64,000 nucleotides of DNA from the NCBI GenBank assembly GCA_014803435.1, contig JACYFD010000002.1, forward strand, positions 248,001 through 312,000, in the 5' to 3' direction. The position numbers and the translations under genes were made by a program. The stretch comes from Cellulosimicrobium terreum (GTDB taxonomy: Bacteria > Actinomycetota > Actinomycetes > Actinomycetales > Cellulomonadaceae). The notes under the pieces are model-generated. The model saw only the letters and a list, made by a program, of their open reading frames with translations. It was not told where the DNA came from and searched no databases. Shown here in pieces: positions 1 through 64,000 of the stretch (position 1 is its first letter; each line of letters begins with the position of its first letter).

Positions 1-2937
1 CGCGCGCAGGAGGATCCGCCACGGCGTGTCGGCCCACCGGTTGAGCTCGATGCTGCGACGTGCGGCCACGACGGCGCGGTCGACGTCCCCGTGGTGCAGG
101 CTAGCGGTCGCGAGGGACTCGGCGGCGCCCGCCGCCTGCAGCGCGTACCGGTCGCGCAGCGGCAGTACCCACTCGGCCGTGCCCTCCTCCGGGAGGAGGT
201 CGCCGCCGTAGGCGTCGAGCGCGACCTGCCAGGCGCCCGCGGCCACCTCCGGCTCGTCGCGCTCGATCCGCTGCGCGCGCGCCAGCCGTTGCTCGAACCT
301 CGCGACGTCGCAGTCGGAGCCGGGCGGGAGCGGGAGCATGTAGCTCTCGCCGTCCCGCCGGACCAGCCCCTCGCCCCGCGGTGCGGCCCGGGGATCCAGC
401 GCCCGCCGCACCGCGGAGACGTTCACGTGCAGGTTGTGCAGCGCGGCACGCAGGTCGAGCTCGCCCCACAGCGCCTCGGCCAGACGTTCGCGGTGGACCG
501 GCCGGCCGGCGTGCATCGACAGGAACCGCAGGGTCCGTCGCGCCCGTGGACGGAGCCGCGACAGGTCGACGGCGCGGCCGTCCACCGCGATGCGGTAGAC
601 GCCGAAGCACTGCACGTCGACCACGCGGTCCAGGACCGCGACGGCGGGCCTCGTCACCTCACCGTCCAGGTTCTCGCCCTCGACGGCGGGCCCGGGCCCG
701 GGTCCGGTGCCGGGCACCGGCACGACGGCCGCCGTCGACCCTTGTGCCGGAACAGGCGCCGGAACGGGCGGCGGCACGAGCGCCGGCACGGGTGACGACG
801 TCACGACGGAGGTCATGCCGACCGTCCGCGCCGTGGACGACGCGAGGGTCAGCAGCTCCTCGCGCTCGGCCGGCTTGCACCCCGCGAGCGCGACGTAGGC
901 GAGCGCCAGCGCGCCCGGCACGTCCGCGGAGCGGGCGACGCTCTCGGCCTGCTCGGCGAGCTCCATCGCGTCGGGCAGGCCCACCTCCACCGCCGCGAGG
1001 GCGAGGTGCGCGCGCGCCCACGCCTCCAGGGTGCCCGCCCCCCGCGCGCGGCACCGCTGGGCGAGGTCCTCCCATTCCTCCGGCGTCGCCCGGCCGTAGC
1101 GCGACTCGGCGATCACCCGCGCGCCGGCGACGATGAGCGCGCTCCAGAGGTCCCCGTCGCGCTCGCACGCCGCGACGACGCGCGCGACGTCGTGCGGGCA
1201 CGCCTCGTCGTCGAACGCGGCGACGACGCCGTGCGTGATGCGGGCCAGCCAGACGCTGCCCCGGCGCTCGGCCTCGGAGTGGATCCGGTCCAGCGACGCA
1301 CCCACCTCGTGCGTCGGGGCGTCCGCCGTGAGCGTCGTCGTGAGGAGCTGGGCCAGGAGCATCATGGTCGTGTCCGCGTCGTCGTCGCTCGCGGCCTCCC
1401 GCAGGAGGTCCCGCGACCGGAGCTGGTCTCCTTGCAGGAGTCGGGCGAGCCCTTCGGCGAGCTCCCGGCCGCGGTTCAGGCCGCGGGACTCGGGCAGGAC
1501 CGCGCCCGGCGAGCGCATCGACGCGGCGACGACGACGTGGAACCACTCGGAGCCCGACCTGGCGTCAGGACCGGCGGACAGGGGGACGGACGACGGGACG
1601 GACGGCGACTGCCCGTAGAGCGCCTCGATGGCGAGCCGGGCGGCGGCGTGCTCGGCCGCGTCGACGTCGTCGCGCCCCGCTGCGGACGCGAGGACCCGCC
1701 GCGCCTCGGTGATCCGACCGTCGGTGAGCAGGTCCTGCAGGTGGGCGAGCAGCACCGTGCCGTCGGCGGCGACGAGGTCCGGGGGGAAGGCCGGTCCCCA
1801 GTCGCGCTCGCCGCGGTCCAGCACCGTGGCCCGGCTCCGCGGGAGCAGCCGGCGCACGGCCTCGACGTCGCGCGCCCGTGCCCGCGCGCGCAGCGCCTCC
1901 GGCACGGCTCCCTCCGACTCGAGGACCTCGGCCGCCCGGGCGTGCATGTCCCGCGACTGCTGGACCGACATCTCGTCCGACACCGCGGTGAGGAGGTGCC
2001 GGCGCAGCACCCGGTGCACGGCGACGCCGTCGTCGTCGACACGGTGCGCGAGGGACGTCGCCCGGACCAGCCGGTGCAGCTGCTCGGTCGAGTCGGTGCG
2101 CCCCAGGAGCCTGTCGCACCGGTCGGCGGTGAGCAGCTCGAGCACGGCCGTGCTGTGCAGGAACCGCTGCAGGTCCACCGGCATCGGCCCCAGCACCTGC
2201 TTCGCCAGGTAGTCCCAGGCGAACCGCTGACGGTGCGCGAGCCGTCGGATGGTGCGGCGGAGCTCCCCGGGGAGGTCGTCGGCGACCGTCCGCTGGAACA
2301 GGTCCAGGGCGACGGCCCACCCGTCGGTGTGCCACGTGAGCGCCGCCGCGTCCTCGTGCTCCAGCGGGATCCCGTAGACGTCCTGGTAGAGGCGTGCGAC
2401 CTCCCACGAACGGAACCGCAGGGCGCTGCCCGTGACGGTCACCGGTGGCGTGGTCTCGGCCCGGCCGAGGTTGAGCGGCAGCGGGTGCCGCGACCCGAGG
2501 AGGACAGTGCCGCGGGGGGACGCGCGCGCGAGGAGCGCGGCGACCTCGTCCTCCAGCGGGGTGCCGATGGCGTGGTGCACGTCGTCGACCACCACGTGGA
2601 GCGGCCGAGGAGGGTCGCGGTCCGCCGGGAGGAGGTCGATGATCGTGCCCGCGGACGAGCCGGCGTGCCGCAGCCGCCCGGACGGGCGCACGACCACCGT
2701 CGGACGGCCGTCGGACCCCGGCGCGGGCCGCTCGCAGCGTGCCCACACGACGTCCCGTCCGGCACGCTCGGCGACCTGCGCGAGGAGCGTCGTCTTCCCG
2801 CTGCCCTGCGGCGCGACGACCAGCGCGCCGTGCACGCCGTCGAGCATCCGCAGGAGCCGGGGCCGGGGCAGACCGGTCGCCCCAGGGAAGGGCAGCCCCC
2901 CGCCCGGCACGTGTCGTCCTGCGACCGCGCTCGCCAT
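1..2937 (-). CDS. STAND-type ATPase regulator with C-terminal winged-helix/BTAD domain (partial)
   Basis: The reading frame is open for 979 codons from ATG 2937 to the window edge, so the C-terminus is missing. Residues 43-50 form a Walker A motif (APQGSGKT), and a Walker B-like stretch (VVVDDVHH) follows near residue 115. A long helical-repeat-like middle follows. From about residue 774 there is an OmpR-like winged helix (LRPRARRTLRFL) running into a bacterial transcriptional activator domain near residue 860. The composition is that of MalT/AfsR-like signal-integrating activators, but the DNA-binding and BTAD part is at the C-terminus, whereas in AfsR it is N-terminal. The target genes are unknown. 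A GGGAG ribosome site lies just upstream of the start, and a 21-bp imperfect palindrome lies 18 bp beyond the start codon. Family assignment is firm and the role is inferred. Confidence 0.85.
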   Translation of the reverse strand, partial: MASAVAGRHVPGGGLPFPGATGLPRPRLLRMLDGVHGALVVAPQGSGKTTLLAQVAERAGRDVVWARCERPAPGSDGRPTVVVRPSGRLRHAGSSAGTIIDLLPADRDPPRPLHVVVDDVHHAIGTPLEDEVAALLARASPRGTVLLGSRHPLPLNLGRAETTPPVTVTGSALRFRSWEVARLYQDVYGIPLEHEDAAALTWHTDGWAVALDLFQRTVADDLPGELRRTIRRLAHRQRFAWDYLAKQVLGPMPVDLQRFLHSTAVLELLTADRCDRLLGRTDSTEQLHRLVRATSLAHRVDDDGVAVHRVLRRHLLTAVSDEMSVQQSRDMHARAAEVLESEGAVPEALRARARARDVEAVRRLLPRSRATVLDRGERDWGPAFPPDLVAADGTVLLAHLQDLLTDGRITEARRVLASAAGRDDVDAAEHAAARLAIEALYGQSPSVPSSVPLSAGPDARSGSEWFHVVVAASMRSPGAVLPESRGLNRGRELAEGLARLLQGDQLRSRDLLREAASDDDADTTMMLLAQLLTTTLTADAPTHEVGASLDRIHSEAERRGSVWLARITHGVVAAFDDEACPHDVARVVAACERDGDLWSALIVAGARVIAESRYGRATPEEWEDLAQRCRARGAGTLEAWARAHLALAAVEVGLPDAMELAEQAESVARSADVPGALALAYVALAGCKPAEREELLTLASSTARTVGMTSVVTSSPVPALVPPPVPAPVPAQGSTAAVVPVPGTGPGPGPAVEGENLDGEVTRPAVAVLDRVVDVQCFGVYRIAVDGRAVDLSRLRPRARRTLRFLSMHAGRPVHRERLAEALWGELDLRAALHNLHVNVSAVRRALDPRAAPRGEGLVRRDGESYMLPLPPGSDCDVARFEQRLARAQRIERDEPEVAAGAWQVALDAYGGDLLPEEGTAEWVLPLRDRYALQAAGAAESLATASLHHGDVDRAVVAARRSIELNRWADTPWRILLRA

Positions 2938-2955
2938 GTACCGCTCCCGTTCGTG

Positions 2956-2976
2956 TCGGATGGTACGTCCGTCCGA
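2956..2976. promoter_or_regulatory. 21-bp imperfect palindrome upstream of the STAND/BTAD regulator
   Basis: The arms TCGGATGG and CCGTCCGA match at 7 of 8 positions around a TACGT centre. The element sits 18 bp upstream of the regulator start and about 80 bp before the divergent aminotransferase. A TAGTAT -10-like hexamer (minus strand, 2981-2976) abuts it. An autoregulatory operator is plausible, but no binding protein is identified. Confidence 0.4.
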
Positions 2977-3054
2977 TACTAGGGAGGTCCGGACCTGGCG
3001 TCGCGGGCGGGCGCGAACATCACCCGGTGGTGCGAGGTGGCATGCTGGGGGATC

Positions 3055-4146
3055 GTGGCCAACCGTTCCCGCGTCCCCCTGCGTCCTGCCGTCGCGGCGC
3101 TGCCCGCCTACGTCCCGGGCGCCCGCGTCGGACCCGGTGCGGCGGCGTTCAAGCTGTCGTCCAACGAGAACCCGTACCCGCCGCTGCCGTCCGTCGTCGC
3201 CGCGATCGCCGACGCCGCCGCCGACGTCAACCGCTACCCCGACATGTACGCGACCGAGCTCCTCGAGGCGCTCGCGGCCGACCTGGGTGTGACGCCCGAG
3301 GAGGTCGTCGTCGGGAACGGGTCCGTGGCCGTCCTGGCGCACGTGCTGCAGGCCGTCGTGGAGCCCGGTGACGAGGTCGTCTACCCGTGGCGCTCGTTCG
3401 AGGCGTACCCGATCGCGGTCGCGGTCTCCGGCGCGGTCGGCGTGCAGGTGCCGCTCCTCGACGGCGCCGAGCACGTGCACGAGCAGGGCCGGCTCGACCT
3501 GCCGGGCATGGCGGCGGCGATCACCGAGCGGACACGCGTCGTGATGGTCTGCACGCCGAACAACCCGACGGGCCCCGCCGTGCACCGTGACGAGCTCGAC
3601 ACGTTCCTCGCCGCGGTCCCCTCGGACGTCCTCGTCCTGCTCGACGAGGCGTACGTGGAGTTCGTCCGCGACCCGCAGGCGCCCGACGGGCGCGCCGTGT
3701 ACGCGAAGCACCCGAACGTCGTCCTGCTGCGCACCTTCTCCAAGGCCTACGGGCTGGCTGGGCTGCGCGTCGGGTTCGCCGTCGCGCGCCCGCGGCTGGC
3801 CGCGGGGATCCGCGCGGTGTCGACGCCGTTCGGCGTCTCGCACGTCGCGCAGCGCGCCGCCGTGGCCTCGCTGGGCGCGTCCGAGGAGCTGCTGGCCCGG
3901 GTCGAGCACCTCGTCGCGGACCGCACCCGACTGGTCGAGGGCCTGCGCGACCAGGGCTGGGAGCTGCCGGAGACCCAGGCGAACTTCGTCTGGTTCGAGC
4001 TCGGCGACCGGACGGTGCAGCGCGCCGAGGAGGCCCGCGCGGCCGGCGCGATCGTGCGCCCGTTCGCGGGGGAGGGCCTGCGCGTGAGCGTCGGCGAGCC
4101 GGAGGCGACGGACCTGTTCCTGCGCGTCAGCGCGACCTGGCTGTAG
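3055..4146 (+). CDS. pat: Aromatic amino acid aminotransferase, Pat/HisC2 type
   Basis: This is a 363-residue class I/II PLP-dependent aminotransferase. The N-terminus has the SSNENPYPPLPSV motif and NRYPD, and the PLP-binding lysine is K230 in the TFSKAYGLAGLR motif. The order and wording of motifs (WRSFEAYP, DEAYVEF, QANFVWFELG) resemble actinobacterial Pat, which transaminates phenylpyruvate and other aromatic 2-oxoacids. Histidinol-phosphate aminotransferase (HisC) is the closest alternative and automated pipelines often use that name. No other his genes are adjacent. I chose GTG 3055; an in-frame GTG at 3037 would add six residues. The gene precedes a 2-oxoacid dehydrogenase operon, which fits amino-acid-derived oxoacids, although no shared transcription is evident. 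Confidence 0.82.
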   Translation: MANRSRVPLRPAVAALPAYVPGARVGPGAAAFKLSSNENPYPPLPSVVAAIADAAADVNRYPDMYATELLEALAADLGVTPEEVVVGNGSVAVLAHVLQAVVEPGDEVVYPWRSFEAYPIAVAVSGAVGVQVPLLDGAEHVHEQGRLDLPGMAAAITERTRVVMVCTPNNPTGPAVHRDELDTFLAAVPSDVLVLLDEAYVEFVRDPQAPDGRAVYAKHPNVVLLRTFSKAYGLAGLRVGFAVARPRLAAGIRAVSTPFGVSHVAQRAAVASLGASEELLARVEHLVADRTRLVEGLRDQGWELPETQANFVWFELGDRTVQRAEEARAAGAIVRPFAGEGLRVSVGEPEATDLFLRVSATWL

Positions 4147-4221
4147 GCCCGCCCTCGTCCCGGCGGGTCGTGCCCGGCGCTCCGGTTGCCCGCGGTTCGG
4201 TGCAGGAGAACACTCGGCCCC

Positions 4222-4488
4222 ATGGACGACACGGGATACGACCAGTTCGTCGAGGACAACGGCTGGCTCTTCGGCGGGGTGGCCGTCGTGCTGTACCTGG
4301 CGGTCGCGATCGTCTTCCTCGTGGCCTACATCCGGATCATCCAGAAGGCCGGCTACTCGGGCTGGTGGATCCTCGTCGGGCTGGTGCCGATCCTCAACGT
4401 CGTGATGTTCCTCGTGTTCGCGTTCTCCCGCTGGCCGGTGCTGCGCGAGCGTGACGCGCTGCGGTCCGGCGGGGTGTACCCGCGCTAA
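4222..4488 (+). CDS. Small two-helix membrane protein (DUF5684-like)
   Basis: This is an 88-residue protein with a short acidic N-terminus, a hydrophobic helix at about residues 14-34, the motif KAGYSGWW, and a second helix with PILNVVMFLVFAF ending in a basic tail. The pattern of a lysine-alanine-glycine turn followed by GW and PxxN is typical of small uncharacterised actinobacterial membrane proteins annotated as DUF5684 or DUF805-like. The start is ATG 4222, with AGGAGA 13 bases upstream. Function is unknown. A hairpin followed by TTTT just after the stop may terminate it. Confidence 0.7.
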   Translation: MDDTGYDQFVEDNGWLFGGVAVVLYLAVAIVFLVAYIRIIQKAGYSGWWILVGLVPILNVVMFLVFAFSRWPVLRERDALRSGGVYPR

Positions 4489-4501
4489 GGGTCGACACGG
4501 G

Positions 4502-4528
4502 GGCCGCGAGCCGCGGCCGAGGCGTTTT
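4502..4528 (+). terminator. Candidate intrinsic terminator after the small membrane protein gene
   Basis: The arms GGCCGC and GCGGCC with a 5-nt loop (4502-4518) are followed by a short TTTT run at 4525-4528. This is one of the few hairpins in the window with a T-run. Confidence 0.5.
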
Positions 4529-4543
4529 GGAGGTTCCCTCCAA
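4527..4543. promoter_or_regulatory. 17-bp perfect palindrome upstream of the oxoacid dehydrogenase operon
   Basis: TTGGAGG and CCTCCAA flank a TTC centre. The element lies 40 bp before the CTACG array and about 170 bp before the E1 alpha start. It could be a second operator or part of the terminator stem-loop region; nothing in the sequence decides. Confidence 0.35.
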
Positions 4544-4584
4544 CGGTCCGGCGCAGACGTTGGGCGACATGCGGGCAGCGCAAC

Positions 4585-4628
4585 CTACGGTGGCGTAGCC
4601 TACGCTTGCGTAGGCTACGGAGACGTAG
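4585..4628. promoter_or_regulatory. Three tandem CTACG-N4-CGTAG palindromes, 15-bp period
   Basis: Three 14-bp palindromes, each CTACG-N4-CGTAG, start at 4585, 4600 and 4615 with a single spacer base between them. The spacers are GTGG, CTTG and GAGA, so only the half-sites are conserved. The array lies 84-127 bp upstream of the E1 alpha start. Short palindromes repeated at near-helical spacing on one face suggest cooperative binding of a dimeric repressor, perhaps TetR-type. The regulator is not encoded next to it. Confidence 0.65.
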
Positions 4629-4711
4629 GTTATGACGGCGCCCGCCCGGCGGGCGCTCCCTGCCCCCGAGCGCTCCCGCCGCCAGGCGGGTACGCACCGA
4701 AGGAGAATCGC

Positions 4712-5893
4712 GTGACGGAGAACGACGCGAGGGACGAAGCGAGCACGCCCCCCGACCTCCCGGACCTCGCCGGTGGCCCCGACGACGCCCCGCTCATCCA
4801 GCTGGTGACTCCCGCGGGCGCCCGGGTCACGACCCCGGAGACCGACCCGTACCGCGCGCGCGTCGCCCACCTCGGCGCTGACGACCTGCGCGCCCTCTAC
4901 CGCGACATGGTGCTCACCCGCCGGTTCGACGACGAGGCGACGTCGCTCCAGCGTCAGGGCGAGCTCGGGCTCTTCGCGCAGTCGAAGGGCCAGGAGGCAG
5001 CGCAGATCGGGTCGGGCCGCGCCCTCGCGGCCCAGGACTACGTCTTCCCCTCCTACCGTGAGCACGGGCTGTCGCACGTGCGGGACATCGACGTCGTCGA
5101 CCGCCTGCGCCTGTACCGCGGCGTCGACCACGGCGGCTGGGACACCACGGTGCACAACGTGCACCTCTACACGCTCGTCATCGGGTCGCACGTGCTGCAC
5201 GCCACCGGCTACGCGATGGGCGTCCAGCGCGACGGCCTCGTCGGGACCGGCGACGCGGAGCGCGACACGGCCGTCGTCGCGTACTTCGGCGACGGCGCGA
5301 CGTCGCAGGGCGACGTGAGCGAGGCGCTCGTGTTCGCCGCCGTGAACAACGCGCCCGTCGTGTTCTTCTGCCAGAACAACCAGTGGGCGATCTCCGAGCC
5401 GACGACGAAGCAGACCCGGGTGCCGCTCTACCGCCGCGGCGACGGGTTCGGCATCCCGAGCGTGCGGGTCGACGGCAACGACGTCCTCGCCTGCTACGCG
5501 GTCGCCGCGGAGGCGCTCGAGCGGGCGCGCACCGGCGGCGGCCCGACGTTCGTCGAGGCCTTCACCTACCGCATGGGGGCGCACACCACGTCGGACGACC
5601 CGACGCGCTACCGCTCGCGCGCGCAGGAGGAGTACTGGCGCCGGCGCGACCCGATCGACCGGCTCGAGGCGCTGCTGCGCGCGGAGGGCACGTGGGACGA
5701 CGCCTTCGCGGCCGACGTCGCGGCAGAGGCCGACGCCCTCGGGGAGCGCCTGCGCACCGAGACGCGCGCGCTGGCCGCACCACCGTCGTCGAGCATGTTC
5801 GAGCACGTCTACGCGTCGCCGCACTCCGTCGTCGAGGCCGAGAAGGCGTGGTTCGAGGAGTACGAGCGGTCGTTCGAGGAGAGTGCACGATGA
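4712..5893 (+). CDS. 2-oxoacid dehydrogenase E1 component, alpha subunit
   Basis: This 393-residue thiamine-diphosphate enzyme subunit decarboxylates a 2-oxoacid and, with E1 beta, transfers the acyl group to the E2 lipoyl arm. The ThDP motif begins at GDGATSQGD (G193, D194) and ends with N222-N223 in CQNNQWAIS. SREEHG-like substrate-loop residues are present (SYREHG). The start is GTG 4712 with AGGAGA 5 bases upstream. The C-terminus overlaps the next gene by ATGA. The oxoacid could be pyruvate or branched-chain; sequence alone does not settle which, and no E3 is nearby. Expression is probably set through the palindrome array upstream. Confidence 0.9.
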   Translation: MTENDARDEASTPPDLPDLAGGPDDAPLIQLVTPAGARVTTPETDPYRARVAHLGADDLRALYRDMVLTRRFDDEATSLQRQGELGLFAQSKGQEAAQIGSGRALAAQDYVFPSYREHGLSHVRDIDVVDRLRLYRGVDHGGWDTTVHNVHLYTLVIGSHVLHATGYAMGVQRDGLVGTGDAERDTAVVAYFGDGATSQGDVSEALVFAAVNNAPVVFFCQNNQWAISEPTTKQTRVPLYRRGDGFGIPSVRVDGNDVLACYAVAAEALERARTGGGPTFVEAFTYRMGAHTTSDDPTRYRSRAQEEYWRRRDPIDRLEALLRAEGTWDDAFAADVAAEADALGERLRTETRALAAPPSSSMFEHVYASPHSVVEAEKAWFEEYERSFEESAR

Positions 5894-6891
5894 CGGACAA
5901 CCCCGGGGTCAAGAACCTCACGCTCGCGCGCGCGATCAACGAGGGCCTGCGCAAGTCGCTCGAGGGCGACCCGAAGGTCCTGCTCATGGGCGAGGACATC
6001 GGCGCCCTCGGTGGGGTCTTCCGGGTGACCGACGGCCTGCAGAAGGACTTCGGCGAGGACCGGGTCGTCGACACCCCGCTCGCCGAGTCCGGCATCCTCG
6101 GGACCGCGATCGGTCTCGCGCTGCGCGGCTACCGCCCCGTGTGCGAGATCCAGTTCGACGGGTTCATCTTCCCGGCGTTCGACCAGATCACGACCCAGCT
6201 GTCGAAGATGCACTCGCGATCCGGCGGTCGCGTGCAGGTGCCGGTCGTGATCCGGGTGCCGTACGGCGGCGGGATCGGCGCGGTCGAGCACCACAGCGAG
6301 AGCCCGGAGGCGCTGTTCGCGCACACCGCGGGCCTGCGCGTGGTCTCGCCGTCGACGCCGCAGGACGCGTTCACGATGATCCGCGAGGCGATCGCCTCCC
6401 CCGACCCGGTGCTCTTCTTCGAGCCGAAGGGCCGGTACTGGGAGAAGGGCCAGGTCGACCTGGCGGGTCCCGGCGAAGGGCCGCGGATCCTCGACCGGGC
6501 ACGCGTGCTGCGCGCCGGCACCGACCTGACGCTCGTCGCGTACGGGCCGACGGTCGCGACCGCGCTGCGGGCCGCCGAGGCCGCGGCGCAGGAGGGTCGC
6601 AGCGTCGAGGTCGTCGACCTGCGTGCCATCTCGCCGCTCGACACCGCGACGGTCGTCGAGTCCGTCCGGCGGACGGGCCGCTGCGTCGTCGTGCACGAGG
6701 CGCCGACGTACCTGGGCTCGGGTGCCGAGGTCGCGGCGCGCGTGACCGAGGAGTGCTTCTACTCGCTCGAGGCTCCTGTGCTGCGCGTCGGCGGGTTCCA
6801 CACCCCGTACCCCGTGGCCAAGATCGAGCACGACTACCTGCCGAGCCTCGACCGCGTGCTCGACGCCGTCGACCGCGCGTTCGCGTTCTGA
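5890..6891 (+). CDS. 2-oxoacid dehydrogenase E1 component, beta subunit
   Basis: This 333-residue transketolase-like beta subunit forms the alpha2-beta2 E1 with the preceding product. Visible family features are LLMGEDIGALGGVFRVT near the N-terminus, FDQITTQLSKMH, RVPYGGGIG followed by HHSES (the loop holding the active-site histidine), and a C-terminal transketolase domain with VVEVVDLR-type motifs. The start ATG overlaps the E1 alpha stop as ATGA, which indicates translational coupling. A 25-base gap separates it from E2. Confidence 0.92.
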   Translation: MTDNPGVKNLTLARAINEGLRKSLEGDPKVLLMGEDIGALGGVFRVTDGLQKDFGEDRVVDTPLAESGILGTAIGLALRGYRPVCEIQFDGFIFPAFDQITTQLSKMHSRSGGRVQVPVVIRVPYGGGIGAVEHHSESPEALFAHTAGLRVVSPSTPQDAFTMIREAIASPDPVLFFEPKGRYWEKGQVDLAGPGEGPRILDRARVLRAGTDLTLVAYGPTVATALRAAEAAAQEGRSVEVVDLRAISPLDTATVVESVRRTGRCVVVHEAPTYLGSGAEVAARVTEECFYSLEAPVLRVGGFHTPYPVAKIEHDYLPSLDRVLDAVDRAFAF

Positions 6892-6916
6892 CGCGACCAC
6901 CAGGAGGATCCCGCAC

Positions 6917-8353
6917 GTGCCCACCTTCGAGAAGTTCAACCTCCCCGACGCCGGTGAGGGTCTCACCGAGGCCGAGATCGTGCACTGGCACGTCGCGGTC
7001 GGCGACCGCGTCACCGTGAACCAGACGATCGTCGAGATCGAGACCGCGAAGTCGCTCGTCGAGCTGCCCTCGCCGTACACCGGCGTGGTCAGCGAGATCC
7101 TCGCCGCCGAGGGCGTGACGGTCGAGGTCGGCGTGCCGATCGTCGTCGTCGACACGGACCCGGACGGTGCCGCCCCCGCCGCACCCGCCGCCCCCGACAG
7201 CGCGGCCACGGACCTGTCAGCACCCCAGGGGTCCGGGGACCGGCCGGTCGCTGACAGCTCGGAGAAGGCAGCCGGGGCAGAGACGGGGTCGGGTTCGGTG
7301 CTCGTCGGGTACGGGACGGTCGAGCCGGGCTCGGCGCGTCGCCGCCGCCGCGCTGCGGAGGTGAGCACCCCCGACCTGTCAGCACCCCAGGGGTCCGGGA
7401 CCCCCTCCAGCGCTGACAGCCCGCCGGCCGCCGTCGTGCACGCGCACCTGCCCGTGCTCGCCAAGCCGCCGGTGCGCAAGCTCGCGAAGGACCTCGGCGT
7501 CGATCTCACGAGCGTCGCCGGGACGGGCCCGGGCGGGATCGTCACGCGCGAGGACGTCGTCGCCCACGTCGAGCAGGCGAAGGCCCAGCCGCTCGCGACC
7601 TACGCGGCCGACGACCAGCCGTGGCTCGCCTCCGGCACCGTCACGCCCGGCGGCCGCCAGACCCGTGTGCCCGTGAAGTCCGTCCGCAAGCGCACCGCGG
7701 AGGCGATGGTCGCGAGCGCGTTCACCGCGCCGCACGTCACGGTGTTCCGGACGGTCGACGTCACGCGGACCATGAAGCTCGTGCACACGCTGCGCGAGGA
7801 CCGCGAGTTCGCGGACGTGCGGGTCACGCCGCTGCTCGTCACCGCCAAGGCGATGCTCCTGGCCGTGCGTCGCCACCCCGAGATCAACGCGAGCTGGGAC
7901 GACGCCGCGCAGGAGATCGTCTACAAGCACTACGTGAACCTGGGGATCGCGGCCGCGACGCCGCGCGGGCTCGTCGTGCCGAACATCAAGGACGCGCACC
8001 GCCTCGACCTGCTCGGCCTCGCCGGGGAGATCGCCGACCTCACGGGGACCGCGCGGGCGGGCCGGACGTCGCCGTCCGACATGTCCGACGGCACCATCAC
8101 GATCACGAACGTCGGGGTCTTCGGCATCGACACCGGTACCCCGATCCTCAACCCGGGCGAGGCGGCGATCCTCGCGTTCGGCGCGATCCGTGAGCAGCCC
8201 TGGGTGCACAAGGGCAAGATCAAGAAGCGCTGGGTCACGCAGCTCGCGCTGAGCTTCGACCACCGGCTCGTGGACGGCGAGCTCGGGTCGCGCTTCCTGT
8301 CCGACGTCGCGCGCGTCCTCGAGGACCCCGCGCGCGGCCTCGTCTGGGGCTGA
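6917..8353 (+). CDS. 2-oxoacid dehydrogenase E2, lipoyl acyltransferase
   Basis: This 478-residue protein has a lipoyl domain (residues 1-80, lipoyl-lysine K45 in ETAKS), a linker, a peripheral-subunit-binding domain at about residues 181-215 (RKLAKDLGVDL) and a catalytic acyltransferase domain ending with the DHRLVDG motif (H449, D453). It accepts the acyl group from E1 and passes it to CoA. The start is GTG 6917 after AGGAGG. The linker contains two copies of the 17-codon palindromic module (residues 99-115 and 153-169), one between the lipoyl and binding domains and one just before the binding domain. Both are in frame, so the protein is predicted to be intact with a lengthened flexible arm. 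Confidence 0.92.
   Translation: MPTFEKFNLPDAGEGLTEAEIVHWHVAVGDRVTVNQTIVEIETAKSLVELPSPYTGVVSEILAAEGVTVEVGVPIVVVDTDPDGAAPAAPAAPDSAATDLSAPQGSGDRPVADSSEKAAGAETGSGSVLVGYGTVEPGSARRRRRAAEVSTPDLSAPQGSGTPSSADSPPAAVVHAHLPVLAKPPVRKLAKDLGVDLTSVAGTGPGGIVTREDVVAHVEQAKAQPLATYAADDQPWLASGTVTPGGRQTRVPVKSVRKRTAEAMVASAFTAPHVTVFRTVDVTRTMKLVHTLREDREFADVRVTPLLVTAKAMLLAVRRHPEINASWDDAAQEIVYKHYVNLGIAAATPRGLVVPNIKDAHRLDLLGLAGEIADLTGTARAGRTSPSDMSDGTITITNVGVFGIDTGTPILNPGEAAILAFGAIREQPWVHKGKIKKRWVTQLALSFDHRLVDGELGSRFLSDVARVLEDPARGLVWG
7214..7257 (+). repeat. In-frame 44-bp palindromic element, copy A (in E2)
   Basis: The element has CTGTCAGC and GCTGACAG ends with a 28-nt core containing CCCCAGGGG and a GGTCC/GGACC inner hairpin. 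It is read in frame as residues 99-115 of E2, DLSAPQGSGDRPVADSS, between the lipoyl and subunit-binding domains. Confidence 0.9.
7376..7419 (+). repeat. In-frame 44-bp palindromic element, copy B (in E2)
   Basis: The ends and length are the same as copy A, and the first 14 core bases are identical. It encodes DLSAPQGSGTPSSADSP at residues 153-169 of E2, just before the subunit-binding domain. Two copies in one linker suggest either repeated insertion or local duplication. Confidence 0.9.
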
Positions 8354-8363
8354 GCGCAGGGCC

Positions 8364-8383
8364 GCGGACCTGGCTCCGTCCGC
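8364..8383 (+). terminator. Hairpin after the E2 gene
   Basis: GCGGAC and GTCCGC flank an 8-nt loop, starting 11 bases after the E2 stop. No T-run follows, so this is only a weak terminator candidate. Confidence 0.3.
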
Positions 8384-8420
8384 TCTCTCACAAGGGGGGG
8401 CGCACGGGTGTGCGGAAGAC

Positions 8421-8474
8421 CTCACACGGGGTTTACGACCCGCGCGGGGAGGTGAAACACGGTTTTCCTAGCGT
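8421..8474 (+). promoter_or_regulatory. Candidate nitrate-transporter promoter with degenerate GlnR box
   Basis: GAAAC at 8454-8458 lies exactly 10 bases upstream of a TAGCGT -10 hexamer (8469-8474), the same arrangement as at nirB. The three other half-sites expected at 11-bp steps (8443, 8432, 8421) are poor matches: CGCGG, TTTAC and CTCAC. The promoter is credible; GlnR control is inferred mainly from the parallel with nirB. Confidence 0.4.
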
Positions 8475-8511
8475 CCTGGTTACTGACCGGGACCTGCTTC
8501 TAGGAGACGCC

Positions 8512-9975
8512 ATGTCTGCGCCCACGAGCCCCACCACCCACGAGGACGAGCAGTCCGCACCTCAGCCTTCCGACCCCGCCGCGGGGACCGCAGCAGCCAC
8601 CGTCGCCGCCACCGACGTCGCGTCGGACGTCACCTCGGACGTCGCTGCGCGGCGTCGTACCGGCCGGTGGATCGACGACTGGAACCCGGAGGACCCCACG
8701 TTCTGGCGTGGCGGCGGGCGCCGTGTCGCCACCCGCAACCTGTGGATCTCGGTGTTCGCCGAGTTCCTCGGGTTCGGCGTGTGGGCCATGTGGTCGATCG
8801 TCGTGCCGCAGCTCCCCGCCGCCGGGTTCGCGCTCACGATCGACCAGCAGTTCTGGCTCATCGCCGTGCCGAGCCTCGTCGGGGCCACGCTGCGCATCCC
8901 GTACACGTTCGCGGTGCCGGTCTTCGGAGGCCGCAACTGGACGGTCGTGTCCGCGCTGCTCCTCCTCCTGCCGACCGCGGCGCTGGCCCTCGTCGTGCAG
9001 AACCCCGAGACGCCGTTCGGGCTCATGCTCGGTGCCGCCGCGCTCGCCGGCTTCGGCGGCGGGAACTTCGCGTCGTCGATGGCGAACATCTCGTTCTTCT
9101 ACCCCGAGAAGGAGAAGGGCAAGGCGCTCGGCCTCAACGCCGCCGGCGGCAACCTCGGCACCGCCGCAGTCCAGCTCGCCGTCCCGCTCGTGATCGTCGC
9201 CGGCGCGGGCATCGCGCTCGAGCGGGCCGGGCTCATGATGATCCCGTTCATCGTGCTGGCTGCGTTCCTCGCGTGGCGCTTCATGGACAACCTGTCCACG
9301 GCGAAGGCCGACCCCCGCTCGTTCGCCGCCGCGACGCGCAACAAGCACACGTGGATCATCTCGTTCCTGTACATCGGCACCTTCGGGTCCTTCATCGGCT
9401 ACGCCGGCGCGTTCCCGATGCTGCTCAATGGCCAGTTCCCCGAGGTGACGCTCTCGATCGCCTTCCTCGGCGCACTGGTCGGCTCGGTCACACGCCCGCT
9501 CGGCGGCATCATCGCGGACCGGCTCGGCGGCACCCGGGTCACCATCGCCTCCTACGGGGTCATGGCGCTCGGCGCGTTCGGCGCGATCCAGGCCCTCCAG
9601 TCGCACAGCTTCGGCCTGTTCTTCGGCTCGTTCCTCCTCCTGTTCGTCGCCACAGGCGTCGGCAACGGGTCGGTCTACCGCATGATCCCGGCCGTGTTCC
9701 AGGCCGGCGTGACCGACGACGGAGCCGGCGCCGACTCCCTCAAGGCGGCGCGAGCACGCGCCACGAAGGCAGCCGCCGGCTGCATCGGCATCGCCGGTGC
9801 GATCGGCGCGTTCGGCGGGTTCCTCATCCCGCGCGGGTTCGCGGCGTCGAACACCGTCAGCGGGTCCCTGGTCCCTGCCCTGTGGACGTTCATCGGCGTC
9901 TACGTGGTGATGGCCGTCGTCGCCTGGGCCGTGTACCTGCGCAAGGGCTCGGCGCTCGCGTCGGCCCGGATCTGA
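8512..9975 (+). CDS. narK: Nitrate/nitrite transporter, NarK/NasA MFS family
   Basis: This 487-residue major facilitator has a roughly 65-residue hydrophilic N-terminal extension followed by about twelve hydrophobic segments. NarK-family signatures are visible: FAEFLGFGVWAMWS in the first helix, the glycine-rich GFGGGNFASSM in the fifth, and a second glycine-rich stretch (VATGVGNGSVYRM). It would import nitrate for assimilation. The start is ATG 8512 with TAGGAGA 6 bases upstream. The stop is only 11 bases before the nitrate reductase start, so the two are probably co-transcribed. Confidence 0.9.
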   Translation: MSAPTSPTTHEDEQSAPQPSDPAAGTAAATVAATDVASDVTSDVAARRRTGRWIDDWNPEDPTFWRGGGRRVATRNLWISVFAEFLGFGVWAMWSIVVPQLPAAGFALTIDQQFWLIAVPSLVGATLRIPYTFAVPVFGGRNWTVVSALLLLLPTAALALVVQNPETPFGLMLGAAALAGFGGGNFASSMANISFFYPEKEKGKALGLNAAGGNLGTAAVQLAVPLVIVAGAGIALERAGLMMIPFIVLAAFLAWRFMDNLSTAKADPRSFAAATRNKHTWIISFLYIGTFGSFIGYAGAFPMLLNGQFPEVTLSIAFLGALVGSVTRPLGGIIADRLGGTRVTIASYGVMALGAFGAIQALQSHSFGLFFGSFLLLFVATGVGNGSVYRMIPAVFQAGVTDDGAGADSLKAARARATKAAAGCIGIAGAIGAFGGFLIPRGFAASNTVSGSLVPALWTFIGVYVVMAVVAWAVYLRKGSALASARI

Positions 9976-9986
9976 GCAGGCCACCC

Positions 9987-12266
9987 ATGGCACCCGCCCG
10001 CACGCACTGCCCGTACTGCGCCCTCCAGTGCGGCATGTCCCTCGCGCCCGTGCCCGCCGCCACCTCCACGGGCGGGGTGGAGACCACCCCGCCCGTGGAG
10101 GTGGCGCCGCGCGAGTTCCCGACGAACAAGGGCGGGCTGTGCCAGAAGGGGTGGACCAGCGCGAGCGTGCTGCGCGCGACCGACCGTCTGACGACGCCGC
10201 TCCTGCGCGGTGACGACGGCGAGCTGCACCCCGCGTCGTGGGACGCGGCGCTCGACGTCGTCGCCGGCGGGATCGAGCGCGTCCAGGAGGCGCACGGCAG
10301 GGACGCGGTCGCGATCTTCGGCGGGGGCGGGCTGACCAACGAGAAGGCGTACGCGCTCGGGAAGTTCGCCCGCACGGTGCTGCGCACCGCGAACATCGAC
10401 TACAACGGGCGGTTCTGCATGGCGTCCGCGGCGGCGGCGTCGAACCGGGCGTTCGGCATGGACCGCGGGCTGCCGTTCCCGCTCGCGGACCTCGCAGGCG
10501 CGGACGCGGTCCTGCTGCTCGGGTCCAACCTCGCCGAGACCATGCCGCCGTCGGTGCAGCACCTCGCGGGCGTGCGCTCGCGCGGCGGGCTCGTCGTCGT
10601 GGACCCGCGCCGCAGCGCGACGGTCGTGCTCACGGGCGACGCCGAGGCCCGCGAGGGCGTCCCGACGGCTGTCGGCCCCGTCGGCGACCAGGGCCTGCAC
10701 CTGCAGCCCGTGCCCGGGACCGACCTCGTGGTGCTGCTCGCCCTCCTGCACGTCGTCGTGACCGAGGGGCTCGTGGACGAGGAGTACGTCGCGGAGCGGA
10801 CCACCGGGTTCGACGACGTGCGGCGGTCCGTCATGGCCTGGTGGCCCGAGCGCGCCGAGACGGTGTGCGGGGTACCGGCGGAGCGGCTGAGGCACGTGGC
10901 GCGGATGCTCGCCGCGGCGTCGCCGACGCGCGGCGGTGCCGGCGCCTACCTGCTGACCGGGCGCGGCGTCGAGCAGTCGACGCAGGGCACCGCGACCGTC
11001 ACGGCCACCATCAACCTCGCGCTCGCACTCGGGCTGCCCGGTCGCGTGGGGTCGGGATACGGCGCGATCACGGGACAGGGCAACGGGCAGGGCGGTCGTG
11101 AGCACGGGCAGAAGGCCGACCAGCTCCCCGGCTACCGCAAGATCGACGACCCGGCGGCGCGCGCGCACGTCGCCGAGGTCTGGGGCGTGGACCCGCAGAC
11201 CATCCCCGGGCCGGGCATGCCGGCGGTGCAGCTCCTGCGCTCGCTCGGCGGTCCGGACGTGGACGACGCCGGGCGCGTGCGGCCCCGCGTCCTGCTCGTG
11301 CACGGCTCGAACGTCGTCGTCAGCGCCCCGAACGCGGACCGCGTCACGGCAGGGCTGCGCGCGCTGGACCTGCTCGTCGTGTGCGACGTCGTGCCGTCCG
11401 AGACGGCGCTGCTGGCGGACGTCGTGCTCCCCGTGACGCAGTGGGCGGAGGAGGAGGGGACCATGACGTCGCTCGAGGGCCGTGTGATCCGCCGCCGCCG
11501 CGCGGTCGCCGCGCCGGGCGAGGTGCGGTCCGAGCTGTGGATCCTCGCGGAGCTCGCGCGCCGGCTCGGGTCGACGGTCGGCTTCCCGACCGATCCCGCC
11601 GTCGTGTTCGACGAGCTCGCGCGTGCGTCGGCAGGTGGCATCGCCGACTACTCGGGACTGAGCCACGCCCGCCTCGACGCGGACGAGGACACGGACGGGC
11701 CGGGACTGTTCTGGCCCGTCCCCGCGGACCACCCGGGGACGCCGCGCACCTTCCTCGACAGCTTCCCGACGCCGGACGGCCGCGCCCGCACGATCGTGGT
11801 CGACCATGTCGGCCCGAGCGACGACGTGCGCCCCGGCGCACCGATCTACCTCGTCACCGGCCGCGTGCTTCAGCACTACCAGTCCGGCGCGCAGACGCAC
11901 CGCGTGCCCGAGCTCGAGCGGATCGTCGGGGTGCCGTTCGTCGAGATGCACCCGGTCCTCGGGTTCCGCCTCGGCGTGTCCGACGGCGACCGTGTACGCC
12001 TCACGTCGAGCCGCGGTCACGTCGAGGCCGTCACGCGCTGGAGCGACCGCATCCGCCCCGACACGGTCTTCATGCCGTTCCACTGGAGCGGCATCGGGAG
12101 CGTCAACCGCGTCACGACCGACGCGACCGACCCGGTCTCCGGGATGCCCGAGTTCAAGGTCTGCGCGGTCGACGTCCGCGCGGCCCGCAGCACGGACGCG
12201 CTGTCAGCGCCCGGCCGGTCCTGGGACCGGCGCGGTGCTGACAGCGCGCTGGAGGTGAGCGCATGA
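9987..12266 (+). CDS. nasA: Assimilatory nitrate reductase, molybdopterin catalytic subunit
   Basis: This 759-residue bis-MGD molybdoenzyme reduces nitrate to nitrite. An N-terminal [4Fe-4S] site is formed by C8, C11, C15 and C52 (HCPYCALQC and GGLCQKG). The molybdopterin oxidoreductase core and the C-terminal dinucleotide-binding domain (LVTGRVLQHYQSG) follow. The start is ATG 9987. The last codon overlaps the next gene as ATGA. Two oddities are visible. A 49-bp perfect hairpin encodes residues 24-40 between the third and fourth cluster cysteines. A copy of the 44-bp palindromic module forms residues 738-754 near the C-terminus. Neither disrupts the frame. Confidence 0.92.
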   Translation: MAPARTHCPYCALQCGMSLAPVPAATSTGGVETTPPVEVAPREFPTNKGGLCQKGWTSASVLRATDRLTTPLLRGDDGELHPASWDAALDVVAGGIERVQEAHGRDAVAIFGGGGLTNEKAYALGKFARTVLRTANIDYNGRFCMASAAAASNRAFGMDRGLPFPLADLAGADAVLLLGSNLAETMPPSVQHLAGVRSRGGLVVVDPRRSATVVLTGDAEAREGVPTAVGPVGDQGLHLQPVPGTDLVVLLALLHVVVTEGLVDEEYVAERTTGFDDVRRSVMAWWPERAETVCGVPAERLRHVARMLAAASPTRGGAGAYLLTGRGVEQSTQGTATVTATINLALALGLPGRVGSGYGAITGQGNGQGGREHGQKADQLPGYRKIDDPAARAHVAEVWGVDPQTIPGPGMPAVQLLRSLGGPDVDDAGRVRPRVLLVHGSNVVVSAPNADRVTAGLRALDLLVVCDVVPSETALLADVVLPVTQWAEEEGTMTSLEGRVIRRRRAVAAPGEVRSELWILAELARRLGSTVGFPTDPAVVFDELARASAGGIADYSGLSHARLDADEDTDGPGLFWPVPADHPGTPRTFLDSFPTPDGRARTIVVDHVGPSDDVRPGAPIYLVTGRVLQHYQSGAQTHRVPELERIVGVPFVEMHPVLGFRLGVSDGDRVRLTSSRGHVEAVTRWSDRIRPDTVFMPFHWSGIGSVNRVTTDATDPVSGMPEFKVCAVDVRAARSTDALSAPGRSWDRRGADSALEVSA
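10058..10106 (+). repeat. 49-bp perfect hairpin inside nasA
   Basis: Two 23-bp perfectly complementary arms flank an AGA loop. The right arm encodes the expected nitrate-reductase residues around PVEVAP. The left arm encodes TSTGGVE-type residues that look like an inverted copy of the right arm. It lies between the third and fourth [4Fe-4S] cysteines and keeps the frame. Confidence 0.9.
12201..12244 (+). repeat. In-frame 44-bp palindromic element, copy C (end of nasA)
   Basis: The ends are intact and the complementarity extends three more bases on each side (GCG/CGC). The core differs from copies A and B (CCGGCCGG and CCTGGGACC). It encodes ALSAPGRSWDRRGADSA, residues 738-754, in the C-terminal tail of the nitrate reductase. 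Confidence 0.88.
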
Positions 12267-14029
12267 GCCGCGTCGTGGTGATCGGCAACGGGATGGTGGG
12301 GGCGCGGTTCGCGCAGGACCTCGTGGCGCGCGCGAACGCCGCGGGCGCGGAGTGCGACGTGACCGTGCTGGGCGCCGAGGAGTACGAGCCGTACAACCGG
12401 GTCCTGCTCAGCGAGGTCGTCGCGGGCAAGGTCGACGTCGCGGCCATCGGGCTCCCGGGGCCCGACGACGCGCGCGTCGTCGTCCGCCGCGGGACCGAGG
12501 TCATCGCGATCGACCGCACCGCGCGCCAGGTCGTGACGGGCGAGGGCACCTACCCGTACGACGTCGTCGTGCTCGCGACCGGCGCGGCGGCCCGCATCCC
12601 GCAGACTCCCGGGCTCACGGACCGTCCCGGCGGGCTGCCGGGCGGCGCGCACGCGCTGCGCACGCTCGACGACGCGCGCGAGATCGTCGCCGCGTCGGTG
12701 AACGCCCGCCACGCGGTCGTCGTCGGGGCGGGCGTGCTCGGGCTCGAGGTGGCGTGCGGGCTCGCGCGGCGCGGCGTCCCGGTGAGCATCGTGCACCCGG
12801 GGGCGAGCCTCATGGACCGCCAGCTCGACACCGCGGCGGGGCGCGTCGTCGAGCGCAGCCTCGCCGGGCTGGGCGTGCGCACGTGGACGCACGCCCGGAC
12901 CGATCAGGTCCGCGTCGGTCCGAGCGGTCGGGTCTCGGGGCTGAGCCTGCGGGTGCCCGACGACGGGGACGAGCGGGTCGTCGACTTCGACGCCGACCTG
13001 CTCGTGCTCGCGTGCGGGACGGTTCCCGAGGCCGGGCTCGCGCGCACGGCGGGCTTGACGGTCGACCGGGGCGTCGTCGTCGGAGCCGACCTCGCGAGCC
13101 CGGACGACCCGCGCGTCTTCGCGATCGGGGACTGCGCGCAGCCTCCCGAGGGCGGGAGCGGGCTCATCGCGCAGGGCTGGGACCAGTCGCGCCGGCTCGC
13201 GCAGGCGCTCGCGGACCAGTTCGCCGGGGACCGTGGCGCTGCCCCGGAACCGGTGGACGACGACGTCGAGCACGACCACCCGCACGTCCGGTTCGGCGAG
13301 CAGGACCGGCCGAGCATGGCGCTGCGCCTCGCGATGAGCGTCGTCACGCGACCCGTCGCCGACCTGTCAGCGTCCCAGGGGTCCAGGGACCCGCAGCGCG
13401 CTGACAGCTCGGCACCCGGAAAGCTGTCAGCGTCCCAGGGGTCCGGGGGACGGCAGGGCGCTGACAGGTCGAGCGGGACCGACGTCGTGCGCGTCAAGGC
13501 CGCGGGCCTCGAGATCGTCACGATGGGCGTGTGCGGCACGCGCCGGGCGCCCGACCCCGCGCACCGCACCGTCGCGCTGAGCGACCCCGTGTCGGGCCGC
13601 CACGTCGAGGTGGTCGTCGCGGACGGTCAGCTCGTCGGTGCCACGTGCGTCGGTGCGCCGGACGTCGGCGCCGACCTCACCGCGACCTACACCCGGCGCA
13701 CACCCGTCCCGGCCGACCCGGCCCACCTCCTGCTGCGACCGGTCGCACAGGCTCCCGCACCGGCGTCGACCCCCACGCACATGCCCGACCGGACCACGGT
13801 CTGCACGTGCAACGGCGTGACGAAGGGCGACATCGTCGCGTGCTGGCACGACGACGGCGCGCGCACCGTCGCCGACGTCGCGCGGGCGACCCGCGCGACG
13901 ACGGGGTGCGGCGGTTGCAAGGACGTCGTCTGCGGGCTCGTCGACTGGTTGGGCAAGGCGGACCCCGAGCAGCCGACGAGCGATCAGTCGCCGGTCAGCG
14001 GCGAGAGGGGGGTGCCGTCGGCGGTGTAG
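12263..14029 (+). CDS. nasC: Nitrate reductase electron-transfer subunit: NAD(P)H/FAD oxidoreductase with BFD-like [2Fe-2S] domain
   Basis: This 588-residue protein resembles the N-terminal half of NirB. A pyridine nucleotide-disulfide oxidoreductase fold carries GNGMVGARF at the N-terminus, EEYEPYNRVLLSEV, a second nucleotide motif (VVVGAGVLGLEVA) and a FAD motif VFAIGDCAQPP. The C-terminus is a bacterioferritin-associated-ferredoxin domain with a [2Fe-2S] site at C514, C516, C549 and C552. It would pass NAD(P)H electrons to the adjacent nitrate reductase. Two palindromic modules occupy residues 367-383 and 387-403, in the region following the FAD domain. The start overlaps nasA by ATGA, and the 3' end overlaps a convergent gene by 46 bp. 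Confidence 0.85.
   Translation: MSRVVVIGNGMVGARFAQDLVARANAAGAECDVTVLGAEEYEPYNRVLLSEVVAGKVDVAAIGLPGPDDARVVVRRGTEVIAIDRTARQVVTGEGTYPYDVVVLATGAAARIPQTPGLTDRPGGLPGGAHALRTLDDAREIVAASVNARHAVVVGAGVLGLEVACGLARRGVPVSIVHPGASLMDRQLDTAAGRVVERSLAGLGVRTWTHARTDQVRVGPSGRVSGLSLRVPDDGDERVVDFDADLLVLACGTVPEAGLARTAGLTVDRGVVVGADLASPDDPRVFAIGDCAQPPEGGSGLIAQGWDQSRRLAQALADQFAGDRGAAPEPVDDDVEHDHPHVRFGEQDRPSMALRLAMSVVTRPVADLSASQGSRDPQRADSSAPGKLSASQGSGGRQGADRSSGTDVVRVKAAGLEIVTMGVCGTRRAPDPAHRTVALSDPVSGRHVEVVVADGQLVGATCVGAPDVGADLTATYTRRTPVPADPAHLLLRPVAQAPAPASTPTHMPDRTTVCTCNGVTKGDIVACWHDDGARTVADVARATRATTGCGGCKDVVCGLVDWLGKADPEQPTSDQSPVSGERGVPSAV
13364..13407 (+). repeat. In-frame 44-bp palindromic element, copy D (in nasC)
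   Basis: Intact ends surround a core beginning GTCCCAGGGGTCC. It encodes DLSASQGSRDPQRADSS at residues 367-383. Copy E follows 16 bp later with the same first 15 core bases except for one position, so the pair may be a local duplication. Confidence 0.9.
13424..13467 (+). repeat. In-frame 44-bp palindromic element, copy E (in nasC)
   Basis: Intact ends are present. It encodes KLSASQGSGGRQGADRS at residues 387-403. The outer flanks read AAG...GTC, whereas copies A and D read GAC...CTC. Confidence 0.9.
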
Positions 14030-15396
14030 CCCACGACGACGACGGGCGGGACGTCGGTCGGCTCGACCTGTCCGACGTCCGCACCCTCGCGCACCCATCC
14101 GGCCGGGTCGGGCCGGGCCCACGCGACGGCCGAGCCGTCGACGTGCGCGGGACCGGACCCGGCGAGGATGTCGATCGCCGCGACCTCGGGAGGCCCGACG
14201 ACGACGAGCTCGGGCAGCCGCGCCTCGTCGCCGCCGGTCCCGCGGTACCAGCGTGCGGCGATCGGGGGGACGGGCAGGGCGAGGCTCGACGCCCGTCCGG
14301 CCGTTCCGCTGCCGAGGCTGACGGTGTCGAACGTGCTGGACCAGTCGCCCGGATCCCGGACCTCCTGCTGGTCGTCGTCGCGCTCGAACGCCGCGCTGAC
14401 CTCCCACGACCGGTCGTCGCCACCCTGGGGGAAGCTGGCCAGCGCCACGACGGTGGGGCTGCTCCCGTCGGAGAGCGTCGGGGCGTCCCACAGCTCGACC
14501 AGGGGGCTCTCGCGCTGGTCGCGCCCACGCTCGTCGGACGCGGCGTAGGCGTCGCGGAGGGCCGTCCACGTGGCGGGGGCGGTGCCGGGTTCGGTGAGCC
14601 GCGCCCACAGCGTGTCGACGTCGTCCGACTCGACCGCTCCGCCGGTCGTGAGGACCAGCCCCGGTGTGTCCTCGGGCTCCGGGACGGCGCGCACCGACTC
14701 GTGCCGCATCGCCCCGTCGCCCGGGTTGACCAGCAGGCCGTCGACGACGGGCACGTCGACGACCACGGGCGTGGGGTCGTCCCCGCGGCCGTAGGGGAAC
14801 GCGGCCTCGACCGACGTGGGCCCGTCGTCCGTCTGCGGGCGTCCGTCGGGGTCCGCGAGGAGGCTCAGCTGGTCCGCGAGCGGGATCACGGCGACGCACT
14901 CGAGGCAGGTCCCGTCCGAGTCGGCCTCGATGCGGAAGGAGTCGCCCCGCTGCCCGTCGGCGTCGAGGGGTGCGCGGAACGTCGCCACGTGGTCGTCGGA
15001 CCGGAGCACGACGATCCGGCGGCCTCCGGGAGCGTCGTCGTCGGGCTGCAGCCCGTAGGTGGTCGCGCCGGCCAGGGTGTCGTCGGAGAGATCGCCGGCC
15101 CACAGGACCTCGATGCGCTCACCGGGGTCGGGGGGCTCCTCGGCGCCGCCCACGTCCTCGCTGCGCCACGCGTCCGCCGCGACGTCCACCTCCTCCTGGA
15201 GGTCGCCCAGCCCGGCGAGGCTGCCGCGCAGCGAGTAGCCCTCGAGCGTCGATGCCGTCACGGGCTCGTCCACCGGGGCCGGGTCGCGCCGGTCGACGAC
15301 GACCACCACCGCGATCACCGCGGCGATCACCAGCGTCGCCAGCACGGCGAGCAGCGGGAGGTGCCTGCGCCACCACGGTGCCGTCGTCGTGCTCAT
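13984..15396 (-). CDS. Unknown membrane-anchored extracytoplasmic protein
   Basis: This 470-residue protein has a short N-terminus, one hydrophobic helix at about residues 13-37, and a long, acidic, polar remainder rich in Asp, Gly and Pro, as expected for a domain outside the membrane. I recognise no domain family. One CxxC pair (CLEC) is present near residue 165. The start is ATG 15396 with GGAGGAG 4 bases upstream. It is transcribed against the nitrate genes and sits between the nasC and nirB transcription units. Its 3' end overlaps nasC by 46 bp. Whether it has any part in nitrogen metabolism cannot be told. Confidence 0.75.
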   Translation of the reverse strand: MSTTTAPWWRRHLPLLAVLATLVIAAVIAVVVVVDRRDPAPVDEPVTASTLEGYSLRGSLAGLGDLQEEVDVAADAWRSEDVGGAEEPPDPGERIEVLWAGDLSDDTLAGATTYGLQPDDDAPGGRRIVVLRSDDHVATFRAPLDADGQRGDSFRIEADSDGTCLECVAVIPLADQLSLLADPDGRPQTDDGPTSVEAAFPYGRGDDPTPVVVDVPVVDGLLVNPGDGAMRHESVRAVPEPEDTPGLVLTTGGAVESDDVDTLWARLTEPGTAPATWTALRDAYAASDERGRDQRESPLVELWDAPTLSDGSSPTVVALASFPQGGDDRSWEVSAAFERDDDQQEVRDPGDWSSTFDTVSLGSGTAGRASSLALPVPPIAARWYRGTGGDEARLPELVVVGPPEVAAIDILAGSGPAHVDGSAVAWARPDPAGWVREGADVGQVEPTDVPPVVVVGYTADGTPLSPLTGD

Positions 15397-15539
15397 CGAT
15401 CTCCTCCGTCGTGGGTCGGGCTCGGGACCGACCCGGCCCACCGTAGCGAGCGTGGCCCGGTCCGTCCCGGGGTGTCGATGGGCAGACCTCCCCGGGAGGG
15501 CGCTTCTCACACGGCCGCGCACCGGCGGGTGAGCAGACC

Positions 15540-15593
15540 GTTACGGGCGGGCAACGGCCGGGGCACGGTCGCGAAACCCTCGCTCCGTAGCGT
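15540..15593 (+). promoter_or_regulatory. GlnR box and -10 element of nirB
   Basis: The half-sites GTTAC, GCAAC, GGCAC and GAAAC occur at 15540, 15551, 15562 and 15573, each separated by exactly six bases. This matches the published GlnR layout of alternating GTnAC and GAAAC half-sites at 11-bp spacing. A TAGCGT -10 hexamer follows at 15588-15593, and the nirB start is 41 bases further on. The layout is seen directly; binding by GlnR is inferred. Confidence 0.75.
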
Positions 15594-15634
15594 CGGTCGT
15601 ACCTTCTCGCCCCGGAGTCCCCCCAGGAGCCACC

Positions 15635-18406
15635 GTGACCGGACCTCAGCACGAACCCACCTCGCAGGGTGGCCCCGCCGGCCCGCGGCACCTCGTCGTC
15701 GTCGGCGGCGGCATGGTCGCCCAGCGTCTCGTCGAGGCGCTGCGCGCCCGGGACGACGCGGGCACCTGGCGCATCTCGGTGTTCGCGGAGGAGCCGCGCA
15801 AGCCCTACGACCGCGTCGCGCTGACCAGCTACTTCTCGGCCCGCGACGCGGACGAGCTCACGCTCGGCGACCCGGCGCTGTGGGACGACGAGCTCGTCAC
15901 GCTGCACCGCGACTGCGCCGTCACCGCGATCGACCGCGACGCCCGCACCGTCACCGACCGGCTCGGTCGCGTCCACGCCTACGACGAGCTCGTCCTCGCG
16001 ACCGGCTCGTCCGCCGCGATGCCGCCCATCCCGGGCAACGACCTGCCCGGCGTCTTCGTCTACCGCACGATCGACGACGTCGCCGCGCTGCGCGGGTGGG
16101 TCGAGCAGAAGCGCGCGTCGGGCGAGGTCGCGCTCCGCGAGGGCGGGACGTTCGAGCGGCCCGTGCGCGGAGCCGTGATCGGCGGCGGTCTGCTGGGTCT
16201 GGAAGCGGCCGGCGCGCTCAAGGCGCTCGGCGCCCAGGCGACCGTCATCCAGTTCGGCACGCACCTGATGGACGCGCAGATCGACCTCGGCGGCGGTCAG
16301 GCGCTCAAGCGCCTCATCAACGACATGGGTGTCGCCGTGCGCTGCAGCTCGGCGACCAAGGAGATGAAGGTCTCGCGCAGGACCGGGCACGTCGGCCGGC
16401 TGGACTTCGGGGACGGGGGCCGCCTCGACGTGGACGTCGTCGTGGTCGCGACCGGTGTGCGGCCGCGTGACGAGCTGGCCCGGGCGGCGGGGCTGGAGAT
16501 CGGGGAACGTGGCGGCGCCGTCGTCGACCTCGCGTGCCGCACGCAGGACGAGCACGTCTGGGCGGTCGGTGAGGTCGCGTGCATCGAGGGACGCTGCATC
16601 GGGCTCGTCGCACCGGGCTACGCGATGGCCGAGGTCGTCGCGGACCGCCTGCTGGGTGGCGAAGCGACGTTCCCCGGCGCCGACACGGCGACCAAGCTCA
16701 AGCTCCAGGGTGTCGACGTCGCGAGCTTCGGCGACGCGTTCGCCCGCACCGAGGGCGCGATGGAGCTCGTCTACGCCGACCCGGTCGCCGGCGTCTACAA
16801 GAAGCTCGTCCTGTCCGACGACGCGCGCACCCTCCTCGGCGGCGTGTTCGTCGGGGACGCGACGCCGTACGCGTCCCTGCGGCCCATGGTCGGTGCGGAG
16901 CTGCCGGGCGACCCCGGTGCGTTCCTCCTGCCGGAGGGCGGCGGGGGCGGGGCTCCCGCCCTCGAGCTGCCCGACGACGCGACCGTCTGCTCCTGCAACA
17001 ACGTCAGCGCCGGGACCATCCGCGGCGCGGTCACCGAGCACGAGTGCACCGATCTGGCGGGCGTGAAGGCGTGCACCAAGGCCGGGACGAGCTGCGGGTC
17101 GTGCCTCCCGCTCGTCAAGAAGATCACGACGACCGAGCTCACCCGGGCCGGCGTCGAGGTCTCGAACGCGCTGTGCGAGCACTTCGAGCTCTCGCGAGCG
17201 CAGCTGTTCGACGCCGTGCGTGTTGCGGAGCTGCACACGTTCAGCGAGATCATCGGCAGGTTCGGTCGGGTTCCCGAGCCCGTGACCGACACGGAGGGCG
17301 CGGTCCTCGTCCGGGACGCCGGTCGCGGCTGTGACATCTGCAAGCCCGTCGTCGCCTCGGTCCTGGCCTCGCTCGGCAACGGTCACATCCTCGACGGCGA
17401 GCAGGCGACGCTGCAGGACACCAACGACCACGTCATGGCGAACATGCAGAAGGACGGCACGTACTCCGTCGTCCCGCGCATCCCGGGTGGGGAGATCACG
17501 CCCGACGGGCTGCTCGTCATCGGCCAGGTCGCGAAGGACTTCGGCCTGTACACGAAGATCACGGGCGGCCAGCGCATCGACATGTTCGGCGCCCGCATCG
17601 AGCAGCTCCCGCACATCTGGCGCCGGCTCGTCGAGCACGGGTTCGAGTCCGGCCACGCCTACGGCAAGTCCCTGCGCACCGTGAAGTCGTGCGTCGGGTC
17701 GACGTGGTGCCGGTTCGGCGTCCAGGACTCGGTCGGGATGGCCGTCGAGCTGGAGCTGCGCTACCGCGGCCTGCGCTCGCCGCACAAGCTCAAGCTCGGC
17801 GTCTCGGGCTGTGCGCGCGAGTGCGCGGAGGCGCGCGGCAAGGACGTCGGCGTGATCGCGACGGACAAGGGCTGGAACGTCTACGTCGGTGGGAACGGCG
17901 GGTTCACGCCGCGGCACGCGCAGCTCCTCGCCGAGGACCTGGACGACGAGGCGCTCATCCGGACGATCGACCGGTTCCTCATGTACTACATCCGCACCGC
18001 CGACCGGTTGCAGCGCACCGCGGCGTGGGTCGAGGACTACGAGGGTGGTCTCGACGCGATCCGCGAGGTGATCGTCGAGGACTCGCTCGGGATCGGTACC
18101 GACCTCGACGGCGCGATGGCCCGGCACGTCGGCACGTACGAGGACGAGTGGCGGGCGGTCCTCGAGGACCCGGAGAAGCTGCGCCGGTTCGGCTCGTTCG
18201 TCAACGCGCCGGCCGAGCCCGACCCGGACCTCGTCTACGTCACCGAGCGCGGTCAGATCCGACCGGCCACGGCCGCCGAGCGTGCCGCCACGCTCGAGCG
18301 TGTCGTGGCGGAGCGTGCGGCCGCCGAGCGCGACGCCGCAGCGAGCGCGAACGATCCGACCGGTCCCGTCGTGGTCGCCGGTCCCGTCCTGGAGGTGCGT
18401 CGATGA
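15635..18406 (+). CDS. nirB: Assimilatory NAD(P)H nitrite reductase, large subunit
   Basis: This 923-residue enzyme reduces nitrite to ammonium. It starts with an FAD/NAD(P)H oxidoreductase domain (VVGGGMVAQRL, EPRKPYDRVAL). A [2Fe-2S] BFD-like domain follows with C452, C454, C487 and C490, then ferredoxin-like halves. The siroheme/[4Fe-4S] site is formed by C686, C692, C726 and C730 (SCVGSTWC and GCARECAEA). The start is GTG 15635 with AGGAG upstream. The stop overlaps nirD as ATGA. A GlnR-type box lies upstream. No palindromic module is inserted here, in contrast to its neighbours. Confidence 0.95.
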   Translation: MTGPQHEPTSQGGPAGPRHLVVVGGGMVAQRLVEALRARDDAGTWRISVFAEEPRKPYDRVALTSYFSARDADELTLGDPALWDDELVTLHRDCAVTAIDRDARTVTDRLGRVHAYDELVLATGSSAAMPPIPGNDLPGVFVYRTIDDVAALRGWVEQKRASGEVALREGGTFERPVRGAVIGGGLLGLEAAGALKALGAQATVIQFGTHLMDAQIDLGGGQALKRLINDMGVAVRCSSATKEMKVSRRTGHVGRLDFGDGGRLDVDVVVVATGVRPRDELARAAGLEIGERGGAVVDLACRTQDEHVWAVGEVACIEGRCIGLVAPGYAMAEVVADRLLGGEATFPGADTATKLKLQGVDVASFGDAFARTEGAMELVYADPVAGVYKKLVLSDDARTLLGGVFVGDATPYASLRPMVGAELPGDPGAFLLPEGGGGGAPALELPDDATVCSCNNVSAGTIRGAVTEHECTDLAGVKACTKAGTSCGSCLPLVKKITTTELTRAGVEVSNALCEHFELSRAQLFDAVRVAELHTFSEIIGRFGRVPEPVTDTEGAVLVRDAGRGCDICKPVVASVLASLGNGHILDGEQATLQDTNDHVMANMQKDGTYSVVPRIPGGEITPDGLLVIGQVAKDFGLYTKITGGQRIDMFGARIEQLPHIWRRLVEHGFESGHAYGKSLRTVKSCVGSTWCRFGVQDSVGMAVELELRYRGLRSPHKLKLGVSGCARECAEARGKDVGVIATDKGWNVYVGGNGGFTPRHAQLLAEDLDDEALIRTIDRFLMYYIRTADRLQRTAAWVEDYEGGLDAIREVIVEDSLGIGTDLDGAMARHVGTYEDEWRAVLEDPEKLRRFGSFVNAPAEPDPDLVYVTERGQIRPATAAERAATLERVVAERAAAERDAAASANDPTGPVVVAGPVLEVRR

Positions 18407-18849
18407 GCGCCGTGTCCGCAGCACAGGTTCCCCCGACCGAGTTGTCAGCACCCCGTGAGCCCCTGGGTTCGTCTCAGGCTGACGACCCGCAGGTGTGGGA
18501 GCGCGTCTGCCTCCTGCGCGACCTGCTCGTCGAGCGAGGTGTCGCAGCGCTCGTCGGCGGGGCGCAGGTGGCGATCTTCCGCCTCCCCGACGACACGGTC
18601 CGCGCCGTCCAGCAGCGCGACCCGTACTCCGGTGCGAACGTCATGTCCCGCGGGATCGTCGGCACGCGCGGCGGTGTGCCGACGGTCGCCGGACCGATGT
18701 ACAAGCAGGTCTTCGACCTCGCGACCGGTCGCTGCCTCGAGGCCGTGGGCTACACGCCCGTCGACGGCCTCGCCCCGGACCTGGTGACGTGGCCCGTCGA
18801 GGTCAGGGACGGCGTCGTGCACGTGGGGACGCCGGGGACACGGCCGTGA
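18403..18849 (+). CDS. nirD: Nitrite reductase small subunit
   Basis: This 148-residue Rieske-like protein lacks the cluster ligands, as is normal for NirD. The fold core is visible from WERVCLLRDLL to GTRGGVPTVAGPMYKQVFDLATGRC. It partners NirB in nitrite reduction. The N-terminal tail carries a decayed copy of the 44-bp module (residues 13-29), placed before the conserved domain. It is linked by ATGA to nirB and by GTGA to the next gene. Confidence 0.92.
   Translation: MSAVSAAQVPPTELSAPREPLGSSQADDPQVWERVCLLRDLLVERGVAALVGGAQVAIFRLPDDTVRAVQQRDPYSGANVMSRGIVGTRGGVPTVAGPMYKQVFDLATGRCLEAVGYTPVDGLAPDLVTWPVEVRDGVVHVGTPGTRP
18442..18485 (+). repeat. In-frame 44-bp palindromic element, copy F, degenerate (in nirD)
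   Basis: The ends have drifted to TTGTCAGC and GCTGACGA, but the 44-bp length, the position of the frame and the LSAP start are kept. It encodes ELSAPREPLGSSQADDP in the NirD N-terminal tail. This is probably an older copy. Confidence 0.75.
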
Positions 18850-20177
18850 CCACCCTCCTGGGGCTGGACCTCGCGGGCCGGAGCGTCCTCGTCGCCGGCG
18901 GCGGGCCCGTCGCCGCGCGGCGTGCCCGCGCGATGCTCGACGACGGCGCGCACGTCCGTGTCGTCGCCCCGCAGCTCTGCGAGGACCTGCGCGAGCTCGT
19001 CGTCGCCGGGTTCTCCGCCGACGACCTGCGGTCCGACCGGCCCGGTGCCGGCAGCGTGACGTGGGTCCCGCGCGAGGTGCGCGAGAACGACCTCGACACG
19101 GCGTGGCTCGTCCTCGCCGCGACCGACGACTCCGGAGTGAACCGGGCGGTCGCGGCGTGGGCGGACGCGCGCCGCACCTGGTGCGTGAACGCCGGCGCCG
19201 CGCACGAGGGCACGGCCCGCACCCCCGCGACGACGCGCAGCGGCGACGTCCTCGTCGGCGTCGTCACCGCGGCGACCACCGCCCCCGAGCTGTCAGCGCT
19301 CCAGGGGTCCAGGGACCCGCGGGACGCTGACAGGTCGCCGCGGCCGGCCGATCCTCGCCGCGTCCGTGCGGTCCGCGACTCGATCGCGGAGCACCTGCGG
19401 GCCGGGGGCGCCGACCAGCGCCGGCACCGGTCGGTCCCCGGCGCCCTCGGCCGGGTGACCCTCGTGGGCGGCGGCCCTGGTGCCGTCGACCTCCTCACCG
19501 TCCGCGGGCGCCGCGCGCTCGCCGAGGCGGACGTGGTCGTCGCGGACCGGCTCGGACCCGTCGACGTGCTCGACGAGCTCGCCCCCGGCGTCGAGGTGAT
19601 CGACGTCGGCAAGACACCCGGCAACCACCCCGTGCCGCAGCACGAGATCAACGCGATCCTCGTCGAGCAGGCGCGTCGCGGCCGGACCGTGGTCCGCCTC
19701 AAGGGCGGCGACCCGTTCGTCTACGGGCGCGGTGGCGAGGAGGTGCTGGCGTGCCGCGAGGCCGGCGTCCCCGTCGACGTCGTGCCCGGGGTCTCCAGCG
19801 CCCTCAGCGTGCCGGCGCTCGCCGGCATCCCGCTGACCCACCGGGGCACGGTCGCCGCGTTCCACGTCATCAGCGGTCACGACGGTCTCGACGACGCCGC
19901 GCTCACGTGCGTACGCGATCGCGCGGCTACGCTGGTGGTCCTCATGGGTGTCTCTCAGCTCTCCCGCATCACGACCCAGGCTCTCGACGCCGGGGCCGAC
20001 CCGACCATGCCTGTCGCGATCGTCGAGAACGGCTCGACGCCGGGCCAGCGGGTGACGCGCTCGACCCTCGGCGACGTCGTCGGCCGCGCGGCGCAGGTCG
20101 GGGTGCGCGCGCCCGCGATCATCGTGGTGGGGGACGTCGCTGCCGAGGGTCGGCTCGACCCGGCGGCGGTCGCGTGA
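18846..20177 (+). CDS. cysG: Siroheme synthase: precorrin-2 dehydrogenase/uroporphyrinogen-III C-methyltransferase fusion
   Basis: This 443-residue two-domain protein supplies siroheme precursors for NirB. The N-terminal domain (residues 1-145) has the NAD-binding motif VAGGGPVAARRARAML of precorrin-2 dehydrogenases. The C-terminal domain (from about residue 200) is a SUMT methyltransferase with VGGGPGAVDLLTVRG, VVADRL, RLKGGDPFVYGRGGEE and the VPGVSSAL motif. The linker holds palindromic module copy G (residues 148-164). The iron-inserting step is probably done by the chelatase two genes downstream. The start is GTG 18846, overlapping nirD. Confidence 0.92.
   Translation: MTTLLGLDLAGRSVLVAGGGPVAARRARAMLDDGAHVRVVAPQLCEDLRELVVAGFSADDLRSDRPGAGSVTWVPREVRENDLDTAWLVLAATDDSGVNRAVAAWADARRTWCVNAGAAHEGTARTPATTRSGDVLVGVVTAATTAPELSALQGSRDPRDADRSPRPADPRRVRAVRDSIAEHLRAGGADQRRHRSVPGALGRVTLVGGGPGAVDLLTVRGRRALAEADVVVADRLGPVDVLDELAPGVEVIDVGKTPGNHPVPQHEINAILVEQARRGRTVVRLKGGDPFVYGRGGEEVLACREAGVPVDVVPGVSSALSVPALAGIPLTHRGTVAAFHVISGHDGLDDAALTCVRDRAATLVVLMGVSQLSRITTQALDAGADPTMPVAIVENGSTPGQRVTRSTLGDVVGRAAQVGVRAPAIIVVGDVAAEGRLDPAAVA
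19290..19333 (+). repeat. In-frame 44-bp palindromic element, copy G (in cysG)
   Basis: Intact CTGTCAGC and GCTGACAG ends and a core with CCAGGGGTCCAGGGACCC are present. It encodes ELSALQGSRDPRDADRS, residues 148-164, exactly in the linker between the two enzymatic domains. Confidence 0.9.
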
Positions 20178-21307
20178 ACGACTCGTCCGACGAGCGCTCC
20201 GCGCTCGGCCAGGTCATGGCAGGCTGCACGGTCCTCGTCACCGCTGACCGGCGCAAGAGCGAGCTCGCCGCGGCGCTCCAGCGGCGCGGCGCCGAGGTCC
20301 GGCACGCGCCCGCGCTGAGCATGGTCCCGCACGCCGACGACACCCAGCTCCTCGCCGGGACACGCGACCTCGTCGAGCGTCCGCCGGACGTCGTCGTCGT
20401 GACGACGGGGATCGGGTTCCGGTCCTGGATCGAGGCCGCCGACGCGCACGGCCTCGCCGACCGTCTCCTCGAGGTGCTGGCCGACGCGCGGATCGTCGCC
20501 CGCGGACCCAAGGCCCGGGGCGCGATCCAGGCCGCCGGGCTCACCGCCGACTGGGTCGCCGAGTCCGAGACGTCCGGCGAGATCGCCGACGTGCTGCTCG
20601 GCGAGGGGGTCGCCGGGCTGCGCATCGCCGTGCAGCACCACGGCGCCGGCGCGGACGGGCTGGACGTCGTGTTCGCCGAGGCGGGGGCCGAGGTCGCGAG
20701 CCTCGTCGTGTACCGGTGGGGACCGCCGCCGGACCCGGAGGCGGTCCGCGGCTCGGTCGAGGCCGCCGCGGTCGGAGAGATCGACGCCGTCGTGTTCACG
20801 TCCGCGCCGGGTGCCGAGGCCTGGCTGTCCGCGGCCGAGGAGCACGGGGTCGGGCGGCTCGTCGTGAGCCGGTTCCGCGACGGGTCGATGGTCGCGGCCG
20901 CCGTCGGACCGGTCACGGCCAAGCCGCTCGAGCACCGGGGGATCACCCCGCTCCAGCCCGAGCGGGGTCGGCTCGGGGCGCTCGTGCGCGCGCTCGTCGG
21001 ACACTACGAGCACGCCGAGACCGTCGCGCTCACGACCGTCGCGGGCGTCCTGCAGATCCGCTCGCGCGTCGCCGTCCTCGACGGCGTGGTGCTGCCCCTG
21101 TCGCCCAGCTCGCTCGAGGTGCTGCGCCTGCTGGCGTCACGCCGCGGGGACGTCGTGACCCGCGACGACGTGCTCGACGTCCTGCCCGGCGACTCGCGCG
21201 ACCCGCACGCGGCCGAGGTCGCCGTCGCGCGGCTGCGTGAGGCGACAGGCCGCCGCGACCTCGTGCGGACCGTCGTCAAGCGCGGATACCGATTGGAGCT
21301 CGCATGA
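20174..21307 (+). CDS. nnaR: NnaR-like regulator: uroporphyrinogen-III synthase domain fused to a winged helix
   Basis: This 377-residue protein has a HemD-like N-terminal part (residues 1-270, VVVTTGIGFRSW and VVFTSAPGAEAW). An OmpR-type winged helix follows at about residues 290-377 (LSPSSLEVLRLLASRRGDVVTRDDVLDVL, ending VKRGYRLELA). This architecture is that of Streptomyces NnaR, which assists GlnR in activating nitrate and nitrite genes. Whether the HemD part still closes tetrapyrroles is unknown. The start is GTG 20174, overlapping cysG. The stop overlaps the chelatase gene as ATGA. Confidence 0.88.
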   Translation: MNDSSDERSALGQVMAGCTVLVTADRRKSELAAALQRRGAEVRHAPALSMVPHADDTQLLAGTRDLVERPPDVVVVTTGIGFRSWIEAADAHGLADRLLEVLADARIVARGPKARGAIQAAGLTADWVAESETSGEIADVLLGEGVAGLRIAVQHHGAGADGLDVVFAEAGAEVASLVVYRWGPPPDPEAVRGSVEAAAVGEIDAVVFTSAPGAEAWLSAAEEHGVGRLVVSRFRDGSMVAAAVGPVTAKPLEHRGITPLQPERGRLGALVRALVGHYEHAETVALTTVAGVLQIRSRVAVLDGVVLPLSPSSLEVLRLLASRRGDVVTRDDVLDVLPGDSRDPHAAEVAVARLREATGRRDLVRTVVKRGYRLELA

Positions 21308-22161
21308 GCACGGAGATCCTGGCCTTCCCGTCCGGTGCGTCGTCGGAGCGTTCAGCGCCCGCGGGAGCCGGCGGGGCGTCGTCGGAGGCCCGGACACCTG
21401 TGCTGATCGGCTGCTCGCACGGCACGAGCGACCTCACCGGCCGTGCGGTGGTCCGCGCGCTGCTCGACGACGTGCGCGCGGCCCGGCCCGACCTCGACGT
21501 GCGCGAGGCGTTCGTGGACGTGCAGCAGCCCGAGGTCGGGGACGTCGTGACGTCGGTCGTCGCGCCGGACGCCGAGCTCCCGCGTGACGCGGTGGTCGTC
21601 CCGCTCCTGCTCTCGGGCGGGTTCCACGTGGGCGTCGACGTCGCGGAGTCCGTCGCGGACCGCGGCCCGGGTACCGGTCGAGCCGCGGCGGGGACGCCGC
21701 TCGGCCCGGACCCGAGGCTCGTGGACCTGCTCGCCGACCGCCTCGCCGAGGCAGGCGTGCGACCGGACGACGCCGTGGTGATCGCCGCGGCGGGATCGAG
21801 CCGCCCCGGTGCGGCGCGGGACGTCGAGCAGCTCGCCGCCGGTCTGCGCGAACGTGTCTCCGGCCCCGTGACCGTGGGCTACGGCGCCATGGCGCAGCCC
21901 TCCGTGCCCGACGCCGTCGCCGCGGCCCGCGCCGGGCTGACCGCGGGCGGAGGGCCGGGCGAGGGGACGTCGTCGGGCACGGCCGCGGAGCCCGCGGCGC
22001 GCGTCGTCGTCGCGGCCTACCTGCTCGCGCCGGGGTACTTCTACGACCGGGTCCTGGAGGCCGGCGGGGACGTCGTCACCGCGCCGCTCGCGCCGGACCC
22101 GCGACTCACGGAGATCGTCCTCGACCGGTACGCCGAGGCCGCCGTCCGGTTACCGGCGTAG
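21304..22161 (+). CDS. sirB: Sirohydrochlorin chelatase (SirB/CbiX family)
   Basis: This is a 285-residue protein of two related halves, each like a short CbiX unit. The first has LIGCSHGTSDLTGR with the metal-site histidine and PLLLSGGFHVGVDV. The second has VIAAAGSSRPGAARD and AYLLAPGYFYDR. It likely inserts Fe2+ into sirohydrochlorin to complete siroheme for NirB. It is the last gene of the nirB operon. The first 25 residues are Ser/Ala/Gly-rich and poorly conserved-looking. Confidence 0.88.
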   Translation: MSTEILAFPSGASSERSAPAGAGGASSEARTPVLIGCSHGTSDLTGRAVVRALLDDVRAARPDLDVREAFVDVQQPEVGDVVTSVVAPDAELPRDAVVVPLLLSGGFHVGVDVAESVADRGPGTGRAAAGTPLGPDPRLVDLLADRLAEAGVRPDDAVVIAAAGSSRPGAARDVEQLAAGLRERVSGPVTVGYGAMAQPSVPDAVAAARAGLTAGGGPGEGTSSGTAAEPAARVVVAAYLLAPGYFYDRVLEAGGDVVTAPLAPDPRLTEIVLDRYAEAAVRLPA

Positions 22162-22166
22162 CCCGG

Positions 22167-22195
22167 CCGAGGTAGAACCGGAGGTTCTATCTCGG
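22167..22195. terminator. Bidirectional hairpin between sirB and the MFS gene
   Basis: Two 13-nt arms (CCGAGGTAGAACC and its partner, one mismatch) flank a GGA loop between two convergent genes. The hairpin includes the last codons of the minus-strand gene. No T-run is visible, as is common in this GC-rich group. Confidence 0.6.
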
Positions 22196-23611
22196 GGCCG
22201 CCTGCGTGCGCGGGGAGACGACGAACGCCGTGACGGCGACCGCCGCCGTGATGCCGAAGCACACGACGTAGGCGCCGAGCCCCATGGCGTCACGCAGGGC
22301 CCAGAGCATCGAGCCCGTGACGGCGAGCGCCACCGCGGCCGCCAGGGCGTTCGCGACCTGGAGCGCCGAGCTGTTGGCGCCCTGCCGGTCCACCGCGGAC
22401 AGCTCGAGGGTGAGGACCGAGATCGTCGGGTTGACGAGCCCCATCCCCGTGCCCGCGACGGTCCAGGCGAGCATGCCGACGACCGTCGGGACGGCGGGCA
22501 GGGCGAGCAGCATCACGCCGCCGATGCCGGTGGCGATGAGCGCCGTCCCCAGGCGCACGTACGCGACGTGCGGCCAGGCCCGGCGGGCGCGTCCGCGCAC
22601 CCACGCGGCGCCCGACCAGCCGACGGCCCCGAACGTCAGGACCGCGCCGGCGGCGGAGGGGGAGAGCCCGCGCTCGTGCGACAGCAGGAGCGGCAGCAGG
22701 ACCTCGGTCCCCGTGAACGCGGCACCGACGAGGGCGCCGATCGCGACGACCGACGGCAGCCCGCGCGCGGCGCGCACCGTCCCACGAGGCAGCAGGCGGG
22801 GAACGGTCGTCGCGATCATGCCGAGCGCGACGACGAGCAGCAGGTACAGCAACGGCCCGTCCTGCTGGCCCGCGACGTGCAGCAGACCCACCCCGACCGC
22901 CGCCACGACCGCCCACCACAGCGCGGCACGGCGCGACGTCGGACGACCCGCCGAGGGGCGCGGCGCGTGGGACGCGGGTACCGCCCGCAGGCCCGGCCAC
23001 AGGAGGGCGAGCGCCGGTACCGCGAGGATCGGTACCGCGAGGAAGACCCAGCGCCACCCCGCGTGCTCCACGACGAGCCCCGCGATCGCCGGGCCGACGA
23101 TCGACGGCACCATCCACGCGGCGGCGAACGCGGCGAAGACGCGGGGCCGCCGGTCCTCGGGGTAGACGCGGGCGACCAGCACGTAGAGCGCCACGAGGTA
23201 GATCCCGGACCCGAGCCCCTGGAGCACGCGCCCGGCGACGAAGACCTCCATGCCACGGGCGAGCCCGGCGACGAGCACGCCGACGAGGAACAGGCCGACG
23301 CCGGTGAGGAGCGGTGCGGAGGGTCCGGACCGGTCGCCCCAGCGACCGCCGGCCACCATCCCGACGACGCTGGCCGCGATCGTGCCCGCGAACGCGAGGG
23401 CGTAGAGCGAGAGGCCGTCGAGCGCAGCCGCGACGGTCGGCATGGCCGTCGCGACGGCGAGCGCCTCGAACGCCCCGAGCAGGACGAGCGCGAACATCCC
23501 GAGCATCACGGTGCGCTGGGCGGTGGGTGCCAGGGCCGAGGCGTCCGGTCGGCCGTCCGGCTCGTGCAGGTCGCGGGCGAGCGTGGGCACGCGGCCCGTG
23601 GGGCGCCTCAT
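22187..23611 (-). CDS. MFS drug-exporter-like transporter
   Basis: This 474-residue multi-helix transporter has about 14 hydrophobic segments. Motif-A-like GGRWGDRSG follows helix 2, and antiporter motif C-like GPAIAGLV lies in helix 5. These are features of the DHA2 multidrug efflux group. The substrate is unknown. The start ATG 23611 overlaps the stop of the quinone oxidoreductase as ATGA, so both belong to one operon whose promoter carries a SoxR box. This fits export of redox-active compounds. Confidence 0.82.
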   Translation of the reverse strand: MRRPTGRVPTLARDLHEPDGRPDASALAPTAQRTVMLGMFALVLLGAFEALAVATAMPTVAAALDGLSLYALAFAGTIAASVVGMVAGGRWGDRSGPSAPLLTGVGLFLVGVLVAGLARGMEVFVAGRVLQGLGSGIYLVALYVLVARVYPEDRRPRVFAAFAAAWMVPSIVGPAIAGLVVEHAGWRWVFLAVPILAVPALALLWPGLRAVPASHAPRPSAGRPTSRRAALWWAVVAAVGVGLLHVAGQQDGPLLYLLLVVALGMIATTVPRLLPRGTVRAARGLPSVVAIGALVGAAFTGTEVLLPLLLSHERGLSPSAAGAVLTFGAVGWSGAAWVRGRARRAWPHVAYVRLGTALIATGIGGVMLLALPAVPTVVGMLAWTVAGTGMGLVNPTISVLTLELSAVDRQGANSSALQVANALAAAVALAVTGSMLWALRDAMGLGAYVVCFGITAAVAVTAFVVSPRTQAAPR

Positions 23612-24612
23612 ACGAGGACAACCTTCCCGGTCGTCGCGCGCTCCTCGAGCTCGCGGTGGGCGCGCGCGGCCTGCGCGAGGGGCACCTGGTGCGTCACGAC
23701 GCGCCACGTCCCGTCCGCGGCGAGCGCGAGCGCGCGCTCCTGGAGGTCGAACAGGTCTCCCCAGGAGCGTGCCTGGGGGCCGACGGCCCACCGGACCTCG
23801 GGTCCGGCGCCGTCGACGTGCTCCGCTGCGCGGTTCGGCGCGCCCGACGACCACCCGAAGAGCACGAGGCGTCCGTCGGGGCGGACGAGCGTCGCGGCGT
23901 CGGTGCCGAGGTCGCCGCCGACGCCGTCGAGCAGGAGGGTCGCACCGCGCGGGTCGTCGGGGCCGGGTCCGACCGCGTCGCGCGCCTCGCCGAGCCACCC
24001 GTCGGCACGGTAGTCGACCACCGCGAGGCGCACGTCGTCGGAGAGCGCGCGGACGAGCGCGACCTTCTCCGCCCCGCCCGCGAGCCCGACCACCCGCGCC
24101 CCGGCGGCGAGCGCGCTCTGGACGAGGAGGGTGCCGAGCCCCCCGGCGGCGGCGGTGACCACGACCGTGTCGGCCGCGGTGACCTCCGCGAGGTCGCCGA
24201 TCCCGACGGCGGTGCGCCCGGTCCCGATCATCGCGACCGCGTCGGGCGCGGTGACGTGGTCGGGGATGCGGTGCAGCGCCGCGGTGGGCACGACGGCGAG
24301 CCGCGCGTACCCACCTCCGTCGGGCGTCGCACCGAGGTGCGCGGCGACGCGACGGCCGCGCCACGCGGCGTCGACGCCCGGGCCGACCGAGTCGACGACG
24401 CCGGCGACCTCCCGCCCGGGGATCGTCGGCAGCGCGGGCAGCGGGAGCGGTCCGCCGGTGACCTCGCCGCGGCGCAGCGTCGTGTCGAGCAGGTGCACGC
24501 CGTGCGCGCGCACGGCGACACGGACCTGGCCCGGTCCGGCGACGGGGTCCGGCACCTGGTCGAGGACGAGGTTCTCGGGCGGTCCGAACGTGTGCAGGCG
24601 GATGGCGTCCAC
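23608..24612 (-). CDS. Zinc-independent quinone oxidoreductase (MDR family)
   Basis: This 334-residue medium-chain dehydrogenase/reductase resembles NADPH:quinone reductase. A GroES-like N-terminal domain (PTIPGREVAGVVDSVG) is followed by a Rossmann domain with VTAAAGGLGTLLVQ. The structural zinc cysteines are absent, as in the QOR subfamily. I chose GTG 24612, preceded by AGGAG 6 bases upstream; a longer in-frame start would run through the SoxR promoter. It is the first gene of a SoxR-controlled operon and probably detoxifies quinones. Confidence 0.85.
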   Translation of the reverse strand: MDAIRLHTFGPPENLVLDQVPDPVAGPGQVRVAVRAHGVHLLDTTLRRGEVTGGPLPLPALPTIPGREVAGVVDSVGPGVDAAWRGRRVAAHLGATPDGGGYARLAVVPTAALHRIPDHVTAPDAVAMIGTGRTAVGIGDLAEVTAADTVVVTAAAGGLGTLLVQSALAAGARVVGLAGGAEKVALVRALSDDVRLAVVDYRADGWLGEARDAVGPGPDDPRGATLLLDGVGGDLGTDAATLVRPDGRLVLFGWSSGAPNRAAEHVDGAGPEVRWAVGPQARSWGDLFDLQERALALAADGTWRVVTHQVPLAQAARAHRELEERATTGKVVLV

Positions 24613-24660
24613 GGGTGCTCCTGAGGCGTCGGGGCGGTGGGGTCGGGCGACCCGACTGCT

Positions 24661-24691
24661 AGTCTCGAACCTCAACTAATCTTGAGGTCAA
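24661..24691 (-). promoter_or_regulatory. SoxR-type promoter of the quinone oxidoreductase operon
   Basis: On the minus strand, TTGACC (24691-24686), a 19-base spacer and GAGACT (24666-24661) frame an 18-bp near-palindrome at 24670-24687 with arms CCTCAA and TTGAGG. The unusually long 19-base spacer and the overlap of the -35 with the box match the E. coli soxS promoter. The divergent soxR start lies 27 bp beyond, so one site may control both. Confidence 0.85.
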
Positions 24692-24717
24692 GCCCTCTGA
24701 CCGAGCCGGAGGTATCC

Positions 24718-25188
24718 GTGCCCGACGACGTCCCCGAACCTGGCGACGAGCTGACCGTCGGCCAGCTCGCCGCCCGCAGCGGGGTGGCGGTCTCCGCGCT
24801 GCACTTCTACGAGCGCGAGGGCCTCATCTCCAGCCGCCGCACTCCCGGCAACCAACGCCGGTACGCGCGCGAGGCCCTGCGCCGGGTCGCGTTCATCCGC
24901 GCGTCCCAGCGCGTCGGCATCCCCCTGGCGCGTATCCGGGACGCGCTCTCGACGCTCCCCGGTGACCGGACGCCGACGGCGAAGGACTGGCACCGGCTCT
25001 CCGCGGCGTGGCACGCCGACCTCGACGCCCGCATCGAGCAGCTCACGCGCCTGCGCGACCACCTCACCGACTGCATCGGGTGCGGCTGCCTGTCGCTGCG
25101 CAAGTGCGTGCTGGTGAACCCGCACGACGCTCTGGGCGAGGAGGGCCCGGGCCCGCGCACCCTGCTCGTCGACGGTCTCGACGACTGA
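24718..25188 (+). CDS. soxR: Redox-sensing transcriptional activator SoxR (MerR family)
   Basis: This 156-residue MerR regulator has an N-terminal winged helix (LTVGQLAARSGVAVSALHFYE, GNQRRYAREALRR), a dimerisation helix and the [2Fe-2S] motif C119-x2-C122-x-C124-x5-C130. Oxidation of the cluster by redox-cycling compounds activates transcription. The start is GTG 24718 with GGAGG upstream, placed after the divergent SoxR box. Actinobacterial SoxR usually controls quinone reductases and exporters, as found here. Confidence 0.94.
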   Translation: MPDDVPEPGDELTVGQLAARSGVAVSALHFYEREGLISSRRTPGNQRRYAREALRRVAFIRASQRVGIPLARIRDALSTLPGDRTPTAKDWHRLSAAWHADLDARIEQLTRLRDHLTDCIGCGCLSLRKCVLVNPHDALGEEGPGPRTLLVDGLDD

Positions 25189-25200
25189 GCGCCGGGGTCG

Positions 25201-26238
25201 TCACCAGTTCTTGGTGCTGCCCCCGCCGTCCTCGGACCCGCCCCCGCCGCCGGACTCGTCCCCGTAGAGGTCGCGGTACTCCTGCTCGAGCTGGTCCTGC
25301 TCGTCGCGGGCCGCCGAGTCCTGCTCCTCGAGCTCCTGCTGACGCTGCTCCTCCTCGAGCTCCGCCTGGCTCTTGCCCTCGGACTCGTCGCCCCCCTCGG
25401 TCTCGTCCTCGCTGCCGTCGGAGCCCTCCGAGCCCTCGCCCTCGTCGGACTCATCCTCGGACCCCTCGGAACCGCCCTCCTCCGACTGCGAGTCCTCCGC
25501 CGCCTGCTGCTTGTCCTGCAGGCGCTGGACCGCGGCCTCGGACTGCTCCTGCTGCTCGGGCGTCTGCTCCGAGTCCTCGCAGTCAGGCCAGCCGCGCACC
25601 TGCTCGGCCGTCGCGTAGTCCCGCTGCGCGTACTGGTAGTAGCTGTTCATCGTGTCGCGCAGCTCGTCCACGTCGACGTCCGTGCCGTCGCCGTCCGGGT
25701 CGAGCACGAGCTCGTCGTAGTCCTCCCCGGCGTCCCGGGCCGCGACGGCCTCCTCCACCGCCTCCAGCTCGAGCGCCTGGGCGTCCGCGTAGCTCGCGCT
25801 GTCGTCACCGCTGAGCTCGTACGCGACCGACAGGTTCGTCTGGATCTGGCAGCGCACCTCGGGCGACTCGCCGTTCGCGAGGTCGTACGCGGTGCTCAGG
25901 GACGAGATCGCGTCGTAGAGCTCCCAGGCGTCCTCGGTCTGCGCGCCGGCCGTGCCCGCGTTGTAGTGCGCCTTCCACGGGTCCACGAGGTTGAGGATCT
26001 TCTGCGCGTCGTAGGTGGTGCGCGCGCCGACGGCGTCACCCGCGTCGTAGTCGTCGCGGGCCCCCGCCGCGGTCGGCGCGAGGAACGTCAGTCGCAGGCC
26101 GACGACGACGAGCGCGAGGACCAGGGGCGCCGTGCCCAGCAGCCACCAGGTCCGACGGCGCAACCGGGCCCGGCGGATCGCGGCGGTCCCGTAGCGGGCC
26201 GGGGGTCCGGGCGTGACGGGCGGTTGCGTCCAGCTCAT
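25201..26238 (-). CDS. Membrane-anchored protein with acidic tail, MoxR/vWA operon
   Basis: This 345-residue protein has one hydrophobic helix near residues 30-52 and a helical middle with tetratricopeptide-like spacing (ARTTYDAQKIL, AWELYDAISSLSTAYDLA). The C-terminal third (from about residue 230) is built almost entirely of Glu, Gln, Ser, Gly and Asp. It is the last gene of the MoxR operon, overlapping the vWA gene by 4 bases. A scaffold or assembly role beside the vWA proteins is inferred from position only. Confidence 0.7.
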   Translation of the reverse strand: MSWTQPPVTPGPPARYGTAAIRRARLRRRTWWLLGTAPLVLALVVVGLRLTFLAPTAAGARDDYDAGDAVGARTTYDAQKILNLVDPWKAHYNAGTAGAQTEDAWELYDAISSLSTAYDLANGESPEVRCQIQTNLSVAYELSGDDSASYADAQALELEAVEEAVAARDAGEDYDELVLDPDGDGTDVDVDELRDTMNSYYQYAQRDYATAEQVRGWPDCEDSEQTPEQQEQSEAAVQRLQDKQQAAEDSQSEEGGSEGSEDESDEGEGSEGSDGSEDETEGGDESEGKSQAELEEEQRQQELEEQDSAARDEQDQLEQEYRDLYGDESGGGGGSEDGGGSTKNW

Positions 26239-27305
26239 CGTCGTACCTCCGTCCGGCCCGTCCGCCCCGTCCGCACGACCGTCCGGCTCGCCGACCGCCC
26301 CCAGAACCAGGCCTCGACGCCGAGCAGCGCGGCGAGCGCCAGCGCGAGCGGCCAGACCACGGGCCGGTACGACGACACGTCACGACGACCGTCCGCCGCG
26401 ACCTGTTCGGGGTCGATCCCCGCGACGAGGGAGGCGGTCTCGGTGGGCTCGGTGAGGTGCTCGTACGGGACGCCGAGCTGGTCCGCGAGCGCGGTCAGCG
26501 TGTCCTCGTCGATCATCGACAGCGCGTCGGGCGCGACCCCGTCCGCGCCGGTCTGCGACGGGTCGACGATGTACTCGGCGTCCGCGTCGTCGACGTCCGG
26601 GTCGTGCTCCTTCATGCGGCCTCCCTCGCTCGTCCCGTAGCCGAGGACTGCGCCACCGTCGATCAGCGGTGCGAGGTCCGCGAAGGACCTCGGCTCCCCG
26701 TCGGCGGTCTGCTCCCCGTCGGACAGGAAGAACACGAGACGCACGTTCTCGGGGTTCTGCTCGGCCGCCCCGTTCAGCGCGGTCGTGAGCTCGTCGAGCG
26801 GCCGGTCGGTGAGCGACCCCTGCGAGTACAGGGTGATCTCGCGGTCGAACGTCTGCGCCCAGGACTCGATGGCGCGCGCGTCGGTGGTCAGCGGGAGCTG
26901 GCGGGAGGCCTGCGAGTCGAACGAGATGATCGAGTACCGCGCGCCCGGGATCGACTCGGTGAGGCTCACGATGTCGGCGCGGACACCGTCGAGGCGCTGC
27001 TGGTCACCGTCGACGCCGTAGTCCTCCGCCGCCATGGACCCGGTGCGATCGACCACGAAGAACATGTCGACGTTCGTCACCGTGTCGTCCTTCGAGGTCG
27101 AGACGACGGACGGGCCGAGACCGACGAGACCGAGCAGCAGGACGACGACGCCGCGCCGCACCCAGGCCAGGCGTGGCGCGCCGGGTCGAGGGTCGCCGTC
27201 GGGCCCGGGACGTCCGGCGACGACCGCCTGCCACACCGTCAGCGCGAGCAGCGGCACGAGCGTCACGACGAGCACCCACACGGGCACCAGGGGCTGGAGG
27301 GTCAT
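26235..27305 (-). CDS. von Willebrand factor A domain membrane protein (second of pair)
   Basis: This 356-residue protein has two N-terminal hydrophobic helices (residues 5-28 and 48-66), a vWA domain and a C-terminal helix near residue 325. The MIDAS sequence reads DRTGSM, a variant of the usual DxSxS in which the first Ser is Thr. FFLSDGEQT supplies the later metal-site region. Such pairs act with MoxR ATPases in cofactor or complex assembly in the envelope. One base separates it from the upstream vWA gene. Confidence 0.85.
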   Translation of the reverse strand: MTLQPLVPVWVLVVTLVPLLALTVWQAVVAGRPGPDGDPRPGAPRLAWVRRGVVVLLLGLVGLGPSVVSTSKDDTVTNVDMFFVVDRTGSMAAEDYGVDGDQQRLDGVRADIVSLTESIPGARYSIISFDSQASRQLPLTTDARAIESWAQTFDREITLYSQGSLTDRPLDELTTALNGAAEQNPENVRLVFFLSDGEQTADGEPRSFADLAPLIDGGAVLGYGTSEGGRMKEHDPDVDDADAEYIVDPSQTGADGVAPDALSMIDEDTLTALADQLGVPYEHLTEPTETASLVAGIDPEQVAADGRRDVSSYRPVVWPLALALAALLGVEAWFWGRSASRTVVRTGRTGRTEVRR

Positions 27306-27306
27306 G

Positions 27307-28359
27307 TCACTCCCTCACCTTCCACGCCCCGACGAGCAGGATTCCCACACCCAGGACCGCGACGAGGAACCATCCTGCGGGCCGGTCGGTGACGAGCACC
27401 TCGGGGCTCGCGTCGAGCTCGACCGCCTGCTGCGCGACGACGTCGTCGACCATGCCCTGGACCGCGTCGGGGTCGTCGGCGAAGAAGTACAGCCCGCCGC
27501 CGTCCTCCACGACCTCGCGGTACTCGGTCTCCTCGGGGGTGTCCTCGTAGTAGGACGTGCCCCCGAAGATGCCGTGCAGCGTGATGTCGCGCGACGCGAC
27601 GAGGTCCGCCGCCTGCTCGAGCGTGTAGATCGGCTCGCCGGAGACGAAGTTGTCGGTCGCGAGGATGATCGACCGCGACCGTTCGGTGTCCTCCTCGTCG
27701 AACTCCAGGGCGCAGTTCGCGAGCCCGTCGCCGATGAGGCTCGCCGCCGAGAGGTTCGCTGTGGTGCCGGCCGTGAACTGCGCGAACTCGAGGATCTCGT
27801 CGTCGTCCGCCCCGTCCCACTCGAACGTCGACGGGTCCTTGTCCAGGGCGTCGACCCCCGCCTGCAGCTGTTCCTGCACGAGCGCGTAGTCGTCGGTGAG
27901 GGGGAAGACCGTGCGCGACGTCGAGTTGAAGATCGACAGCGCGATCCGTTCGCCCTCGAAGCTGTCGACCATCTCCTGGTAGACCTTCAGCACCGCCCCG
28001 TCGTAGGGGATCATCGAGCCGGACACGTCGAGGCACAGCACGATGTCGCGCGTCCCGAGCCGCTGCGTGACGACGTCCGTCTCGGCCGGGCGTGCCGCGA
28101 CGGCGCCCGCACCGACGATCCCGACGAGCAGGCCCACCGCGACCACGCCCTGCAGCAGGCGGTAGCGCCGGACCCACGCCGTGAACGCCGGGATCCGGGC
28201 GAGGTACGCCGAGTTCGCGACCCACACCACGTCGTCGCCGGACCGGGCCCGGTGCCGGCGCGCGAGCCACCACGCCACCCCGGCCACGGCGAGGACGGCC
28301 AGCACGACGCCCGCCCAGACCCACGGCCACAGGATCGTCGTGGTCTGCTGCCCGCTCAC
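27307..28359 (-). CDS. von Willebrand factor A domain membrane protein (first of pair)
   Basis: This 350-residue protein has a signal-anchor helix at residues 12-33, a second helix near residue 72, a vWA domain with the canonical MIDAS DVSGSM, and a C-terminal hydrophobic helix. It is paired with the following vWA protein, whose MIDAS is less canonical. The start is GTG 28359 with GAGGAG 4 bases upstream, overlapping the preceding gene's stop (GTGA). Confidence 0.87.
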   Translation of the reverse strand: MSGQQTTTILWPWVWAGVVLAVLAVAGVAWWLARRHRARSGDDVVWVANSAYLARIPAFTAWVRRYRLLQGVVAVGLLVGIVGAGAVAARPAETDVVTQRLGTRDIVLCLDVSGSMIPYDGAVLKVYQEMVDSFEGERIALSIFNSTSRTVFPLTDDYALVQEQLQAGVDALDKDPSTFEWDGADDDEILEFAQFTAGTTANLSAASLIGDGLANCALEFDEEDTERSRSIILATDNFVSGEPIYTLEQAADLVASRDITLHGIFGGTSYYEDTPEETEYREVVEDGGGLYFFADDPDAVQGMVDDVVAQQAVELDASPEVLVTDRPAGWFLVAVLGVGILLVGAWKVRE

Positions 28360-28856
28360 CAGCTCCTCACCACCGTCTGCGCCCGCGACACGGAGGTCGA
28401 CGCGTCGGTGCGGCGTGCCGCGGGGTCGTCGTCGTCGGCGAAGGACGGCCGGTAGTAGCTCGCGATGAGCTGGGTCAGGTGGCCGGCGCCCGCGAGCTGC
28501 TGGATCTCCGACAGCGTCATCGACGAGGTGTCCTGTCCGAGCCGGGCGCTCGCGAACGCACGCACCTCCGCCGACAGGGCGAGGTGGAGCCCGCGCTCGT
28601 CGAGCTCGCCGTCGCGGAACCGGTGCGCGATCGCCTCGATCCGCTCCGCGTACTCGTTGCGCAGGCTCGCCCACGGGTCACCGGGCGCGTAGCCGGGCGT
28701 GCGGGTGGCGGTCTGCGCGGCCTTCTCCTGCGCGCGGGCGCGCGTGAACCACAGCACGAGCCCCACCACGGCCACCGCGGCGAGCAGCAGCCCGATCCCC
28801 AGGGCGGTCCACCACCCCGAGTAGCCCACGGGGTCGACGAGCTCATCGACGGGCAC
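28356..28856 (-). CDS. Small membrane protein of the MoxR operon (DUF4381-like)
   Basis: This 166-residue protein has one helix at about residues 16-37 followed by a soluble helical region (WASLRNEYAERIEAIAHRF, LHLALSAEVRAFASARLG). The topology and its place between DUF58 and the vWA genes match the small DUF4381-type proteins of Bat/MoxR operons. Its 5' end overlaps the DUF58 gene by 14 bp. Confidence 0.75.
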   Translation of the reverse strand: MPVDELVDPVGYSGWWTALGIGLLLAAVAVVGLVLWFTRARAQEKAAQTATRTPGYAPGDPWASLRNEYAERIEAIAHRFRDGELDERGLHLALSAEVRAFASARLGQDTSSMTLSEIQQLAGAGHLTQLIASYYRPSFADDDDPAARRTDASTSVSRAQTVVRSW

Positions 28857-29730
28857 GCTTCTGCCTCCCCAACAGCTCGACGAAGCGCGGCACCACGTCC
28901 TGCGTACCGGTCACGACGACGCCCTGCACCTGCAGTCGGCGCAGACGGTCGGCCACCTCGGCCCGGCGCGCACCCGACGCGTCGACCGACGCCTCGGCGA
29001 GCGCGGCACGACCGCGCAGGAAGGGTGGCAGGTCGAGCGTCCCGTCGACGTCCGCGACCGTGGTCCCGTGCGCCGCCAGGGGTGACAGGTCCGCGACGTG
29101 CACGACCATCACCTCGTGGCGCACCCGGATCGAGCGCAGGAGCTGCTCGTGCTCGGCGCCGGGCCGCGCCTCGTCGGTGACCACGACGACCAGGGAGCGG
29201 CGCCGGAACGCGTCGGACGCGCGGGCCAGCGGCCGGGCCAGGTCGCTCGCGGGTGCGTCCGGGCGCCACTGGCGCTCCACCGTGCGGAGCAGGACCTCGA
29301 GGTCTTGCGTGCTCGCGCGCGGCGGGAGCTGCACGAGCCGTTCCGCGTCGCCCGCGACGAGCGCCACCCGGTCGCCGCGGTCGCGCGCGAGGTACGCGAC
29401 CAGCGCGCAGCAGAAGCTCGCGACCTCTGCCTTGGACTCACCGCTCGGGGCGGTCGCGCCCATGGTGCGGCCCGTGTCGACGACGAGCACCAGGTTGAGG
29501 TTCGACTCGCGCACGAACCGCCGGATGATCGGGATACCGGCCCGTGCCGACGACTTCCAGTCGATGTCGCCGACGTCCTCGCCCGGCGCGTACAGGTGCA
29601 GGTCGTCGAAGTCCTGACCGTGACCCTTCAGCACCGAACGGTGCCGTCCCTCGAGCAGGCCCGACGCCCGGCGCGCGACCGGGAGGTCGAGCCGGGCCCG
29701 GACCTGGGCGAGACGGGAGATGTCGGGCAC
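28843..29730 (-). CDS. DUF58 protein of the MoxR operon
   Basis: This 295-residue DUF58 protein carries the family signature DFDDLHLYAPGEDVGDIDW followed by SSARAG and a vWA-like fold with VVDTGRTMG. DUF58 proteins are standard partners of MoxR ATPases. The start is uncertain: GTG 29730 is the best candidate, 14 bases after the moxR stop, but its ribosome site is weak. Confidence 0.85.
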   Translation of the reverse strand: MPDISRLAQVRARLDLPVARRASGLLEGRHRSVLKGHGQDFDDLHLYAPGEDVGDIDWKSSARAGIPIIRRFVRESNLNLVLVVDTGRTMGATAPSGESKAEVASFCCALVAYLARDRGDRVALVAGDAERLVQLPPRASTQDLEVLLRTVERQWRPDAPASDLARPLARASDAFRRRSLVVVVTDEARPGAEHEQLLRSIRVRHEVMVVHVADLSPLAAHGTTVADVDGTLDLPPFLRGRAALAEASVDASGARRAEVADRLRRLQVQGVVVTGTQDVVPRFVELLGRQKRARR

Positions 29731-29744
29731 GTGGGCGCTCGCGC

Positions 29745-30743
29745 TCAGGGAGTGGGCACGGCGTCGAACACCGCGTCCACGAGCTGCTCCGGCGGGACGT
29801 CGTTCGCGAGCGCGTCGAAGGTGCGCACCAGGCGGTGGCGCAGCACCGCGTAGCGCACGGCCTTGATGTCGTCCGGGATGACGAACGAGCGACCCGCGAT
29901 CACGGCGAGCGCCTGCCCGACGCGCATGAGGGCGATCCCGCCGCGCGGCGACGCACCGACGCGCACGTGCCGCTGCAGGTCGGGGACCGGGCGGGGACCC
30001 GAGAAGCGGGTGGTGTTGATGAGGTCGACGATGTACCGCTTGATCGAGTCGTCCACGTACACGTCGTCGACCAGCGCACGCAGGAACCGCACGTCGTCGA
30101 GCGAGATCGGCTGCGCCGTCGTCGGGGCGCTCATCTGCCCCGACGCGACGCGCTGGAGGATCTCCAGCTCCTGCTGCGGCGCCGGGTACGTCAGGACCTC
30201 CTTCATGAGGAAGCGGTCCATCTGCGCCTCGGGCAGGACGTACGTGCCCTCCTCCTCGATGGGGTTCTGCGTCGCCAGCACCATGAACGGGTCCGGCAGC
30301 GGGAAGTTCTCGCCGCCGATCGACGTCTGCTTCTCCTGCATCGCCTCGAGCATCGCGGACTGCGTCTTCGCCGACGACCGGTTGATCTCGTCGAGCAGCA
30401 CGACGTTCGCGTGCACCGGGCCGAGCTGCGTCGAGAACTCGCCCGACGCGTAGTTGAAGATCTGCGTCCCGACGATGTCGTTCGGCATGAGGTCCGGGGT
30501 GCACTGGATGCGGTGGAAGCTGCCCTCGATCGCGGACGCGAGCGTCTGCGCCGCCGTCGTCTTCGCGAGGCCCGGCACCGACTCCAGGAGGATGTGGCCG
30601 CCCGCGAGGAGCGTGCTCACCAGGGCTGTGCGCAGCGCGTCCTGCCCGACGACGCGCTGGTCGAACACCTGCCCCACGCGCTTGAGGAGGTGGCTCGCGC
30701 GGTCGAGGTCCTGGGTGGCGATGCTGCCGTGCCCTGCGGCCAT
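29745..30743 (-). CDS. moxR: MoxR-family AAA+ ATPase
   Basis: This 332-residue AAA+ ATPase has Walker A as VPGLAKTT, Walker B as VVLLDEINR, sensor 1 within LATQNPIEEEGTY and the typical RFLMK arginine finger region. MoxR proteins work as chaperones with vWA partners to mature or insert metal cofactors. It is the first gene of the six-gene operon running down to 25201. The start is ATG 30743 with GAAGGA upstream. Confidence 0.93.
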   Translation of the reverse strand: MAAGHGSIATQDLDRASHLLKRVGQVFDQRVVGQDALRTALVSTLLAGGHILLESVPGLAKTTAAQTLASAIEGSFHRIQCTPDLMPNDIVGTQIFNYASGEFSTQLGPVHANVVLLDEINRSSAKTQSAMLEAMQEKQTSIGGENFPLPDPFMVLATQNPIEEEGTYVLPEAQMDRFLMKEVLTYPAPQQELEILQRVASGQMSAPTTAQPISLDDVRFLRALVDDVYVDDSIKRYIVDLINTTRFSGPRPVPDLQRHVRVGASPRGGIALMRVGQALAVIAGRSFVIPDDIKAVRYAVLRHRLVRTFDALANDVPPEQLVDAVFDAVPTP

Positions 30744-30929
30744 GGGACGTCCTTCGCGTGGGTTCGGTATGCGGGTCGGAACGGCACCCCTGGTGCCCGT
30801 GCGTGGCCGGGAGGTGCGGCGCAGCCCCCCGGCGAACCCGGCCCAGTATGCCAGCGGGACCTGGCCGGGAACCGCTCTCGTCCACAGGGGGGAGTGGGGA
30901 GAAGTCCCCTGGCAGGTCCGTCCGCTCGC

Positions 30930-30935
30930 TACCCT
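30930..30935 (+). promoter_or_regulatory. -10 element of a probable leaderless transcript (copD-ctaG)
   Basis: TACCCT is followed after six bases by the GTG start at 30942, so a normal transcription start would coincide with the start codon. No ribosome site is present. Confidence 0.5.
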
Positions 30936-30941
30936 GGTCCC

Positions 30942-33020
30942 GTGACCTCGACCGCCGTGCGCAGTGGCGCGACCGACGCCGGCCCCGCGACCAACCCGTG
31001 GTGGCTCGTCGCCGCCGGGCCGTTCGCCGTCGTCGTCGCGATCGTGGCGGTGCTCTCGGCCGGTGCGTTCTCCGCCGCGTTCTCCGTCGCGCCCGGGTTC
31101 CCCGACGCCGGTGTGCTCGCGCGGCTCGGCACGCCCGTCGTGACCGTCCTCACCGAGCTCTCCGTCGCGCTGACCCTCGGCTCGCTCGTCCTCGCGGCCT
31201 GCGTCCTGCCTGCCGGTGAGCCCGTCCGTCGCGCGCTCGGGGTCGCGGGCGCGGCGTCGGGCACGTGGGCGGTGCTGACGGTCGTGCAGGTCGTCCTGCG
31301 GTACTCCTCGATCTCCACGACGCCGATCAGCGGGCCGACGTTCGGCGACCAGCTGGGCCTGTTCGTCTCGCAGGTCGGGCTGGGTCGCAACTACGTCTTC
31401 ATCATCGTCGTGGCCGCCGTGACGTCGGCGCTCGCCCTGGCCGTGCGCACGCCCACCGGGGCGCTGTGGACCGCTGGCCTCGCGCTCGTCGCGCTCGGTG
31501 CCCAGGCGAACACGGGTCACGCCGCGGGCGCGGCGAGCCACGAGCTCGCCGTGTCGTCGATGTTCCTGCACCTCGCCGGCGCGGCGCTGTGGGTCGGCGG
31601 GCTGGGGGCGCTCGCCGTCGTCCGCGTGCGCGGCGGGCTGGACCGCGACGGCTTCGCGGCGGTCGTCGGGCGGTACTCCGCGATCGCGCTCTGGTGCTAC
31701 GTCGCCGTCGGCGTCTCCGGGATCGTGAACGGGAGCATCCGCGTCGACTCGTTCGACGAGCTGGTCACCGACTACGGGATCCTGCTGCTCACCAAGCTCG
31801 TGCTGCTCCTCGTCCTCGGGGCGATCGGGTTCGCGCACCGCGAGCTGGTGGTGCGGAGGCTGGGGACCGGTACGGGACGAGGCACCGGGCAGGGGCCTGC
31901 GGAGGGCGCCGGGACGGCTGCCGCCGAGGGGACCCGCTGGCTGTTCTGGCGCCTGGTCACGGTCGAGCTCGCGATCATGGGCGCGGTCTCCGGCGTCGCG
32001 GTCGCGCTCGGCTCCACCGCCCCGCCCGTGCCGGACGACGAGATCCTCGACACCACGGCCGCGGAGATCGTCACGGGGCACCCGCTCCCGCCCGAGCCGA
32101 CGCTCGAGCGCTGGTTCACGCAGTGGCAGTGGGACGTGCTGCCGGCGTTCGCGTGCGTGGCGGCGCTCGTCGTGTACCTGAGCTGGGTGCGGCGGCTCGC
32201 GCGTCGCGGCGACCGCTGGCCGGTCGGCCGCACGGTGTCGTGGTGCCTCGGGGTCGTGATCATGTTCTGGGTGACCTCCGGCGGGCCGGCGGCCTACGGT
32301 CACGTGCTGTTCAGCGCCCACATGGTGCAGCACATGGTCCTGGCGATGGTCGTGCCGATCTTCTTGGTCCTCGCGGCGCCCGTGACCCTCCTCGTGCGGG
32401 CCGTGCCGCCGCGCAAGGACGGGTCCCGCGGGCCGCGGGAGTGGGTGCTCGCGGTCGTGACGTCGCGCGTCGGGCAGTTCTTCGCCAACCCGGTCGTGGC
32501 TGCCGTGAACTTCGCGGGGTCGATGGTCGTCTTCTACTACACGCCCGCGTTCGAGCTCGCCCTCACGACGTACGCCGGGCACCTCGCGATGATCGCGCAC
32601 TTCACGCTCGCCGGGTACCTGTTCGCGAACGCGCTGATCGGCATCGACCCCGGTCCGCACCGGCCGCCGTTCGCGCAGCGCCTGATCCTGCTGTTCGCGA
32701 CCATGGCGTTCCACGCCTTCTTCGGGGTGGCCCTCACGACGGGCGAGATCCTGCTCGTCCCGGAGTGGTTCGGTCTGCTGGGTCGCGACTGGGGGCCGAG
32801 CGCGATCGCCGACCAGCAGCGTGGCGGTGCCGTCGCCTGGGGGATCGGCGAGCTCCCGACACTGATCCTCGCGATCGTCGTCGCGGTCATGTGGTCGCGC
32901 TCGGACGAGCGCGAGGCCCGGCGTCAGGACCGCCAGGCCGATCGCGACGGTGACGCCGAGCTCAACGAGTACAACGAGATGCTCGCGAAGATGGCGGAGC
33001 GGGACGACCGCCGCCCCTGA
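30942..33020 (+). CDS. CopD-CtaG fusion membrane protein
   Basis: This is a 692-residue protein with about 16 hydrophobic helices. The N-terminal half (residues 1-330) is CopD-like with HAAGAASHELA, MFLHLAGAALWVGGLGAL and copper-site histidines. The C-terminal half is a caa3-type CtaG domain with HVLFSAHMVQHMVLAM, HFTLAGYLFANALIG and FHAFFGVAL. These domains take part in copper import and cytochrome oxidase copper-site assembly. The start is GTG 30942 with no Shine-Dalgarno site, probably leaderless. The fusion is common in Actinobacteria. Confidence 0.88.
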   Translation: MTSTAVRSGATDAGPATNPWWLVAAGPFAVVVAIVAVLSAGAFSAAFSVAPGFPDAGVLARLGTPVVTVLTELSVALTLGSLVLAACVLPAGEPVRRALGVAGAASGTWAVLTVVQVVLRYSSISTTPISGPTFGDQLGLFVSQVGLGRNYVFIIVVAAVTSALALAVRTPTGALWTAGLALVALGAQANTGHAAGAASHELAVSSMFLHLAGAALWVGGLGALAVVRVRGGLDRDGFAAVVGRYSAIALWCYVAVGVSGIVNGSIRVDSFDELVTDYGILLLTKLVLLLVLGAIGFAHRELVVRRLGTGTGRGTGQGPAEGAGTAAAEGTRWLFWRLVTVELAIMGAVSGVAVALGSTAPPVPDDEILDTTAAEIVTGHPLPPEPTLERWFTQWQWDVLPAFACVAALVVYLSWVRRLARRGDRWPVGRTVSWCLGVVIMFWVTSGGPAAYGHVLFSAHMVQHMVLAMVVPIFLVLAAPVTLLVRAVPPRKDGSRGPREWVLAVVTSRVGQFFANPVVAAVNFAGSMVVFYYTPAFELALTTYAGHLAMIAHFTLAGYLFANALIGIDPGPHRPPFAQRLILLFATMAFHAFFGVALTTGEILLVPEWFGLLGRDWGPSAIADQQRGGAVAWGIGELPTLILAIVVAVMWSRSDEREARRQDRQADRDGDAELNEYNEMLAKMAERDDRRP

Positions 33021-33023
33021 TCC

Positions 33024-33082
33024 GCCGAACACGACCTGAAGGTCGTTCTGGGCCTCATTCCGTCCTCCAAGTCGTGCCCGAC
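33024..33082. repeat. GCCGAACACG palindromic element, copy 1 (degenerate right arm)
   Basis: This 59-bp element has a left arm GCCGAACACGACCTGAAGG continuing to TCG, a 15-base centre, and a right arm that matches the expected inverse only partially. The right arm forms the last codons of the convergent minus-strand gene. It lies between two convergent stop codons. Copy 2 is at 34331-34389. Confidence 0.7.
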
Positions 33083-34062
33083 GGCGCGTGGTGGCGTGTT
33101 CGCGCCAGGTGGCGGCGGACGTCCACGACGAGCCTGCCTGGTCGGGACGCCCCGGGCACCGTGACGTCCCGGCCGGTGAATCGCAGCAGGTCGACCGCCC
33201 CGCACGCGACGAGGTCGTTCTGCCGTGCGCGATCGCGCAGCAGCGCCTCGGGCTCGGAGTGCACGTCCGTCCCGTCGAGCTCGGCGATCAGCCAGCGATG
33301 GTCCGGCAGCCGCCACCCGACGTCGCCGCGGCCCAGCAGGCGACCGACGTCGTGCACCTCGACCTGGAGCTCGTCGGGGGCGATGCCGGCGTCGACACAA
33401 TCGAGCCGCGCGAACGTCTCGAGCGGTGACTCCGCCCGGGCGTCCGACTCTCCCCACCACGAGTGCGTGCGCGCCACGCCACGTCGTCCTCGCGCCAGGT
33501 CGTGCGCTCGTTCGAGACCCGTCGTGGAGAGCAGGCCGAGGCGACGTGCGCTGTCCATCGCCGCGACCGCCCGCCGCCGTCCCATCTCAGGCACGGCCTG
33601 AGCGAGCGCCCAGTCCGGTGTCGCGACCCACCGCCCGCCGACGCGCGTCAGCGTCATGCCGTCGTCGAACTGCCGGAGGTGGATACCGTCGCGCGAGCGT
33701 GCGGCCCGTGCGCCAGGGAGCGTCGCCTCAGGGGTCGGATCTGTCCGCACTCCCTGGACGCCGAGGAGCACGAGCGCGCACGACCCGACGGCCACCGCCT
33801 CCGGCCCGTAGGCCAGGAGCGCGAGCCAGGCGGCGCGACGTCTGCGGTGGTCGTGGTCACGCGTGCCGGTCCGCTGCGGGACGGGCGTCACGACCGTGTC
33901 GTACACCGTGTGCGTGACCGTGCGCCATCGTCGCTGGTCGACGAGTCGCGCTCGACGGTGCGAGCCGAGGCCGTGCTCGTCGCACTGGTGCGCCGAGACG
34001 AGCCCCTCCTGGGATCCGGCGACGGCGAGCAGCTCGGCGGGGACGGCGGTCAGCGTGCGCAT
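33055..34062 (-). CDS. AbiEi-antitoxin-like/DUF559-like protein
   Basis: This 335-residue protein has an N-terminal winged-helix region (LLAVAGSQEGLVSAHQCDEHGL) like AbiEi-type domains. The middle part contains TLTRVGGRWVATPDWALAQAV. The C-terminal region resembles DUF559/Vsr-like nuclease folds (SPLETFARL, VGWRLPDHRWLIAELDG, LLRDRARQNDLVACG, LLRFTGRDV). Such proteins are common, often multicopy, in Actinobacteria, and their function is unproven. No toxin partner is adjacent. The start is ATG 34062. Its last codons lie in the right arm of an intergenic palindromic element. Confidence 0.7.
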   Translation of the reverse strand: MRTLTAVPAELLAVAGSQEGLVSAHQCDEHGLGSHRRARLVDQRRWRTVTHTVYDTVVTPVPQRTGTRDHDHRRRRAAWLALLAYGPEAVAVGSCALVLLGVQGVRTDPTPEATLPGARAARSRDGIHLRQFDDGMTLTRVGGRWVATPDWALAQAVPEMGRRRAVAAMDSARRLGLLSTTGLERAHDLARGRRGVARTHSWWGESDARAESPLETFARLDCVDAGIAPDELQVEVHDVGRLLGRGDVGWRLPDHRWLIAELDGTDVHSEPEALLRDRARQNDLVACGAVDLLRFTGRDVTVPGASRPGRLVVDVRRHLARTRHHAPSGTTWRTE

Positions 34063-34173
34063 GGGACGGATCGGAGCAGATGGCGCGGCCGGTCCGCCAC
34101 GGACGGACGCCCGCCTGTGGAGGGGCCTGCTCGAATCCGGTCCTGTGGACACCCAGGGCGGACGCACGCCACC

Positions 34174-34275
34174 CGATCCGCCCGGCCCGCCCGGCCTTCC
34201 CGGCCCGCCCGGCCCGTCCGGGCCGCCCGGCCTTCCCGGCCCGACCGACCCGACCGACCCGACCGACCCGACCAC
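34174..34275. repeat. Low-complexity tandem repeats (CCCGGCC and GACCGACCC units)
   Basis: A run of CCGCCCGGC/CCTTCCCGGCC-like units is followed by three to four GACCGACCC units. It lies 112 bp upstream of the minus-strand AbiEi-like gene. It has no recognisable function and looks prone to slippage. Confidence 0.7.
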
Positions 34276-34330
34276 CCCCCGTCGCCGCCGAGAACCCCAC
34301 CCCGCGCCGTCGAGAAGGCCACCACGCGCC

Positions 34331-34389
34331 GTCGAACACGACCTGAAGGTCGGGTAGCGCCTCGGAACGACCTTCAGGTCGTGTTCGGC
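34331..34389. repeat. GCCGAACACG palindromic element, copy 2
   Basis: This 59-bp element has two 22-bp arms with one mismatch and a 15-base loop. The arms contain CGACCTGAAGGTCG, itself a small hairpin. It lies between divergent genes, so this copy cannot serve as a terminator for either. Confidence 0.85.
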
Positions 34390-34424
34390 GGGGGCGGTCG
34401 GCCGGTGCGTGATAGGACGTACGG

Positions 34425-36821
34425 GTGAGTAACGACGCCGCCCCGTCCGGCACCACCTCCACCTCCCGCACCACCGCCCCGTCCGGCACCACCGCCACCT
34501 CCGGCACCACCTCCACGTCCGGCACCGACGCCTCTTCCGGCACCGCGGGGCCGGACCCGCAGACCCCGTTCCACGACCTCGACGCGTACGTCGCGATCCC
34601 GCGCACGAGCGGGCTCGCGCTGTCCGTCGACGGCACGCGGCTCGTCACGACCGTCCAGACGCTCGACACGGCGCGCACGGGGTACCGGAGCGCGCTGTGG
34701 GAGGTCGACCCGACGGGTCACTCGCCCGCCCGGCGCCTCACGCGCAGCGCGAAGGGGGAGTCGAGCGCGACGTTCACCGCGGCGGGCGACGTGCTCTTCA
34801 CCTCCGCGCGCCCCGACCCGGACGCCGCCGACGACTCCGACCCGAAGCCCGCCCTGTGGCTGCTCCCGGCCGGCGGGGGCGAGGCGCGCGTCGTCGCGAC
34901 GGCGGCCGCGGGAATCGGCGGCCCGCTCGCGGCGAGGGAGGCGCCCGTCGTGTCGGTCGCGGCCGAGCTCCTGCCGAGCGCGCGCGACCTCGCGCACGAC
35001 ACCGAGCTCCGCGGCGCGCGCAAGGACGCGAAGGTCGCGGCGATCCTGCACGACGCGTACCCGGTGCGGCACTGGGACCACGACCTCGGTCCGGGACAGC
35101 CGCACCGGCTGGTCGGTGACCTCACCGCGCTGGTCGACGAGCCGGCCCGCCCGCTCCCGTCTCCTGGCGCGGACGAGCACGACGACACCCCGGACCCCCG
35201 GCTGCTGGACCTGCGGGACGTGAGCCGCGGCGTCGGGCAGGGGTCGGCCACGGGCCAGGCGGGGCCGGGCCGCGCGCTGCAGGAGCACTCCGCGGACCTG
35301 TCCGCGGACGGGACGACGCTGGTCACGACGTGGGAGGTCCCCGGACCGGGTCCGTCGGTGCGCAGCACGCTCGTCGCGATCGACACGGCGACGGGGGAGC
35401 GCCGGACCCTCGTCGACGAGCCGGGCGCCGAGGCGCGCGGTCCGCGCATCTCGCCGGACGGCGCGTACGTCGCGTTCGTGCGCGAGACCCTCACGACCCC
35501 GCAGCAGGCTCCCGAGGAGACGCTCGCCGTCGTGCCCCTGCACGCGCCTGCCCGCCCGGCGGGGTCGGCTGACGCGGACGGTGCGTCGGACGACGCCCCC
35601 ACCACGCGCGCGGAGAACCATGCGACCCCGCGCACGCTCGTGCCGCACTGGGACCGCTGGCCGACGTCGGTGCGCTGGCTCCCGGACGGCTCGGGGCTGC
35701 TCGTCACCGCCGACGACGACGGCCGCGGCCCGGTCTTCCTCGTGGCCTTCTCGCCGGACTCGCACGGGGAGCACCCCAGTGCGGAGAGGATCACGAGCGA
35801 CGACGCGGTCTTCACCGACGTCGCCGTCTCGCCGGACGGCCGCACGGTGTTCGCGCTGCGCACGAGCTATGTCGAGCCGTCGTACCCGGTGCGGATCGAC
35901 CTGGGCGCGTTCCTCGGCTCCGGGGCCGCGGGCGAGCGCACCCCGGTCCCGGCGACGCCGCTCCGGGGCCCGGTCGCGAACCCGGACCTCCCGGGCACGC
36001 TCGTCGAGGTCGAGACCGCGGCGTCGGACGACGTCCGGGTGCGGGCGTGGCTCGCGCTGCCGCACGGGGTGAGCGCGGAGGCACCCGCCCCGCTGCTGCT
36101 GTGGATCCACGGTGGGCCGCTCGGGTCGTGGAACGCGTGGAGCTGGCGCTGGAACCCGTGGTTGATGGTCGCGCGCGGGTACGCGGTCCTGCTCCCGGAC
36201 CCGGCGCTGTCGACGGGGTACGGGCAGGACTTCGTGCAGCGCGGCTGGGGCGCCTGGGGCGCGGCGCCGTACACGGACCTGATGGCGGTCACGGACCACG
36301 TCGAGACCCTGCCGGAGGTCGACGAGACGCGGGTCGCGGCGATGGGCGGGTCGTTCGGCGGGTACATGGCCAACTGGGTCGCGGGGCACACGGATCGTTT
36401 CGCGGCGATCGTCACGCACGCGAGCCTGTGGGCGCTCGACCAGTTCGGCCCGACGACGGACCACTCCTACTACTGGCAGCGCGAGATGACGCCGGAGATG
36501 GCGCTCGAGAACAGCCCGCACCGGTTCGTCGGGGACATCGTCACCCCGATGCTCGTGGTGCACGGCGACAAGGACTACCGCGTGCCGATCGGCGAGGGCC
36601 TGCGGCTCTGGTACGAGCTGCTCGCGGCCTCGGGCCTGCCGGCCGACGCGGACGGGGGGACCGTGCACCGGTTCCTCTACTTCCCGGACGAGAACCACTG
36701 GATCCTCAGCCCGCAGCACGCGAAAGTCTGGTACCAGGTGGTGCTCGCGTTCCTCGCGGAGCACGTGCTGGGCCAGGCGCCGGGCGAGGGGGACGCGACG
36801 CTCCCGACGACGCTCGGCTGA
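34425..36821 (+). CDS. S9-family prolyl oligopeptidase/acylaminoacyl-peptidase-like enzyme
   Basis: This 798-residue serine peptidase has a beta-propeller-like region (about residues 45-540) followed by an alpha/beta hydrolase domain. The catalytic serine is S643 in GGSFGGYMANW. The acid is D717 (or D715) in HGDKDYRVP, and the histidine is H758 in DENHW. No signal peptide is evident, so it is likely cytoplasmic. The first 40 residues are Ser/Thr/Gly repeats. The start is GTG 34425 without a clear ribosome site. Confidence 0.88.
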   Translation: MSNDAAPSGTTSTSRTTAPSGTTATSGTTSTSGTDASSGTAGPDPQTPFHDLDAYVAIPRTSGLALSVDGTRLVTTVQTLDTARTGYRSALWEVDPTGHSPARRLTRSAKGESSATFTAAGDVLFTSARPDPDAADDSDPKPALWLLPAGGGEARVVATAAAGIGGPLAAREAPVVSVAAELLPSARDLAHDTELRGARKDAKVAAILHDAYPVRHWDHDLGPGQPHRLVGDLTALVDEPARPLPSPGADEHDDTPDPRLLDLRDVSRGVGQGSATGQAGPGRALQEHSADLSADGTTLVTTWEVPGPGPSVRSTLVAIDTATGERRTLVDEPGAEARGPRISPDGAYVAFVRETLTTPQQAPEETLAVVPLHAPARPAGSADADGASDDAPTTRAENHATPRTLVPHWDRWPTSVRWLPDGSGLLVTADDDGRGPVFLVAFSPDSHGEHPSAERITSDDAVFTDVAVSPDGRTVFALRTSYVEPSYPVRIDLGAFLGSGAAGERTPVPATPLRGPVANPDLPGTLVEVETAASDDVRVRAWLALPHGVSAEAPAPLLLWIHGGPLGSWNAWSWRWNPWLMVARGYAVLLPDPALSTGYGQDFVQRGWGAWGAAPYTDLMAVTDHVETLPEVDETRVAAMGGSFGGYMANWVAGHTDRFAAIVTHASLWALDQFGPTTDHSYYWQREMTPEMALENSPHRFVGDIVTPMLVVHGDKDYRVPIGEGLRLWYELLAASGLPADADGGTVHRFLYFPDENHWILSPQHAKVWYQVVLAFLAEHVLGQAPGEGDATLPTTLG
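34440..34545 (+). repeat. Short tandem TCCGGCACC-type repeats at the 5' end of the S9 peptidase
   Basis: Five copies of TCCGGCACC separated by short ACC/ACG-rich units encode SGTT/TSGT repeats in residues 8-40. The tract is probably a length-variable N-terminal tail, with no domain significance. Confidence 0.6.
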
Positions 36822-36873
36822 CCCCACCGGAAGCGGGTCGCGGCAGGGGGGTGCGATCGGCGCGGGGCGGGGG

Positions 36874-36905
36874 TAGTGTCGCGCTGTCACTGACGGGTCA
36901 GTAAC
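36874..36905 (+). promoter_or_regulatory. Promoter and palindromic operator of the GH3 gene
   Basis: A TAGTGT -10 hexamer (36874-36879) is followed by a 20-bp palindrome at 36886-36905 with core ACTGAC-GG-GTCAGT and outer GT/AC pairs. A repressor bound there would block the start of transcription. The binding protein is unknown. GGAG at 36911 is the ribosome site. Confidence 0.55.
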
Positions 36906-36919
36906 ACGATGGAGTGAAC

Positions 36920-39900
36920 ATGCGACCCTTGCGGCTTTCCCCTTCCCTCGACCGTGAGAGCGCTCCCGCACGGGCGCGCCGACGACTCACCGCCGCCGCC
37001 ACGGCCGGTGCGCTCGCGCTGGCGACGGCCCTGCCGGCCGGCGTCGTGCTCGCGACCGGTGCTGCCGCCGCGCCCGACGATCCCGGCCTGGGCGACCTCG
37101 CGCGCGACGCCGTCGTGACGGCGAGCGCGTCGCAGGACGACCAGGACGGCGCGTTCCCGCCCGGGCTCGCGACGGACGGCGACCCGGCGACGCGCTGGGC
37201 GAGCGGCAACGGCCCGGACGAGGACGTCGAGTGGCCGCAGTGGTACCAGCTCGACCTGGGCGAGGTGTCCGACCTCGACTCGCTCCGTCTGGCCTGGGAG
37301 GCGGCCTACGCGACCGACTTCACGGTCGCCGTCGCGGACGCCGACCCGGCCGACGAGGCGTCGTGGGAGGTCGTGCACACCGAGACCGACGGCCCCGGGG
37401 GCACGGAGGTCGTCGACCTCCCCGACGGGACGGACGCCCGTTACGTCCGCCTCGACATGACCGGCAGGGCCGCCGCGACGTGGGAGGCCCCGACGCTCCA
37501 CTGGTACGGCTACTCGCTGTTCTCCGTCGAGGTGTGGGGGACCGCCCCCACGCCGACCGTCGGGTTCGCGGGCAGCGCGACGGCGGTGGACGCCGGTGAG
37601 CCGGTGAGCGTCCCCGTCCGGCTCGGTCAGCCGCGCGACGTCGACACCACCGTGCACGTCACCTCCACGGACGGCAGCGCCACCGCGGGCGAGGACTACG
37701 CGGCGGTCGACGCCGACGTCGTGGTCCCGGCGGGCGAGACGACCGCGACCGTCGAGACGACCACCACGGACAACGGTCCCCTCGCCGGCGACCGCACCTT
37801 CACGCTCGAGATCGCCGACGCCCCGGACGGCACGCGCCTCGGCGCCCGCGCGGAGCACACCGTCACCGTCCGCGCGCACGGCGACCTGCCGAACGACGGC
37901 GCGCGCATCCCGCTCGACGACTTCGAGTCCGAGACGCTCCCCGTGTTCGCCTGGGGCGCCGACGCCGGGGCGACGCCCGTGCTCACGCGCGTCGAGGCGA
38001 CGCGCGAGGGCGTCCCCGCAGGCAGCCACGCGCTGAGCGCGCAGGTCGCCGCGATCGGCGCGGGCGGGTGGGGCGGGTTCTCGCACGACTTCGCGACCGT
38101 CCAGGACTGGTCAGGTGCGGGTGGGTTCTCGTTCTGGTTCCTCGGCACGGGGTCGGGCGACGACCTGCGCTACGAGCTCAAGTCCGGCGGCGGCAGCGCG
38201 GGCGCGGCGACGCTCTTCGAGGAGTCGGTGGTCGACGACAGCGAGGGCTGGCGCGAGGTCGAGGTGACCTTCGCCGAGCTGCGGGTCAAGGGCGACCCGT
38301 CCAGCGCCACCAGGTTCGACCCGGCCGTGGCCTGGGGCTACGCGGTGACGCTGAGCGACCTCGGCACGGGCACGTGGCTGTTCGACGACGTCTCCCTCGT
38401 CGAGAACGCCGCGACCATCATGGACTTCGAGGGCGACGTCCCGCTGAGCACGGACACGAACCCCGTCGGGGTCTTCGCGTGGGGCCAGAGCGAGGCGACC
38501 AAGCCCACGCTCGAGGTCACGCAGGACGACCGGGACGGCCAGGCGGCCTCGGACAACCACGTGCTGTCCGGGACGTACCAGGTGCCGTCGGGCGCGTGGG
38601 GCGGCTTCAGCCACAACCTCGCGACCCCCCAGGACTGGTCCGGCTACGGCGGCCTGCGGTTCTGGTGGTACGCCTCGCAGGACTCGCGGCCCGCGTCGCC
38701 GACGGCGGGCGCGGACATCCGCGTCGAGCTGAAGGACGACGGCCCCGACGGCGAGCACTCCGAGCTGTACTGGACGACGTTCAAGGACAACTGGTCCGAG
38801 GACGGGAGCCGCTGGAAGCTCGTCGAGCTGCCGTTCTCGCAGTTCGCCAAGCGCGGCGACTACCAGCCCGGCCCGGCCGAGATCCAGGACGGCGTCCTGT
38901 CGCTCGAGCGAGCCTGGGGCTACGCGCTGACCATGCCGACGGACACCGCACCCACCGGCTACAAGGTCGACCACTTCCAGGTCTACGGCTCGCCCGCGCC
39001 GGCGGTCGTCGCGACCGTCGCTCCGACGCCGTCCGTGGTCCTCGTCGAGCCCGGCGAGACGGCGGCGGTCGACGTCACCCTCACCACGTCCGACGGCGGC
39101 CCGCTCGCCGAGGACGTCACCGTGACCTACGGCCCGGGCGAGGGCGGGACCGCCGTCGCCGGCGAGGACTACGAGGACTTCGGCGGGACGCTCACGTTCG
39201 CGGCCGGAGCCGAGTCCGGGGCCGTGCAGAGCGCCGAGGTCGTCACGCTCGACGACGGCGAACCGGGCGAGGCGGTGACCGTCCCGGTCGCGCTCGACGC
39301 GACCGGTGCCGCGGTGACCGGGGACGCGCGCGTCGTGCTCAACGCGTCCGGGCTCCCGTACCTCGACGAGTCCCTGCCCGCCGACGAGCGCGTGGCCGAC
39401 CTCGTCGGCCGGATGACCCTCGAGGAGAAGGTCGGGCAGATGGCCCAGGCCGAGCGGCTGGGGCTCGCGTCGCCGGACGACATCTCGTCGCTCGGGCTCG
39501 GGTCGCTGCTCTCGGGCGGCGGGTCGGTCCCGACGGACAACACGCCGTCGGGCTGGGCGGACATGGTCGACGGCTACCAGCGCGAGGCGCTGACCACGCG
39601 CTGGCAGATCCCGATGATCTACGGCGTCGACGCCGTGCACGGCCACAACAACGTGGTCGGGGCGACGCTCTTCCCGCACAACATCGGCCTCGGCGCCTCA
39701 CGCGACCCCGCACTGGTGCAGGAGGCCGCCGAGGTCACGGCGACCGAGGTCCGGGCGACCGGCATCCCGTGGACGTTCGCGTCCTGCCTGTGCGTGACGC
39801 GCGACGAGCGCTGGGGGCGGTCGTACGAGTCCTTCGGCGAGGACCCGGCGCTCGTGAAGGCGTTCGCCGCGGCGACCGTCGTCGGGCTCCAGGGCGACGA

Positions 39901-41827
39901 CCCCACGGACATGAGCGGGCCGAGCACCGTGCTGTCCACCCCCAAGCACTGGGTGGGTGACGGCGGCACGACCTACGACGAGTCCGTCACGGGCAGCGGC
40001 TACCCGATCGACCAGGGGATCACCGAGGTGGCCTCCGAGGACGAGCTGCGGCGGTTGCACATCGACCCGTACGTGCCCGCGATCGAGGCGGGCGCGGGGT
40101 CGGTCATGCCGTCGTACTCGGCGGTGTCGGTCGACGGCGGCGCGCCGGTGCGCATGCACGAGAACGCGCACCTCAACAACGACGTCCTCAAGGGTGAGCT
40201 CGGGTTCGACGGGTTCATGGTCAGCGACTGGGAGGGCATCGACAAGCTTCCCGGTGGCACGTACCCCGAGAAGGCGGTGCGCGCGGTGAACGCGGGCGTC
40301 GACATGGCGATGGCGCCGTACAACTACGACGACTTCATCGCCGCGATCGAGGCCGCGGTCGACGCGGGCACGGTCAGCGAGGAGCGGGTCGACGACGCGG
40401 TGACGCGCATCCTGCGGCAGAAGTTCGCCGTCGGGCTGTTCGAGCAGCCGTTCGCGGACCGGACGAACGTGGACGAGGTCGGGTCGGACGCGCACCGCGG
40501 GGTGGCGCGACGGGCCGCGGCCGAGTCGCAGGTCCTGTTGAAGAACGACGGCGTGCTGCCGCTCGCGGGCGACGCGAACGTCTACGTCGCCGGGTCGACG
40601 GCGGACGACCTGGGTCGCCAGCTCGGCGGCTGGTCGATCTCGTGGCAGGGCTCGTCCGGGGCGATCACCGACGGCACGACGATCGGCGACGCGGTCGCCG
40701 CGGCGTCGACCGGGGACGTGACGGTCAGCCCGGACGCGTCGGCGCCCATGGACGGGGCCGACGTCGGGGTCGTCGTGGTCGGCGAGAAGCCGTACGCCGA
40801 GGGCGTCGGCGACGTCCGGTACGGGGCGGGGAGCCAGTTCTCGCTGTCGCTGACCGCGCAGGACCAGGCGACGATCGACACCGTGTGCGGCGCGATGGAC
40901 TGCGTCGTGCTCGTCGTGTCCGGCCGGCCGCAGCTCGTGGCCGACCAGCTCGACGACATGGACGCGCTCGTCGCGTCGTGGCTGCCGGGGACCGAGGGGT
41001 CGGGTGTCGCGGACGTGCTGTTCGGGGCCGCACCGTTCACCGGCCGCCTGCCCGTGACGTGGCCCGTGGACGACGACCACACCCCGGAGAACGTCGGAGA
41101 CGCGGACTACGACCCGCAGTTCGCGTACGGCTGGGGCCTGCGGACCGACACCCCGCGGGACAGGCTCGCCGGGGTGGTCGGCGATCTCGACGGCGCCGCG
41201 GCGTCGACCGTGCAGGCCGTGCTCGACGCCGACGTCTGGACCGACGACGGCGCGATCGACCCGGGCGCCGCGCCCGAGGCGATGGCGCTGCTCCAGGCCG
41301 CGGGAGCCGAGCTTCGCGAGGCCGAGCCGGGTACGGACGCGTGGACCGCGGCGGACGCCGTCGTCTCCGTGGCGCGCGACGTCGCGCAGGGCGCGGTGGT
41401 CGACGGGACGGCGGCCGAGGGGCACGCGGTCCTGACGAGCGACGCGGAGAACGCGCTGCTGTCCGGCGAACCGGGCACCGCCGTGCGGCTGCTCGCGGCC
41501 GTCGTCGGCGTCGAGCTGCCCGAGTCCGGCGACCTGCCGGGCGAGGACGGCCCGGCGGTGAGCGTCGAGGTCTCGCCGCGCTGCCTGGCCGGCAAGGCGT
41601 ACGTCGCGGTGCGGGTGGTCAACGACGACGACGTCCCGGTCGCGGTGCGGATCGAGACCCCGTTCGGCTCGAAGGAGTTCGCGGCGGTCCAGCCCGGCAA
41701 GAACGCCTACCAGTCGTTCGCGTCGCGTGGGACTGTGATCGTCGCCGGGAGCGTCGACGTGACGGCCACGGCGGGCGACGACGCCACGGACGTCACGACG
41801 CCCTACGCGGCCCTCGCCTGCGGCTGA
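36920..41827 (+). CDS. Secreted multidomain glycoside hydrolase family 3 enzyme
   Basis: This 1635-residue exported protein has a Sec signal peptide (residues 1-52, arginine-rich start, hydrophobic core, AAAA cleavage). An F5/8-type discoidin/CBM32 domain follows (about 55-215), then a Calx-beta domain (215-325). Two CBM11-like beta-sandwich repeats (DDFESE near 333, MDFEGD near 496) and a second Calx-beta-like domain (700-805) come next. The GH3 catalytic domain starts near 811 with nucleophile D1103 in MVSDWEG, the GH3 C-terminal domain follows, and a tail of about 220 residues ends the protein. It probably releases glucose from beta-1,3/1,4-glucans outside the cell. The start is ATG 36920 with GGAG 5 bases upstream. 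A CelR-like operator lies within codons 12-17. Confidence 0.9.
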   Translation: MRPLRLSPSLDRESAPARARRRLTAAATAGALALATALPAGVVLATGAAAAPDDPGLGDLARDAVVTASASQDDQDGAFPPGLATDGDPATRWASGNGPDEDVEWPQWYQLDLGEVSDLDSLRLAWEAAYATDFTVAVADADPADEASWEVVHTETDGPGGTEVVDLPDGTDARYVRLDMTGRAAATWEAPTLHWYGYSLFSVEVWGTAPTPTVGFAGSATAVDAGEPVSVPVRLGQPRDVDTTVHVTSTDGSATAGEDYAAVDADVVVPAGETTATVETTTTDNGPLAGDRTFTLEIADAPDGTRLGARAEHTVTVRAHGDLPNDGARIPLDDFESETLPVFAWGADAGATPVLTRVEATREGVPAGSHALSAQVAAIGAGGWGGFSHDFATVQDWSGAGGFSFWFLGTGSGDDLRYELKSGGGSAGAATLFEESVVDDSEGWREVEVTFAELRVKGDPSSATRFDPAVAWGYAVTLSDLGTGTWLFDDVSLVENAATIMDFEGDVPLSTDTNPVGVFAWGQSEATKPTLEVTQDDRDGQAASDNHVLSGTYQVPSGAWGGFSHNLATPQDWSGYGGLRFWWYASQDSRPASPTAGADIRVELKDDGPDGEHSELYWTTFKDNWSEDGSRWKLVELPFSQFAKRGDYQPGPAEIQDGVLSLERAWGYALTMPTDTAPTGYKVDHFQVYGSPAPAVVATVAPTPSVVLVEPGETAAVDVTLTTSDGGPLAEDVTVTYGPGEGGTAVAGEDYEDFGGTLTFAAGAESGAVQSAEVVTLDDGEPGEAVTVPVALDATGAAVTGDARVVLNASGLPYLDESLPADERVADLVGRMTLEEKVGQMAQAERLGLASPDDISSLGLGSLLSGGGSVPTDNTPSGWADMVDGYQREALTTRWQIPMIYGVDAVHGHNNVVGATLFPHNIGLGASRDPALVQEAAEVTATEVRATGIPWTFASCLCVTRDERWGRSYESFGEDPALVKAFAAATVVGLQGDDPTDMSGPSTVLSTPKHWVGDGGTTYDESVTGSGYPIDQGITEVASEDELRRLHIDPYVPAIEAGAGSVMPSYSAVSVDGGAPVRMHENAHLNNDVLKGELGFDGFMVSDWEGIDKLPGGTYPEKAVRAVNAGVDMAMAPYNYDDFIAAIEAAVDAGTVSEERVDDAVTRILRQKFAVGLFEQPFADRTNVDEVGSDAHRGVARRAAAESQVLLKNDGVLPLAGDANVYVAGSTADDLGRQLGGWSISWQGSSGAITDGTTIGDAVAAASTGDVTVSPDASAPMDGADVGVVVVGEKPYAEGVGDVRYGAGSQFSLSLTAQDQATIDTVCGAMDCVVLVVSGRPQLVADQLDDMDALVASWLPGTEGSGVADVLFGAAPFTGRLPVTWPVDDDHTPENVGDADYDPQFAYGWGLRTDTPRDRLAGVVGDLDGAAASTVQAVLDADVWTDDGAIDPGAAPEAMALLQAAGAELREAEPGTDAWTAADAVVSVARDVAQGAVVDGTAAEGHAVLTSDAENALLSGEPGTAVRLLAAVVGVELPESGDLPGEDGPAVSVEVSPRCLAGKAYVAVRVVNDDDVPVAVRIETPFGSKEFAAVQPGKNAYQSFASRGTVIVAGSVDVTATAGDDATDVTTPYAALACG
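36955..36968. promoter_or_regulatory. CelR/CebR-like operator inside the GH3 coding start
   Basis: TGAGAGCGCTCCCG matches 12 of 14 bases of TGGGAGCGCTCCCA, the cellobiose-responsive LacI-family operator known from Thermobifida and Streptomyces relatives. It lies 35 bases into the coding sequence, where a bound repressor could block elongation. Confidence 0.5.
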
Positions 41828-41848
41828 CCCCACCGCCGGGCACGGGTC

Positions 41849-41877
41849 GGTGCTGTCGTCCGCGCGACGACGGCACC
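41849..41877. terminator. Bidirectional hairpin between the GH3 gene and a small minus-strand gene
   Basis: Two 11-nt arms (GGTGCTGTCGT and its partner, one G-T-type mismatch) with a 7-nt loop lie between two convergent stop codons. Confidence 0.55.
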
Positions 41878-41902
41878 CACCCGCGCTCGGCGGGAGGGGC
41901 GG

Positions 41903-42106
41903 TCAGGCGACGGGGACCGGCGTCAGGTCGGCGTCGTACCAGCGACGCACGAGCTGACGGTCGGCTGCGCCGCGCGCGGCCTCCCACGCGCAGCGCTGCG
42001 TCGCCTCGCGGTGCTCGAGAAGGGCGACGCGGTCGTGCTCGAGCGCCCAGAGCAGCGCGGCGCGGACCTCGTGGCGAGGGGGAGCGGAAGGCAGTGTGTG
42101 GTGCAT
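41903..42106 (-). CDS. Small hypothetical protein, 67 residues
   Basis: The start ATG 42106 is preceded by a GAGACGG-like ribosome site. Third codon positions are almost all G or C, which supports real coding. The product is helical and soluble (ALLWALEHDRVALLEHREATQRC) and ends WYDADLTPVPVA. No family is recognised. Confidence 0.6.
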   Translation of the reverse strand: MHHTLPSAPPRHEVRAALLWALEHDRVALLEHREATQRCAWEAARGAADRQLVRRWYDADLTPVPVA

Positions 42107-42208
42107 GATCCGTCTCGTCGTCGTGAACGTCGGGCGACCTGTCGGCCACTCTCACCGAACAAGACGGAGAAGTCGGTCATCTGTGACGTGACTTCGGTGA
42201 AAACTTCT

Positions 42209-42985
42209 TCACGACTTCTGACGGGCCGCTCCCACGATCGCGTCGGCGAGCTCGCGCGGGCGGGAGAACATGGGCCAGTGCCCGGTCGGGACGTCGACGT
42301 ACGTGAGGTCCGTGAGCTCGCCCAGCTCGGTGTGCAGCGGCGGGCCCGGGTTCGCCAGCTCGGCCAGGACCGTCGACGGGATCGAGGAGCAGATCGCCGT
42401 CGTGGGGACGGCCAGGCGGGCGGGGTCCGACACCCGGACAGGCCCGCGCGCGACAGGCCCGGGCGTCGGCACGGCACGCTCGCGGAACCGGGCCAGCGCC
42501 GCGTCGTCGAGCCCGTCGAGGCTCGACCCCTGCTCCGTGAGCTCGTCCCACGTCGGCAGCCCCAGCTCGGTCACGTCCGCCGGCAGGTCCGGGCTCAGCG
42601 CCGCCCCGTCGACGAGCGGACCTGCGTCCACGTACACGACGCGCCGCACGCGCCCCGGGTCACGGTCGGCGACCTCCTGGACCACCGGGCCGCCGCCGCT
42701 GTGCCCGACGAGCACGACGTCGCCGTCCAGGCCCGCGACGAGCGCGGCGACAGCGGCGACCTGGTCGTCGCGCGTCGTCGCGGCACGCACCTCGGGTGTG
42801 TCTTGCGGCGACATCCCCGGGAGCGTCATCGCGTGGGGGACGACGCCCGCCGCGGCGAGGTGGGGGACGACGTCGTCCCACGCCCAGCCACCCAGCCAGA
42901 AGCCGGGGACGAGGACGACGTGGACGGGGTCTGTCGAGGGGCCGTCTGAACGATGGGCTGCGGTGAATCGCTGTTCGGTGGTCAT
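42209..42985 (-). CDS. Alpha/beta hydrolase
   Basis: This 258-residue esterase-like protein has an oxyanion region VPGFWLGGWAWDDVVPHL, nucleophile Ser in GHSGGG and a catalytic His in TGHWPMFSRP. It resembles the HNL/esterase-like hydrolases of Actinobacteria. The substrate is unknown. The start is ATG 42985. A 20-bp palindrome sits 23 bases upstream. It is on the same strand as the sugar operon but separated from it by that palindrome, so separate control is likely. Confidence 0.85.
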   Translation of the reverse strand: MTTEQRFTAAHRSDGPSTDPVHVVLVPGFWLGGWAWDDVVPHLAAAGVVPHAMTLPGMSPQDTPEVRAATTRDDQVAAVAALVAGLDGDVVLVGHSGGGPVVQEVADRDPGRVRRVVYVDAGPLVDGAALSPDLPADVTELGLPTWDELTEQGSSLDGLDDAALARFRERAVPTPGPVARGPVRVSDPARLAVPTTAICSSIPSTVLAELANPGPPLHTELGELTDLTYVDVPTGHWPMFSRPRELADAIVGAARQKS

Positions 42986-43007
42986 GAGACCACCTTCGCA
43001 GGCCTCT

Positions 43008-43027
43008 GGTGACACCGGTCTGTCACC
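43008..43027. promoter_or_regulatory. 20-bp palindrome upstream of the alpha/beta hydrolase
   Basis: GGTGACA and TGTCACC arms flank a CCGGTC centre, 23 bases before the hydrolase start. It is likely an operator; the regulator is unknown. Confidence 0.45.
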
Positions 43028-43048
43028 GAAGTCCGGCCCTGGTCCTTG

Positions 43049-43999
43049 TCATCGGCGCCGTGCGGGGACCCCCGACACGAGATGTGGCAGGACGTGGACG
43101 GCGTAGCCGTCCGCCACACGGGCGACGACGTCCGCGACGGGTGCGTCCCAGACGTCCTGGTGGAAGATCTCCGTCTCGACGTCGCCCGTGTAGCTGGCCT
43201 CGGCGACCCACCGGGTGATCGTGGGGAAGTCGACGTACCCGTCGCCGACGTACCCGCGCGAGAGCAGCGGGTCCGCGGCGAGCGGCAGGATCCAGTCGCA
43301 CACCTGATAGCCCGCGATGCGACCCTCCGCGCCGGCGCGCGCGATGCCCGCCCGCAGCTCGGGGTCCCACCACACGTGGTAGGTGTCGACGACGACACCC
43401 ACGGTGGAGGGGTGGAACGGTGCGGCGAGGTCGAGCGCCTGGCCGAGCGTCGACACCACGGCGCGGTCGGCCGCGAAGATCGGGTGCAGTGCCTCGAGCA
43501 CGATCCGGACGCCGTGGTCGGCGGCGAACGGGACGAGGTCGGCGATCCGGTCGGCGACCCTCGCCCGCGCCGCGACGACGTCGCGGTCGCCGGGTCCGGC
43601 GTCAGGCCGCGGGCCCTGTCCTGGCGTGCCGTTGGCGGGCAGCCCGCCGACGACGAACACGAGCTCGTGCGTGCCGACGGTCGCCGCCTCCTCGATCGCG
43701 CGGCGGTTGTCGTCGAGCGCGGCGGCGATCCCGTCGGGGTCGGCGGTGGTGAGGAAGCCGCCGCGGCACAGGGAGGACACGCGCAGCCCCGCCTCGGCGA
43801 CGACCTGGGCGGCGCGGTGCACACCGATCTCCTGGACGCGGTCGCGCCACAGCCCGACGGCGCCGTACCCCGCCTCCGCGGCGGCCGCGACGGCCTCCTC
43901 GAGGGTGGCGTGCTTGACCGTCGCCGTGTTGAGCGAGCAGCGGGAGAGGTCGGGCATGTCGGTGTCCCTTGCCATGGTCTCGGTCGTCGGTGTCGTCAT
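43049..43999 (-). CDS. Sugar phosphate isomerase/epimerase (TIM barrel, AP-endonuclease-2 superfamily)
   Basis: This 316-residue TIM-barrel protein has the typical metal-ligand segments VLEALHP, VVVDTYHVWWDP, YQVCDW and EIFHQDVW. It is the last of three overlapping genes in a catabolic operon with a Gfo/Idh/MocA oxidoreductase and a DUF993 protein. It likely isomerises or cleaves an oxidised sugar. The start is ATG 43999, overlapping the upstream stop (ATGA). Confidence 0.85.
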   Translation of the reverse strand: MTTPTTETMARDTDMPDLSRCSLNTATVKHATLEEAVAAAAEAGYGAVGLWRDRVQEIGVHRAAQVVAEAGLRVSSLCRGGFLTTADPDGIAAALDDNRRAIEEAATVGTHELVFVVGGLPANGTPGQGPRPDAGPGDRDVVAARARVADRIADLVPFAADHGVRIVLEALHPIFAADRAVVSTLGQALDLAAPFHPSTVGVVVDTYHVWWDPELRAGIARAGAEGRIAGYQVCDWILPLAADPLLSRGYVGDGYVDFPTITRWVAEASYTGDVETEIFHQDVWDAPVADVVARVADGYAVHVLPHLVSGVPARRR

Positions 44000-45300
44000 C
44001 GGGCTGCCCCGTTCGTCTCGAGGAACACGCGGGTGCGGCGGGCCGCGAGGTCGGGGTCGAGGAGCAGCCCGGACCGGTCCGCGAGGCGGACCAGCGTGAC
44101 GAGGTGCGCGACCGACCGGCCGGCGTGCAGGCCGCCGACCATCTGGAAGCCGGGCTGCGCCCCGTTGAGCCACGCGAGGAACGCGATGCCGGCCTTGTAG
44201 GAGGAGGTCGGGGCAGTGAAGACGTGCCGGCTCAGCGCCTCCGTCGCGGAGAGGATCGCGTGCGCGCGGTCGGGGCGGCCCGCGTCCAGCGCCTGGAGGG
44301 CTGTCGACGCAGCCGGGTAGATGGCCGCGAAGATGCCGAGCAGCGCGTCCGAGTGCGCCTTCCCGTCACCCACGACGAGCTCCGGATAGTTGTAGTCGTC
44401 CCCGGTGTAGTGGCGAACCACGCCGGGTGCGCCGGGGCCGGTGCCGGGGTCGAGCGCCGCGAGGCGCGCCCGCAGCCCTTTCTCCCGGGCGGCGTCGAGC
44501 AACGAGACCTTCACCCCGTCGACCCGCGCCTGGTGGGTGCGGACCAGGTCGACGAACACGTCCGTGGCGGCGGCGGCGTCGTCGCCGGTGCCCCAGTAGC
44601 CGGCCAGGGCCGGGTCGAACATCGTCCCGAGCCAGTGGAGGATCACGGGAGCGTCGGCCTCGGCGAGCACGGCGTCGTACACGTGGGCGTAGTCCTCGGG
44701 GGAGCGGGCCACCCGGGCGAGAGCGCGCGACGCCATGACGACGACCTGTGCACCGGCGTCCTGCACGACGTGGACCTGCTCGCGGTAGGCGTCGACCACG
44801 GCGGCGAGCGCAGCCGGGTCGCCGGGGGTCCAGCCGGCGACGACCGTCGGGTCGAGCTGGTCGGTGCCGGCGCCGCACGCGATGCGGCCGCCCACGGAGC
44901 GAGCCTCTGCCGCGGACCGACGGACGAGCTCCTGCGTCGGCGCCCAGTCGAGTCCCGCGCCGCGCTGCGCAGTGTCCATCGCGTCGGCGACGCCGAGCCC
45001 GTGCGCCCAGATGCGGTGACGGTAGCCGAGCGTCGCGTCCCAGTCGACGGTCGCGGGCGCGCCGGGCACGTTGGGTGCGCCGGGCTGCGGCACGACGTGC
45101 ACGGCGGCGAACGCGACGCGGGACGTCGACGCGGTCGACGGGGCTGTCCATGGCCCGGGCACGAGCAGCTCGCGCACCTCGGTGCCCGCGACGCGACCGT
45201 CGTCGGTGAACCGTGGCAGGCGCACGACCGCACCGGACCCCTCCCGGTCGCGCAGCTCGCACGCGCCCGGGAAGGAGACCGGCATGGTCGTCGCGCTCAC
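43996..45300 (-). CDS. DUF993 family protein (dihydrodipicolinate synthase-like)
   Basis: This 434-residue protein matches DUF993, a relative of class I aldolases. Its recognisable segments are YRHRIWAHGLGVADAMDTAQRG, IACGAGTDQLDP, VILHWLGTMFDPALAGYWG and GVKVSLLDAAREKGLR, where the Lys is the likely Schiff-base residue. Function is experimentally unproven. Position between the oxidoreductase and epimerase suggests a lyase or aldolase step on a modified sugar. The start is GTG 45300, overlapping the upstream stop (GTGA). Confidence 0.85.
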   Translation of the reverse strand: MSATTMPVSFPGACELRDREGSGAVVRLPRFTDDGRVAGTEVRELLVPGPWTAPSTASTSRVAFAAVHVVPQPGAPNVPGAPATVDWDATLGYRHRIWAHGLGVADAMDTAQRGAGLDWAPTQELVRRSAAEARSVGGRIACGAGTDQLDPTVVAGWTPGDPAALAAVVDAYREQVHVVQDAGAQVVVMASRALARVARSPEDYAHVYDAVLAEADAPVILHWLGTMFDPALAGYWGTGDDAAAATDVFVDLVRTHQARVDGVKVSLLDAAREKGLRARLAALDPGTGPGAPGVVRHYTGDDYNYPELVVGDGKAHSDALLGIFAAIYPAASTALQALDAGRPDRAHAILSATEALSRHVFTAPTSSYKAGIAFLAWLNGAQPGFQMVGGLHAGRSVAHLVTLVRLADRSGLLLDPDLAARRTRVFLETNGAAR

Positions 45301-46463
45301 AGCGTGATCTCGGGGACGTCGAGCCTTCGGCCCTCGGCGGACGAGCGCAGCCCGAGCTCGGCGAGCTGCACGCCGCGCGCCGCGGAGAGCAGGTCGAAGC
45401 GGTGCGGACGGCCGGCGTGGACGTCGCGCAGGAACTCCTCCCACTGGAGCTTGAAGCCGTTGTCCAGGTCGGCGTTCGCCGGGACCTCGAGCCACTGGTC
45501 GCGGAAGGGCTCGGTGACGGGCAGGTCCGGGTTCCACACCGGCTTGGGGGTGTGGGCGCGCTGCTGCGCCACGCACTTGCGCAGGCCCGCGACCGCGGAG
45601 CCGTGCGTGCCGTCGATCTGGAACTCGACGAGCTCGTCGCGGTAGACACGCACGGCCCAGGACGAGTTGATCTGTGCGACGACGGGATCCCCGCCGGGGG
45701 TCTCGATCTCGAAGATGCCGTACGCGGCGTCGTCGGCGGTCGCGGCGTACTCCTGGCCCTGCTCGTCCCAGCGGGTGGGGATGTGGGTCGTGGTCTGCGC
45801 GGTGACGGTCCGGACGGAGCCGAGGATGCCCTCGAGCACGTAGTTCCAGTGGCAGAACATGTCGGTGGTCATGCCGCCGCCGTCCTGGGCGCGGTAGTTC
45901 CACGACGGGCGCTGCGCGGCCTGGTGGTCGCCCTCGAACACCCAGTAGCCGAACTCGCCGCGCAGCGACAGGATGCGGCCGAAGAAGCCCTCGTCGACGA
46001 GTCGGCGCAGCTTGACGAGGCCGGGCAGGTAGAGCTTGTCGTGCACGACGCCGGCCGTCACGCCGGTCTCCTCGCGCAGCCGCGCGAGGTCGACGGCCTC
46101 GGCGAGGGTCTCCGCCGTCGGCTTCTCGGTGTACACGTGCTTGCCGGCCTGCATCGCCTTGGTGAGCGTCTTCGCGCGCAGCGCGGTCATGGAGGCGTCG
46201 AAGACGACGTCGACCGTCGGGTCCGCGATCGCGCCGTCGAGGTCGGTGGTCCAGTGCTGGACGTCGTGCTGGGCGGCGAGCTCGCGGATCTTCGACTCGT
46301 TGCGGCCGATGAGGATCGGCTCGACCTGGAGGCGGGTCCCGTCGGCGAGCTCGACGCCACCCTGGTCACGGATGGGGAGGATCGAGCGGACGAGGTGCTG
46401 GCGGTAACCCATGCGGCCGGTCACGCCGTTCATGGCGATCCGCAGGGTGCGGGTGGTGGTCAT
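45297..46463 (-). CDS. Gfo/Idh/MocA family oxidoreductase
   Basis: This 388-residue NAD(P)-dependent sugar dehydrogenase has a Rossmann N-terminus (MNGVTGRMGYRQHLVRSIL), the EKP motif in HVYTEKPTAET and a C-terminal beta-sheet domain. It is the first gene of the three-gene sugar operon. A LacI-type palindrome lies 45 bases upstream of the start and the LacI regulator gene is immediately upstream. The substrate is probably a hexose or cyclitol derivative, not identifiable from sequence. Confidence 0.88.
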   Translation of the reverse strand: MTTTRTLRIAMNGVTGRMGYRQHLVRSILPIRDQGGVELADGTRLQVEPILIGRNESKIRELAAQHDVQHWTTDLDGAIADPTVDVVFDASMTALRAKTLTKAMQAGKHVYTEKPTAETLAEAVDLARLREETGVTAGVVHDKLYLPGLVKLRRLVDEGFFGRILSLRGEFGYWVFEGDHQAAQRPSWNYRAQDGGGMTTDMFCHWNYVLEGILGSVRTVTAQTTTHIPTRWDEQGQEYAATADDAAYGIFEIETPGGDPVVAQINSSWAVRVYRDELVEFQIDGTHGSAVAGLRKCVAQQRAHTPKPVWNPDLPVTEPFRDQWLEVPANADLDNGFKLQWEEFLRDVHAGRPHRFDLLSAARGVQLAELGLRSSAEGRRLDVPEITL

Positions 46464-46507
46464 GGTGCGACTCCGTCGTCGGTCTGGTGCGCGGTGCGGG
46501 TGGGCGC

Positions 46508-46521
46508 GGAATGCGCTTTCC
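46508..46521. promoter_or_regulatory. LacI-family operator-like palindrome
   Basis: GGAATGCGCTTTCC is symmetric at 12 of 14 positions around a GCGC core, typical for LacI-family operators. It lies between the LacI gene and the sugar operon, 45 bases before the oxidoreductase start. Confidence 0.6.
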
Positions 46522-46585
46522 CACAGCATATGGACGACCGGTTCCGCACGTCAAGGTCCTGAGGGGGTGTGCCGCCGTCGGCGGG

Positions 46586-47698
46586 TCACCGGGCGCCCGG
46601 AAGCGGCGGGGTCGACGCCCGGAGGACGACCGATCCCCGCACCTCGACGCGGCCCGGCGCGCTCGGCTCGGCAGGGTCGGCAGGATCCGTCGGCCGGGCC
46701 GGGCCGGACAGTGCGTCGTCGGCCCCGGTCGGGAGGTCGAGCGCGAGGGCGAGCGCGCGGGCGCCGACCTCCACGAGCGGGATCCTGACGGTGGTCAGGC
46801 CCGGGTCGACGTCGCGCAGGGTGACGATATCGTCGAACCCCGCGACGGCGACGTCGTCGGGCACGTGGAGCCCGGCGTCCCGGACGGCAGCCATCGCCCC
46901 GACGGCCATGACGTCGCTCACGGCGAAGACGACGCGCGGCCCGTCCGGCCCGGACCCGCCCACCCCGTGCAGGAGGTCCCGCATCGCGCCGTACCCGCCG
47001 TCGCGCGTGAACGGGCTCGCGACCACGGCGTCCGGCTCCAGGGCGCAGCCGAGCTCGCGCAGCGCGTCGGCGAAGCCGCGCGCCCGGTCCACGGCGGTAC
47101 GGTGCTCCGGCGGTCCCGCGAGCACGCCGAACGAGCGGTACCCGAGGCCGTGCAGCGCGCGCGCGAGGTCCGCCGCACCCGCGGCGTTGGCGATCTCCAC
47201 GGCAGGCAGCCCCTCGAGCGGCTGGCCGACGAGCGCGACCCTGCCGCCGTCGGCCCGGTACTCGGCGAGCGTCCTGCGCAGGACCTCCTCGGCGTCCCCG
47301 CTCGCGATCCGGCTCCCGCCCAGCACGAGCGCACGCGACTTCTGGCGGCGCATGAGCTCGACGAACGCGAGCTCGCGCTCCGGGCTGAGCTGCGTGCTCG
47401 CGAGCGTGACGAGGAGTCCCGACCGCTCGGCCGCCTCGGTCACGCCGGCGGCGAGGGAGGAGAAGTAGGGGTCGGAGATGTCGTGCACGACGAGGCCGAC
47501 CGTCGCGGAGCGTCCGCGCGCCATCGCCTGGGCGATCGGGTCGGCGACGTAGCCGAGGCGGCGCGCGGCGTCGAGCACGCGGTCGCGCAGGTCGGGGCGG
47601 ACGGTCCGGTTCGCGCTCCCGTTGATGGCACGCGAGGCCGTCGCGAGCGACACCCCGGCGTCGCGCGCGACCTGCTGGAGCGTGACGGCGTTCAGCAT
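46586..47698 (-). CDS. LacI-family transcriptional regulator
   Basis: This 370-residue repressor has an N-terminal HTH (VTLQQVARDAGVSLATASRAING) and hinge (RLGYVADPIAQAMARG), followed by a periplasmic-binding-protein-like sensor (VGLVVHDISDPYFSSLAAGV). It lies directly upstream of the sugar operon and most likely represses it until the cognate sugar is present. The start is ATG 47698. Confidence 0.92.
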   Translation of the reverse strand: MLNAVTLQQVARDAGVSLATASRAINGSANRTVRPDLRDRVLDAARRLGYVADPIAQAMARGRSATVGLVVHDISDPYFSSLAAGVTEAAERSGLLVTLASTQLSPERELAFVELMRRQKSRALVLGGSRIASGDAEEVLRRTLAEYRADGGRVALVGQPLEGLPAVEIANAAGAADLARALHGLGYRSFGVLAGPPEHRTAVDRARGFADALRELGCALEPDAVVASPFTRDGGYGAMRDLLHGVGGSGPDGPRVVFAVSDVMAVGAMAAVRDAGLHVPDDVAVAGFDDIVTLRDVDPGLTTVRIPLVEVGARALALALDLPTGADDALSGPARPTDPADPAEPSAPGRVEVRGSVVLRASTPPLPGAR

Positions 47699-47737
47699 GC
47701 GTGACAGCCTAGCGAGACCTCCGACCGAGGAGACCCC

Positions 47738-48532
47738 ATGAACAGGACCGAGCGGCTCTACGCCGTCGCGGAAGAGCTGCGGCGTGCAGGCCGGACGGGC
47801 ACCACCGGCCCGCGGCTCGCCGCGGCGCTCGAGGTGAGCGAGCGCACCATCAAGCGCGACGTCGCCGCGCTGCAGCAGGCCGGGCTGACGATCTGGGCGC
47901 AGGCCGGGCCGGGCGGCGGCTACGTGCTGGACCCGAGCGCGACCCTGCCGCCCGTGAACTTCACCCCCGGGCAGGCCGTCGCGGTCGCGGTCGCGCTCGC
48001 CTCGCTCCCGCCCGGCAGCCCGTTCGCCGTCGACGCCTCCTCCGCGCGCGGCAAGGTCTGGGACGCGCTCGCCGACGGGGACCGCGCACGCGCGCAGGAG
48101 CTCGCGGCGCGCGTGTGGGTGCGCCGTGCGGACGCGACCGCCCGCCCCGACGTGGACCGTGCACCCGGTGGCGTGCCGGGGGACGGCGGGGGCGTCGTCG
48201 CGCAGGCCCGGACGCACCTGGGCGTCCTGCGTGCGGTGGAGCAGTCGCTCGCGTCGTCGCGCGTGCTCGCCATCCGCTACCGGGACGGTCGCGGCGAGGA
48301 GACGACGCGGCGGGTCGAGCCAGTGATCCTCGCGCACACCGACGGCCGCTGGTACCTCGTCGCGTGGTGCCGGCTGCGCGAGGGCGTGCGCTGGTTCCGG
48401 CTGTCGCGCGTCGTGCGCGCGGACGTCACCGCGGAGCCGTACGTGCCGCTCCCGGTCGAGGACGTGGGCGAGCCTCCCGACGACGCGGCGGCGGTCTACG
48501 CGCCCGACACCGGAGCCCCGTCGCGAGCCTGA
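47738..48532 (+). CDS. WYL-domain transcriptional regulator (YafY-like)
   Basis: This 264-residue protein has a DeoR/HTH_11-type N-terminus (LYAVAEELRRAG, SERTIKRDVAALQQAG) and a WYL ligand-sensing domain ending GRWYLVAWCRLREGVRWFRLSRV. It is transcribed divergently from lacI with 39 bp between. Ligand and targets are unknown. AGGAG precedes the ATG. Confidence 0.9.
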   Translation: MNRTERLYAVAEELRRAGRTGTTGPRLAAALEVSERTIKRDVAALQQAGLTIWAQAGPGGGYVLDPSATLPPVNFTPGQAVAVAVALASLPPGSPFAVDASSARGKVWDALADGDRARAQELAARVWVRRADATARPDVDRAPGGVPGDGGGVVAQARTHLGVLRAVEQSLASSRVLAIRYRDGRGEETTRRVEPVILAHTDGRWYLVAWCRLREGVRWFRLSRVVRADVTAEPYVPLPVEDVGEPPDDAAAVYAPDTGAPSRA

Positions 48533-48598
48533 CCGCAATCCCGCCGTCCCGGCGTGCCGCGCGCGGTCGATGTGGGCGGGAGCCACCAGACTCGGCGC

Positions 48599-49651
48599 AT
48601 GGACCAGCAGGAGGCACGGGAGATCAAGTCGCAGCTCGCGGACTACGCGCGCGAGCTCGCGGAGCGCAGCGGCGTGTCGGGGATCGAGGCGAGCGGGGTG
48701 CCCGACGACGCGGCGCAGCTCGTCCGTGCACCGAGCCTCGCGCTCGGCCTGGCCCCGAGAGGCGACGGGCGGTACGCCATCGCGGTCCGGTACCGGCTCG
48801 GCCTCCCGGCCGCGCGCAGCATCGCGCGCAAGGTCGCGTCCGAGGCCGGGGAGACGGTCGACGTCCGGCGGACGGGGCGGATCCGTGCGCACGGTCCGTC
48901 CTCGGGCGAGCGCGGTCGGCCCGGCCTGCGACCGCCCGTGGCCACGGCGCAGGCCGCCGGGGAGACCGGTCGGGCGCGGCCCCTGCGGCCCGGGGTGTCC
49001 GTCGCGCACGTCGACGTGACCGCCGGGACGCTCGGCGCGTTCGTCCGCGCGGCCACGGACGGCACGGCCGAGCAGGTCCATCTGCTGTCCAACTGGCACG
49101 TGCTGGTCGGTTCGCCCTCCGCACGGCTGGGCGACGTCGTCCTGCAGCCCGGTCCTGCCGACGGCGGGAGGGCGCCCGCGGACCGCGTGGGCACGCTCGC
49201 CGCGCTCGTCCCTCTGGTGGCGGGCGAGACGCAGACCGTCGACGCGGCGCTCGCGCTGCTCGACGACCCGGAGGTGGACGCGACCTACCCGGTCGGGCAG
49301 GTCACGCAGACCGCGCGGGCGATCGGCGACGAGGCCGTGGGCAAGGTCGGCCGGACCACGGGCGTGACCGCCGGCCGGGTGACCGCGATCGAGCTCGACG
49401 ACGTGGTCGTCGGCTACGGCGACGAGCTCGGGGCGCTGCGGTTCGACGACCAGGTCGAGGTCGAGTCCACCGGCACCGGCCCGTTCTCGCGCGGCGGCGA
49501 CTCCGGCTCGCTCGTGTACCGCGAGGACGGCGTGGCGCTCGGGCTCCTGTTCGCCGGGTCGGAGACCGGCGGGTCGAACGGCTCCGGGCTGACGTACTGC
49601 AACCCGATCGACACGGTGCTCGAGAAGCTGGGCGCGACGCTGCTCGCGTGA
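48599..49651 (+). CDS. Trypsin-like serine protease with NAL1-like N-terminal domain
   Basis: This 350-residue protein has a small alpha/beta N-terminal domain (residues 1-100) and a chymotrypsin-fold domain. The likely triad is H167 (NWHVL), D215 (VDAALALLD) and S302 in GGDSGSLV. The oxyanion glycine is present. No signal peptide is seen. The next gene encodes a stand-alone relative of its N-terminal domain. Its role is unknown. The start is ATG 48599. Confidence 0.8.
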   Translation: MDQQEAREIKSQLADYARELAERSGVSGIEASGVPDDAAQLVRAPSLALGLAPRGDGRYAIAVRYRLGLPAARSIARKVASEAGETVDVRRTGRIRAHGPSSGERGRPGLRPPVATAQAAGETGRARPLRPGVSVAHVDVTAGTLGAFVRAATDGTAEQVHLLSNWHVLVGSPSARLGDVVLQPGPADGGRAPADRVGTLAALVPLVAGETQTVDAALALLDDPEVDATYPVGQVTQTARAIGDEAVGKVGRTTGVTAGRVTAIELDDVVVGYGDELGALRFDDQVEVESTGTGPFSRGGDSGSLVYREDGVALGLLFAGSETGGSNGSGLTYCNPIDTVLEKLGATLLA

Positions 49652-49741
49652 CGCACCGGCGCCTGCGTGTCGCGACGGGCGCCGCGTCGCTGTCGCGCGC
49701 CCACGATCAGGCGCACAATGAGAGCAGGGAGGTGGTCGACC

Positions 49742-49978
49742 GTGGCGAGCCTCGATCGAGCGCGTGAGGCCAAGGCGCTCCTGCGCGAGGAGATCGGCGG
49801 GACGCAGGGCGTGAACGGCGTCGGGCTGACCCGTGCCGGCCGTGCGGACGCCGTCGACGACTGGGTCCTCCGTGTCAACGTCGCGTCGGCGGACGTCTCC
49901 GTCCCCGCGCGGGTCGACGGTGTCGAGGTCGAGGTCCGCGTCGTCGGTCCCGTGGTCGCCGCGCGCTCCTCGTCCTAG
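49742..49978 (+). CDS. Small protein resembling the protease N-terminal domain
   Basis: This 78-residue protein shows the pattern GVNGVGLTR, WVLRVNV and VPARVDGVEVEVRVVGPV. That pattern is typical of the small domain preceding NAL1-like trypsin folds. The start is GTG 49742 with GGGAGG 9 bases upstream. It lies 90 bp downstream of the protease gene on the same strand. It may bind the protease or be the relic of a second protease gene; no protease domain follows. Confidence 0.65.
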   Translation: MASLDRAREAKALLREEIGGTQGVNGVGLTRAGRADAVDDWVLRVNVASADVSVPARVDGVEVEVRVVGPVVAARSSS

Positions 49979-50034
49979 CGTCCCGACCCCGACGGGGTGG
50001 AGTGGGCACCCGTCGGACCGGGGAGAATGGCGCC

Positions 50035-52188
50035 ATGCGACCAGCCCGGCTCCCGCGTGTCCGTGCCTCCGAGCTCGTCGGACGGGGCTGGCTCAACACC
50101 GGCGGCAAGCCCCTGAACCTCGCGGACCTGCGCGGGAAAGTCCTCATCGTCGACTTCTGGACCTTCTGCTGCGTGAACTGCCTGCACGTCCTCGACGAGC
50201 TGCGCGAGCTCGAGGAGTCGCGGCGCGACGAGCTCGTGATCATCGGCGTGCACTCGCCGAAGTTCGAGCACGAGGCCGACCCCGCCGCGCTCGCCGCTGC
50301 CGTCGAGCGCTACGACGTGCGCCACCCCGTGCTCGACGACCCCGAGCTCGTCACCTGGTCCGCCTACACCGCGCGCGCCTGGCCGACGCTCGTCGTCATC
50401 GACCCCGAGGGGTACGTCGTCGCGCAGATGGCGGGCGAGGGGCACGCCTCCGCGCTCGCGGCGCTCGTCGACGAGCTGGTGGCCGAGCACGACGCCAAGG
50501 GCACCCTCCACCGGGGGCAGGGGCCCTACGTGGCTCCGCCCGCGACGTCGGGCACGCTGCGGTTCCCCGCGAAGGCGATCACGCTGCCGGGCGGGAACCT
50601 GCTCGTCGCGGACGCCGGCCACCACTCGCTCGCCGAGCTCACGCCCGACGCCGAGACGCTCGTCCGGCGCATCGGCACCGGCGAGCGCGGGCTCGTCGAC
50701 GGCCCGCCCGACGTCGCCCGGTTCAGCGAGCCGGGCGGGCTGTGCCTGGTCCCGGAGGAGCTGCGGCCGTTCGTGGGGTACGACGTGCTCGTCGCCGACA
50801 CCGTGAACCACGCCCTGCGCGGCGTGCGGCTGGCCGACGGTCACGTGACGACCGTCGCGGGGAACGGGCAGCAGTACATGGTGGGGGCGGTGGACAACCT
50901 GCTGCCTATGCCTGTGCCTGTTCGGGTGGCCGGGGAGGTCGTGGGGGGTGGCGGCGACGGGTCTACCATCCGGTCGCTCGTTCCTCGCGACCTCCCGCCA
51001 GACCCGCCACGACCCGCCGCCACCACCCCCCACGACCTCGAGCCTGGGTTCGCCACTTCCGGGAGCAGCGCGTTCGAGTCCAGCCTCTCCTTCGGAGAGG
51101 ACGTCGCGGTGCCGGCCGAGGTGGTCTCGGCGGCGCGGCGGCAGAAGCTGTCGTCGCCGTGGGACGTCGTGTGGTCCGCCGAGCTGGCGGCGTTCGTCGT
51201 GGCGATGGCGGGGAACCACACGCTGTGGGCGTTCGACGACGAGCAAGGGTCGATCGGGCTGCTCGCCGGGACGATGAACGAGGGGCTGGAGGACGGGCCG
51301 GGGGAGTCGGCGTGGTTCGCGCAGCCCTCGGGTCTCGCGGTCGGGGCGGACGGCGCGATCTGGGTCGCGGACTCCGAGACGTCGGCGCTGCGGCACGTGG
51401 CCCCGGTGGACGGCATGGGGGTGGAGGTGCGGTCCGTCGTCGGGCAGGGCCTCTTCGACTTCGGTCACCGGGACGGGCCTGCGGACCAGGCGCTGATGCA
51501 GCACGCGCTCGGCGTCGCGGTGCTCCCGGACGGCAGCGTCGTCGTGGCGGACACGTACAACGGCGCGATCCGCCGCGTCACCCTTGACAGCTCGGGCGGG
51601 GGCGAGGTCACGACCCTCGCCACGGGTCTCGCGGAGCCGAGCGGGATCGTGGTGGAGGTGGTCGACGGCGAGGACGGAGCGCCGGCGGGCGTGCACCTGC
51701 TCGTCGTGGAGTCCGCGGCACACCGGATCACGCGGATCGCGCTCCCGTCGACGCTCGCCGGGGACGTGCTCGACGGCGGGGCCCACCGCACGCAGCGGCC
51801 GGTCACCGAGGTCGGGGCGGGGCCGCTGCGGCTCGAGGTGCCGTTCGTCCCGGCGCCGGGGCAGAAGCTCGACGACCGGTTCGGACCGTCGACCGAGCTG
51901 CGGGTGAGCGCGACCCCGCCGGAGCTCCTGCTGTCCGGGGCGGGGACGGGCGTCGACCTGTCACGCGACCTCGTCGTGAACCCCGAGGTGCACGACGGCG
52001 TGCTGCACGTGACCGCGCGGGCGGCGTCGTGCGACGTCGTGCCGCTGCGGGCCGACGGGACCCCGGACCCCGACGTCTACCCCGCGTGCCACCTGGCGCA
52101 GCAGGACTGGGGGGTGCCCGTCCGGGTCCTCGTCGGCGACGGCGCGTCGACGCCCGTCCCGGAGCTCGTGCTCCCGCTGCGCGGCTGA
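50035..52188 (+). CDS. Thioredoxin-like/NHL-repeat protein
   Basis: This 717-residue protein has a thioredoxin-like domain (residues 15-150) with a CVNC redox motif after FWTFC. An NHL-repeat beta-propeller follows (about 170-560, repeated VADxxNHxLR/VVADTYNGAIRRV elements), with a C-terminal beta domain. This arrangement is widespread in Actinobacteria (NHLRC2-like) and has no firm function. Residues 301-335 come from a long inverted repeat, and the surrounding 70 codons use CCT and GTT codons rarely used elsewhere, suggesting an insertion into the propeller. The start is ATG 50035. Confidence 0.86.
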   Translation: MRPARLPRVRASELVGRGWLNTGGKPLNLADLRGKVLIVDFWTFCCVNCLHVLDELRELEESRRDELVIIGVHSPKFEHEADPAALAAAVERYDVRHPVLDDPELVTWSAYTARAWPTLVVIDPEGYVVAQMAGEGHASALAALVDELVAEHDAKGTLHRGQGPYVAPPATSGTLRFPAKAITLPGGNLLVADAGHHSLAELTPDAETLVRRIGTGERGLVDGPPDVARFSEPGGLCLVPEELRPFVGYDVLVADTVNHALRGVRLADGHVTTVAGNGQQYMVGAVDNLLPMPVPVRVAGEVVGGGGDGSTIRSLVPRDLPPDPPRPAATTPHDLEPGFATSGSSAFESSLSFGEDVAVPAEVVSAARRQKLSSPWDVVWSAELAAFVVAMAGNHTLWAFDDEQGSIGLLAGTMNEGLEDGPGESAWFAQPSGLAVGADGAIWVADSETSALRHVAPVDGMGVEVRSVVGQGLFDFGHRDGPADQALMQHALGVAVLPDGSVVVADTYNGAIRRVTLDSSGGGEVTTLATGLAEPSGIVVEVVDGEDGAPAGVHLLVVESAAHRITRIALPSTLAGDVLDGGAHRTQRPVTEVGAGPLRLEVPFVPAPGQKLDDRFGPSTELRVSATPPELLLSGAGTGVDLSRDLVVNPEVHDGVLHVTARAASCDVVPLRADGTPDPDVYPACHLAQQDWGVPVRVLVGDGASTPVPELVLPLRG
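50935..51039 (+). repeat. Inverted repeat inserted in frame in the NHL gene
   Basis: The left arm (50935-50956, beginning GAGGTCGTGGGGGGTGG) and right arm (51015-51039) match over 22 bases with one 3-nt indel. A small inner hairpin (GGTCGC/GCGACC) lies between. It encodes Pro/Gly-rich sequence absent from the normal propeller pattern, where VAGNGxQ should run directly into LSSPWDV. Confidence 0.75.
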
Positions 52189-52189
52189 C

Positions 52190-52249
52190 GCCGAACCCCG
52201 GGTTGTGTGCCGATCCGGTCGGCGAACGGCGCGCAACCCGGGGCTCGGC
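52190..52249. repeat. GCCGAACCCC intergenic palindrome, copy 1
   Basis: This 60-bp element has 16-nt outer arms (GCCGAACCCCGGGTTG and its inverse, one mismatch) and an inner GCCGA/TCGGC hairpin. It lies between the convergent NHL and EIIA genes and may double as a terminator. Confidence 0.85.
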
Positions 52250-52262
52250 ACGCTGGCGGGGG

Positions 52263-52727
52263 TCACGCCCAGGTCAGCAGCTCCTCGCCGCGGGCCGCCC
52301 AGGCGCCGGTCTCGGCGAGCGCGGTCACGGCGTCGGGCGCGGCCTCGAGCGCGACGACGGGGCACACCGCGGACCGGCCGCCCGCGCGCACTGCCGCCGG
52401 GTCCCACGACACGAGGACGGTGCCGCGCTCGACGTGGTCGCCCTGCGCGACGTGCGTCGTGAACCCCTCGCCGCCGAGCTTGACCGTGTCGATGCCGAGG
52501 TGCACCAGCACCGCGCGGCCGTCGTCGTGCTGCACGACGAACGCGTGCGGGTGCAGCTTGACCACGGTCCCGGTGATCGGCGCGACGGCCTCGCCGCCCA
52601 GCGCGTCGTCGGGCTCGACGGCGAGCCCCGGGCCGACGAGACCGGCGGAGAACACCGGGTCGTCGACGTCCTCGACCCCCACGACCGTGCCGGTCACGGG
52701 GACGAGCACGGTGAGCGGGGCCGCCAT
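52263..52727 (-). CDS. crr: PTS glucose-family EIIA protein
   Basis: This 154-residue EIIA has the phosphorylated histidine H76 in VHLGID and the assisting H61 in HPHAF, equivalent to E. coli H90 and H75. It relays phosphate from HPr to EIIB. The start ATG 52727 overlaps the upstream EIIB stop by one base. It is the last gene of the dasR-EIIB-EIIB-EIIA operon. Confidence 0.93.
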   Translation of the reverse strand: MAAPLTVLVPVTGTVVGVEDVDDPVFSAGLVGPGLAVEPDDALGGEAVAPITGTVVKLHPHAFVVQHDDGRAVLVHLGIDTVKLGGEGFTTHVAQGDHVERGTVLVSWDPAAVRAGGRSAVCPVVALEAAPDAVTALAETGAWAARGEELLTWA

Positions 52728-52957
52728 CAGCGCAGGTCCTCGATGTCGGTGGCGATGTTGTCCGCGTCGGGGCCGACGATGACCTGGATCGCGGCGCCCG
52801 AGCGGACGACGGCGATCGCGCCCGCGGCGGTGAGGGTCGCGTCGTCGACGAGCGACGGGTCCTCGACCTCGACGCGCAGGCGCGTGATGCACGCCTCGAG
52901 GTCGAGGACGTTGCCGTCGCCGCCGAGTCCGCGGAGGATCTGCTCTGCCTTGCTCAC
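52727..52957 (-). CDS. PTS EIIB, glucose/GlcNAc type (second copy)
   Basis: This 76-residue EIIB domain protein has phospho-cysteine C23 in the CITRLR motif and a VIVGPDADNIATDI end. It is one of two separate EIIB genes beside a single EIIC. The start is ATG 52957, 52 bp after the other EIIB gene. Confidence 0.92.
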   Translation of the reverse strand: MSKAEQILRGLGGDGNVLDLEACITRLRVEVEDPSLVDDATLTAAGAIAVVRSGAAIQVIVGPDADNIATDIEDLR

Positions 52958-53009
52958 GGGATGCTCCTCGTGGTGGTGGGTGCTCGTGGAGATGGATGGG
53001 TGGTGCGGG

Positions 53010-53255
53010 CTACATCAGGTCGGCGAGGTCGGACGCGATCGTGTCCACCTGCGGTCCGACCACGACCTGCACGACGCGGCCGTTGACCATGACGCCGAAG
53101 GCCCCGGCGCGGCGCAGGGCGGCCGCGTCGACGAGCGAGGGGTCCTTGACGAGAGATCGCAGCCGGGTGGTGCACGGGTCGATCTCGTCGATGTTCTCCA
53201 CGCCGCCGAGGCCGGCGAGGATCGCGGCGGCGCGCTCGGCGTCCGTCGATGTCAT
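53010..53255 (-). CDS. nagF: PTS EIIB, glucose/GlcNAc type (first copy, NagF-like)
   Basis: This 81-residue EIIB has phospho-cysteine C28 in the CTTRLR motif. The start ATG 53255 overlaps the dasR stop (ATGA). In Streptomyces the GlcNAc EIIB is NagF. Which of the two copies here serves the EIIC cannot be told. Confidence 0.9.
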   Translation of the reverse strand: MTSTDAERAAAILAGLGGVENIDEIDPCTTRLRSLVKDPSLVDAAALRRAGAFGVMVNGRVVQVVVGPQVDTIASDLADLM

Positions 53256-54115
53256 CGGTCCTTCCCTTCAGTCGACCGTGTCGTCACGGGCTGGTACGCG
53301 GTGGACGTGCTGGTGCCGGCCGGTGCGGTGGCGGCGTCGACGGGGACGTCGTCGGCCGGCGGGGGTTCGGCGCGGGAGCGCGGGACGAGCGTGGGCCGGG
53401 CCTCGCGCAGCGGCACGAACACGCTGTAGCGGTCGCCGCGGTACGCGGACCGGGAGTACATGAGCGGGCCCTCGTCGGAGAACGTGCGGCGCACGGTGCG
53501 CATGACGGCTCGCGAGCCGCGCATCTCGAGCAGCTTCTGCTCCTGGGTCGTAGCGTCCGACGCGGTGATGGTGTCCTCGCCCCACGTCGGTGCGAGGCCG
53601 CGTCGGCGCAGCTCGCCGTACAGGCTCTCCGGGACGCCGTCGTCCAGCAGGTCGGGTGCGAGGTCGAGCGGGATCCACGCCTCCTCGACGCTCATGGGTC
53701 GGCCGTCGGCGGAGCGGAGCCGGACCACGTGGTGCATCGCGGACCCGTCGTCGCGGTCCAGCGCCTCGGCGACGGACGACGGCGCAGGCGCGACCTCGGT
53801 CTCCAGGACCTCGCTGCCCGGCTCCATCCCGCGGCGCCGAGCCTCCTCGCCGAACGTGGTGAGGCGCATCTCGAAGTCGGTGCGGGGCGGTGCGACGAAC
53901 GTCCCGCGACCCTGCGAGCGCTCGAGCACGCCCTCGTTGACGAGGGCGTCGATCGCCTGCCGGACGGTCATCCGGGAGACGCCGAACTTCTCGGTCAGAG
54001 AGCGCTCGGAGGGGACGGCGTCGCCCACCTCGAGCTCGCCCGCGACGAGGTCGGCCAGGTAGGCGCGCACGGCGAGGTACTTGTGCTCGCCGCCCTGTCC
54101 TCGAGACCTGCCCAT
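53252..54115 (-). CDS. dasR: GntR/HutC-family regulator, DasR
   Basis: This 287-residue GntR regulator has a winged helix (VPSERSLTEKFGVSRMTVRQAIDAL, GRGTFVA) and a UTRA effector domain (VVRLRSADGRPMSVEEAWIPL). Its place within a PTS cluster with three dre-like sites identifies it as DasR, which is released from DNA by glucosamine-6-phosphate. I chose ATG 54115; an in-frame GTG at 54163 would add 16 residues without a ribosome site. The C-terminal 35 residues are Pro/Ala/Thr-rich. Confidence 0.9.
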   Translation of the reverse strand: MGRSRGQGGEHKYLAVRAYLADLVAGELEVGDAVPSERSLTEKFGVSRMTVRQAIDALVNEGVLERSQGRGTFVAPPRTDFEMRLTTFGEEARRRGMEPGSEVLETEVAPAPSSVAEALDRDDGSAMHHVVRLRSADGRPMSVEEAWIPLDLAPDLLDDGVPESLYGELRRRGLAPTWGEDTITASDATTQEQKLLEMRGSRAVMRTVRRTFSDEGPLMYSRSAYRGDRYSVFVPLREARPTLVPRSRAEPPPADDVPVDAATAPAGTSTSTAYQPVTTRSTEGKDR

Positions 54116-54253
54116 CGTCGTGCCACGTCCTCGTCCGGTCGTCGGTTCCTGCTCCTGGTGCACGCCTGCATTCTCGCCGGGGCGGCGCGGGTGCGCCGAC
54201 CCGTCCCGAGGGCTGCCGGTGTGTCCCGGGTCACCCCGGGGGTTGACACATCA

Positions 54254-54269
54254 TGAGGTCTAGACCACT
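54254..54269. promoter_or_regulatory. DasR-responsive element (dre) 1
   Basis: TGAGGTCTAGACCACT matches 14 of 16 bases of the dre consensus AGTGGTCTAGACCACT. It lies six bases after a TTGACA hexamer, so DasR binding would block the promoter. Confidence 0.85.
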
Positions 54270-54278
54270 CTTCCTGCA

Positions 54279-54294
54279 AGTGGTCCAGACAACC
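54279..54294. promoter_or_regulatory. DasR-responsive element (dre) 2
   Basis: AGTGGTCCAGACAACC matches 13 of 16 consensus positions. Its centre is 25 bp from the centre of dre 1. Confidence 0.7.
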
Positions 54295-54436
54295 TGGGCC
54301 TGGCTACCCGGCCGGCGGCTCCTCCACGTCCCGTCGAGCCTCGGGAGCCGGCAACGACGCCCCAACCCGTCACGCCAACGCCGCCGTACGACGCCCCGCT
54401 CGGTCCGCTCGGGCCGCACACCAGGAGGAGTTCCAC

Positions 54437-55957
54437 ATGACCACGGTCGCCGAACCGACCAGGACGAAGAGAGGGATCCCCGGCATGGCGCAGCTCCAGC
54501 GCGTCGGACGCTCCCTCATGCTTCCCATCGCCTCCCTCCCCGCCGCCGCGCTGCTCCTGAGGCTCGGCCAGGCGGACATGCTCGGGGCCGATGGCGTCGC
54601 GGGCACCTGGCCCTGGATGCAGTACGTCGCCGACGTGTTCGCCTCCGCCGGCAACGCCCTGTTCGCCAACCTCGCGCTGCTGTTCGCGGTCGGTGTCGCG
54701 GTCGGGTACGCCAAGAAGGCCGACGGCTCGACGGCGCTCGCCGCCGTCATCGGCTACCTCGTGTTCAAGGGTGTGAGCGACGCGCTGTCGCCCGCCGTCC
54801 TCGGCAAGCCGTCGCCGCTCACAGCGGAGGGCATCCTGGAGACCGCCGACCCCGGTGCGGTGGACGCCGCCCGCGGCGGAGACTTCACGGGCCTCCTCAC
54901 GCACGCCATCACCGTCGGCGGGGACGCCCCGGCACAGGCACTCATCAACTACGGGGTGCTCGGCGGCATCGTCATCGGCCTCACCGCGGCGCTGCTCTTC
55001 CAGAAGTACTACCGGATCAAGCTGCCCACGTACCTCGCGTTCTTCGGCGGCCGCCGCTTCGTCCCGATCGTCACCGCCGGTGCATCCGTCCTCATCGCCG
55101 TGATCGGTGCACTCATCTACCCCGCGTTCAACTCCGGGTTCACCGCCGTCGGCGACTGGGTCACGGGCTCCACGATCTTCGGCGCGTTCGTCTACGGCAC
55201 GCTCAACCGCCTGCTCGTCCCCATCGGCCTGCACCACCTGCTCAACTCGCTGCCGTGGTTCCAGTTCGGTGACTACACCGACGCGAACGGCGACGTGTGG
55301 CACGGCGACATCGCGCGCTTCCTGCACGGCGACCCCACGGCAGGCACGTTCATGACCGGCTTCTTCCCGATCTTCATGTTCGCCCTCCCGGCCGCCGCGC
55401 TCGCGATCGTCCACACGTCGAAGGCGAAGAACCGCAAGACCGTCGCCGGCATCATGGGCTCCGCCGCGCTCGTCGCGTTCGTCACGGGGGTCACCGAGCC
55501 GCTGGAGTTCGCCTTCGTCTACGTCGCCTACCCGCTCTACGCCATCCACGCGGTCCTCACCGGCACGTCGCTCGCCCTGGTCAACGCCCTGGGGATCCGG
55601 GACGGGTTCGGGTTCTCCGCGGGAGCGATCGACTACCTGCTGAACTTCCGCATCGCGGAGATGCCGCTGCTCCTCATCCTGATCGGGCTCGGCTACGCGG
55701 TCGTCTACTACTTCCTCTTCCGGTTCGTCATCACGCGCTGGAACCTGCGGACGCCGGGTCGCGAGGACGACGACCCCGGCTCCGAGGACGCCGCACCCGT
55801 GCCCGTGACGGCGACCGCACCTGCGGCCGGGACCTCCGCCACGGCGTCGGGCGCTGCGCCATCGGGCACCGCGACCCGGACGGAGACGACCCGCACGACC
55901 GACAGCGCGACCGCCGGCGCGGACGACGGCCCGGCCCCGACCGGCGGGACGCCGTGA
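54437..55957 (+). CDS. nagE: PTS EIIC transporter, N-acetylglucosamine type
   Basis: This 506-residue membrane permease of the glucose/GlcNAc EIIC family has about ten helices. Signature segments are LMLPIASLPAAALLLRLG, NYGVLGGIVIGL, GLHHLLNSLPWFQFG and FVTGVTEPLEFAFVYVAYPLYAIHA. The roughly 55-residue C-terminal tail is Ala/Thr/Pro-rich and lacks an EIIB domain, which is supplied by separate genes. The start is ATG 54437 after AGGAGG. DasR context supports GlcNAc as substrate. It overlaps ptsI by GTGA. Confidence 0.9.
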   Translation: MTTVAEPTRTKRGIPGMAQLQRVGRSLMLPIASLPAAALLLRLGQADMLGADGVAGTWPWMQYVADVFASAGNALFANLALLFAVGVAVGYAKKADGSTALAAVIGYLVFKGVSDALSPAVLGKPSPLTAEGILETADPGAVDAARGGDFTGLLTHAITVGGDAPAQALINYGVLGGIVIGLTAALLFQKYYRIKLPTYLAFFGGRRFVPIVTAGASVLIAVIGALIYPAFNSGFTAVGDWVTGSTIFGAFVYGTLNRLLVPIGLHHLLNSLPWFQFGDYTDANGDVWHGDIARFLHGDPTAGTFMTGFFPIFMFALPAAALAIVHTSKAKNRKTVAGIMGSAALVAFVTGVTEPLEFAFVYVAYPLYAIHAVLTGTSLALVNALGIRDGFGFSAGAIDYLLNFRIAEMPLLLILIGLGYAVVYYFLFRFVITRWNLRTPGREDDDPGSEDAAPVPVTATAPAAGTSATASGAAPSGTATRTETTRTTDSATAGADDGPAPTGGTP

Positions 55958-57657
55958 CCCTGGCGGACGCGGCACCCCCGGTCGTCCTCGCGGGTGTGCC
56001 GGTCAGCCCGGGGAAGGGGGCCGGCGTCGTCGTGACGATGCCGGCCTCCGTGCCCGAGCCCGACACCGCACCCCTGCCCGCGGACACGTCCGACGCGGAC
56101 CTCGACCTCGCGGTCACACAGGTCCTCGCCGCGGTCACCGCGGTGCAGGAGGACCTGACGGCCCGCTCCGCGCGGGCCGAGGGGACGGCGGCCGAGGTGC
56201 TCGGCGTCACCGCCGCGATGGCGGCGGACCCGGCCCTGGCCAGGGACGCCGTCGGGCGGGTGCGCGAGCGCCGCACGACGCCGGCCCGTGCGGTGTGGGA
56301 GGCCGGGTCGGACGTCGCGGTCCGGCTCGACGCCCTCGGCGGCCTCATGGCGGAGCGCGCCCGGGACGTGCGGGACGTGCGCGACCGGATCGTCGCGACC
56401 CTCCTCGGGCTGCCGGCGCCGGGCGTGCCCGACCCGGGGCACGCGTTCGTGCTCGTCGCGGACGACCTCGCGCCGGCCGACACCGCCCAGCTCGACCCCG
56501 ACCGGGTGCTCGCCGTCGTCACGAGGGGCGGCGGGCCGACGTCGCACACGGCGATCCTCGCCCGTTCGCTCGGCATCCCCGCGGTCGTCGCGCTGGAGGA
56601 CGCGGGCACGCTGGTCGACGGGGAGACGGTGCTCGTGGACGGCTCGCTCGGCACGGTCGTGCGCGACCCGTCGCCCGACGACGTCGCCGCGGCCGGGTCG
56701 GGGCGGCGCGAGCGCCGCACGTTCGACGGGACCGGTCGCACGGCCGACGGTCGCCGCGTCGAGCTGCTCGCCAACGTCGCGTCCGGGGCGGACGCGCGGG
56801 CGGCGGCCGCTGCCGGGGCGGAGGGGGTCGGGCTGTTCCGCACCGAGTTCTGCTTCCTCGGCCGGACCGTCGAACCGACGATCGACGAGCAGGTCGCGGC
56901 CTACCGTGACGTGCTCGCGGCGTTCTCCGGGCGCAAGGTGGTCGTGCGCACGCTCGACGCCGGGGCGGACAAGCCCCTGCCGTTCGTCACGCCCGACGCC
57001 GAGCCCAACCCGGCACTGGGGATCCGCGGGCTGCGGACCGCCCGGCGCCACCCCGGCGTGCTCGACCGCCAGCTCACCGCGATCGCGCGTGCCGCGGAGG
57101 CGGAGGACGCCGAGGCGTGGGTCATGGCGCCGATGATCGCGACGCCGGACGAGGCGGACGCGTTCGTGGCACTGTGCGCCGAGCACGGGATCGAGCGGTC
57201 CGGCGTGATGATCGAGGTGCCGTCCGCGGCGCTCGGCGCGCGCTGGGCGCTGGCACGCGCGACGTTCGCGAGCATCGGCACCAACGACCTCACGCAGTAC
57301 ACGATGGCGGCCGACCGCGAGGTGTCCGACCTCGCGCGGCTCGCGACGGCGTGGCAGCCGACGGTGCTCGCGCTCGTCGGGGCGGCGTGCTCGGGCGCGG
57401 CGCTCAACGGTCGCCCGATCGGCGTGTGCGGCGAGGCCGCGGCGGACCCGGTGCTCGCGCCGGTCCTCGTGGGGCTGGGCGTGACGTCGTTGTCGATGTC
57501 GCCGGCGGCGCTCGCGGACGTCGCGGCGGTCCTGGCGGCGACCACGTCGACGCAGTGCGAGGAGCTCGCGTTCCTCGCGCTCGCCGAGCCGACGGCGGAC
57601 GCCGCGCGCGCCGTGGTCCGGGCGAACCTGCCGGTCCTGGAGGAGCTGGGCCTGTAG
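55954..57657 (+). CDS. ptsI: PTS enzyme I (phosphoenolpyruvate-protein phosphotransferase)
   Basis: This 567-residue EI has the phosphorylated histidine H198 in GGGPTSHTAILARSLG and PEP-binding motifs GVGLFRTEF, VVRTLDAGADKPLPF and SIGTNDLTQYTMAADR. It transfers phosphate from PEP to HPr. The start GTG 55954 overlaps the EIIC stop. Confidence 0.95.
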   Translation: MTLADAAPPVVLAGVPVSPGKGAGVVVTMPASVPEPDTAPLPADTSDADLDLAVTQVLAAVTAVQEDLTARSARAEGTAAEVLGVTAAMAADPALARDAVGRVRERRTTPARAVWEAGSDVAVRLDALGGLMAERARDVRDVRDRIVATLLGLPAPGVPDPGHAFVLVADDLAPADTAQLDPDRVLAVVTRGGGPTSHTAILARSLGIPAVVALEDAGTLVDGETVLVDGSLGTVVRDPSPDDVAAAGSGRRERRTFDGTGRTADGRRVELLANVASGADARAAAAAGAEGVGLFRTEFCFLGRTVEPTIDEQVAAYRDVLAAFSGRKVVVRTLDAGADKPLPFVTPDAEPNPALGIRGLRTARRHPGVLDRQLTAIARAAEAEDAEAWVMAPMIATPDEADAFVALCAEHGIERSGVMIEVPSAALGARWALARATFASIGTNDLTQYTMAADREVSDLARLATAWQPTVLALVGAACSGAALNGRPIGVCGEAAADPVLAPVLVGLGVTSLSMSPAALADVAAVLAATTSTQCEELAFLALAEPTADAARAVVRANLPVLEELGL

Positions 57658-57687
57658 GCCCGAGCCGGGTCGGACCGGACCGGGACC

Positions 57688-57747
57688 GCCGAACCCCGGG
57701 TCGCGCCCCGTTCAGACCGCTGAACGAGGTGCGACCCGGGGTTCGGC
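57688..57747. repeat. GCCGAACCCC intergenic palindrome, copy 2
   Basis: This 60-bp element has two 28-nt arms with 26 paired positions and a 4-nt loop. It shares the outer GCCGAACCCCGGGT arm with copy 1 and lies between the convergent ptsI and ptsH genes. Confidence 0.9.
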
Positions 57748-57770
57748 GCGGGACGGCCAGGTGGCGACCG

Positions 57771-58049
57771 TCAGGCGACCTCGGTCTGCTCCAGGAACGC
57801 GACGAGAGCGTCGAGCGACGTGGTCGCCGCGTCGTCGTCCGTCGCGGTCGCGAGGACGACCTCGTCGCCGACCCCGATGCCGAGCGTCATGACGCCCAGG
57901 ATGCTCGCGGCCTCGACCGCGTCGCCGGGTTCCCCGCCTGGTCGGCCGATGGTCACGGGCGTCGGCTGGGCGGACGCCTCCTTGACGAAGAGCGCGGCTG
58001 GGCGTGCGTGCAGGCCTTCGGCCAGTGCGACGACGACGGTACGGTCCAT
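57771..58049 (-). CDS. ptsH: PTS phosphocarrier protein HPr
   Basis: This 92-residue HPr has active-site H14 in EGLHARPAA and a serine in the regulatory position (ASILGVMTLGIG). The start is ATG 58049 with GGAGAG upstream. A dre-like site 21 bp upstream places it under DasR, completing the PTS set in this region. Confidence 0.95.
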   Translation of the reverse strand: MDRTVVVALAEGLHARPAALFVKEASAQPTPVTIGRPGGEPGDAVEAASILGVMTLGIGVGDEVVLATATDDDAATTSLDALVAFLEQTEVA

Positions 58050-58069
58050 GGGTTCTCTCCAAGCGGACA

Positions 58070-58085
58070 AGTGGTCTGGACCAGT
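58070..58085. promoter_or_regulatory. DasR-responsive element (dre) 3, ptsH promoter
   Basis: AGTGGTCTGGACCAGT matches 14 of 16 dre consensus positions and lies 21 bp upstream of the ptsH start. Confidence 0.85.
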
Positions 58086-58150
58086 ACATCGTAGGGGTCG
58101 CGGCGCCCGGGCGGAAGCCCTCGCTGGGTGTGGCGTCCGGCTCCCGGGGC

Positions 58151-58156
58151 TAGGGT
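58151..58156 (+). promoter_or_regulatory. -10 element of a probable leaderless transcript (epimerase)
   Basis: TAGGGT is followed after seven bases by ATG 58164, and no ribosome site is present. Confidence 0.55.
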
Positions 58157-58163
58157 GTCCCGC

Positions 58164-59108
58164 ATGTCAGACGCGACGCCGACCCGGCCGCCCTCCGGTC
58201 CCGGAGAGCCCAGGATCCACGTCACGCTCTCCACCGCGAGCGTCTACCCGCGCCGGGCCGCCTACGCGTTCGAGACCGCGGCAGACCTCGGCTACGACGG
58301 CATGGAGGTCATGGTCTGGTCCGACGAGACCAGCCAGGACGCCGCCGCGCTCAACCGGCTCGCGGCCGACCACGACATGCCTATCCGCAGCATCCACGCC
58401 CCGACCCTGCTCGTCAGCCAGCGGGTGTGGGGGCGATCGCCGGGACCCAAGCTCCGCCGCAGCGTCGAGCTCGCGCAGGAGGTCGGGGCCGAGACGGTCG
58501 TCGTGCACCCGCCCTTCCGCTGGCAGTACCGGTACGCCCGAGAGTTCGCCGACCTCGTCGCCGAGCTCGGCGACGGTTCCGGCGTCACGGTGGCCGTCGA
58601 GAACATGTACCCCTGGCGCGGCCGCAAGCGCGAGATGCAGGCGTACCTGCCCGGCTGGGACCCGGCCGACCACGGCTACGAGCACGTGACGCTCGACCTG
58701 TCGCACGCCGCCGTCGCACGCCAGGACGCGCTCGGGCTGCTCGACGTGTTCGACGGCCGCCTCGCGCACGTGCACCTCGCCGACGGGTCGGAGTCGTACA
58801 AGGACGAGCACCTCGTGCCGGGCCGCGGCGACCAGCCGTGCGACAAGGTGCTGACCGAGCTCGTGCGTCGCGGCTGGTCGGGGGACGTCGTCGTCGAGAT
58901 CACGACCCGGCGCGCGCGGACCGCCGCCGAGCGGCGCGAGGACCTCGCCGCGTCGCTGTTCTTCGCGCGCACCTACCTGACGCCCGGCCGGCACCCGGAC
59001 TACGTCCCGCCACCGGGCCACCCGCACCGGCACGCCGACGCGTGGGGCGAGGACGGGGCGGTCGTCGGGGTGGACACGGACGGCGCGGACAGCGCGGGGA
59101 CGGACTGA
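58164..59108 (+). CDS. Sugar phosphate isomerase/epimerase-like TIM-barrel protein
   Basis: This 314-residue protein of the AP-endonuclease-2/xylose isomerase-like superfamily has metal-ligand segments VVVHPPFRW, VAVENMYPW, VTLDLSHAAV and AHVHLADGS, with EIT near the end. It is probably leaderless from ATG 58164. The C-terminal 40 residues are His/Asp/Gly-rich. No pathway partner is adjacent, so the substrate is unknown. Confidence 0.8.
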   Translation: MSDATPTRPPSGPGEPRIHVTLSTASVYPRRAAYAFETAADLGYDGMEVMVWSDETSQDAAALNRLAADHDMPIRSIHAPTLLVSQRVWGRSPGPKLRRSVELAQEVGAETVVVHPPFRWQYRYAREFADLVAELGDGSGVTVAVENMYPWRGRKREMQAYLPGWDPADHGYEHVTLDLSHAAVARQDALGLLDVFDGRLAHVHLADGSESYKDEHLVPGRGDQPCDKVLTELVRRGWSGDVVVEITTRRARTAAERREDLAASLFFARTYLTPGRHPDYVPPPGHPHRHADAWGEDGAVVGVDTDGADSAGTD

Positions 59109-59135
59109 CGCCGGCCTGACGTAGGCTCGGCAACC

Positions 59136-60503
59136 GTGGCCCGAGTCAACGGTCTTCTCGCCGACACGACGCCGCTGCGCATCTCACCGCCGTTCCGCCG
59201 CCTCTGGTGGGGTCTGGGCGTCTCCAACCTCGGCTCGCAGCTCACCGTCGTCGCGGTGGGCCTGCAGGTGTACGCGCTCACCGGCTCGTCGCTCGCGGTC
59301 GGAGTCCTCGGGATCTGCGCGCTCGTGCCGCTCGTCGTGCTCGGGCTCTACGGCGGGGCTCTCGTCGACGCGTACGACCGTCGCAAGGTGGCCCTCGCGG
59401 CGTCGGGCGCGCTGTGGGTCGTGACAGCACTGATCGCGCTCCAGGCGTGGTTCCACGTCGACTCGGTCGAGGTGCTCTACGGGCTCGTCGCGCTGCAGTC
59501 CGCGGCGTTCGCCATCAACAACCCGGCACGTACGGCGATCGTCCCGCGTCTCGTCGAGCCGCGGCTGCTCCCCGCCGCGAACGCGCTCCAGACGCTGTCG
59601 TGGAACGTCGCGCTGACCGTCGGGCCGCTGGGCGGGGCGTTCCTCGTCGCCCTGTGGGGCTACCAGATCGCCTACACGATCGACGCGGTGCTGTTCACCG
59701 CCGCGCTGTGGGCGGTGTGGCGGCTCCCGGACATCCCGCCCGTCCGGTCGGTCCCGTCCGCGCAGGACGCGCCGGACGGGCCGGACGGGCCGGACGTGGT
59801 CGATCCGGGCACCGGTGCCCGACGGCGGCGCCGCGGACGCGTCGTCGGGTGGCGGTCGGTGCTCGACGGGCTTCGGTACCTCGGGACGCAGCCCAACATC
59901 CGCACGACGTTCCTCGCCGACCTCGCCGCGATGGTGCTTGCGTCGCCGCGCGTGCTGCTGCCCGCCGCGGGCGTCGTCTGGCTCGGCGGGGGAGAGGCGA
60001 CGACGGGCGTGCTCGCTGCCGCGTTCGCCGTCGGCGCCGTGCTCGCCAGCGCGTTCTCGGGGGGCCTGACGCGTGTGCGGTGGCAGGGCCGCGTCATCGT
60101 GTGGGCGATCACCGCGTACGGGGTGTCGATCGTGGCGTTCGGGCTGGTGCTGGTCACCGTCGGCGCGACGTCCCCGACGACCGTCCTCGTCGGCGGCGTG
60201 GTCGCGGCGTGCGTCGCGCTCGCGCTCGCGGGTGCGTCCGACGCCGTGAGCTCGGTCTTCCGCCAGACGATCCTGCAGACCGCCGCCCCGGACGACATGC
60301 GCGGACGCCTGCAGGGCGTGTTCATCGTCGTCGTCGCGGGCGGGCCACGGCTCGGCGAGCTCGTGCTGGGCGCGCAGGCCACGTGGGTCGGCGAGGCGTG
60401 GGCCGCGGTGGCGGGCGGGATCGCGTGCGTCGTGGTGCTGTGGCTCGTCGTGCGGGCGCAGCGGAGGTTCTGGCGCTACGACGCCCACCACCCCGAGCCC
60501 TGA
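59136..60503 (+). CDS. MFS transporter (MFS_3/enterobactin-exporter-like)
   Basis: This is a 455-residue, 12-helix exporter-like protein. Typical family segments are LWWGLGVSNLGSQLTVVAVGLQVYALTGSS, YGGALVDAYDRRKVAL and AINNPARTAIVPRLV. A long polar central loop (about residues 205-245) is Asp/Arg-rich. GTG 59136 lies 10 bases after a TAGGCT -10-like box, so the leader is very short. The substrate is unknown. Confidence 0.83.
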   Translation: MARVNGLLADTTPLRISPPFRRLWWGLGVSNLGSQLTVVAVGLQVYALTGSSLAVGVLGICALVPLVVLGLYGGALVDAYDRRKVALAASGALWVVTALIALQAWFHVDSVEVLYGLVALQSAAFAINNPARTAIVPRLVEPRLLPAANALQTLSWNVALTVGPLGGAFLVALWGYQIAYTIDAVLFTAALWAVWRLPDIPPVRSVPSAQDAPDGPDGPDVVDPGTGARRRRRGRVVGWRSVLDGLRYLGTQPNIRTTFLADLAAMVLASPRVLLPAAGVVWLGGGEATTGVLAAAFAVGAVLASAFSGGLTRVRWQGRVIVWAITAYGVSIVAFGLVLVTVGATSPTTVLVGGVVAACVALALAGASDAVSSVFRQTILQTAAPDDMRGRLQGVFIVVVAGGPRLGELVLGAQATWVGEAWAAVAGGIACVVVLWLVVRAQRRFWRYDAHHPEP

Positions 60504-60725
60504 CGCCCGCCTTCCCCAGGGCTCGCGGATGGTCCCGTGTCGGGCGGCGTCGTCGACCAGGTGACCAGTCCTGCGTCGGAGCCCACCCTCACGCGCTCGG
60601 CGACATGCTGGACCTCCCGGTGGGGATCACCACGGTCTGCTTCTTCGGCTATCTGCTGTCCTACCGTGTCGCCATGGGCCCAGTCCTACCGTCGGCCCCT
60701 GAGGTCGGCAGCAGGTGGTCCCGGC

Positions 60726-60731
60726 TAGTCT
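60726..60731 (+). promoter_or_regulatory. -10 element of a probable leaderless transcript (FGE)
   Basis: TAGTCT is followed after seven bases by GTG 60739. The rest of the 235-bp gap before it shows nothing else convincing. Confidence 0.5.
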
Positions 60732-60738
60732 CGGCTGG

Positions 60739-61635
60739 GTGGACATGGTGCGAGTACCCGGCGGTCGCTTCCGGATGGGCGACGCGCGTCACTACGCCGA
60801 GGAGCAGCCCGTCCACGAGCGCGAGGTCGCCACGTTCGACATCGCGGCCGCTCCCGTGACCGTCGCCCAGTTCGCGGAGTTCGTCGCGCAGACCGGCTAC
60901 CGGACGATCGCGGAGCGCGAGCTCGACCCTCGCGACTTCCCCGGTGCCGACCCGGCCGACCTCGTCCCGGGTGCCATGGTCTTCACGCCGACCTCCGGCC
61001 CCGTCGACCTGAGGGACTGGCGGGCATGGTGGTCGTGGGCGCCGGGAGCGCGCTGGGACGAGCCGTCCGGACCGGGCTCGGGCACCGACGACCGCCTCGA
61101 GCACCCGGTGACCCAGGTGGCCTATCCCGACGCGCTCGCCTACGCCGGGTGGGCCGGGAAGCGGCTACCCAGCGAGGCGGAGTGGGAGTACGCCGCACGT
61201 GGCGGGCTGGACGGCGCCGAGTTCGCCTGGGGGGACGAGACGAGACCGGGCGGGATGCTCATGGCCAACACGTGGCAGGGCAGCTTTCCCTACCGCAACG
61301 ACGGCGCGGCGGGCTGGCGCGGCACCTCACCGGTGGGGACGTTCCCTGCGAACGGGTACGGGCTGCACGACATGATCGGCAACGTCTGGGAGTGGACCAC
61401 CGACGCCTACGCGCCCTTCCACGTCCCTCCCGGCGCGGCACCCCCGGCGCCCGGCCGGCGCCCGCAGCTGCTCGGGGCCCAGGCCTCCGGTCCTCCCCAG
61501 CGGGTGCTCAAGGGCGGCTCGCACCTGTGCTCGCCCGACTACTGCCTCCGCTACCGCCCCGCGGCGCGTTCGCCGCAGACGGACGACACCGCGACGACGC
61601 ACATCGGCTTCCGTCTCGCGGCGGACGTCGGGTAG
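60739..61635 (+). CDS. Formylglycine-generating enzyme (sulfatase-modifying factor)
   Basis: This 298-residue FGE-sulfatase fold protein keeps the two active cysteines, C264 and C269, in LCSPDYCLRYR, aligned with human SUMF1 C336 and C341. It ends with the expected HIGFRLAAD. Other family marks are WVDMVRVPGGRFRMG, RLPSEAEWEYAARGG and GNVWEWTTD. It converts a cysteine in sulfatases to formylglycine. No sulfatase is in the window. I chose GTG 60739 because of the leaderless promoter; ATG 60745 is an alternative. Confidence 0.9.
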   Translation: MDMVRVPGGRFRMGDARHYAEEQPVHEREVATFDIAAAPVTVAQFAEFVAQTGYRTIAERELDPRDFPGADPADLVPGAMVFTPTSGPVDLRDWRAWWSWAPGARWDEPSGPGSGTDDRLEHPVTQVAYPDALAYAGWAGKRLPSEAEWEYAARGGLDGAEFAWGDETRPGGMLMANTWQGSFPYRNDGAAGWRGTSPVGTFPANGYGLHDMIGNVWEWTTDAYAPFHVPPGAAPPAPGRRPQLLGAQASGPPQRVLKGGSHLCSPDYCLRYRPAARSPQTDDTATTHIGFRLAADVG

Positions 61636-61648
61636 CTCGCGGGAGCGT

Positions 61649-62017
61649 TCACGCCGCGCCCGAGGCGCCGAGCCGCTCGATGCGGCCCTGCCCCCAGTCG
61701 CCGAGCGACTCGAGCGCGGTGTTGAGCGCGCTGCCGTGCTCCGTGAGCGAGTACTCGACCCGCGGCGGGACCTCGGGGAACACCTCGCGCCGGAGCAGAC
61801 CGTCCGCCTCCATCTCGCGCAGCTGCTGCGTGAGCACCTTGTCGCTCACGCCCGGCAGTCCGCGCTTGAGCACCGCGAACCGCCGCACCCCGTGGTCCTC
61901 GAGCTCCCAGAGGATCAGCGCCTTCCACTTGCCGCTCACGACGTCCATCGCCGCGTCGAGCCCGCACACGTAGGGCCCCCGGCGGTGGGTGCCGGTGGGT
62001 GGGACGGTCGTCGTCAT
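61649..62017 (-). CDS. HxlR-family transcriptional regulator
   Basis: This 122-residue winged-helix regulator has the HxlR marks CGLDAAMDVVSGKWKALILWEL, FAVLKRGLPGVSDKVLTQQLREME and RVEYSLTEHG. It lies divergent from two imine-reductase-like genes, which it probably controls through the palindrome at 62062. The cysteine near the N-terminus is often redox-sensitive in this family. Confidence 0.93.
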   Translation of the reverse strand: MTTTVPPTGTHRRGPYVCGLDAAMDVVSGKWKALILWELEDHGVRRFAVLKRGLPGVSDKVLTQQLREMEADGLLRREVFPEVPPRVEYSLTEHGSALNTALESLGDWGQGRIERLGASGAA

Positions 62018-62061
62018 CGCTCGCTCCTTCGTCGCAGTCCTGCGGTGCGCTGACCTGCACG

Positions 62062-62077
62062 CTCACCTGGAGGTGAG
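62062..62077. promoter_or_regulatory. Palindromic operator between hxlR-like and reductase genes
   Basis: CTCACCT and AGGTGAG arms flank a GG centre. A second palindrome, CACGTGCACGTG, lies at 62083-62094. They are 45-60 bp from each start and are good candidates for the HxlR-type regulator. Confidence 0.55.
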
Positions 62078-62134
62078 AACCCCACGTGCACGTGCGTTCT
62101 TCCCGAGCGGTGCTCCGTCGGTGAGGGTGAGGAC

Positions 62135-63034
62135 ATGCCAGACACCTCACCAGTCCCCCTGACCGTCCTCGGCCTCGGCGCGATGGGCAGCGCGCTCGCC
62201 GCCGCCACCGTCGCCGCGGGCCACCCGACCGCCGTGTGGAACCGCACTCCTGGGCGCGGTGACGCGCTCGTCGCCGCCGGCGCCCACGAGGCGACGTCGG
62301 TGCGGGTCGCCGTCACCGCGTCGCCGCTCGTCGTCGCCGTCCTGCTCGACCACGCGTCGGTGCACCAGATCCTCGACCCCGTCGCCGATACCCTCACGGG
62401 CCGGACGTTCGTCAACCTCGTCACGACGACGCCCGAGGAGTCGCGCGAGCTCGCCGCCTGGGCGGCGTCCCACGGCATCGACTACCTCGACGGCGGGATC
62501 ATGGCCGTCCCGGCGATGATCGGCGGTCCGGGCTCCGAGGTCCTGTACAGCGGGTCGCGCGCCGCGTTCGACGCCGCGCGGCCGGTGCTCGACACGTGGG
62601 GCGAGAGCACGTGGTTCGGCGAGGACCCGGGGCTCGCCCCGCTCTACGACCTCGCGCTCCTCGCGGGCATGTACGCGATGTTCGCGGGTTTCTTCCACGG
62701 CGTCGCGATGGTCGGGACGGCTGGTGTGAGCGGGACGGACTTCGCGCGTCGCTCGGCTCCGTTCCTCGCTGCGATGACGTCGAGCCTCACGGACTACGCG
62801 GACGTCGTCGACCGCCGCGACTACGGCGGCCCCGGTCAGCAGAGCCTCGAGTTCTCGGACCCCTCCGACATGGTCCGGGCGAGCGAGGAGGCAGGGCTCG
62901 CGACCGACGTCGTCGCGGCCCTCCAGGTGCTCGTCCGCCGCCAGATCGACGCCGGCCACGGCGCGGACGGGTTCGCCCGCGTCGTCGAGAGCATCCGGCC
63001 CACCCACCCCGTCACCGCAGGAGGAACCCCGTGA
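62135..63034 (+). CDS. NADP-binding 6-phosphogluconate dehydrogenase/imine reductase-like protein
   Basis: This 299-residue beta-hydroxyacid-dehydrogenase-superfamily protein has the cofactor motif VLGLGAMGSALAAAT with NRTPGR after the second strand, which favours NADPH. The C-terminal helical domain resembles imine reductases (GGIMAVPAMIGGPGSEVLYSG). Its reaction is unknown; an imine or 2-keto reduction is likely. It overlaps the following homologue by GTGA. Confidence 0.83.
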   Translation: MPDTSPVPLTVLGLGAMGSALAAATVAAGHPTAVWNRTPGRGDALVAAGAHEATSVRVAVTASPLVVAVLLDHASVHQILDPVADTLTGRTFVNLVTTTPEESRELAAWAASHGIDYLDGGIMAVPAMIGGPGSEVLYSGSRAAFDAARPVLDTWGESTWFGEDPGLAPLYDLALLAGMYAMFAGFFHGVAMVGTAGVSGTDFARRSAPFLAAMTSSLTDYADVVDRRDYGGPGQQSLEFSDPSDMVRASEEAGLATDVVAALQVLVRRQIDAGHGADGFARVVESIRPTHPVTAGGTP

Positions 63035-63969
63035 GCACCCCCACCCCCGTCACCCTGATCGGGCTCGGCCCGATGGGCCACGCCATGGTCCGCACCCTGC
63101 TCGCCGCAGGCCACCCGGTCACCCTGTGGAACCGGACGCCGTCGCGCGCGGACGACCTCGTGACCGAGAATGCGACCCTCGCCGCGTCGCCGGCCGAGGC
63201 CGTGGCGGCGAGCGACGTCGTCGTGCTGAGCCTCACGGACTACGCCGCGATGTACGACGTCCTCGGCCCGGCGACCGCGGCCCTGCGCGGCCGGACCGTC
63301 GTCAACCTCAGCTCGGACACCCCGGAGGCGACGCGCGTCGCAGCCGGGTGGGCCGCCGACCACGGTGCGACGCTCGTGACCGGCGGCGTCATGGCGCCGC
63401 CGCCGATGGTCGGGACCGACGACGCGTACGTCTACTACAGCGGCCCCGAGGCTGCGTTCCAGGAGCACGAGAGCACGCTCGCGCTCCTCGGGGCGCCCCG
63501 CTACCTCGGCGCGGACCCGGGTCTCGCGCAGCTCATGTACCAGGCCCAGCTCGATGTGTTCCTCACGGCGCTGTCCGGCGTCGCGCACGCGGCGGCCCTC
63601 GCGCAGGCCGCGGGGATCCAGCCCACGCAGTTCGTCCCCGAGGCGCTGCAGACGCTCGCCGACACGCCCGCGATGCTCGGTGACGACGTCCCGGCGGGCA
63701 CCGAGTTCGAGACGGGCGTCCACCCCGGGCACCTGAGCACGGCGACGATGATGGGCGCGACCGCCGCGCACGTCCTCGGTGCGAGCGAGGAGCTGGGCGT
63801 CGACACCGTGCTGCCGCGCGCGGTGCTCTCGCACTACGAGCGCGCGCTCGCGGCGGGGCACGGTCACGACAGCTGGTCGGCGATCTTCGAAGTGATCAAG
63901 GCGGACCCGTCCCGCACGCGGTCCGACTCCGCCGCGGTCGCGATAGCGTCGCGACGTGCACCTTCGTGA
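63031..63969 (+). CDS. Second NADP-binding imine reductase-like protein
   Basis: This 312-residue homologue of the preceding protein has LIGLGPMGHAMVRTLLAAGHPV with NRTPSR and GGVMAPPPMVGTDDAYVYYSG. The similarity suggests tandem duplication followed by divergence. The GTG start overlaps the upstream stop. Confidence 0.83.
   Translation: MSTPTPVTLIGLGPMGHAMVRTLLAAGHPVTLWNRTPSRADDLVTENATLAASPAEAVAASDVVVLSLTDYAAMYDVLGPATAALRGRTVVNLSSDTPEATRVAAGWAADHGATLVTGGVMAPPPMVGTDDAYVYYSGPEAAFQEHESTLALLGAPRYLGADPGLAQLMYQAQLDVFLTALSGVAHAAALAQAAGIQPTQFVPEALQTLADTPAMLGDDVPAGTEFETGVHPGHLSTATMMGATAAHVLGASEELGVDTVLPRAVLSHYERALAAGHGHDSWSAIFEVIKADPSRTRSDSAAVAIASRRAPS
63944..63949 (+). promoter_or_regulatory. -10 element of a probable leaderless transcript (GNAT-like gene)
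   Basis: TAGCGT is followed after six bases by GTG 63956. It lies inside the end of the reductase gene. Confidence 0.45.
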
Positions 63970-64000
63970 CTACCAGCCCGCCGACGCCGGGGCCACGCTC
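63956..64000 (+). CDS. Start of a GNAT-like acetyltransferase gene (partial)
   Basis: Only 15 codons are visible, reading MHLRDYQPADAGATL. That resembles the first strand of GNAT N-acetyltransferases (LRxYxPxDA). It overlaps the upstream stop by 14 bp. The call rests on very little sequence. Confidence 0.4.
   Translation, partial: MHLRDYQPADAGATL

Follow-up and report, generated by a model that had tools for sequence, protein, structure and literature searches.

The stretch of Cellulosimicrobium terreum DNA analysed here, 64,000 nucleotides long and referred to as the window, contains a nasA-like open reading frame that begins with the ATG at 9987 and has its stop codon ending at 12266. Pfam assigned Molybdopterin, Molydop_binding and Molybdop_Fe4S4 domains to the 759-residue product, and the best NCBIfam model was NasC, with a score of 658 bits against a curated cut-off of 1100. 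Since this score lies under the cut-off, the name 'nitrate reductase' rests partly on gene context: the ORF upstream resembles a transporter, and ORFs downstream resemble nitrite reductase. The gene and its relevant features, all on the forward strand, are as follows.

9987..12266, + strand: nasA-like coding sequence hosting the hairpin; 759 amino acids, a molybdopterin oxidoreductase with an N-terminal Fe4S4 domain (cluster cysteines C8, C11, C15, C52)
10032..10133, + strand: hypervariable linker from C15 to the G-L-C52 motif, 34 residues in the window gene
10058..10080, + strand: left arm of the hairpin, 23 bp, CGCCACCTCCACGGGCGGGGTGG; probable derived inverted copy, encoding AATSTGGV in the variable linker
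10081..10083, + strand: hairpin loop, AGA
10084..10106, + strand: right arm of the hairpin, 23 bp, CCACCCCGCCCGTGGAGGTGGCG; ancestral, its outer part encoding the conserved PVEVA strand that adjoins PREFPTN

The hairpin occupies 49 bases (10058-10106) in a 23/3/23 arrangement, both arms pairing without mismatch, and covers the third base of codon 24 through codon 40, counting from the ATG. A sequence-only reading of the locus had described exactly this perfect hairpin over residues 24-40, between C15 and C52, and had placed the usual PVEVAP residues in its right arm, where the conserved PVEVA codons were indeed found. When folded as RNA, the 49 nt reached -55.7 kcal/mol (z = -11.0), a value equalled by none of 200 shuffled sequences. 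In the AlphaFold model, residues 1-58 had a pLDDT below 50, and strands at residues 18-21 and 37-40 flanked the loop, which is only suggestive; the linker is probably a long beta-turn. No intrinsic terminator, i.e., a GC-rich stem followed by a run of T, was seen at the hairpin, as the stem is followed by CCGCGCGAGTTCCC, and no promoter signal was found there. In an Rfam search with the hairpin no family reached its gathering score, the matches below that score being driven by the generic stem.

Rarity of the hairpin in its contig and genome

Among perfect hairpins with a loop of up to 20 on contig C7 (728,517 bp), the nasA hairpin is the longest, and two dinucleotide-Markov versions of the same contig peaked at arms of 13-14 bp. 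The remaining long hairpins of the contig are mostly intergenic-looking or members of repeat families. Within its own genome (G000) the hairpin sequence is single-copy, the only matches being the locus and its own reverse complement.

Several other palindromes were recorded in the course of this survey. A 44-bp palindromic element, CTGTCAGC...CCCAGGGGTCC...GCTGACAG, occurs in the window at 7214-7257, 7376-7419, 12201-12244, 13364-13407, 13424-13467 and 19290-19333; six of the nine clear copies on the 728-kb contig lie within 12 kb around nasA. Its copies sit in open frames, usually translated as LSAPQGSG..AD: in an acyltransferase linker, in the nirB-like ORF and across the 3' end of nasA. They are frequent in G000 and in one congener genome (G015), whereas the other congeners have few or none, and the element is reminiscent of palindromic elements translated in frame, those of Rickettsia for instance. 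The CGAACACGACCTG.../AGGTCGTGTTCG and GGGGGTCGTTATCC families are dispersed and apparently intergenic (for example C7:23869, 188027, 212545 and 466771; window 34329-34391), and a further family, GAACCCCGGGTTG..., was found at 52190-52249 and 57687-57748 of the window and at C7:560204 and C7:576860, one of its members lying in a coding-like frame. Outside the window, C7:411069-411114 reads as about 33 G followed by 13 C, which is likely an assembly or sequencing oddity.

Ancestry of the two arms

For comparison within the genus, the nasA genes of 16 other Cellulosimicrobium species were collected, one genome per species; the genus includes Cellulosimicrobium funkei (L058, the contig of G007). 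None of the 16 carries the hairpin, and the longest stems in their linkers are 5-8 bp; a scan of genome contigs recovered no sequence nearer to the window nasA than this genus set. The closest DNA match to the 5' region of the window gene is L034 (genome G003). The right-arm codons CCC GTG GAG GTG GCG are orthologous to CCC GTG GAG GTC GCG of L034, and the other congeners are similar at this point. When the left arm was compared with L034, the reverse complement scored 15.5, the forward strand 10, and the maximum of the shuffles was 12; against the forward strands of the congeners the left arm scored no better than shuffled sequence. It is to be kept in mind that L034 alone clearly beats the shuffles in the reverse-strand comparison, the other congeners being too divergent. 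Since the right arm is kept in relatives and the left arm matches the reverse complement of L034, the right arm is ancestral and the left arm is best read as an inverted copy of it, as the sequence-only reading had proposed.

The window nasA differs from every congener at 35-42% of fourfold sites, and over the 46 stem sites a mean of about 3.5 changes would be expected from the nearest split onwards at the all-site rate, or 11-12 at the fourfold rate. Given this divergence and the lack of the hairpin in all 16 congeners, the unbroken stem must be young or maintained, in keeping with the 'recent event or selection' that the perfect match had originally suggested. The distance from C15 to C52, proposed in the earlier reading as a check, is ordinary: the 34 residues of the window linker fall inside the genus range of 25-52, the range across 132 distinct actinobacterial orthologue linkers being 19-78. 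A lengthened linker was thus rejected, and because the length is ordinary, the left arm looks as if it took the place of variable codons and was not inserted.

Recurrence of hairpins in the homologous linker

The linker is a recurrent hairpin site in actinobacterial nasA. Perfect stems of at least 10 bp were present in 10 of 131 other orthologue linkers, the window's own linker being left out, compared with 17 of 1487 control windows of the same length taken from later parts of those genes (Fisher p = 2e-5), and compared with 101 of 13200 codon-order shuffles (p = 1e-7); as the orthologues are related to one another, both p values are approximate. The set comprised linkers collected before any targeting, and the Aeromicrobium loci fetched after a hairpin had been sighted there were kept out of it; a redundancy-filtered enrichment test that took in those loci was discarded for this reason. 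Genera with linker hairpins include Sanguibacter (L051), g24 (L036, L040), g33 (L211) and Aeromicrobium (L070, L267), and between genera the hairpins have no common sequence. For the window gene, L040 and L211, conserved PV[E/V/T]V codons fall in the right arm, which leaves the left arm as the free side; this pattern likely arises because the conserved strand is the donor and the loop tolerates nearly any sequence. A linker hairpin is absent from most orthologues, including those of 29 of the 30 g33 species examined. When proteins that are inversely complementary were redrawn with synonymous codons, long stems were restored through biased codons in 0.1-9% of draws; thus, the short hairpins should not be over-read one by one.

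An unrelated linker hairpin in Aeromicrobium

At this position many Aeromicrobium species have a hairpin of another sequence, in which LGG-x-P-x-AAE is encoded by CTC GGC GGC ... GCC GCC GAG. Over its eight distinct variants, 94% of cells are paired and four pairs have changed on both sides (for example CAC..GTG, GAT..ATC, and GGC/GCC to CGC/GCG), the arms covarying together with the encoded residues, and the covariation score lies above all 500 shuffles and all slid registers. Codon redraws of the same proteins gave on average 8.5-9.6 of 13 pairs, and the probability of the observed pairing was 0.004-0.19 per variant. Distant orthologues that conserve both arms with compensating changes, a finding that the earlier reading had set against its own proposal, were therefore found for this Aeromicrobium hairpin, and none for that of the window.

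In a clade of five species (L287, L288, L290, L294 and L300; linker AQKLGGDPIAAEPRAFPTNVG) GAT, a rare codon for Asp (70 of 841), is fixed across from ATC. The hairpin of this clade falls within 16 consecutive codons that do not differ between any of the five species, the next longest such run having five codons. Given the amino acids, the product of the per-residue identity rates over this run is about 5e-8, and pairwise fourfold divergence in the clade reaches 0.50. Correction of one arm by the other should not by itself keep the sequence unchanged from species to species, so that selection at the nucleotide level, or a recombination tract of unusually short length, is the likely explanation in this clade. 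The stem is missing from other Aeromicrobium species nested in the tree, and 29 g33 species lack one, so it is not generally required. A second match to the Aeromicrobium hairpin, in G536, sits in an unrelated frame and was put down to chance.

Origin of the window hairpin

A template switch that copied the conserved right arm into the tolerant linker accounts for every measured feature of the window hairpin with no function needed, and on the sequence comparisons we regard it as probable. The strand fresh from copying the conserved PVEVA codons of the right arm would have folded back on itself, used about 23 nt of its own sequence as template and then rejoined the original one; the reverse complement of the right arm, now the left arm, would thereby have overwritten neighbouring codons in the linker that joins Fe-S cysteines 3 and 4. 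Short inverted repeats near the apex could seed such a fold-back, and repeats of 5-7 bp are present near this position in several congeners, although they are common in GC-rich DNA. The left arm would have survived because the frame was kept, no stop arose and the linker tolerates almost any sequence. Template switching, already put forward by the sequence-only reading, holds up as the best explanation, supported by the inverted copy, with the amendment that the linker was not lengthened and the copy would thus be a replacement. The comparisons show the perfect arms, their absence from congeners, the ancestral right arm, the tolerant linker and the single copy, and from these we infer the switching event, the strand used and its recency; the ancestor is represented by outgroup evidence from the 16 congeners, with the nearest fourfold divergence at 0.35-0.42.

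Other origins have to be weighed against this one. Chance, acting through GC-rich codon bias in a linker rich in Gly, Pro, Ala, Thr and Val, is strongly disfavoured and seems barely credible: the composition does favour short stems, and synonymous redraws of the window protein reached 23 bp in 0.13% of draws, but codon-order shuffles of the window linker never did, the contig-scale null stopped far short of it, and the protein sequence itself is inversely complementary, which codon bias leaves unexplained. The same redraws also count against template switching, inasmuch as codon bias helps. Insertion of a dispersed palindromic element of the REP or RPE kind is brought to mind by the dispersed palindromes of this genome, including the CTGTCAGC...GCTGACAG family, which has copies in reading frames close to nasA and across the 3' end of that gene. 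However, the hairpin is found once in the genome and in no congener, has nothing in common with those families, and has ancestral nasA sequence as its right arm; being single-copy, it is not a mobile repeat, and such an origin, rejected on this ground, is extremely improbable. Fold-back artefacts do arise during library preparation, and the comparison was made on assembly sequence only; a fold-back chimera is nonetheless very unlikely, as the frame, the start, the cysteines and the whole 759-residue ORF are intact and the linker is of ordinary length.

The structure could also be kept by selection, with a stem in the early part of nasA affecting mRNA stability, pacing ribosomes at the Fe-S site or serving as a protein-binding palindrome, and with template switching as its possible supplier. 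Because of Aeromicrobium this is a real minority possibility: the paired, doubly substituted stem in the same place, the 16 identical codons in five otherwise divergent species and the fixed GAT codon all favour it, and a purely neutral mutational origin leaves that nucleotide-level conservation unexplained. Against it, most orthologues have no hairpin (the 16 congeners, nearly all g33 species and the nested Aeromicrobium species), the hairpins that exist share no sequence, neither terminator, promoter signal nor Rfam family was found, and the covariation seen in Aeromicrobium has no counterpart for the window hairpin, which no relative carries. Selection is thus, in our estimate, unlikely for the window hairpin. 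A broader proposal, which we consider unlikely, is that actinobacterial nasA repeatedly acquires, and in some lineages keeps by selection, a stem between Fe-S cysteines 3 and 4; this would be a convergent element within the gene, functioning as RNA or DNA and influencing nasA expression or cluster assembly, for which template switching provided unrelated sequences, and the window would carry the most extreme example. Overall, a lineage-specific coding palindrome formed by short-range template switching during replication remains the best explanation of the window hairpin.

Relation to known systems and significance

Template-switch mutations are known to create and maintain hairpins in microbes and rRNA genes (PMC8794818, PNAS 2022), and the present case is alike in that an inverted copy of adjacent sequence would give a perfect stem in one event, with arms that can later be homogenised, which produces multiple compensating changes. 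That study made reconstructions of rRNA genes with dense phylogenies, whereas here the gene is bacterial and protein-coding, with congeners standing in for the ancestor. In Saccharomyces cerevisiae, template switching in coding genes changes proteins (PMC8604942), with the same homogenisation of inverted-repeat arms in coding DNA, clustered amino-acid changes and recurrent events; the differences are the inferred tract of about 23 nt beside a conserved donor, the actinobacterial host, and recurrence across genera rather than strains. The coding palindromes of nematomorph mitochondrial genes (PMC6649704) are likewise perfect inverted repeats within genes that still yield protein, but they are many, reach 284 bp and have both arms in conserved regions, in contrast to one short repeat with the right arm only. 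The Rickettsia palindromic elements and REP families are also palindromic DNA, sometimes translated within ORFs, but are dispersed and multi-copy, unlike the single-copy nasA hairpin. A literature search combining nasA, hairpin and actinobacteria returned nothing relevant.

The window gene would thus offer a clean bacterial example in which a conserved coding block is the donor and a tolerant loop the acceptor, the protein having been rewritten in one inferred step. That hairpins recur at one homologous loop in different genera of actinobacteria amounts to a natural assay of how frequently such events are fixed, and Aeromicrobium provides a testable case of a coding hairpin that is apparently preserved at the nucleotide level.
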